A stretch of 33,080 nucleotides of DNA from Gammaproteobacteria bacterium (GCA_023257795.1 JALRBL010000088.1:1-33080); one strand, 5' to 3'; shown: positions 1-33,080, numbered from the stretch's first letter. The notes: generated by a model not told the origin, from the letters alone. Numbers and translations are program-made.

Positions 1-2368
1 GTATAGTTTTATCGGTCTGAACCGGCGCTGAAACTAATAATGAGCGTTGACCTTTGGCATCACCTAGTCTCGTTCTGACACCATAGGACCAGCTTTTATC
101 TTCTCTAAGATTCATATTAATTCTTGAGGTAAAGCTTCCACCAATGGGGTAGTTCATATAATCAATTAGAATTTCATCTTTGGTACCAGTAGGCGGTAAC
201 AATTGACCGGCAAGTATGAATGATTGGATAGCATTGGGCTTATTGATTAGATATATTTTCCTTTCTTCTGGAAGGGCAACATCAAAAAGCTCTACTTTGT
301 CTGAAGCCGTTGTTGATTTCCAATTCTTAGTTTTTTCATTTAGTAAGTTCACAGCCTCATTAAGAGAAATATCTCCTACCACTACAAATGTTGCTTGAGC
401 AGGGTTTACTGCATTTTTAAAGTACTTGATTAGCTGATCTCTGGTAACTTTTGAGATAGATTCAGTAGTTCCCGATCCAGTTAGTGGCTTACCGTATGGA
501 TGATTTTCACCATACAAAATTTTACCAATGTTTCTAAATGCTACCGCTGTGGGCTGATTTTCTTCTTGTTTAATACCAGCAAGAACCTGTTTTTGAATTC
601 TATCAATTTCTGCTTGTGGGAAAGTGGGAGATTCAATAGTCTCAAAGACCAAATCAAGGGTAGCACTTAAGTTGTTTTTTAAGCTTGAAAGGGAAATGCT
701 AGATGAATCTAAAGACGATCCGTATCCGACGTTTGACCCGAGTGCATCTACTTTAGAGGACCAACTTAGTGAATCGTTCTTTTTTGTTCCTTCATTTAGC
801 ATATCCATCGCAAAATTCAGGTAACCTAATTCGCTATCAGATTCTTGTGAGTAGCCATAATCAAAAACAATGCTCATTTCTACTAGAGGAACGTCTCGTC
901 TGGATGCCAATACTAGCTTTGAGCCGTTATCAAGAGTCGCTGTCTCAACTGTTGGGAATGAAAACGAAACCTTTCCATCTGGATACGGGACACCAGTTGA
1001 GCGGTCTATGTTACTAGACACTGTGCTAAATTTGCTTTCTGGTGAAATTACCAAGACATAAGGATTCTCATCGATCCATGTTTGCATGGTAGCTTTAATA
1101 TCATTTGCGGATGCAGACATTAATGTCTCTAGATATTCTTTATAGCATCCTGGATTTTTAGTGTAAGTTTGGCAAGTTGCCAGAATATCTGATTTACCCC
1201 CAAAACCACCTATACGCTGAATGCCTCTGACAAATCCAGCATAATTTTGGGTTTTAGTATTTTCTAGTAATGTTTTATCAGGACCTTTCTTTAAAAAATC
1301 TTGCAAGACATTATCCATCATTGCTTCAACAGCCTCAATGGTTGAATCTGGTGCAACATCTGCAATTAGAATAAATTGGCCTGCAATCTCTCTATCGTAA
1401 TAGAAAGCAGATACAGAAGTGGCAATCTGATTTTGATAAACTAATTTTTGATACATGGGAGAATTTTTTCCTCCGGTAAGGGTCGATGCTGCTAACTCAA
1501 AGAATATTGCTTCATCAGTATCTGTACCGGGGACATTCCAAACTTTATAGATTCTTGATTGAGGGACATTATCAGTCATGACTTCACGCTTTGGCTCAAG
1601 TCTTTTGGCAACCCAAGTATCAGGTTTAGTGAGTGTGGGGCCAGCTGGAATATCCCCAAAATAAGCTGTTACTTTTTCTTTTGCTGTTTCTAGATCAATG
1701 TCGCCTGCTAATACGAGGACAGCATTATTGGGGCCATAGTAAGTTTTAAACCAAGTTTGCACATCTTCCATGGAAGCAGCATCTAGATCCTCCATGTAAC
1801 CAATAGTGGACCATGAATAGGGATGACCCTCTGGGAAAGCACCTTTGGCTATGGTAATAAACGCTTTACCATAGGGGCTATTCTCGCCTTGCCTTTTTTC
1901 ATTTTGGACAACTCCGCGTTGCTCATCTAATCTTTCTTCATCAATGACGCCTAAGATATGACCCATTCTGTCTGATTCCATCCATAGGGCTAGATCAAGT
2001 GCATTAGTAGGAACGTTTTGAAAGTAGTTGGTGCGATCACTGTTGGTTGTTCCGTTTTGATCGGTTGATCCTATTTTTTCAAAGGGTTCAAAATACTCAC
2101 TGTTGTAGTTTTCAGTTCCATTAAACATGAGATGTTCAAATAAATGTGCGAAGCCTGTTTTGCCAACTTTTTCATTTTTTGATCCCACGTGGTACCAAAC
2201 GTTAACTGCAACCATGGGAACTTTTCGATCCTCATGCACAATTACAGTTAAACCATTGTCTAATGTGAATGAATCGTAGTTTATTTCAGGGATTTCACTC
2301 TCTTTAGCGATAAGTGGGAATGAAATTAGAACTGATAAAATTAAAATTTTAAGTGAGATTTTTTTCAT
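1..2368 (-). CDS. M16 family zinc metallopeptidase (pitrilysin/insulinase-like), 3' end truncated by window edge
   Basis: Open minus-strand frame from ATG at 2368 (SD GGAGG upstream) to window edge; hydrophobic signal-like N-terminus; HXXEH motif read as AHLFEHLMFNGTE near 2110-2150; two-domain M16 layout. Not in the ORF track because it runs off the edge. Confidence 0.93.
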   Translation of the reverse strand, partial: MKKISLKILILSVLISFPLIAKESEIPEINYDSFTLDNGLTVIVHEDRKVPMVAVNVWYHVGSKNEKVGKTGFAHLFEHLMFNGTENYNSEYFEPFEKIGSTDQNGTTNSDRTNYFQNVPTNALDLALWMESDRMGHILGVIDEERLDEQRGVVQNEKRQGENSPYGKAFITIAKGAFPEGHPYSWSTIGYMEDLDAASMEDVQTWFKTYYGPNNAVLVLAGDIDLETAKEKVTAYFGDIPAGPTLTKPDTWVAKRLEPKREVMTDNVPQSRIYKVWNVPGTDTDEAIFFELAASTLTGGKNSPMYQKLVYQNQIATSVSAFYYDREIAGQFILIADVAPDSTIEAVEAMMDNVLQDFLKKGPDKTLLENTKTQNYAGFVRGIQRIGGFGGKSDILATCQTYTKNPGCYKEYLETLMSASANDIKATMQTWIDENPYVLVISPESKFSTVSSNIDRSTGVPYPDGKVSFSFPTVETATLDNGSKLVLASRRDVPLVEMSIVFDYGYSQESDSELGYLNFAMDMLNEGTKKNDSLSWSSKVDALGSNVGYGSSLDSSSISLSSLKNNLSATLDLVFETIESPTFPQAEIDRIQKQVLAGIKQEENQPTAVAFRNIGKILYGENHPYGKPLTGSGTTESISKVTRDQLIKYFKNAVNPAQATFVVVGDISLNEAVNLLNEKTKNWKSTTASDKVELFDVALPEERKIYLINKPNAIQSFILAGQLLPPTGTKDEILIDYMNYPIGGSFTSRINMNLREDKSWSYGVRTRLGDAKGQRSLLVSAPVQTDKTI

Positions 2369-2446
2369 GAAATTTACCTCCAAAGGCTTGGACACATTAT
2401 TATATGTAAAGTTTACGAGAAATGTTACTTCTGAGAGGTTGAGTTA

Positions 2447-4075
2447 ATGAGACGCATATTTTTACTATCATCTTTATTGTTAATTGGTTGCAATAAAACC
2501 GACATTTCATTTGCTGACAATACAGATCAGCGTTTGAGAAACTGGATAGAAACTATTTCTTCAGATGAATTTGAGGGAAGAGAACCAGGAACAATAGGGG
2601 CTCAGCTCGCAAAAAACTATATAGCACAACAATTAAGTAATCTTGACCTTGATCCGCTCAGCGGCAATTCATTTTTCTTAAAGGTTCCGGCATCAAAAAT
2701 AACTCTGAAAGAACAATCATACGCCACCATTACTTTTAGAAATCAGGATCGAAAGCTAGAAACTGGAAAAGAGATAGTTTTTTGGACCAAACATGCTACG
2801 GAATACAAAAAGCTGAGAGATAGTGAAATGGTATTTGTTGGCTATGGAATAGTTGCTCCAGAATATGATTGGAATGACTATGAGGGTTTGGATGTTAGAG
2901 GTAAAACAGTTGTTATGCTCATCAATGATCCTGGTTTTGAGACTGGTAATCTTAGACTATTTAATGGCAGATCAATGACTTACTATGGTAGATGGACCTA
3001 TAAATTTGAAGAAGCAGCACGTCAGGGTGCTGCTGCAGCTATTATTTTGCATGAAGAGGAACCCGCGGCTTATCCTTGGGGGGTTGTTGAAAACAGTTGG
3101 CAAGGTCCACAACTCGATTTGCAAAGAGAAGACATGGGTGCTTCTAGAGCTATCTTAGAGGGCTGGATTCCTCACGATATTTTCAATGAAATTATTACAT
3201 ACACTGGATTTAATTATTCAGCGTTGAAAGAAATTGCTTTATCTGAGACTTTTCAACCATTTGCAATGCGTGGTTTAACTTTTTCAACAGAAATATACAA
3301 TGATGTTGAATATATTTCTTCTCATAATCTAGCAGCACTTCAAAAGGGTACAAAATATCCTGATGAGTATTTATTGTTTACAGCTCATTGGGATCATTTG
3401 GGCATGCTTGAGGGAAACCCTGCTGAAGATTTGATCATGAATGGTGCAGTAGATAATGCCACTGGAGTTTCATCTTTACTGGAGTTTGGGTATAGATTTT
3501 CTCAAAATCCGCCCGAGCGATCTATTATTTATCTATTTGTAACCCTTGAAGAGTCCGGGCTTTTGGGATCTGAGTATTTTGCTGAATATCCAGCTGTGCC
3601 TCTAAAAAATATTGTTGCTGGTTTTAATTTTGATGGTATTCAACCAACAGGTAAAACAAAGGATATGGTAGTTATTGGATACGGAGCTTCAGAACTTGAA
3701 GATATGCTTGAACGAAGGCTTGCAACCGAAGGAAGATACATCAATCCTGATCCAAACCCCGAAAAGGGTTATTTTTATCGTTCAGATCACATTAGTTTTG
3801 CAAAAAGAGGAGTTCCAATGCTTTATGCAGATAGTGGCTCAGATCTTGAGTCCGGAGGCAAATTAGCTGGCTTGCAAATGGAAGAAGAGTATAGGTTGAA
3901 TAGATATCATGCAGTTGGTGATGAATACAATGTTTCCTGGAATTTAGAAGGGTTGGAACAGTCTATTAATACAGTATTTTCTATTTCTTCAGAGTTGGCT
4001 AATTCTCAAACTTGGCCTAATTGGTACGAAGGCAATGAATTCAGATCAATACGTGATCAATCACGATCTCAATAG
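2447..4075 (+). CDS. M28 family peptidase, predicted lipoprotein
   Basis: Lipobox-like N-terminus LLLIGCNK; PA-domain-like middle; M28 metal-site motifs (TAHWDHLG, GAVDNATGVSSLLE, TLEESGLLGSEYF, FYRSDHISFAKRGVP). Confidence 0.92.
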   Translation: MRRIFLLSSLLLIGCNKTDISFADNTDQRLRNWIETISSDEFEGREPGTIGAQLAKNYIAQQLSNLDLDPLSGNSFFLKVPASKITLKEQSYATITFRNQDRKLETGKEIVFWTKHATEYKKLRDSEMVFVGYGIVAPEYDWNDYEGLDVRGKTVVMLINDPGFETGNLRLFNGRSMTYYGRWTYKFEEAARQGAAAAIILHEEEPAAYPWGVVENSWQGPQLDLQREDMGASRAILEGWIPHDIFNEIITYTGFNYSALKEIALSETFQPFAMRGLTFSTEIYNDVEYISSHNLAALQKGTKYPDEYLLFTAHWDHLGMLEGNPAEDLIMNGAVDNATGVSSLLEFGYRFSQNPPERSIIYLFVTLEESGLLGSEYFAEYPAVPLKNIVAGFNFDGIQPTGKTKDMVVIGYGASELEDMLERRLATEGRYINPDPNPEKGYFYRSDHISFAKRGVPMLYADSGSDLESGGKLAGLQMEEEYRLNRYHAVGDEYNVSWNLEGLEQSINTVFSISSELANSQTWPNWYEGNEFRSIRDQSRSQ

Positions 4076-4953
4076 AGTTCTTGAACCATACACCTAGCTG
4101 ATCCTCCTCCTATTTTTTCTATATTGTGAAGATCTATTACCAAGAGCTTTGAATAATGCTTATCAAGCACTCTTCTTTGGTCAACTGTTAATATCTGACA
4201 TGCTGTTTTTGACATTAAGAGCATTAATTGATTATCTTTGTTCCTTATTTCAAGCATATTTCCACAATAGGCTTCTAATTGCGCTTTTGTAAAACGCATT
4301 ATTTCTTTGTTACTAGGTATTGAACTCAAAACAAGATCTCTATCCTTGATATCAATCACATCAGGACAAATCCCAACAATATTCGTTCCAATCCACATGA
4401 CAACATTGGTGTGATAAATAGGTTGATTTTTAAAATACGAATGGAAAGTAATACATTGGTAACCTCTTTTAAAAGCCCAATCCTCAGCAAGATCTTTATT
4501 TGATCTTGTGGAAATTGAACAGAAGGCTATTTTATTTTTTCTATCTAAAACAAGTGAACTGGTGCTTTCCAAAGCTATCCCATTTGCTTGCTCTTTTGCA
4601 TAGTCAATCTCTATTGAATATGCATCAAGCAATTTAGAAAGGCTGGGATTGTTTCTTTCAATTTGTCTATTAAGCGACTCCATAGAAAATAAATCCATTG
4701 TGCCGTTTGCAAATGTGGCAAACCAGTTTGGAAAAATAGCATCGGGAGCATTTTGCAAAGCATCAAATTCTATTATGTCCAAACCAGCATTGGATAATGT
4801 ATCTCTCATTTGAATCCATTCATCTTTGCATTTATCAATATGGCCTGAGTTTGTTTGGAATACATTACTGCTGGCAGTTTGGTTATTAGGTCCAAAATAA
4901 TCAGGCCTTACCATTACTAGTTTTGAGGTTGATTGCATATGTTTTAACAGCAT
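4069..4953 (-). CDS. ctlX: Arginine deiminase-related / CtlX-like citrulline hydrolase family (amidinotransferase fold)
   Basis: MVRPDYFGPNNQTASSNVFQ, DAIFPNWFATFANGTMDLFSM, YHTNVVMWIG and C-terminal GGGSARCMVQE (catalytic Cys region). True start may be Met at 4938 or further in (VMVRP). Confidence 0.82.
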   Translation of the reverse strand: MLLKHMQSTSKLVMVRPDYFGPNNQTASSNVFQTNSGHIDKCKDEWIQMRDTLSNAGLDIIEFDALQNAPDAIFPNWFATFANGTMDLFSMESLNRQIERNNPSLSKLLDAYSIEIDYAKEQANGIALESTSSLVLDRKNKIAFCSISTRSNKDLAEDWAFKRGYQCITFHSYFKNQPIYHTNVVMWIGTNIVGICPDVIDIKDRDLVLSSIPSNKEIMRFTKAQLEAYCGNMLEIRNKDNQLMLLMSKTACQILTVDQRRVLDKHYSKLLVIDLHNIEKIGGGSARCMVQELY

Positions 4954-5029
4954 GGCGCGCCCGGAGAGGTTCGAACTCCCGACCCCCAGGTTCGTAGCCT
5001 GGTACTCTATCCAGCTGAGCTACGGGCGC
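4953..5029 (-). tRNA. tRNA-Arg (anticodon ACG)
   Basis: Reverse complement GCGCCCGTAGCTCAGCTGGATAGAGTACCAGGCTACGAACCTGGGGGTCGGGAGTTCGAACCTCTCCGGGCGCGCCA: acceptor GCGCCCG/CGGGCGC, anticodon stem CCAGG/CCTGG with loop CTACGAA, T-loop GTTCGAAC, encoded CCA; 77 nt. Confidence 0.97.
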
Positions 5030-5098
5030 ACAAAGGTATTTTAATCAAAAGAATCCGTATAAGATATCTAAAAGGCCTATATAGATAAACAAGATGCT

Positions 5099-6442
5099 AT
5101 GAGGAATATCACTCAATCTTCAATACTAAGTTATGTATCTCTAACTTTTCCAGCATCTGCAGCAGCAATGCCTATTGTTGTATATATTTTGCCTTATTAC
5201 GCAGATAACTTGGGATTGGGCTTATCTATTGTTGGCTTAATATTTTTTATTGGTCGGATGCTTGATGTTTTCACCGATCCTTTCATGGGTTATTTGATTG
5301 ATAAGTATCCATCAAGATGGGGTAAACACAAGCACTGGATTGCAATCTCGCTTCCATTTCTGATGGTAGCAATTTATTTAATCTATCTCCCAAATCAGTC
5401 TATGGTTTCACCTGCATATCTTTTTTTTAGTTTATTTATAGCTTATTTAGGATTTACATTATTGGTCGTTACACAACTATCTTGGTCTGTAGTGCTAGCA
5501 CCTTCATATGATGAGCGGACTCGCTTGCTTACTGCTAGAGAATTTGTATCCCTAATTTCAATGCTCGTCATTATCGCATTACCTGCTCTAATAGAAATTT
5601 ATACTTCTAGTCTGGAAGCAAAAATTCAATCTATTGGCGTGACCTCTCTTTTATTAATCCCACTTATTATTATCACTGCCTTAATTGTGGTTCCCGATAA
5701 AAAAGATGCACTTACTGAGCGCGCTCAGGTTCCAGCCCTAGAAATGCTAAAAACCGTATTAGTGGATAAGGAATTATCTAGACTTGTGTTTGCCAACCTT
5801 TTTTTGGCTTTTTCACAAAGTCTTTTTGGGGCGCTTTCAATTATTGTGTTTAATACGATTTTTGAATTACCTGAGTACTCTGCCAGAGCAACATTGCTCT
5901 ATTTTATTATGGGTGCTGTTGGGCTATTCATTTTTAGAAGCTTAAGTTTAAAAACTTCCAAGCATTTTTCTGCTTCGATTTGCTTGGCATTTGGCTCTTT
6001 CATTATCATCCTGGCTTGGTTTATTTCACCTTATGTTATTGGAACCCAATACAGCATTTACTTGTTATTTGCATTTACTTTTTTCTATGGTTTATCTTTT
6101 GCTGGAGCAACACCGCTGATTATGGCAATGGTGGGCGATGTATCTGAAATGAAGGAGAAAGAGAGTGGCTACAGTAAAAGCGGTGCCGTTTATGCTTATG
6201 TTACTACCATAGCAAAAATAGGTTTTTCTCTTGCGGCTGCAATTCCTTATATTATTCTTGAAACATTTGTGGGTTTTGAAGTTTCTTTGGGAGCAAACAA
6301 TTCTGAATTTAGTAAAGCTGTGCTTTGGAATATATATATGTTGGTTCCATTTTTTGGGTATGCAATAGCAGGATTGATGATTTACTCTCATCCACATTCC
6401 AGAGAAAAAGTAAGCGAGTTTAGGGGTTCAAATGAATTATAG
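5099..6442 (+). CDS. MFS transporter of the GPH (MelB-like, MFS_2) cation symporter type
   Basis: Multiple TM segments; GRMLDVFTDPFMGYLIDKYPSRWGKHKHWI matches the GPH/MelB signature loop. Confidence 0.85.
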   Translation: MRNITQSSILSYVSLTFPASAAAMPIVVYILPYYADNLGLGLSIVGLIFFIGRMLDVFTDPFMGYLIDKYPSRWGKHKHWIAISLPFLMVAIYLIYLPNQSMVSPAYLFFSLFIAYLGFTLLVVTQLSWSVVLAPSYDERTRLLTAREFVSLISMLVIIALPALIEIYTSSLEAKIQSIGVTSLLLIPLIIITALIVVPDKKDALTERAQVPALEMLKTVLVDKELSRLVFANLFLAFSQSLFGALSIIVFNTIFELPEYSARATLLYFIMGAVGLFIFRSLSLKTSKHFSASICLAFGSFIIILAWFISPYVIGTQYSIYLLFAFTFFYGLSFAGATPLIMAMVGDVSEMKEKESGYSKSGAVYAYVTTIAKIGFSLAAAIPYIILETFVGFEVSLGANNSEFSKAVLWNIYMLVPFFGYAIAGLMIYSHPHSREKVSEFRGSNEL

Positions 6443-6602
6443 AAAATATGAATGTGTAATCTGTGGCTATATTTTTGATGAAGAAATTGGTATTCCAGAA
6501 GACGGCATTGAACCAGGAACAAGATGGGAAGCTATTCCAGATGATTGGGTTTGCCCGGATTGTGGGGTAAGCAAATTTGATTTCGAGCTTATTGATGGAT
6601 AA
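6432..6602 (+). CDS. Rubredoxin (56 aa)
   Basis: Translation from ATG at 6432: MNYRKYECVICGYIFDEEIGIPEDGIEPGTRWEAIPDDWVCPDCGVSKFDFELIDG*; two CxxCG knuckles. Below the ORF-track length cutoff. Confidence 0.97.
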   Translation: MNYRKYECVICGYIFDEEIGIPEDGIEPGTRWEAIPDDWVCPDCGVSKFDFELIDG

Positions 6603-7893
6603 GAAAAATTATCGAACGTTTGCTCTAATTTTATTAACCATAGTGTATGGATTCAATTTTATTGATCGGCAAATTATGGGAATTCTTGCACCATTTATCC
6701 AAGAAGATCTTAACTTGAGTAATACCCAGCTTGGATTGTTAATCGGTTTTGCATTTGCTGTTTTTTATACGGTAACAGCTATTCCAATTGCTTGGCTGGC
6801 GGATAAATTCAGCAGAGTCAATATTTTAGCTATAGCTTTAGCAACTTGGAGTGGATTCACAGCATTGACTGGATTTGCCAATAACTTTATTCAAATTGGG
6901 TTAGCAAGAATGGGCGTTGGGATTGGAGAAGCAGGCGGGAGCCCACCATCTCATTCAATTATTTCCGATCTATATTCAAAAGAAGAAAGAGCAAGCGCAT
7001 TGGGTGTTTATTCTATGGGAATTCCTTTTGGAATTATGGCAGCATTCTTTGCTACAGCAGCGATTATGGGAGCAGATTCTAGCAATGTAGATTGGCGAAG
7101 AATTTTTATTTTTCTTGGGGTAACGGGGGTTATGCTTGCTGTAATTGTAAAGTTAGTTCTTAAAGAGCCGAAGCGTGGAGCCATGGAGATAGAAGGTAAT
7201 CGCCAAGTTGTAAACCCACCTTTTTTAGATTCAATAAAAATATTGCTAAAAATTCCTTCTTGGTGGGCTATGTGTTTTGGTATTGCTTTTGGATCTTTTG
7301 TTTCATATGCAAAAGGCGGATTTCAAACTAAGTTTCTCGTGACGTTAGACCCATCGTTTGATTTCCAAACCCTAGTTATTTTATTAGGGATTATTAATGG
7401 CACTACCTACGCTGGAGGTGCATTTTTTGGGGCTAGACTGGCCGACAAATGGGGAAATAAAGATGTTCGAGCTTATGGGTGGCTTCCCGCAATTTCAATA
7501 GGTTTATGCTTGCCAATAGGAGTTTTATCATGGTGGGCTCCTACAGTTGAACTTAACTTAATTTTCTCAACAATATTCTTACTATTGATTGGGATTTATC
7601 TTGGTCCAAGCTTTGCGATTGCACAAACGTTGGCTCCCATCCATATGAGAGCAATGTCGACTGCATTATTCTTTTTTATATTGAACATGATCGCTCTCGG
7701 AGGAGGCCCTACATTTGCAGGGTGGTTAATCGATGTCTTTGCTAATTATTACAATGAACTCGATGCTATTCGTTATGCAATGTCAGCTACCGCATTAATC
7801 TTTGTATTCTCTATTTTAAGTTTCATGATAGTAAGTAAAAATCTTCCAAAAGATTGGAAAGAAGCTGAAGAAAGAAATAGTTTTAAAAGTTGA
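6595..7893 (+). CDS. MFS transporter (spinster-like)
   Basis: YRTFALILLTIVYGFNFIDRQIMGILAPFIQEDLNLSNTQLGLL and 12-TM pattern. Start chosen at the ATG overlapping the rubredoxin stop (ATGGATAA) rather than the 6577 TTG extension. Confidence 0.88.
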   Translation: MDKKNYRTFALILLTIVYGFNFIDRQIMGILAPFIQEDLNLSNTQLGLLIGFAFAVFYTVTAIPIAWLADKFSRVNILAIALATWSGFTALTGFANNFIQIGLARMGVGIGEAGGSPPSHSIISDLYSKEERASALGVYSMGIPFGIMAAFFATAAIMGADSSNVDWRRIFIFLGVTGVMLAVIVKLVLKEPKRGAMEIEGNRQVVNPPFLDSIKILLKIPSWWAMCFGIAFGSFVSYAKGGFQTKFLVTLDPSFDFQTLVILLGIINGTTYAGGAFFGARLADKWGNKDVRAYGWLPAISIGLCLPIGVLSWWAPTVELNLIFSTIFLLLIGIYLGPSFAIAQTLAPIHMRAMSTALFFFILNMIALGGGPTFAGWLIDVFANYYNELDAIRYAMSATALIFVFSILSFMIVSKNLPKDWKEAEERNSFKS

Positions 7894-7917
7894 TTAAACT
7901 AAATTTTCTTTAATATG

Positions 7918-8877
7918 CTAGCCGGCGTAGAAATTTGAATAATGCTTTCTAAATTGTGCAATGGGTCCGTCTTTGTCACAAAGTACAGGTTTTTCGGCAT
8001 ATTTTTTATGCTCCCAAATTGGAATGTCTTCTTTAACTTGCTTATCAATATCAGCAATGATTGCTGCTGAGACGCCTCCTGTTGGAGTTTTTCCATCAAC
8101 TTTTTTCTGCAAGAAGAAAAATCTAGTGATACATTTTTCAGATTCAACCGGAGTTGTCATGCCAAGCAGTAATGTGTCGCAAATACCCTCGAATTTAGTT
8201 GCGCTGTCACCAGGACCATTTGAAAAAGCAGTAATTTGACCCTTGATGGTTCCGCGTGGTGTTTCCATATCTGCTCTTTGCACGGAAGTTCTTTTTTGAT
8301 CTTGATAAGAAACTTCAAACTCCGGATAACTAACAACACCATGAACATATTTAAAATGAGCGGCATCTACAGCATTTTCAGCCATATCTTGAATGTGGCA
8401 ATTAATGTTATATTCAAATGCAACAAACTCGTCTGCCCATTCAGGATCGTCTATTTCAGGATGAATGGTTACATCGTACATAGGTTTAAGGCCATCAGGA
8501 TGATACCAGGCATAAATTAAATTATTTGCCTCAACGGTAGGATACCTAAAGATAGCTACCTCTCTTGCTTTTGGTGGGATGTTAGTAGCATAAGGTATAT
8601 CACCGATGGTTCCATCTGTTTTCCATCTCCAGGCATGGAAAGGGCATTCAATGCAGTTGTCCTTTACTATTCCACCATGACCTAAATGGGCTCCTAAATG
8701 AGGGCAGTATGCATCTAACATGGATACCTCCCCATTTTGACCCCTAAAAAGCACCTGATCCTCGCCAAAGTATCTAACTGCTTTTACTTGTCCTATTTCA
8801 AGACTGGCACTTGTATCTATGCAATACCATCCAAATGGAATAGGCATCGGATATCTTTTTTTTGTATTTTCATTCAT
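7918..8877 (-). CDS. Rieske [2Fe-2S] non-heme iron oxygenase, KshA-like
   Basis: Rieske motif CPHLGAHLGHGGIVKDNCIECPFHAWRW; mononuclear iron motif NAVDAAHFKYVH. Confidence 0.9.
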   Translation of the reverse strand: MNENTKKRYPMPIPFGWYCIDTSASLEIGQVKAVRYFGEDQVLFRGQNGEVSMLDAYCPHLGAHLGHGGIVKDNCIECPFHAWRWKTDGTIGDIPYATNIPPKAREVAIFRYPTVEANNLIYAWYHPDGLKPMYDVTIHPEIDDPEWADEFVAFEYNINCHIQDMAENAVDAAHFKYVHGVVSYPEFEVSYQDQKRTSVQRADMETPRGTIKGQITAFSNGPGDSATKFEGICDTLLLGMTTPVESEKCITRFFFLQKKVDGKTPTGGVSAAIIADIDKQVKEDIPIWEHKKYAEKPVLCDKDGPIAQFRKHYSNFYAG

Positions 8878-9743
8878 AGCTTTAAAAGTTTTCTTGCATT
8901 TTCGCCTAGAAATTTAGGCCACACATCATCATTAAAATTTACTTTTGGTAAGTCCTCAAATATTCTCTCAAGGGAAAGTCCCATGGGGAAATAACCTGCA
9001 TAAAGAATTTTTTCAGATCCTCTAGTATTTGCATAATTAATAATAGCCTTTGGATAATGTTTTGGTGCAAATGCACTAGTAGAGTAGTAAAGATTTGGGT
9101 ATTTGAGCATTAATTTAACTGCAAGATCTACCCAAGGCTCAGCACCATGTCTCATAACAAACTTTAATTCCGGAAAATACCAACAAACCTCATCAATTAG
9201 TTCAACTTTTTGGGGTGCCATAGGAATCCTTGGACCTGGAACACCGACGCAACAGAAGAAGGGCAAATCTAAATTAATACATGTTTCATAAATTGGATGC
9301 CATCTTTCATCGTTAATAGGTATTTGAGGATACATGCCTGAAGGGAATGCGCTCACAGCCTTAATATTATATTGCTGATGAAGTTCTTGAATTCTCAATG
9401 CTTCTTTTTTGCTTTCGTTTGGATTCACTGGAAGGTCAAAAATAAAACGATCAGGATGATTCTTTTGAGCATGAATTTTGGTTTCTGATAGTTCATGGAA
9501 TCCAACCATAGCTACATCTATATGGTGTTTGTCCATTTGATCAAGTGTGTATTGAACAAAGTCACTGTGAGATCCAGTCTCAGGTATATCTTTAAACATA
9601 TATTGAGCAGGCATCTTAAATAATTTCTTAGATTCTTCATCTCTTAGCAAAGGTTCCATGAATGAATACCATTCAGATCGATCCTCGCTTTCAGGTATTC
9701 CAAGCATCAAATCAACGGTGAATAATTCTTTATTAAAACTCAT
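8874..9743 (-). CDS. Amidohydrolase family (amidohydrolase-2, TIM-barrel) protein
   Basis: VDLMLGIPE start, repeated barrel pattern ending in MRHGAEPWVDLAVKLMLKYPNLYYSTSAFAPKHYPKAIINYANTRGSEKILYAGYFP; 4-bp overlap with the Rieske gene. Confidence 0.8.
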   Translation of the reverse strand: MSFNKELFTVDLMLGIPESEDRSEWYSFMEPLLRDEESKKLFKMPAQYMFKDIPETGSHSDFVQYTLDQMDKHHIDVAMVGFHELSETKIHAQKNHPDRFIFDLPVNPNESKKEALRIQELHQQYNIKAVSAFPSGMYPQIPINDERWHPIYETCINLDLPFFCCVGVPGPRIPMAPQKVELIDEVCWYFPELKFVMRHGAEPWVDLAVKLMLKYPNLYYSTSAFAPKHYPKAIINYANTRGSEKILYAGYFPMGLSLERIFEDLPKVNFNDDVWPKFLGENARKLLKL

Positions 9744-9846
9744 GACTGAATTTTAACCTTTTAGATTCCATTATTTTTAAAATATCAAAAAAACTGGAAA
9801 TAAATGTCATACGAGTTGACGTAACAAAATAAGCCGTTACTCGAAA

Positions 9847-10626
9847 TTAAGACATAAATTCTCCGCCATTAACGTCCAAGTTTGCTCCGGTAATTACCTT
9901 TGCTAAGTCTGAAGCAAGAAACAATGCCGCATTTGCGCAGTCTCTATCATCTGGAATAATTCCTAGAGGTATATCTTTGGTTATCCCTTTGATTATAGTT
10001 TCAGGATCAATTTTCATTGCCTTAGCAGTTTCATTAATATATGTTTCGACAGGTGGACCCCACATCCAGCCCATGTAGACAGCATTGACTCTTATACCAA
10101 AGGGTCCTAATTCTTTAGCAAGAATTTTCGTGCTTGCGGTAAGCGCTCCTTTTGAAGCAGCATAGCCACCTTGAGTTTGCAAAGGTTTCTTTGTAATTAG
10201 ACTATTAATCATCACTATAGAGCCAGATTTTTGTAATTTCATTTGTTTGACTGCTTCCAGAGTTAATTGCATGGTTCCAAAGTAGTTGGTATTCATGGTT
10301 TCTTTCCAGTCTTCCAGATTGCCTTGATCAAATTCTGTAAAATTGCCGGGTCTATAAGCGCTGTTGATTAGACAATCCAGTTTTCCAAATTTTTTAAAAG
10401 CCTCGTCAATGACATTCTTACAAGAGGTAAGAGAAGTAATATCGGTAGGTATGCTAATAGCTTCACCTCCCTTTGATTTGATTGTATCTTCAACTTTTTT
10501 AAGCTTGCTTTCTGTTCTTGCAGCAAGCACAACTTTGGCACCTTCTTCAGCAGCACCGTATGCAAGTTCTTGACCAAGTCCCGGACCGATTCCAGAAACT
10601 AATACTACTTTATCTTTAAGAATCAT
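9847..10626 (-). CDS. SDR family oxidoreductase
   Basis: Nucleotide-binding SGIGPGLGQELA, NSAY (NNAG-equivalent), YAASKGAL (YxxxK). Confidence 0.9.
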   Translation of the reverse strand: MILKDKVVLVSGIGPGLGQELAYGAAEEGAKVVLAARTESKLKKVEDTIKSKGGEAISIPTDITSLTSCKNVIDEAFKKFGKLDCLINSAYRPGNFTEFDQGNLEDWKETMNTNYFGTMQLTLEAVKQMKLQKSGSIVMINSLITKKPLQTQGGYAASKGALTASTKILAKELGPFGIRVNAVYMGWMWGPPVETYINETAKAMKIDPETIIKGITKDIPLGIIPDDRDCANAALFLASDLAKVITGANLDVNGGEFMS

Positions 10627-11771
10627 AATTTTCCTATGTAAGTATCTATATACAATTTGAATTCGCTCTCGATTTTTTCTTTCGAAAGTCCATACTCCTC
10701 AAGGCTATATTTGTGAGATCCCATTTCATGCTTGTTTTCTTCTTGCCAAGCTCTCATTGCATTTTCTGCTTGATCGGCAAAATCTTCATCAATGAATTTA
10801 TAAATCTTTTTCATCTCATTGAGTGGCTCAGTGATCATTTTACGAAAATCAAGATGGATAAAATTATCCTTATAAAGTTTGCTTATTTCATGGCAATGAA
10901 CCAATGCTCTACATAATTTATCTTGCCAGTGATTTGCAATTCTGGCCTTATTAAAGTCAGTTGTAAGTTGCTCTGATAGATTGGCACACATAGAACCAAA
11001 TGAAGGCACTGTATCTATAGGAGTTCTATGCGTTTGAATAACCTTAGCATCTGGAAACACTTGAAGAACTTTATCAATAAAGCCAAGATGATGAGGCGAT
11101 TTTAAAATCCACCTTTTATTTTCTCTGCCCGGTGTCTGCCACTGAAGGTATTGAATTTGTTTTTTTAGGAATTGGTACACAACGGCATGATCTTGTTTTT
11201 CAATCCATGCAGAATAAGAGGGGAGATGCATACAGGATTCAGGCACCGTGCTTAAGAAAGTGTGCTCGATGAGAAGTATTTCTTCGTCCGCTCCATTGAA
11301 GTCCCAAGGATGAATTTTTAATGCTTCTGGAGAGGCTTCTACTACTGCAGCAACCTCTGCCTCTCCCAACTTCATTCTTTCAATTGGCTTACCAGCCTCT
11401 TCGTTAGGTAATACTGCTGGATATCTTCCTTCCCACCAAAGCATTGCTGTGTGATTGGGATCCGATGCCAGCAATCGATGCGTCATCGTTGATCCAGTTC
11501 GAGGAAGTCCTACAATAACAATGGGGCTTTTAATAGTTTCGTTGAGAATTTCTGGGTGTTGCTTCAATGCCTCTACAGTTCTAAGGAGATTGGTTAGCAG
11601 CCCAATAATCCTATGCTCTTGAGCTTGAAAACCAATATCATTTAAAGACGCTTCAAGATTGATGCTGGCCACAAGCTGCTCAAGGCCTTCGAGAAATAAT
11701 TCATTACCAAAATCATCTAGACCAGATATTTTTTTTGCATGCTCCACCAATACGTTCGGGTTTAAGCTCAT
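10623..11771 (-). CDS. Sulfotransferase family protein
   Basis: PAPS-binding loop IVGLPRTGSTMTHRLLASDP; LKSPHHLGFIDKVLQVFPDAKVIQTHRTPIDTVPSFGS (3'-PB motif). Confidence 0.88.
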   Translation of the reverse strand: MSLNPNVLVEHAKKISGLDDFGNELFLEGLEQLVASINLEASLNDIGFQAQEHRIIGLLTNLLRTVEALKQHPEILNETIKSPIVIVGLPRTGSTMTHRLLASDPNHTAMLWWEGRYPAVLPNEEAGKPIERMKLGEAEVAAVVEASPEALKIHPWDFNGADEEILLIEHTFLSTVPESCMHLPSYSAWIEKQDHAVVYQFLKKQIQYLQWQTPGRENKRWILKSPHHLGFIDKVLQVFPDAKVIQTHRTPIDTVPSFGSMCANLSEQLTTDFNKARIANHWQDKLCRALVHCHEISKLYKDNFIHLDFRKMITEPLNEMKKIYKFIDEDFADQAENAMRAWQEENKHEMGSHKYSLEEYGLSKEKIESEFKLYIDTYIGKL

Positions 11772-11775
11772 TTTA

Positions 11776-12831
11776 TTATTGTAATTCGATTAATTTAACT
11801 AAGCGAAGCTTTGGAATAATTGGATTATTACAGTTAACCCATCTTAAAAGCATCGCACCTTGAGTGTGATTTTGCGTTACTAGATTATTAATTAATTCCT
11901 CTTTTTTATGGGTAATGTGCATTTTAAGATTGCTTCCCTCAAGGATTGCGCATGAATTATTTAGGTGAATTCTATTAAAACGATAATCGAGTGATTCCAT
12001 CCAAAAGTTTTCTAATTGAAAGTTCCACAAATCACATTCGGGTACTTCGGTTTCAATAATCAAACACTCATCTGGATTGATCTTATAGTAACCATGCAAA
12101 TAAGTAATGCTTGGATCACCACCGGCTGCTTGAAAAAATTTTTGATCGCCTAGAGGAAGGGAATTTAAATGGTTTGCTTGAAATTCTTTTACCCACTTGA
12201 TGAAAGTATTTGTTGTACCTTGGACAAAGCCAAACGTACTTTTAAGCTTTTGTTCTAATTCTCTTTCTTCAAGTAATGGAATGTCATCTGGGTAGTCTAA
12301 TGCTTCAATCTTTAATACTGCCTTTGAATCATGCATTTTATTTTTATAAGTTTGTCTTACTATTAACATATTAGAGCTAGGCATCATTTTAAGATCAGCA
12401 CTACTTGATTGATTGATTAGTATGGAGAAATTTCCTTCCTGATCAGTATGCTGTTGTGTAATTTCGATTTCTGCATGTGAGATCATAGTTCCATCAATAT
12501 GATATTTGTTTTCCTTAATTCCTAAGCTCAAGTAATCAACCCCTCCAACATTCCCATACACACGATATTGTTGGGATGGATTTAAATTAGCATTCAAATA
12601 TACATTGTCGGGATTATCTCCACCAATTTTTGCAGTTTCATTTGATAAAGTATAAAAAGATGGGTGATTAGGAAAGCTATGCTCAAAATGCATTTCACTT
12701 GCTAATCTAGTTAGTCTTAGTAGGTAACGATATCCCTCATTTTTTGAAAGTTCATCAGGGGAATTATCAGCAATTACTTTGCCTAAATTTTTTAATTCGT
12801 CACAGAAATCTTCCCAAGCTTTAAGATTCAT
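11776..12831 (-). CDS. Probable DUF1214 domain-containing protein
   Basis: C-terminal pattern (TEVPECDLWNFQLENFWMESLDYRFNRIHLNNSCAI...) resembles DUF1214 proteins found next to sulfotransferases; domain call from memory. Confidence 0.5.
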   Translation of the reverse strand: MNLKAWEDFCDELKNLGKVIADNSPDELSKNEGYRYLLRLTRLASEMHFEHSFPNHPSFYTLSNETAKIGGDNPDNVYLNANLNPSQQYRVYGNVGGVDYLSLGIKENKYHIDGTMISHAEIEITQQHTDQEGNFSILINQSSSADLKMMPSSNMLIVRQTYKNKMHDSKAVLKIEALDYPDDIPLLEERELEQKLKSTFGFVQGTTNTFIKWVKEFQANHLNSLPLGDQKFFQAAGGDPSITYLHGYYKINPDECLIIETEVPECDLWNFQLENFWMESLDYRFNRIHLNNSCAILEGSNLKMHITHKKEELINNLVTQNHTQGAMLLRWVNCNNPIIPKLRLVKLIELQ

Positions 12832-12888
12832 AATTAAAATCCCAATAATTACAATATACTAAGTTAACAGATATTTTTAAGACAGGAT

Positions 12889-13956
12889 ATGCCAGCACCC
12901 CAAGATAGAGATATACCTAAAACCGCAACCTTGTTGAAGGATTGGTTTATCTCATCCCAAGGTTATGACGATAATATTGAAATACTTATTAAAGGCGGAC
13001 CTGAAAACACTGGTTTTTCAAATGAAACACTTACTTTTAGGCTTACTAAAAAAGATGGAAAATCAGAGGGTTACGTTATCCGTTTTTCACCTACTGGGTA
13101 TAAAGTATTTCCTGATTACGATATAAAAAAACAATATCTTTTGATGAAATTTCTTAAACAAGAAGGCATCAACGTACCGGAAGTTGTTGCTTATGAATCT
13201 GATCCAGCTTTACTTGATTCTGAGTTTTATTTGATGAGAGAGTGTGCGGGCGAGGCGCCATCAGATAATCCACCTTTTCATCAAAAAGGCTGGGTATTTA
13301 ATGCTTCTGCTGAAGTTAGAAAAAAACTTTGGACAAATTGGTTGGATGAAATGATCAAAGTTCATCACATAAATATTGAAAATCCAGCTATAAGTTTTCT
13401 AGATAGACCTTCTTTGGCTAGCAATCATTTAGATCAAGAGTTGAGTTATTATTTTAATTTCCATGACTGGGCTATGGAAGGAGAGAATCATTCGATTGCA
13501 GATGCTGCCCGAGATTTCTTAAGTGCAAATAAACCAAGCGTTGATAATCATAGTTCAAAAATAGTTTGGGGAGACTGTAGACTAGCCAATGTTATGTATG
13601 CTCCTAATGGAGACCTTACTGCTGCATTGGATTGGGAGATGGCTATTTTAGGTGATCCATGCCTAGACTTAGCATGGGGAATTGCAATTGATGATTGCAA
13701 TAGCATTGGCTTAAATATTCCCAAATTACCTGGTTTCATGACCGCTGAGGATACTATTGCTTACTGGGAAAAAAACAGTGGTTTTAGTGCTAAAAACTAT
13801 GATTATTACTACACGTTGGCTTTGTATAAATTCTCCGTGATTATGATTAAGGTTGTTAAAAAACTTGAATATTATGAAATTATGCCGACAGGCCTTGGAG
13901 CCCATATTAACAACCATGCAAGCGGCATGCTTGCTAAACATTTGGAGTCCATCTAA
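12889..13956 (+). CDS. Phosphotransferase family (aminoglycoside phosphotransferase-like fold, ACAD10-N-like)
   Basis: Brenner-like motif WGDCRLANVMY and ALDWEMAILGDPCLDLAW; N-lobe FSNETLTFRL. Confidence 0.88.
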   Translation: MPAPQDRDIPKTATLLKDWFISSQGYDDNIEILIKGGPENTGFSNETLTFRLTKKDGKSEGYVIRFSPTGYKVFPDYDIKKQYLLMKFLKQEGINVPEVVAYESDPALLDSEFYLMRECAGEAPSDNPPFHQKGWVFNASAEVRKKLWTNWLDEMIKVHHINIENPAISFLDRPSLASNHLDQELSYYFNFHDWAMEGENHSIADAARDFLSANKPSVDNHSSKIVWGDCRLANVMYAPNGDLTAALDWEMAILGDPCLDLAWGIAIDDCNSIGLNIPKLPGFMTAEDTIAYWEKNSGFSAKNYDYYYTLALYKFSVIMIKVVKKLEYYEIMPTGLGAHINNHASGMLAKHLESI

Positions 13957-15479
13957 TGGCCATTTTTAATATTAAATATGCTGATAATAAAAAAATTCTT
14001 TGCACACAAAGCCCTAAAGATTATTCTCCGCTTACTGAAATTGAATGCGCATCAAAAGAGGATGTTGCAAAGGCATTTAGCCTTGCAAGGAATGCACAAA
14101 AACAATGGAGCGAAGTATCGATAGAGGATAGGATTTCCGTTCTTGAAAAGGTTGCAGAAATTATCTCCCAACAAAAAGATAGAATAATTGAGGTAGTAAT
14201 TAGTGAGACCGGTAAGCCTAAACAAGAGGCTCTATCAATGGAAGTATATTCCGCACTTGATTCGATTGTATTTTACTGTAAAAGAGCTAAGAAATGGCTT
14301 GCAGATGAAACTATCAAGCTTCATGGGCCTATGCGTTTTCTTAAGAAATGCAAAGTGATTTTTAAACCAAGAGGCGTGATTGGAATAATTACCCCTTGGA
14401 ATGGGCCATTTATCCTTTCGATCAATCCTGTTATTCAATGCTTGCTTTCAGGAAATGCTGCAATAATAAAACCATCAGAAGTAACCCCTATGTCTGGTCG
14501 GTTGGTAGAGGAGATGTTTGTCCTTGCAGGAGCGCCAAAAAATTTAGTTCAAGTGCTGATTGGAGATGGTGAAGTGGGAGAAGCTTTGATCTTAAATAAA
14601 CCAGACAAAATTTCTTTCACAGGCTCGGTGGCCACTGGAAGAAAGGTTGCAGAATCTTGTGGCAAGCTGCTCATACCCTTTAGTTTAGAGCTTGGAGGCA
14701 AGGACGCGATGGTGGTTTGCGATGACTCTAATATCAAAGAAGCTGCTCAAGGTGCTGTGATGGGCTCATGTATGAATGCCGGACAATATTGCTGCGGCAC
14801 AGAACGAATCTATGTAACGGAATCCAGGTATGATGAGTTTGTTACAGAAACTTTAAGAATTACATCAAGTTTAGTGCAATCGGATCAAGAATTTGCTGAT
14901 GTTGGCGCAACCTTTTGGGATAAGCAACTGGATATTATTGATGAGCATGTTAAGGATGCTGTAGCTAAAGGTGCAAAAATTTTAGTTGGAGGTTCAAAAA
15001 ATTCTAAACTATCAGGTTTGTACTATCTCCCTACAGTCATTGTTGATGTTGATCATTCCATGAAGATTATGCAGGAAGAAACATTTGGTCCAATAGTCTG
15101 TATTATGAAGGTTCAAAATGAAGAAGAGGCTATGCGTCTTGCTAACGATTCTAAATATGGTCTCAATGGTAATATTTGGACCCAAAATATTTCCAAAGGA
15201 CTAAAACTAGCCAGGTCGCTTGAAACCGGAGCGTGCTCAATCAATGACATGGCAATGAGTTATGGTTTAAATGAAGTACCATTTGGGGGTCTCAAGGAAA
15301 GTGGGGTTGGTTTTGTAAATGGTAAAGAAGGGTTTAGAAGCTATTGCCACGCAATGCCGATTGTAATTGGTAAAAAACCTTCTTCAGTTTATCCCTACAC
15401 TGAAAAAAGTTATAAACAACTTGAACAAGCTATCAAGTTGTTTTTTGATAACAAATTTTTTCGAAAATTATTCGGTTAA
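13956..15479 (+). CDS. Aldehyde dehydrogenase family protein
   Basis: TPWNGPF, FTGSVATGRKV, ELGGKDAMVV, NAGQYCCG (catalytic Cys), EETFGPIVCIM, PFGGLKESGVG. Start overlaps the preceding stop (TAATGG). Confidence 0.94.
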   Translation: MAIFNIKYADNKKILCTQSPKDYSPLTEIECASKEDVAKAFSLARNAQKQWSEVSIEDRISVLEKVAEIISQQKDRIIEVVISETGKPKQEALSMEVYSALDSIVFYCKRAKKWLADETIKLHGPMRFLKKCKVIFKPRGVIGIITPWNGPFILSINPVIQCLLSGNAAIIKPSEVTPMSGRLVEEMFVLAGAPKNLVQVLIGDGEVGEALILNKPDKISFTGSVATGRKVAESCGKLLIPFSLELGGKDAMVVCDDSNIKEAAQGAVMGSCMNAGQYCCGTERIYVTESRYDEFVTETLRITSSLVQSDQEFADVGATFWDKQLDIIDEHVKDAVAKGAKILVGGSKNSKLSGLYYLPTVIVDVDHSMKIMQEETFGPIVCIMKVQNEEEAMRLANDSKYGLNGNIWTQNISKGLKLARSLETGACSINDMAMSYGLNEVPFGGLKESGVGFVNGKEGFRSYCHAMPIVIGKKPSSVYPYTEKSYKQLEQAIKLFFDNKFFRKLFG

Positions 15480-15482
15480 CAG

Positions 15483-15923
15483 TTATTCTGAATCTTTTTC
15501 TATCTTAACCCTAATTTCAATTTCCGCATCTTCGAGTTTAATTTCTGTATTTTCAGCAATGTTATCTTTAATATTTTTTACTAGATTCGCAATATCGATT
15601 TCTTCAAGTTCTTCTGCGAGACCTTCTATTTCAATTTTATCTAGTTCACCTTTAATGTCTGATACATCGTCAAGTTTTAGCATAATGACATGCTTTTTTG
15701 AAGACATTGTATCTAGATTAATTTCTTTACCATCTTCACTTTCCCAAACTTTTTTTTGCATTTTTGTTGGATGATGCATTTTATGCATTTCTTCTGGATC
15801 GCCATTAAACATCATGACATGGCCACCCCTAGAATCTCGGTTAGGTTTTATAAAATCATCAAGAATTATTGCTCCACCAATCAAGGTTCCAAGAATTAAT
15901 GCTTGTATATATTTTTCTTTCAT
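15483..15923 (-). CDS. Hypothetical membrane-anchored acidic protein
   Basis: SD AGGAG upstream of ATG; N-terminal hydrophobic helix ALILGTLIGGAIIL, then an acidic Glu/Asp-rich region. No family recognised. Confidence 0.65.
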   Translation of the reverse strand: MKEKYIQALILGTLIGGAIILDDFIKPNRDSRGGHVMMFNGDPEEMHKMHHPTKMQKKVWESEDGKEINLDTMSSKKHVIMLKLDDVSDIKGELDKIEIEGLAEELEEIDIANLVKNIKDNIAENTEIKLEDAEIEIRVKIEKDSE

Positions 15924-15971
15924 ATTTATTGCTCCTTTAAGTGAATAGACAACTGATTTGGTTAAAAGTTC

Positions 15972-16733
15972 TTACTCTAATGCTGATAAGTACGAGGGGT
16001 TTTCACCGCCACCATGGACATCAAGTGCAGCTCCAGAAACCCAGCTTGCTTTTTCAGAAGATAAAAACAGACATGCATTCGCAATATCCTCAGGTTTACC
16101 CATTCTTCTTAACGGGATTGTATTAGCAACTTTTTTCATTTGGGATTTATTTCCGTAATGAAGCAATGAATTTTCAGTCTCTATATACCCAGTAATTATA
16201 GAGTTCACTCTGATCTTTGGAGCCCATTCAATAGCCAGTGTTTTTGTTAAGTTAACCAAGCCACCTTTTGCTGCACCATAAGCCGCGCTGCCAGGTGTTG
16301 GTCTGTTTGCTGTAACACTCGATATATTGATAATTGATGAAACGGTTTTTTGTTTGAGCATCTTTTTTGCTATTAAAACACTCATTTGAAATTGTGCAGT
16401 TAAATTAAAATCGAAAACCGATTTATGAAAATTTAATGATCCTTTAACCGCATTTAACAAGGGGGATCCACCTGCATTGTTTATCAAAATATCGATTTGC
16501 TTGGTCTCTTTTAAAATATTCGTAATAGCAGTTTCAATCGAATTTTGATCTCTAATATCACACGTAACAAAAGCAGCCACGTTATTTTTTTTTCTTATTT
16601 TTCTTGGTGGTGCATTTCTTGAAAGTATAAAGACTGTAGCTCCCTCAGAGAGATAAGCCTCAGCGATCCCTTTTCCAATCCCTTTGGAACCACCGGTTAC
16701 TATTACGGTTTTGTTTTTAAATAGATTGTTCAT
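15972..16733 (-). CDS. SDR family oxidoreductase
   Basis: TGGSKGIGKGIAEAY, NNAGG, YGAAKGGLVNLTKTLA, VSGAALDVHGG. Confidence 0.92.
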   Translation of the reverse strand: MNNLFKNKTVIVTGGSKGIGKGIAEAYLSEGATVFILSRNAPPRKIRKKNNVAAFVTCDIRDQNSIETAITNILKETKQIDILINNAGGSPLLNAVKGSLNFHKSVFDFNLTAQFQMSVLIAKKMLKQKTVSSIINISSVTANRPTPGSAAYGAAKGGLVNLTKTLAIEWAPKIRVNSIITGYIETENSLLHYGNKSQMKKVANTIPLRRMGKPEDIANACLFLSSEKASWVSGAALDVHGGGENPSYLSALE

Positions 16734-16788
16734 CTTTCTTTACCAGTTATTATAATGTTCCATCTAACTTTTTCATAACGGAGAAAAC

Positions 16789-17424
16789 ATGAAGATAGCG
16801 ATACTCGGAGGAACTGGTTCTCTGGGAACCGGTTTAGCCAAACGTTGGCACCAAGCTGGCCATGAAATTTTTATTGGATCCCGCTCGATAGAATCTGCGC
16901 TTCAAGCAACAAATTTACTTGGTTTAGATGATTCTAGGGCCTGCTTAAACAATCATGCTGCAGCCATGGCAGATATTGCTTGCCTGACAGTGCCTTTTGC
17001 TCACCAAGCATCAACGCTGGAGTCTGTAAAATTATCTTTAGCGAATAAGATCTTAATTGATGCAACCGTTCCTCTTGTACCTCCAAAAGTAATGCGAGTT
17101 CAACTACCACAAGATGATGGTTGTGCAGCCCTAATGGCACAAAAAATCTTGGGGGATGAGGTTAGAGTTGTTTCTGCATTTCAAAATATTTCAGCTGAAC
17201 TTTTGCAATCGGATCATTCTATAAATTGCGATGTTTTAGTATGCGGTGATAAAAGAGATGATAGAGATCTGGTTATTAATCTTATATCTGATATTGGCTT
17301 AAAAGGGTGGCACGCAGGCCCTCTATGTAATTCTGCAGCAGCAGAAGCTCTGACTTCTGTATTAATAGCCATCAATAAGAATCATGAAATTTCACATTCT
17401 GGAATTGTTATTACTGGAGTGTAG
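16789..17424 (+). CDS. npdG: F420-dependent NADP+ reductase (NADPH:F420 oxidoreductase)
   Basis: MKIAILGGTGSLGTGLAKRWHQAGHEIFIGSRS dinucleotide-binding motif typical of NpdG/Fno; first gene of a contiguous F420 operon. Confidence 0.88.
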   Translation: MKIAILGGTGSLGTGLAKRWHQAGHEIFIGSRSIESALQATNLLGLDDSRACLNNHAAAMADIACLTVPFAHQASTLESVKLSLANKILIDATVPLVPPKVMRVQLPQDDGCAALMAQKILGDEVRVVSAFQNISAELLQSDHSINCDVLVCGDKRDDRDLVINLISDIGLKGWHAGPLCNSAAAEALTSVLIAINKNHEISHSGIVITGV

Positions 17425-17426
17425 CC

Positions 17427-18188
17427 ATAACGAATCTAACTCTCATCGGTTTAAAAAACTTTCCTCTTGTTTACCCAGGCGACTCGGTTGCGAAATTGAT
17501 TATTGCTGCAATACAAAGGTCTAGAAGAGTAATCAAAGATGGCGACATTTTTGCTATCGCACAAAAGATAGTATCTAAGTCAGAAAATCGTTATCGATTG
17601 CTTAGCGAATACAATCCAAGTAAAGAAGCAAAAAAAATCGCTAAGCAAATTGAAAAAGATGCAAGATTTGTTCAAGCGGTTTTGGAGGAATCGCATAAGG
17701 TCGTGAGATATCGAAAAAATGTTTTGATTGTCGAAAATAATATCGGTTTTATCCAAGCAAACGCAGGAATTGATAGATCAAACATAGATCAATCAGAGGA
17801 GAGAATCTTATTGTTGCCCAAAGATCCAGATGGCTCTGCAAATAAAATTAGATTAATACTTCGCAAGCACTTTAAAGTAAATATTGGAGTCATTATTACG
17901 GATACTATGGGAAGACCGTTTCGAAATGGAATCGTTGGTTTTGCTATTGGGGCAAGCAATATTAACTCAATCAGAGATGAGCGAGGTAAAAAGGATCTAT
18001 TTGGGAATGAATTGAAAGTTACTCAAATAGGGACGGCTGATGAGTTGGCTGCAGCTGCATCGTTGATAATGGGACAAGCAAATCAAAAAACTCCTGTTGT
18101 CTTGATACGAGGGCACGTTACCAATAAAAATGAAATTAATAATGCCAGTGCTCTTATTAGAGATGAACAGGAAGATTTATTTAGATGA
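17427..18188 (+). CDS. cofE: Coenzyme F420-0:L-glutamate ligase (single-domain CofE); probable ATA start
   Basis: LTLIGLKNFPLVYPGDSVAKLIIAAIQRSRRVIKDGDIFAIAQKIVSKSENRY, ITDTMGRPFRNGIVGFAIGASNI, GQANQKTPVVLIRG. ORF track starts at TTG 17496, but conserved-looking N-terminal sequence continues in frame to ATA 17427; GGAG lies at 17416-17419. Ends ATGA with cofD. Confidence 0.88.
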   Translation: MTNLTLIGLKNFPLVYPGDSVAKLIIAAIQRSRRVIKDGDIFAIAQKIVSKSENRYRLLSEYNPSKEAKKIAKQIEKDARFVQAVLEESHKVVRYRKNVLIVENNIGFIQANAGIDRSNIDQSEERILLLPKDPDGSANKIRLILRKHFKVNIGVIITDTMGRPFRNGIVGFAIGASNINSIRDERGKKDLFGNELKVTQIGTADELAAAASLIMGQANQKTPVVLIRGHVTNKNEINNASALIRDEQEDLFR

Positions 18189-19102
18189 AAACTCTACTAA
18201 TTTGCGGTGGGGTTGGAGGAGCCAAACTTGCTAAAGGTTTTTTTCTTAAAAATCATCCGATGGATATCCTTATCAATGTTGGAGATGACTTTAATCATTT
18301 TGGATTACATATATCACCCGATATTGATACCGTTATGTATACGCTTGCAGATCGTGTTAACCAAGAGCAAGGCTGGGGGTTAGCTGACGAGAGTTGGACA
18401 ACACTTAATAATATTGAATTTTTAGATGGTGAGACTTGGTTTCAATTGGGTGATAAAGATATGGCAACTCACCTTGTTCGAACTCAATTACTAAAAAATC
18501 ATTCCTTAACAGAAACTACTAAGAAAATTTCCTTATCATTTAATCTTGATATTAATTTATTTCCTGCATCAGATGAGCCAATCGAAACCATGATTCACAG
18601 TGGTAACAGCTGTTTAACTTTTCAAGAGTATTTTGTAAAACAAAAAGCTGAACCTAAGGTTACAAGCATTGCATATAGAGGACTGGAAAAAGCGTCATTA
18701 AATAAAAGAATAGATTTGAATAGCTACGATAATTTTGTTATTTGTCCATCAAATCCCTATTTAAGTATTGATCCAATAATTAAGATACAGGAGTTAAATA
18801 AATTTTTATCCCAAAATAAAGAAAAGGTATTTGTTGTATCTCCAATAGTGGCAAATCGATCATTAAAAGGTCCAACTGCTAAAATTATGCAATCACTTAA
18901 TCTAGATGTTAATGTGGTTTCTATAGCCAAGCACTATAACTATATTGCTAAGAATATTTTTTTAGACGACCTAGATAAGCATTATGTAAATGAAATTTCA
19001 TCCCTTGGAATGAATGCATACGTAAGTAAAAAATTGGTTATGCGCTCAATTCAGGACAAGGTTTCTTTAGCTGAAGATGTGATAAGAATTCTTAATGGTT
19101 AG
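18185..19102 (+). CDS. cofD: 2-phospho-L-lactate (or PEP/3PG) transferase CofD/FbiA
   Basis: LLICGGVGGAKLAKGF, NVGDDFNHFGLHISPDIDTVMYTLA, WFQLGDKDMATHLVRT, ICPSNPYLSIDPI. Confidence 0.93.
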   Translation: MKTLLICGGVGGAKLAKGFFLKNHPMDILINVGDDFNHFGLHISPDIDTVMYTLADRVNQEQGWGLADESWTTLNNIEFLDGETWFQLGDKDMATHLVRTQLLKNHSLTETTKKISLSFNLDINLFPASDEPIETMIHSGNSCLTFQEYFVKQKAEPKVTSIAYRGLEKASLNKRIDLNSYDNFVICPSNPYLSIDPIIKIQELNKFLSQNKEKVFVVSPIVANRSLKGPTAKIMQSLNLDVNVVSIAKHYNYIAKNIFLDDLDKHYVNEISSLGMNAYVSKKLVMRSIQDKVSLAEDVIRILNG

Positions 19103-19682
19103 ATTTATTGTCCCAGTTAAATTTACTGATCATTCAAAATCTAGGCTTAGTAATATTTTATCCCCCAAGCAACGTCTTTCTGTTATTGAACGAAGTTTAA
19201 ATAATTTAGTTGCATTTATCCAATGTTCATCATTGAAACCTGAAATTCATATCATCATCAAAGGCAATCAAATAAATTTAACCAATGTAAAGCAACATTA
19301 TTCAGATTTACCTCTTAATGAGGCTTTGTTGGAAATTTCAAATGATCATTTTAATGAGGGGGATCGGGTGGTAATACTTCATGCTGACCTTCCATTATTT
19401 TCAAAAACAACATTAACAAGAATAGAATCGTATATATCTAAAAAGACATCCTATATTTTCCCTGATAAATTGGGCCAAGGAACTAATGGTCTTATTTATT
19501 CACATGGAAATTTTAAAAAATTTGTTTTTGGACTCAATAGCTATATTAATTTTTTAAATCTTGCGAAAACACATAATCTATTACTAAATTCGGTAGAGGA
19601 TCCTGATATTAGCTATGATTTAGATGACGAAGAAGATTTTAACAATCTTCCTCAAAATGTTATTAACAAACTGATAGACTAG
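19095..19682 (+). CDS. cofC: CofC/FbiD-type guanylyltransferase of F420 biosynthesis
   Basis: FIVPVKFTDHSKSRLSNILSPKQR, VVILHADLPLF, FPDKLGQGTNGLIY, DISYDLDDEEDF; overlaps cofD and abuts fbiC. Confidence 0.88.
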   Translation: MVRFIVPVKFTDHSKSRLSNILSPKQRLSVIERSLNNLVAFIQCSSLKPEIHIIIKGNQINLTNVKQHYSDLPLNEALLEISNDHFNEGDRVVILHADLPLFSKTTLTRIESYISKKTSYIFPDKLGQGTNGLIYSHGNFKKFVFGLNSYINFLNLAKTHNLLLNSVEDPDISYDLDDEEDFNNLPQNVINKLID

Positions 19683-22097
19683 TTGGATATTCTTGTTATG
19701 ACTCACTTACCTAAAGCTCTTTCAGAACCCAGCCGACTCTTGAAGTTCACTGGTGCTTCTTTGGATCCCAAAGTGATCGCAAATATTCCATTATCTGATG
19801 AGCTTACCGCAGAAGCATTTGAGGTAAAGCAAAAAAAATATGGCAATACCATTTCATACTCACCCAAAGTCTTTCTTCCAATTACATTTTTATGCAGAGA
19901 TGTTTGCCATTATTGTACTTTTGCAAAGACTCCAAAAAAAATAGGAAGCCCTTATTTAACTAGAGATGAGATATTAAGAATCTCAAGAATGGGAGAGGAC
20001 CAGGGTTGCCGAGAAGCTCTCTTTACTCTAGGAGAAAAGCCAGAAAAAAGATACAAGACCGCAAGAGAGTTTCTTTACCAGCAAGGCTTTGATAATACTG
20101 TTGAGTATGTACTTCAACAAGCTTCTAGTGTCTTTCATGAAACGAAACTTATTCCCCATATTAATGCGGGTAATTTATCTATTGAAGAATTATTAAAATT
20201 TAAAAAATTCTCAGGCTCTGTTGGATTAATGCTTGAATCGTCTTCCAATCGATTATCAGAAAAAGGTATGCCACATTATGGTTCACCGGACAAGCTTCCC
20301 TCTGCAAGAATAGAAACCTTAATTAATGCTGGCTTAGCTAAAACTCCATTTACAACTGGTGTTTTGATAGGGATAGGTGAAACAAGAGAAGAGTTTATCG
20401 AAACCATTATAAAAATTGCCTCTATTCATCAAACCTATGATCATATCCAAGAAGTTATCATTCAAAATTTTGTACCAAAGTCTGATACCTTGATGCATGA
20501 TCATCCTGCGGCTTCAGGTGATTATTTGCTTTGGGCTATTGCTATAGCAAGATTAATACTGCCCTTAGATATTAGTATCCAAGCACCTCCAAATTTGAAT
20601 AATGATATTCTAATAAAACTCATTTCCTCTGGAATAAATGACTTTGGTGGTATTTCACCTGTTACTATTGACCACGTAAATCCCGAATCCCCATGGCCAA
20701 ACTTACAAAAACTCGAAAAGCTTTGTCGTAATTTCAATACTCATTTAATTCCAAGAACAACCGTATATCCAAAATATCTAACTAGAGAATACTCTTCTTT
20801 TTTATCTAAGGAAGTAAGAGCTAAACTATTGAAGCTCATTGAGGGTGATGGATATATTAAAGCCGATGATTGGAGAGCAGGGGAATCCAACGCTGTACCA
20901 TTATTCCATTCCCCAAGACATGGTCTTGCTAACATTAAAGAGTCATTAAAAAAACTCCAACTTAATCCTACCGTAACCAATGTTGCTGCTTTATTTCAAG
21001 CCAGAGGCAATGAAGTTAAATTTCTTGGTGATGCTGCTAACGAAATAAGGCAATCTTTACATGGCAATGAAATAACATTTGCTGTAAACAGAAATATAAA
21101 TTACACAAACATTTGTAAATACAGTTGTAATTTTTGTGCTTTCTCTAAAGGAAGGGGACACGATGACTTGAGGGGAAAACCTTACGACATTAATCACGCA
21201 GAAATTCAACGAAGAGTTATCGAAGCTGAGGAAAGAGGTGCAACCGAAGTGTGTCTTCAAGGCGGTATTCATCCTAGATATACAGGCGAAACTTACTTAC
21301 AAATATTAGATGCCATAAGAGAAGTCTCACAGAATGTGCATATTCATGCATTCTCACCTCTTGAAATAATGCAAGGTAGTGAAACTTTAAATATTAGTCT
21401 AGAAGAGTATTTAAAATTACTGAAATCGAAGGGATTGAATTCTATTCCAGGGACAGCTGCAGAAATTCTGAATGATTCAGTAAGAGATATAATTTGCCCA
21501 GACAAGCTTAATTCTGCTGAATGGAGGAGTGTAATAAGCAAAGCACATTCCTTTGGCATTCCGTCAACAGCAACAATAATGTTTGGTCATGTTGAAGATT
21601 ACAATGATGTAGCAATACATTTAATAGAGCTGTTAGACATACAATCTGAAAATGGTGGTTTTACAGAATTTGTTCCTCTGCCATTTGTCTCACAAGAAGC
21701 TCCAATTTATAGGCGTGGCTTGGCCAGATCAGGGCCATCTTTTAGGGAGGTTTTATTAATGCATAGCATAGCTAGACTTTTATTTAAGGAAAACTTACCT
21801 AATATTCAAGGGTCATGGGTTAAGGCAGGACTTGAAGGTCTGATTGAGTTAACCAATCATGGGATAAATGATATTGGAGGAGTATTAATGAACGAGTCCA
21901 TTACAAGAGCAGCTGGCTCTATACATGGTCAGGAGTTAGATATTGCTTTCATTGAGCAAAGGCTTGCTGAAAAAAATCTTCAGCTAGTTCAAAGAAACAC
22001 TCTTTATAATAAACTTACAACTGATTTTTCTAAGCTTCGTAAAAAACTTAATATTCCACTTTTAGATATTTCGTATTCATTTGATAGAGCGCATTAA
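19683..22097 (+). CDS. fbiC: FO synthase, fused CofG-CofH (bifunctional radical SAM)
   Basis: Two radical-SAM CX3CX2C motifs: CRDVCHYC (CofG half) and CKYSCNFC (CofH half, with FSKGRGHDDLRGKPYDI and EVCLQGGIHP). Start TTG 19683 or ATG 19698. Confidence 0.96.
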   Translation: MDILVMTHLPKALSEPSRLLKFTGASLDPKVIANIPLSDELTAEAFEVKQKKYGNTISYSPKVFLPITFLCRDVCHYCTFAKTPKKIGSPYLTRDEILRISRMGEDQGCREALFTLGEKPEKRYKTAREFLYQQGFDNTVEYVLQQASSVFHETKLIPHINAGNLSIEELLKFKKFSGSVGLMLESSSNRLSEKGMPHYGSPDKLPSARIETLINAGLAKTPFTTGVLIGIGETREEFIETIIKIASIHQTYDHIQEVIIQNFVPKSDTLMHDHPAASGDYLLWAIAIARLILPLDISIQAPPNLNNDILIKLISSGINDFGGISPVTIDHVNPESPWPNLQKLEKLCRNFNTHLIPRTTVYPKYLTREYSSFLSKEVRAKLLKLIEGDGYIKADDWRAGESNAVPLFHSPRHGLANIKESLKKLQLNPTVTNVAALFQARGNEVKFLGDAANEIRQSLHGNEITFAVNRNINYTNICKYSCNFCAFSKGRGHDDLRGKPYDINHAEIQRRVIEAEERGATEVCLQGGIHPRYTGETYLQILDAIREVSQNVHIHAFSPLEIMQGSETLNISLEEYLKLLKSKGLNSIPGTAAEILNDSVRDIICPDKLNSAEWRSVISKAHSFGIPSTATIMFGHVEDYNDVAIHLIELLDIQSENGGFTEFVPLPFVSQEAPIYRRGLARSGPSFREVLLMHSIARLLFKENLPNIQGSWVKAGLEGLIELTNHGINDIGGVLMNESITRAAGSIHGQELDIAFIEQRLAEKNLQLVQRNTLYNKLTTDFSKLRKKLNIPLLDISYSFDRAH

Positions 22098-22100
22098 ATT

Positions 22101-22979
22101 ATGGCAGTAAAAGATTTGATGATTGTATGTATTGGCTACTTACTAGTAATCTCTTTGATGTATTTTTTTTATGGAATTTTTCAACATCTATCAATATTGG
22201 AAAACTTATTTGTTGTTGATGTTTTAGCTACAATCTTTATTTTTTGTTGTAGTTTGATTTGGAAAAATTCAAGCTGGTATGATGCCTACTGGTCAGTTAT
22301 TCCTCCGGTTATTCTTCTCCTTCCTTTTATTTATGGCATAGCTCCTGATTCCAGCGAACGTATGTGGCTTTTAATTACCGGAGTTATGTTTTGGGCTGCT
22401 CGATTGACCTATAACTGGGCAAGAAATTGGGAGGGCTTTTCCCATGAGGATTGGAGGTATATACGCATGAAAGGATCCCAGACTAGTCCGCTGGCAAAAT
22501 TTTTAATTGACTTTACCAGCATCCATCTTATTCCAACTCTTTGCGTATATTTAGCACTGATACCTGCTATTAATGCATTGTATTTCAGCGATACACAACT
22601 TAACTCCTTGGATTTTTTTGCGTTCGGAATATTGATATGTGCTGTGATAATTCAAATAGTTTCTGATCAGCAAATGTATAACTTTAGACAAAATTTATTA
22701 AATAAAGGAAAGACCATGCAATCTGGACTGTGGTTTTATTCGCGCCATCCAAACTATTTCGGTGAATTGTTGTTTTGGTTTGGTTTAGCCATCTTTAGCT
22801 TAGCTTCTTATAATTTCAGTGTTGTAAACTATATAGGTTTTGTTGTGATGTATTTGTTAATTGCTATTGGATCTGTAAAATTGATGGACGATCGATCTTT
22901 AAGAACTAGACCAGATTTTGTAGCTTATGCTAAGAATACTCCAAAGATTTGGATCAACTTATTTAAGAAGAGGTTTTAA
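22101..22979 (+). CDS. DUF1295 / steroid 5-alpha-reductase-like membrane protein
   Basis: Multiple TM segments and C-terminal GLWFYSRHPNYFGELLFWFGLA; starts 3 bp after the fbiC stop. Confidence 0.88.
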   Translation: MAVKDLMIVCIGYLLVISLMYFFYGIFQHLSILENLFVVDVLATIFIFCCSLIWKNSSWYDAYWSVIPPVILLLPFIYGIAPDSSERMWLLITGVMFWAARLTYNWARNWEGFSHEDWRYIRMKGSQTSPLAKFLIDFTSIHLIPTLCVYLALIPAINALYFSDTQLNSLDFFAFGILICAVIIQIVSDQQMYNFRQNLLNKGKTMQSGLWFYSRHPNYFGELLFWFGLAIFSLASYNFSVVNYIGFVVMYLLIAIGSVKLMDDRSLRTRPDFVAYAKNTPKIWINLFKKRF

Positions 22980-22981
22980 TA

Positions 22982-24265
22982 ATGAAAAAGATATTAGCAT
23001 CCATGCTTTTTATTTCAACATTTACATTTTCTCAATCATTATCTGAACAACTTGAGAATGATATTGATGGATTAATGACTAAAGTTATTGAATGGAGACA
23101 TCATTTTCACCAATATCCTGAGTTATCTAACAGAGAGTTTAAGACATCTGCATATATAAAAAATGTCTTAGAGAATTTAGGGCTTGAAGTTCAAAGCGAT
23201 ATTGCTATAACAGGACTAGTTGCAATGATCAGAGGTTCTCAACCTGGTCCGCTTATAGCTCTTAGAGCAGATATTGATGGGCTTCCTGTCACTGAAGAGT
23301 TAGGTTTACCATTTTCATCAAAAGAAAAGTCAGTTTATCAAGGGAATGAAGTTGGAGTTATGCATGCATGCGGGCATGATGCGCACATAGCTATTCTTTT
23401 GGGTGTTGCTGAGTATTTAGTAAAAAATACTGACAAACTAAAAGGTGACATTATGCTTATATTTCAACCTGCTGAAGAAAGTCCACCTGAAGGTGAAGAG
23501 GGCGGAGCGTATTTAATGTTAAAAGAAGGTATATTTGAGCTCGAGAAACCAGATGCAATTTTTGGGCTTCATGTAACTAACGGTCCTCATGGAACAATTT
23601 TTTTGAAACCTGGACCTGCCATGGCTTCAGCTGAAGCATTTAGAATTACGGTTGAAGGAAAACAAACACATGGCTCAAGACCTTGGGAAGGCGTAGATCC
23701 AATTCTTGCTGCTTTTAACATCGGTACCACCATGCAGACTATTGTATCTAGGAGATTGAATATTCTTGATAGCCAAGCTGTGGTCTCTATTGGCATGGTT
23801 AATGGTGGAACAAGAAATAACATTATTCCTCAAAAAGTTGTTATGGAGGGGACCATAAGAACCTTTGAGAAAAATTATCTAGATAAAATTCATGCAGAAA
23901 TTAAAACTATTGCAACGAACGTAGCTGAAGCTCATAACGCCACTGCAAAAGTTGAATTTGCTGTTTATGGGAGTTATCCAGTAACCTTTAACGATTTAGA
24001 TTTATCAGCCCAACTAGAAGAATCATTAATAAAAGCAAGTGGCGGGAAATATACGAGATGGAATGTCCCTAGAACCGGAGCAGAAGACTTTTCTTTTTTT
24101 GCTCAAGAAGTTCCAGGTTTATACTTTTTCTTAGGTGTAAATCCTGAAAATCAAGAGTCAAGTTATACCAATCATTCACCAAAATTTTATGTTGATGATG
24201 ATGCGCTTGATACGGGAGTTAAAGCATTCATTCAATTGGTAGAAGACTACAGCGAAAGCTATTAA
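22982..24265 (+). CDS. M20 family amidohydrolase/peptidase with signal peptide
   Basis: MKKILASMLFISTFTFSQS signal-like start; RHHFHQYPELS, ALRADIDGLPV, HACGHDAHIAILLG, IFQPAEE, HTNHSP-like YTNHSPKFYVDDDAL. Confidence 0.94.
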   Translation: MKKILASMLFISTFTFSQSLSEQLENDIDGLMTKVIEWRHHFHQYPELSNREFKTSAYIKNVLENLGLEVQSDIAITGLVAMIRGSQPGPLIALRADIDGLPVTEELGLPFSSKEKSVYQGNEVGVMHACGHDAHIAILLGVAEYLVKNTDKLKGDIMLIFQPAEESPPEGEEGGAYLMLKEGIFELEKPDAIFGLHVTNGPHGTIFLKPGPAMASAEAFRITVEGKQTHGSRPWEGVDPILAAFNIGTTMQTIVSRRLNILDSQAVVSIGMVNGGTRNNIIPQKVVMEGTIRTFEKNYLDKIHAEIKTIATNVAEAHNATAKVEFAVYGSYPVTFNDLDLSAQLEESLIKASGGKYTRWNVPRTGAEDFSFFAQEVPGLYFFLGVNPENQESSYTNHSPKFYVDDDALDTGVKAFIQLVEDYSESY

Positions 24266-25395
24266 TCTATTTTTGGCAGCAACTTATTAAGGCTATCTAC
24301 TGCATCTAAATATTCAGTAACCAGCCTGTAGATAACGCTCTTCACAGACTCTACTTCATTGATCTGACCAATTACTTGTCCAGCTGCATTAAAAGAGACT
24401 TCTTGTGCGTTACCCTTGTCAGCATAAATTGATGTTCTGCGTATAGCATCATAAGTAATCATTCCTTGGAGGGGCATAGGTAAAGGTTTGGGGTTATCAG
24501 GATGATCCCAGGCTTCTGTCCATGCATTTTTAAGCATTCTTGCAGGCTTCCCTGTCCAAGATTTACTTCTGATGGTATCTTCACTCGTAGCGCTCAGATA
24601 GGATGCTTTTTGAGCAGGTTGTGTAAAAGCTTCTTCCACCGTTAACCACAGAGAACCAGTCCAAACGCCTTGTGCACCCATTGCTAAAGCTGAAGCCATT
24701 TGTCGTCCGTTTCCAATTCCACCAGCAGCAAGCACAGGTAAATTTCCTACCGCATCAATGATTTGAGGCCAAAGCACAATGCTGCCAATCTCACCAGTAT
24801 GTCCTCCACCTTCACCGCCTTGAGCTACAATAAAATCTAATCCAGCTTTTTTGTGCGCAATAGCTTGCTTTATTTTTCCACAAAGCGCACCAATCAGAAC
24901 TCCTTGAGATTTCACTTCTTTTATAACTTCGGCTGGCGGTGTGCCCAATGCATTTGCAAACAGTTTTACATTTTTTCTTTTTAGAGCTTCTTCTACTTGA
25001 GGTTCTGCGGTTGCTTGTGTCCAACCTAATAATCCACCTTTTGGTCCATTGCTATCTTCTGCGTCTGGAACGCCATAATCATTTAATAGCTTTTCAACAA
25101 ATGCCCTATGTTCGTTTGGTATTGCCTTTTCTAAATCTTGTAATAATTTTTCTGGATCTAACTGATCCATTCCTTCATATTTTTGTGGTATCACAGTATC
25201 AACGCCATATGGTCGCTCTCCAATATGTGCATCAATCCAATCCAATTCTTCTTGCAGTTGCTCTAAAGAAAAACCGACAGCACCTAGGACACCAATCCCT
25301 CCAGCTTTGCTGACAGCAACAACGACATCTCTGCAGTGTGTAAATGCAAAGATAGGGTACTCAATTCCAAGTTTTTTACAGATTTCAGTTTGCAT
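24262..25395 (-). CDS. Nitronate monooxygenase-like (2-nitropropane dioxygenase family) FMN protein
   Basis: YPIFAFTHCRDVVVAVSKAGGIGVLG, FIVAQGGEGGGHTGEIG, PVLAAGGIGNGRQMASALAMGAQGVWTGS. Confidence 0.88.
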   Translation of the reverse strand: MQTEICKKLGIEYPIFAFTHCRDVVVAVSKAGGIGVLGAVGFSLEQLQEELDWIDAHIGERPYGVDTVIPQKYEGMDQLDPEKLLQDLEKAIPNEHRAFVEKLLNDYGVPDAEDSNGPKGGLLGWTQATAEPQVEEALKRKNVKLFANALGTPPAEVIKEVKSQGVLIGALCGKIKQAIAHKKAGLDFIVAQGGEGGGHTGEIGSIVLWPQIIDAVGNLPVLAAGGIGNGRQMASALAMGAQGVWTGSLWLTVEEAFTQPAQKASYLSATSEDTIRSKSWTGKPARMLKNAWTEAWDHPDNPKPLPMPLQGMITYDAIRRTSIYADKGNAQEVSFNAAGQVIGQINEVESVKSVIYRLVTEYLDAVDSLNKLLPKID

Positions 25396-25448
25396 AATAA
25401 GAGATATATAATTGATTGGCTTAAGAGAAATATATAGGAAATACTACG

Positions 25449-27167
25449 ATGAGTACAGAATGGAACTTTGAATATGATGTAGTTGTTGTTGGATCTGGAA
25501 ATGGAGCTCTCACAGCTGCCCTGTGTTCCCATGATGGCGGCGCTAAAGTTCTTGTTATTGAAAAAAGTTCACAGCTTGGCGGAACTAGTGCTTCATCTGG
25601 TGGAGGTGTCTGGATTCCCAACAATAGATATGCTGTTGCTGCTGGTGCTGATGATAGCATTCAGGATGCAAGGGATTATATTGCTAGCGTTTCTCCTGAA
25701 GGGAAAATTAATCCTGAGTTAATAGAAACCTACATTCAGGAAGGTCCAAGAATGGTGGATTATCTTCATAGTAACTCAAGAGTTAAGTATTTAAACTTAC
25801 CCCATTATCCAGACTATTTTCCAGATAATAAAGGCGGGAAAGCTGGCAATAGATCTATGGAGCCTGAACCCATCGCTGGAACATATCTTGGAGAGGATTT
25901 AAAGCTTTTAAGAGATCAACATCCTCAGACAACATTTAGGATGGGGCCTATCACCATGAATTTTACTCAAGTTGAAGGTCAACTTTTGTTGGGAGCTTTG
26001 CCTGGTTGGAAAAAGTTATTTGCAAAATTATTTACCAAATATATCTTAGATTTACCTATGCGACTTAAATGGGGCTGGAAAGATAGAAGGTTAACAATGG
26101 GAAATGCTGGCATTGCTAGGCTTTTGTTATCGCTCAAAGATAGAAAAGTACCCATTTGGTGCAATTCTGCCTTTACAGATCTCATCACGAATGAAAGCAA
26201 TGAAGTCATTGGAATTAAGGCCATTAAATACGGTGAAGAGATTACTATTAAAGCTAATAAAGGAGTTATTTTGGCATCTGGAGGGTTTGAAAAAGATCAA
26301 GCTCTACGTGATCAATATTTGCCCAAACCCACAGATGCTTCTTGGAGTGCAGCCAATATGCATAATACCGGCGATGGCCTTAAAGCTGCTCTTAAATTGG
26401 GTGCAAAAACACATCAAATGGATTGGGGATGGTGGTCAACTACCATGAAAGTTCCTGGCGTTGAAAAGGGGTGGCTATCAATGGTTGATAAATCCATGCC
26501 TGGAAATTATACGGTTAATAAAAATGGACTGAGATTTTCTAATGAATCTCAAAATTACGTAAGTTTTGTTAGCGATATGTTTCGTGAATACTCAGAGGGT
26601 AACCCTTGCGCTCCTTGTTACATGATTTTTGATAGTAACTTTAGACAAAATAGACCCTGCGGACCATTGTTGCAAGGAAGCATGCAACCAGATAGCAGAG
26701 TGCCAAAAGAATGGTGGACTCCCTCTTTTTTAACGAAAGCAGAATCTCTTGAAGACTTAGCTATAAAAGTTGGAATTAATGTGGAAGGCTTACTAGCTAC
26801 ACAGCAAAAGGTTAATGAATACTCTATTACTGGTAAAGATCCTGACTTTAAAAGAGGCGATAGCGTGTATGACAGATATTATGGTGATCCATCTGTATCT
26901 CCTAATCCTTGTTTAGCGCCGCTCGAGAAAGCACCATTTTATTGCATGGTTTTGTATCCTGGCGAAATGGGAACAGCTGGAGGTCTTGTAATAGATACCA
27001 AGGGAAGAGTCCTGGATAACGATGGACTACCAATTAAGAACTTGTATGCATGTGGTAATTGCACAACCGCATTATTGCCCAAGTATCCTGGACCAGGTTC
27101 AACCTTGGGACCTGCGATGACCTTTGGTTATTTAGCTGCAAGAGATATCACAGGAGCAAACTTTTGA
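25449..27167 (+). CDS. FAD-dependent oxidoreductase, 3-ketosteroid-delta1-dehydrogenase (KstD)-like
   Basis: DVVVVGSGNGALTAALCSHDGGAKVLVIEKSSQLGGTSASSGGGVWIPNN; C-terminal ACGNCTTALLPKYPGPGSTLGPAMTFGYLAAR. Confidence 0.85.
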   Translation: MSTEWNFEYDVVVVGSGNGALTAALCSHDGGAKVLVIEKSSQLGGTSASSGGGVWIPNNRYAVAAGADDSIQDARDYIASVSPEGKINPELIETYIQEGPRMVDYLHSNSRVKYLNLPHYPDYFPDNKGGKAGNRSMEPEPIAGTYLGEDLKLLRDQHPQTTFRMGPITMNFTQVEGQLLLGALPGWKKLFAKLFTKYILDLPMRLKWGWKDRRLTMGNAGIARLLLSLKDRKVPIWCNSAFTDLITNESNEVIGIKAIKYGEEITIKANKGVILASGGFEKDQALRDQYLPKPTDASWSAANMHNTGDGLKAALKLGAKTHQMDWGWWSTTMKVPGVEKGWLSMVDKSMPGNYTVNKNGLRFSNESQNYVSFVSDMFREYSEGNPCAPCYMIFDSNFRQNRPCGPLLQGSMQPDSRVPKEWWTPSFLTKAESLEDLAIKVGINVEGLLATQQKVNEYSITGKDPDFKRGDSVYDRYYGDPSVSPNPCLAPLEKAPFYCMVLYPGEMGTAGGLVIDTKGRVLDNDGLPIKNLYACGNCTTALLPKYPGPGSTLGPAMTFGYLAARDITGANF

Positions 27168-27919
27168 GCTCTTTGGAAGGAAAAGTTGCAGTTGTTACTG
27201 GATCAGGACAGGGAGTGGGTGAGGGGATTGCTCTAGCCTTAGCTCAGCATGGGGTTAGAGTTGCGTTGCTTGGAAGAACTTTTAATAAAATTGAAAGAGT
27301 CTCCAAAACCATTAATTCTAATGGAGGAATAGCTTTCCCAATAGAATGTGATGTAAAGGAGCTTGGTAGTATTGAAAATGCCATTGCCGCTGTAATAAAG
27401 GAATTTAAAACCATAAATATCCTTGTGAATAATGCTCAAGAAGTACCTTTGGGTAATATTTTAGATGTAACTGATGAAGCTGCTGAGAATGGCTGGAAAT
27501 CAGGACCTCTAGCATCTTTAAGATTTATGCGAGCGTGTTATCCCTATTTAAAAGGAGATGGCAGTGTTATTAATCTAGCGAGCTCATCTGCTTTGAGACC
27601 AGATTCAGCTGGTTATGGTGTCTATGCTGCTGTTAAAGAGGCCATACGCTCCATAACACGAACAGCTGCAGTGGAATGGGGGCGAGACAATATAAGAGTG
27701 AATGCAATTATGCCTTTAGCAATGTCAGCTGGAATGGAATGGTGGATAAAAGAGAGACCCAATGAAGCTGCTGAGTTTCTTAAAACAGTACCTCTTGGAA
27801 GAGTTGGTGATTGTAAAGAGGATATTGGTATGGCAGTTTGTAAACTGATTTCCAATGAGATGAGTTATATTACCGGAAGCACCATCATGCTCGATGGTGG
27901 ACAAGCATTTTTAGGTTGA
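27164..27919 (+). CDS. SDR family oxidoreductase
   Basis: LEGKVAVVTGSGQGVGEGIALALAQ; YGVYAAVKEAIRS (YxxxK). Start placed at TTG 27164 overlapping the KstD-like stop, with AGGAG at 27152-27156; the track's 27059 start is an upstream extension inside the KstD-like gene. Confidence 0.87.
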   Translation: MSSLEGKVAVVTGSGQGVGEGIALALAQHGVRVALLGRTFNKIERVSKTINSNGGIAFPIECDVKELGSIENAIAAVIKEFKTINILVNNAQEVPLGNILDVTDEAAENGWKSGPLASLRFMRACYPYLKGDGSVINLASSSALRPDSAGYGVYAAVKEAIRSITRTAAVEWGRDNIRVNAIMPLAMSAGMEWWIKERPNEAAEFLKTVPLGRVGDCKEDIGMAVCKLISNEMSYITGSTIMLDGGQAFLG

Positions 27920-27921
27920 GT

Positions 27922-28407
27922 ATGGAAAATATAGATAAATTATTAGCTATTGAAGAAATCAAGAATTTGAAGCACAAATACTTTAGAGCAATTGATATGG
28001 CTGATTTCTACCTGTTGGATGAAGTATTTCACGAAAATATAGCAGTTGATTATCGTGGTGGAACTTACCGATGGCAGGAATCAGGAAAAGAAGCCATTTG
28101 CACAGCTTTAAAATATTCTTTTCATAATCAAGCTGCTGCAATGCATACTGGGCATCACCCTGAAATACTAATCAGCTCCTCGACAGAGGCATCTGGCAAA
28201 TGGTACTTGCATGATATTTTTTATAATTTTAAAGACAATGTTGTGACTCAAGGAACTGCGCTTTATGAAGATGAGTATGTTCATGATGGTAAAACATGGA
28301 AGATACTTAAATCACAATACGACAGGGTAGTAGAAACGGTTTCTCCCATTGATGAAAATATAAAATTTACTAAATATATGCTTAAAGACAAAGGTCTAAA
28401 AATCTAA
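27922..28407 (+). CDS. SnoaL/NTF2-fold (SnoaL_4-like) protein
   Basis: LLAIEEIKNLKHKYFRAIDMADFYLLDEVFHENIAVDYRGGTYR; typical cone-fold enzyme pattern. ATG 27922 preferred over TTG 27916. Confidence 0.78.
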   Translation: MENIDKLLAIEEIKNLKHKYFRAIDMADFYLLDEVFHENIAVDYRGGTYRWQESGKEAICTALKYSFHNQAAAMHTGHHPEILISSSTEASGKWYLHDIFYNFKDNVVTQGTALYEDEYVHDGKTWKILKSQYDRVVETVSPIDENIKFTKYMLKDKGLKI

Positions 28408-28779
28408 ATGAAAGATGTGCTTTCTGTGATGCAGAATTATATTAAAGCTTATAAAGATAATGATAAGCAGTGCTTTGAATCTCTTTGGGATAGCAATGCT
28501 ATTTTTGAGGATCCAGTGGGCTCAGATCCCATGAATGGAATTGATGCTATTTCTGCATTTTGGGATTTTGGTCATTCGGGTTTTTCAATCATACCTAGAG
28601 ATGAATCATTTATAGTTTGCGGAGATGAAGGAATATTAGAGGCTGTTATGCAGGTTAGAAGTATTGAGGATGGTAGCGGCATGGACATTAAGATAATTGA
28701 TCACTTTAAGGTTACCAATGAGAACAAAATTGCTCATTTAAGAGCTTTTTGGGATCAATCCTCTATAACTACTGCTTAA
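28408..28779 (+). CDS. SnoaL-like / ketosteroid-isomerase-like NTF2-fold protein
   Basis: MQNYIKAYKDNDKQCFESLWDSNAIFEDPVGSDPMNGIDAISAFW; C-terminal IAHLRAFWDQSSIT. Confidence 0.78.
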   Translation: MKDVLSVMQNYIKAYKDNDKQCFESLWDSNAIFEDPVGSDPMNGIDAISAFWDFGHSGFSIIPRDESFIVCGDEGILEAVMQVRSIEDGSGMDIKIIDHFKVTNENKIAHLRAFWDQSSITTA

Positions 28780-28784
28780 GTTAA

Positions 28785-29534
28785 ATGAATTTAAGCATAA
28801 ATTTAAATAAGATTTCTTTGCTTAGAAATTCGCGAGGAGGTGACTTTCCCTCCATCACAGAATTTGGTCAGCAATTATTAGATTTAGGTATTGATGGCTT
28901 AACCTTGCATCCAAGACCTGATCTAAGGCATGCTACTCCCAAAGACTGCGAGATATTACAGAAGCTTTGCCATGATAAACAAAAAGAACTCAATCTTGAG
29001 GGTAATCCTGCTTCTAAGTCGTCTATCATTTATCCTGGTTTTCTCAATCTTGTTCGGTCTGTAAAACCAGCACAGGTGACTTTGGTCCCAGATGATGAAA
29101 ATCAGATTACGTCTGATCATGGCTATACCAAGCATGAAATTACCGAATCATTCATTGATTTGATAAGTAATCTATCGAAATTAGCTAAACGGATAAGTAT
29201 ATTTGTGGATGCAGGCTTTATTGATTTAAACCATATTAAACTTAGTGGAATAGATTGTATTGAAATTTATACTGGTCCATTTGCAGCAGCATGCAATCTA
29301 GGTAATAGCGCTATGATTGATAAGCAACTTGCTTTGATTGAAGCAACCTTTCAAGCTGCAAAGGAGCTTGGAATACGTGTCCACATTGGACATGATCTAA
29401 ATCTTGAAAATTTAACTTACATCCAACAAATTGGTAAATTTGATGAGGCATCTATTGGCCATGCTTTTATAGTTGATTGCATTAGGTACGGTATTGTTAG
29501 AGCTACTGAATTATATTTAAAACAGGTAAAATAA
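28785..29534 (+). CDS. pdxJ: Pyridoxine 5'-phosphate synthase
   Basis: LSINLNKISLLRNSRGGDFPS, DGLTLHPRPDLRHATPKDCEIL, VKPAQVTLVPDDENQITSDHG, SIFVDAGFI, IGHDLNLENL, SIGHAFIVDCIRYG. Confidence 0.92.
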   Translation: MNLSINLNKISLLRNSRGGDFPSITEFGQQLLDLGIDGLTLHPRPDLRHATPKDCEILQKLCHDKQKELNLEGNPASKSSIIYPGFLNLVRSVKPAQVTLVPDDENQITSDHGYTKHEITESFIDLISNLSKLAKRISIFVDAGFIDLNHIKLSGIDCIEIYTGPFAAACNLGNSAMIDKQLALIEATFQAAKELGIRVHIGHDLNLENLTYIQQIGKFDEASIGHAFIVDCIRYGIVRATELYLKQVK

Positions 29535-29538
29535 TGTT

Positions 29539-29862
29539 ATGGACGCAAACGAAATACAATTAAAGATTAAAGACCAAATTAAAAACAATAATATTCTTAT
29601 TTATATGAAAGGGTCTCCTTATGAGCCTCAGTGTGGCTTCTCCGCAAGAACAGTTAAGGCTTTAATTGAATGCGAGGCTGAATTTTCTTACGTAGATGTT
29701 CTCTCAAATCCTGATGTTAGACAACACCTTCCTGCAGTTAGTGAATGGCCAACATTTCCCCAGCTATTTATTAATGGTGAGTTAGTCGGAGGCTGCGATA
29801 TTGTTACTCAAATGCATGCAAATGGTGAGCTAAAGCGATTGATTGAATCTATAAGTTCTTAA
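29539..29862 (+). CDS. grxD: Monothiol glutaredoxin, Grx4 family
   Basis: [21 protein letters not shown] (CGFS), [22 protein letters not shown]. Confidence 0.96.
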
Positions 29863-30323
29863 ACCTGGCTTTGTAAATAGTTTTGTTCGCCCAAAGTTTT
29901 ATATAAATGTATGTTTGTCTCTAACCAATCAACGTGCTCTTCTTCGCTGTCTAGAATTCTTTGAAGCAAGTCTCTGCTAACGAAATCTTTACTCGATTCA
30001 CAATGTATAATTGCTTCTCTGAGATCAGGTATAGCCTTATTTTCTAGAGCCAAATCATTTTGGAGTATCTCTAAAACTGATTCACCGATTTTTAGAGGTC
30101 CAAGTTTTTGAAGATTGGGCAATCCCTCTAGAAAAAGTATGCGTTGAATAAGCTCGTCTGCATGCTTCATTTCATCAATCGATTCATGGTATTCATAATC
30201 ACCAAGCTTATTTAAACCCCAGTCTTTGAGCATTCTTGAGTGTAAAAAATATTGATTTATTGCTACTAATTCATTACCCAGGATAGTGTTTAAATGGTCA
30301 ATTGCTATTTGGTCACCTTTCAT
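29859..30323 (-). CDS. bfr: Bacterioferritin
   Basis: [73 protein letters not shown]; the heme-ligand-position Met is retained. Confidence 0.96.
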
Positions 30324-30393
30324 AAAAACTCCAATAATTACGAACAGAATATCATTTAAAAATAATATGTAAAGTACTGATATTAAGTGCTTT

Positions 30394-30412
30394 TTAAATG
30401 ATTATCATTATC
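30394..30412. promoter_or_regulatory. Fur-box-like site upstream of the MBL-fold gene
   Basis: TTAAATGATTATCATTATC; 16/19 by hand against GATAATGATTATCATTATC (reverse complement of the Fur consensus). Confidence 0.75.
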
Positions 30413-30451
30413 ATATTGGTAATGCTTCTCATTTATGTAAAGATATCAAGT

Positions 30452-31180
30452 ATGCAGGTTATAAAAGCTGATGACTACCAGGGTTGGGTATATAAAACAA
30501 ATGATGCATTAATTGCTGTTGATCCATGGTTAACAGATTGTCAAAAATTTCCTAAAAATGGTTTTCTGCTTAAGAGACAAGCTGATCATGAACATATTCT
30601 AAATAAAGGAATTAACAAGAATAGTGTTACCCATATAATCTTAACTGCTCATTTTTCAGATCATTTGGATCTTGATTCTTTTTTATTGTTCGATAGAAAT
30701 ATTCCTATTTTTACAACATCTCATGCAAAAAAAATTCTTGTTAAGTTTGGATTTTCTAATATTACAGTAGTTAAAAGAAATGTTTCTTATGAGTTAGGAG
30801 ATGCAGTAATTCATGTTAGGCCCTCAGGCAATCCATATCATTCAACAAGTTTTTCTTATATTTGCGAAGATGAAAGCGGCTCTTTATTTCATGAAGCTCA
30901 TGTTTTCAATCCGAATATTTTAGAAGAACTAAAGGATCGCAAATTAAATCTCTTAATTTTAACTGGTGATCTAGTAAAAGTTTTTGGGCTTGTAAAAGTT
31001 TCCATGTCCATATGCGAAGCAAAAAGCATTCAAGATAAACTGAAAACAAAATACCTAGCAATTACAGGAAATTTACCAAGTAAGTTTAGCGGGGTAATTG
31101 CTAGATTTTTGTACTATAAAGAAAGAGTTGGAGATGAGGTAGTAGTTTGTTCCAAACCCTGGCAGACAATAAATTTTTAG
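30452..31180 (+). CDS. MBL-fold metallohydrolase-like protein
   Basis: ALIAVDPWLTDCQKF, THIILTAHFSDHLDLDSFLLFDRNIPIFTTSHAKKIL, SGNPYHSTSFSYICED. Start placed at ATG 30452 because the track's 30398 ATG lies inside the Fur box. Confidence 0.75.
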   Translation: MQVIKADDYQGWVYKTNDALIAVDPWLTDCQKFPKNGFLLKRQADHEHILNKGINKNSVTHIILTAHFSDHLDLDSFLLFDRNIPIFTTSHAKKILVKFGFSNITVVKRNVSYELGDAVIHVRPSGNPYHSTSFSYICEDESGSLFHEAHVFNPNILEELKDRKLNLLILTGDLVKVFGLVKVSMSICEAKSIQDKLKTKYLAITGNLPSKFSGVIARFLYYKERVGDEVVVCSKPWQTINF

Positions 31181-31187
31181 ACTGCTA

Positions 31188-31382
31188 TTAAGCTATAGCT
31201 CTTGCAAATATTCGCTTATTTTTTGATTCAAAAAAATGTTTGTATTCTTCAAGTGTTCCTATGCATGATCCGCATTCTTGGGTAATACATGTCTCTTTGA
31301 TTATTTCTTCGATTGAATAGCCTTGAAAAAGCATTTCTTCAAGAGTATTGGAGTTAATATTTTGACAGCTGCAAATAATCAC
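31188..31382 (-). CDS. bfd: Bacterioferritin-associated ferredoxin (GTG start)
   Basis: MIICSCQNINSNTLEEML...CITQECGSCIGTLEEY: [2Fe-2S] CxC-x-CxxC pattern of Bfd. Confidence 0.92.
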   Translation of the reverse strand: MIICSCQNINSNTLEEMLFQGYSIEEIIKETCITQECGSCIGTLEEYKHFFESKNKRIFARAIA

Positions 31383-31397
31383 TCATTAATATTAAAT

Positions 31398-31416
31398 GAG
31401 AATGAGAATCATTGTC
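31398..31416. promoter_or_regulatory. Fur-box-like site upstream of bfd
   Basis: GAGAATGAGAATCATTGTC; 16/19 by hand against GATAATGATAATCATTATC, 15 bp upstream of the bfd start. Confidence 0.8.
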
Positions 31417-31418
31417 AA

Positions 31419-32000
31419 TTAGATTTTATTCAATAGATCGCAAAAAACTTTTGCAGTAATTTCAGCGTCATAAGCTGCTGAGTGAGCAAGATCATTGTCA
31501 TAGTCAATTGATAACTCCTTGGCAATTCGGGCAAGAACAGTTTGGCCAGTAAAAGCTGCCCCTAGTGAAACAGTATCAATAACTGAAAATGGATGAAAGG
31601 GAGAGTTTTTAATATCGTATCTTTCTATGTTGGCTTGTAAAAAAGATAGATCAAAATGGGCATTATGACCTACCAATATAGCTCTTGAGCATTCTTCTTT
31701 GCTTCTTTGTTTATTTACGAGCTTGCATATATTTTTAATGGCTTCTTCTGTAGCAATAGCTTGGCGCAGAGGATGATTGAGATGAATTTTGGTAAACTCT
31801 AGCGAGTCTGGATCAATCTCTAATTGACTTTCAGGAATCACATGGTATCTAATTCCTTCACCTAAAATGAACTTATTATTATTAATTTCAATAAATTGCA
31901 TTGCTATTTCAAGTATGGGATTTTTTGAGGGATCAAAACCACCTGTTTCTAAATCTATAACGACAGGTAAATATTTTCTAAATCTATTTTTTAGCAACAT
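31419..32000 (-). CDS. rnt: Ribonuclease T
   Basis: LPVVIDLETGGFDPSKNPILEIAMQF, AHFDLSFLQANIER, TVSLGAAFTGQTVLARIAKEL, AHSAAYDAEITAKVF (DEDDh exonuclease). Start placed at Met 32000 because the track's 32066 start overlaps the divergent downstream gene. Confidence 0.92.
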   Translation of the reverse strand: MLLKNRFRKYLPVVIDLETGGFDPSKNPILEIAMQFIEINNNKFILGEGIRYHVIPESQLEIDPDSLEFTKIHLNHPLRQAIATEEAIKNICKLVNKQRSKEECSRAILVGHNAHFDLSFLQANIERYDIKNSPFHPFSVIDTVSLGAAFTGQTVLARIAKELSIDYDNDLAHSAAYDAEITAKVFCDLLNKI

Positions 32001-32039
32001 TTCTATTACACTATAATACTCTTCACCAACTTTTAAACT

Positions 32040-33080
32040 ATGATTTTTCAAGAAATATCTAACCAATCATTTGATGGCCTAAGGGTAAGTAGTCATCCTG
32101 AATTTCAACATGAGAAAGTTTATTTGTATGAAGATAGTGATACTAATATAAGATCAATAGTTGCCATTCATTCCACAAAACTAGGCCCTGCAATTGGTGG
32201 CTGTCGCTTTCAAAACTATTCTAATTTCTTAGATGGTCTTAATGATGTATTGAGATTATCGAGAGGCATGACTGAAAAAAATATAGCTGCTAATGTCCCA
32301 TTTGGAGGAGGGAAAGCGATTATATTTGCTAACAATATTCAAAAAACAGATAAATTACTAAAGTCTTTTGCAGATTTTTTAAATCTTATTGGTGGCGATT
32401 ATTTATCTGCTGAGGATATTGGTATAACCCTTGAAGATATTCAAACCGTAGGAAAGTTCTCTAGGCATGTTTTTGATAATGTTGATCCTTCCTCTTATAC
32501 TGCTAAAGGCATTTTTTATGCTATTGAAAAGGTATTAACTACTCATAATACTCCACTCAACAATGCAACGATTGGTATTCAAGGAGCAGGGAACGTTGGT
32601 CTTAAATTGGCTAATCTTTTACTTGGGCAAGGATCATGCGTTTATATATCGGATACAAACCAAGACAAATTATTCGAAGCCAAAAAACTTGGCTGTATTG
32701 TTTCCAACGATATTTTTTCAGAAAAAATTGATGTATTTTCGCCATGTGCAGTGGGCGGGATTTTAAACGAAATAAATATTTCTAAACTAAAGGCTAAGTA
32801 CGTTATTGGTGGCGCTAATAATCAGCTGCTCACTCCAAAATCTGATCTATTGCTTCATGATAAAAATATTATTTACGTCCCTGATGCCATGATTAATGCA
32901 GGAGGTGTCATAGGGCTCACAAAAGATGTTTTAAATAGAAATGAAGAAGTCGGCCTTTCAACTTTTATCAATGATGTGCTAGCAGTGATAGAAAATGAAG
33001 AACTGAATGAAATTAATCTAGTGGGGCATAGTTTTGCTGGGCCTGTGATTTCTGCAGTGGCAGATCGCATACCAGAAAAA
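32040..33080 (+). CDS. Glu/Leu/Phe/Val dehydrogenase family (leucine dehydrogenase-like), truncated at window edge
   Basis: Frame from ATG 32040: MIFQEISNQSFDGLRVSSHPEFQHEKVYLYEDSDTNIRSIVAIHSTKLGPAIGGCRF...LSRGMTEKNIAANVPFGGGKAIIF...GGDYLSAEDIG...GIQGAGNVGLKLANLL...YVPDAMINAGGVIGL. Absent from the ORF track because it is open at the edge. Confidence 0.94.
   Translation, partial: MIFQEISNQSFDGLRVSSHPEFQHEKVYLYEDSDTNIRSIVAIHSTKLGPAIGGCRFQNYSNFLDGLNDVLRLSRGMTEKNIAANVPFGGGKAIIFANNIQKTDKLLKSFADFLNLIGGDYLSAEDIGITLEDIQTVGKFSRHVFDNVDPSSYTAKGIFYAIEKVLTTHNTPLNNATIGIQGAGNVGLKLANLLLGQGSCVYISDTNQDKLFEAKKLGCIVSNDIFSEKIDVFSPCAVGGILNEINISKLKAKYVIGGANNQLLTPKSDLLLHDKNIIYVPDAMINAGGVIGLTKDVLNRNEEVGLSTFINDVLAVIENEELNEINLVGHSFAGPVISAVADRIPEK

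Follow-up and report, generated by a model that had tools for sequence, protein, structure and literature searches.

A chromosomal F420 operon with a probable non-canonical cofE start in the marine SAR86 clade

Introduction

Can a surface-ocean gammaproteobacterium make the cofactor F420, and if so, is the pathway its own? The question is raised by a stretch of 33,080 nucleotides (hereafter the window) from an uncultured gammaproteobacterium (GCA_023257795.1, JALRBL010000088.1:1-33080), in which a first-pass annotation had noted an F420 biosynthesis operon that might be horizontally acquired or might represent an under-appreciated F420 metabolism of the lineage. As described below, the host belongs to SAR86, a clade of surface waters whose uncultured heterotrophs rank with the most abundant in the upper ocean. 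The main review of F420 describes production in alpha- and betaproteobacteria, and gammaproteobacteria are unmentioned in its main text. In open-access papers, the scope of our search, no link was found between SAR86 and F420 biosynthesis or luciferase-like monooxygenases; judged by their titles, the six papers in which SAR86 and F420 are both named address different topics, one of them hydrogenases.

Results

The host family is SAR86

The window corresponds to contig C95 in a 1.27-Mb draft genome with a completeness of 85.7%. To place this genome, the sequence of the 16S probe SAR86-1245 was taken from PMC8701031. Its target site, which falls within the 16S (SSU rRNA) gene, was found in 60 of the 202 genomes examined from the order; each of the 60 belongs to the family of the window (f1), and a reversed control gave 0 matches. 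The host family is thus the SAR86 clade; the window's own incomplete assembly has no match to the target, so the assignment is made at the family level. The same locus is found in an independent second assembly from the same genus (L002, taken to be one record with contig C9 of G146, as both lie on a contig of 26,727 bases), with 49-82% identity for the F420 genes and 50-93% for the neighboring genes, which argues against misbinning.

Five genes for F420 biosynthesis

Five plus-strand genes occupy positions 16789-22097, and their coordinates, overlaps, and family models bear out the tight arrangement noted in the first-pass annotation. Families were assigned with curated NCBIfam models and cut-offs. 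The operon is led, here and in relatives, by npdG (16789..17424), the product of which scores 182 bits against the NADPH:F420 oxidoreductase model TIGR01915 (cut-off 150), as expected of an F420-reducing enzyme. The F420-0:gamma-glutamyl ligase gene cofE (17427..18188, with a proposed ATA start at 17427) gives 281 bits against TIGR01916 (cut-off 181), and CofE matches the structures 2phn, 2g9i, and 7uld with E about 1e-54. The final gene, fbiC (19683..22097), encodes a CofG-CofH fusion that scores 458 bits against TIGR03550 (CofG) and 489 bits against TIGR03551 (CofH), both above cut-off, and that contains the two radical-SAM CX3CX2C motifs of an FO synthase (CRDVCHYC and CKYSCNFC). The HMM searches proposed as a check on the annotation were therefore passed by NpdG, CofE, and both halves of FbiC, whereas the two remaining proteins fall slightly below the curated cut-offs. 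CofD (18185..19102), a phospholactyl/enolpyruvyl transferase, scores 240 bits against a cut-off of 257 (TIGR01819), which is the sole family matched and is covered at about full length. CofC (19095..19682), a fast-evolving guanylyltransferase, scores 92 bits against a cut-off of 105 (TIGR03552), its only strong match, over nearly the full length. Alignment of CofC with its structure matches 2i5e and 7p97 shows that the conserved Lys is in place, as are the Asp motifs that bind metal, and the residues that bind metal and phosphate are retained relative to the list in PMC8764529.

The cofE and cofD genes overlap by 4 bp, cofD and cofC by 8 bp, and cofC abuts fbiC. The npdG-cofE-cofD-cofC-fbiC order is kept in about 30 relatives, and a chance arrangement is therefore excluded. 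The transcription unit probably extends further: a gap of 3 bp separates fbiC from a gene for a DUF1295 membrane protein of a steroid-reductase-like fold family (22101..22979, plus strand; PF06966, 148 bits), and a gap of 2 bp separates this sixth gene from a seventh, an M20-family amidohydrolase/peptidase named by sequence (22982..24265, plus strand). DUF1295 directly follows fbiC in the three F420 genera of the family (g1, g5, and g7) and in three of four loci read from a second family, f3, and the order of DUF1295 and M20 peptidase is maintained in g1, g5, and g7. DUF1295 was also considered as an F420-specific partner and rejected, as 193 of the order's 202 genomes encode relatives of it, F420-free SAR86 among them. 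A promoter scan returned fewer sites than shuffled sequence and is uninformative. Taken with a window GC content of 36.5% and a host order that contains SAR86, these features support the idea of a one-transcript F420 operon in a low-GC gammaproteobacterium.

Other genes around the operon include a ketosteroid-dehydrogenase-like flavoprotein that flanks the F420 locus (25449-27167), a KshA-like Rieske oxygenase farther off (7918-8877), SDRs, and an amidohydrolase, and the region may possibly serve cyclic-compound catabolism.

The side chain

Three residues of the 3-phosphoglycerate (3-PG) enzyme of Mycetohabitans differ in the CofC of the window: Ser162 is replaced by Gly, Met91 by Leu, and His145 by Gln. 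Because these residues are replaced, the substrate of CofC is more likely to be 2-PL or PEP than 3-PG. An operon for 3PG-F420, in which the side chain derives from 3-phosphoglycerate and a dehydro-F420 reductase is unnecessary, would account for the finding that no reductase of the FbiB C-terminal type is encoded in the operon, and such a cofactor is produced by another Gram-negative organism, Mycetohabitans (PMC8764529). The replacements at all three positions, and above all the Gly at critical position 162, where a Ser or Thr marks the 3-PG-type enzyme, make this reading unlikely.

A route from PEP would require a dehydro-F420 reductase (the FbiB C-terminal domain or FbiE), and none was identified. 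The earlier statement that every recognized step is encoded is thus slightly too strong. No nitroreductase was found in the window's own incomplete genome; this absence from a draft is uninformative, as the sister genome and most SAR86 carry nitroreductases, and for the same reason an argument from it to a reductase-free pathway was rejected. Two nitroreductases of relatives were checked as FbiE-like reductases, and neither matches an F420 model.

A proposed near-cognate start codon for cofE

The homologous frame of cofE begins at about position 17427, where ATG, GTG, and TTG are absent; the first TTG, at 17496, lies 23 codons inside the homologous region and is unlikely to be the start. A canonical start within 8 codons is absent from 27 of 28 orthologues of operonic cofE in f1, as compared to 1 of 339 comparisons for npdG, cofD, cofC, DUF1295, and other neighbors (one SDR was set aside from this count because its query start was wrongly chosen). 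The first canonical codon is the 148th of the frame in the sister genome and the 71st to 101st in others, past the active-site motifs. The two genera g1 and g5 differ in the candidate codon, which is ATA in the former and ATT or ATC in the latter; such codons often come in pairs, and GGAG or GAGA is found a short way upstream. In the window, this Shine-Dalgarno-like element is a GGAG within the 3' end of npdG (17416..17419, plus strand), 7 bp 5' of the proposed start, and the sister genome (L055) has AGGAG at the equivalent place. When close relatives are compared, pN/pS falls from 0.90 over the 14 upstream codons to 0.21 over the first 24 codons past the proposed start and is 0.16 in the later part of the gene, a contrast that is weakened on the upstream side, where the 14 codons overlap npdG in another frame. 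Operonic cofE of f1 thus seems, from these alignments, to start at a near-cognate ATA, ATT, or ATC codon (AUA, AUU, or AUC in the mRNA), like infC.

The alternative is that cofE begins at a canonical codon farther in, or is reached through a frameshift or read-through from npdG. Genomes of g7 do have an ATG 12 codons inside, which could be the start in that genus, and a chance TTG or ATG occurs upstream, within npdG, in a few genomes. However, in five genomes (L055, L060, L067, L068, and L071) the first canonical codon is reached about 60-140 codons into the frame, beyond the conserved DGD...AQK..SKSENR motif, and in seven (L064, L066-L069, L071, and L072) an in-frame stop stands immediately 5' of the ATT or ATC, which excludes fusion to or frameshifting from npdG. 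Together with purifying selection from the proposed codon onward, these observations leave a canonical start quite improbable for the family.

A near-cognate start appears to have company in SAR86. The infC genes of the clade (L112-L141) are likewise without ATG, GTG, or TTG at the start and, by tblastn, seem to have an ATA/ATC-type start. In E. coli, AUU starts are found in infC and pcnB only, and the infC case is tied to self-regulation by IF3 (PMC9410913). The SDR gene that follows the KstD-like gene has ATA at the start position in three g7 copies (L061, L063, and L070); most of its orthologues have an ATG just beyond the tested range, and L055 is without a canonical codon in the stretch read. 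Judging from the g7 copies, near-cognate starts may be somewhat commoner in SAR86 than in E. coli.

Distribution and descent

Across the class, cofH is patchy (15 of 369 genomes). Within the order, 32 of 203 genomes have cofH above cut-off, and these belong to f3 and to genera g1, g5, and g7 of f1, where the count is 29 of 107. The FbiC sequences of SAR86 fall together in a single clade of their tree (support 98/95), composed of f1 (100/100) and f3 (100/99), and the SAR86 copies of CofE likewise form one clade (99/97). The infC-rpmI-rplT markers split g1, g5, and g7 from the other genera of f1 (100/100). Because the FbiC and CofE trees track the SAR86 family lines, the chromosomal operon was probably already carried by the common ancestor of these two families, f1 and f3, with a later loss in a sister clade within f1.

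Horizontal acquisition had been suggested instead, and the patchiness in the class, the plasmid-borne F420 operons of alpha- and betaproteobacteria, and the identical gene order on Sinorhizobium pSymA would all fit a recent transfer from another bacterium. In contrast, the SAR86 clades of FbiC and CofE follow families and genera, the flanks are conserved, an orphan cofE marks the locus in the sister genera, and the operon has a GC content of 35.1%, close to that of the window. The FbiC and CofE trees and the infC-rpmI-rplT markers, along the lines of the check that the annotation had called for, give no support for a recent transfer into the lineage. The RNase T and bfr neighbors that had been read as a hint of transfer are uninformative on this point; the locus itself is informative, as pdxJ-grxD-rnt also flanks cofE in F420-lacking relatives. 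Recent acquisition is thus very unlikely, and for the lineage of the window this reading is not supported and should be dropped; an older transfer, predating the ancestor of SAR86, may have occurred. The other suggestion, under-appreciated F420 metabolism, is supported, given the 29 cofH-bearing f1 genomes, all with luciferase-like (LLM) oxidoreductases, and the outcome of the literature search.

Genomes with only part of the pathway

In the F420-free genera of f1, 41 of 72 genomes retain a CofE homologue that matches TIGR01916, nearly always above cut-off, although they lack both cofH and LLM genes. No other F420 gene is nearby at the 18 loci read (L201-L218, for example L201:7590-8351), and the orphan cofE adjoins pdxJ-grxD-rnt or the M20 peptidase, the neighborhood of the window's operon. 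The orphans are sister to the operonic f1 copies in the CofE tree (100/98). They begin with an ordinary ATG, which aligns to the proposed near-cognate codon, and operonic cofE of f3 starts with ATG or TTG. Of the 53 columns that hardly vary among F420 producers, orphan CofE keeps 41, but several are fully replaced; Gly162, for example, has become Thr, and Arg94 has become Ser. A change of substrate in orphan CofE is a fair hypothesis from these alignments. A broader proposal is that the AUA, AUU, or AUC start throttles the glutamate ligase of F420 and makes its translation dependent on IF3 stringency, which would add a natural case to infC and pcnB, while orphan CofE, with its ATG start, would be a gamma-glutamyl ligase for a new substrate; we offer this tentatively, at somewhat less than even odds.

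A different partial gene set is seen in one draft genome of g5 (G077; L142, contig C2, 8608-9240), in which npdG-cofE-cofD-cofC are present, fbiC is missing, 56 bp separate the cofC stop from DUF1295, and 8 LLM genes are encoded. This single genome would fit a possible salvage of FO from neighbors.

LLM oxidoreductases as likely users of the cofactor

Each of the 35 genomes from g1, g5, and g7 encodes LLM-type (PF00296) proteins, at 2 to 8 copies, as compared to 0 of 72 genomes of the other f1 genera. They accompany cofH in all 29 cofH-positive f1 genomes; six further genomes have LLM proteins but no cofH, and these are drafts from the same three genera, to which both F420 and LLM genes are confined within f1. 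This co-occurrence is a strong pattern, but it tracks one main split rather than 107 independent events, such that its P value overstates independence. In f3, F420 genera have 5-10 LLM genes and other genera 0-2; one genome of an F420 genus (G150, g15) has 10 LLM genes, a partial CofE, and no match for cofH. The window's own genome has four LLM genes: two above the cut-off of TIGR03617, one above that of TIGR03619, both F420-type LLM subfamilies, and one truncated. By sequence, these genes adjoin an acyl-CoA synthetase-like gene, an aldolase-like gene, and a paralogue of the nitronate-monooxygenase-like gene of the window. A search for F420H2_quin_red (PF04075) gave no match in the window's own genome, and the control set was equally silent.

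The shared restriction of F420 and LLM genes to three genera points to F420H2-dependent LLM enzymes as the use of the cofactor, bearing in mind that LLM families can use FMN. Given the acyl-CoA and aldolase-like neighbors of the LLM genes and the ketosteroid- and KshA-like genes near the F420 locus, a reasonable guess for the substrates would be unsaturated cyclic or acyl compounds that are reduced in catabolism.

Discussion

We propose that a branch of SAR86 has a chromosomal, vertically inherited F420 operon that feeds LLM enzymes and in which, in f1, cofE has a near-cognate start. A probability of roughly 0.85 is given to this reading, for which gene content, gene order, inheritance, LLM co-occurrence, and the missing canonical cofE start were computed. 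Against it count the CofD and CofC scores, which are under curated cut-offs, and the use of predicted start codons. In the proposed scheme, FbiC would make FO, CofC and CofD would add a phospho-acid side chain to it, CofE would append glutamates, and NpdG would reduce the resulting F420 using NADPH. The F420H2 would then serve several LLM-family oxidoreductases encoded elsewhere in the genome. Since the cofE cistron of f1 appears to start at AUA, AUU, or AUC, synthesis of CofE would probably be slow in comparison with that of its neighbors, and it might depend on IF3. The chemistry, the cofactor of the LLM enzymes, and this translational effect are what we infer from the computed features.

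A further reading is that the product is mainly FO rather than F420, as the antenna pigment of a DNA photolyase in sunlit water. SAR86 is generally known to inhabit surface water, and in PMC9178010, Synechococcus is described as having a DNA photolyase with a deazariboflavin antenna. For FO, however, fbiC alone would suffice, and cofC, cofD, cofE, and npdG are retained beside it, with cofE under purifying selection and LLM genes in company; moreover, G077 keeps cofE, cofD, and cofC without fbiC. An antenna role is the least probable of the alternatives considered, and the F420 operon is retained as the preferred reading.

The operons of alpha- and betaproteobacteria (Sinorhizobium pSymA, Aromatoleum plasmid 2, Leisingera, and Paraburkholderia) have the same five functions as that of SAR86, in the identical order on pSymA, and several have LLM genes nearby. 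These operons are on plasmids and have cofE annotated in most cases, whereas the SAR86 operon is chromosomal, is tied to DUF1295, has an apparent near-cognate cofE start, and encodes an FbiC less than 50% identical to theirs. In the record for Sinorhizobium meliloti pSymA, cofE lies within the operon (L186:1400-2175) and is missing from the gene table. The mycobacterial FbiC/FbiD/FbiA/FbiB system shares with SAR86 the CofG-CofH fusion and the PEP/2-PL-type CofC residues; in contrast, its FbiB is a CofE-nitroreductase fusion, while SAR86 has a single-domain CofE and its genes in one operon with npdG. With E. coli infC and pcnB, the known AUU cases, SAR86 cofE would have in common a conserved near-cognate AUH start, but it serves cofactor biosynthesis, belongs to an operon, and has canonical counterparts in f3 and among the orphans.

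The locus therefore adds an important marine clade to those with this known pathway, here as a real and inherited gene set whose variant feature is the unusual start proposed for cofE. Gene callers limited to ATG, GTG, and TTG truncate or miss SAR86 cofE, which creates a false gap in the pathway. The split between SAR86 with and without F420 offers a clean comparison within one family, and the orphan CofE and the genome lacking fbiC open a direct way to test cofactor loss and possible FO salvage. If SAR86 makes F420, models of how marine organic matter is turned over should include a low-potential redox cofactor and its LLM reductases.
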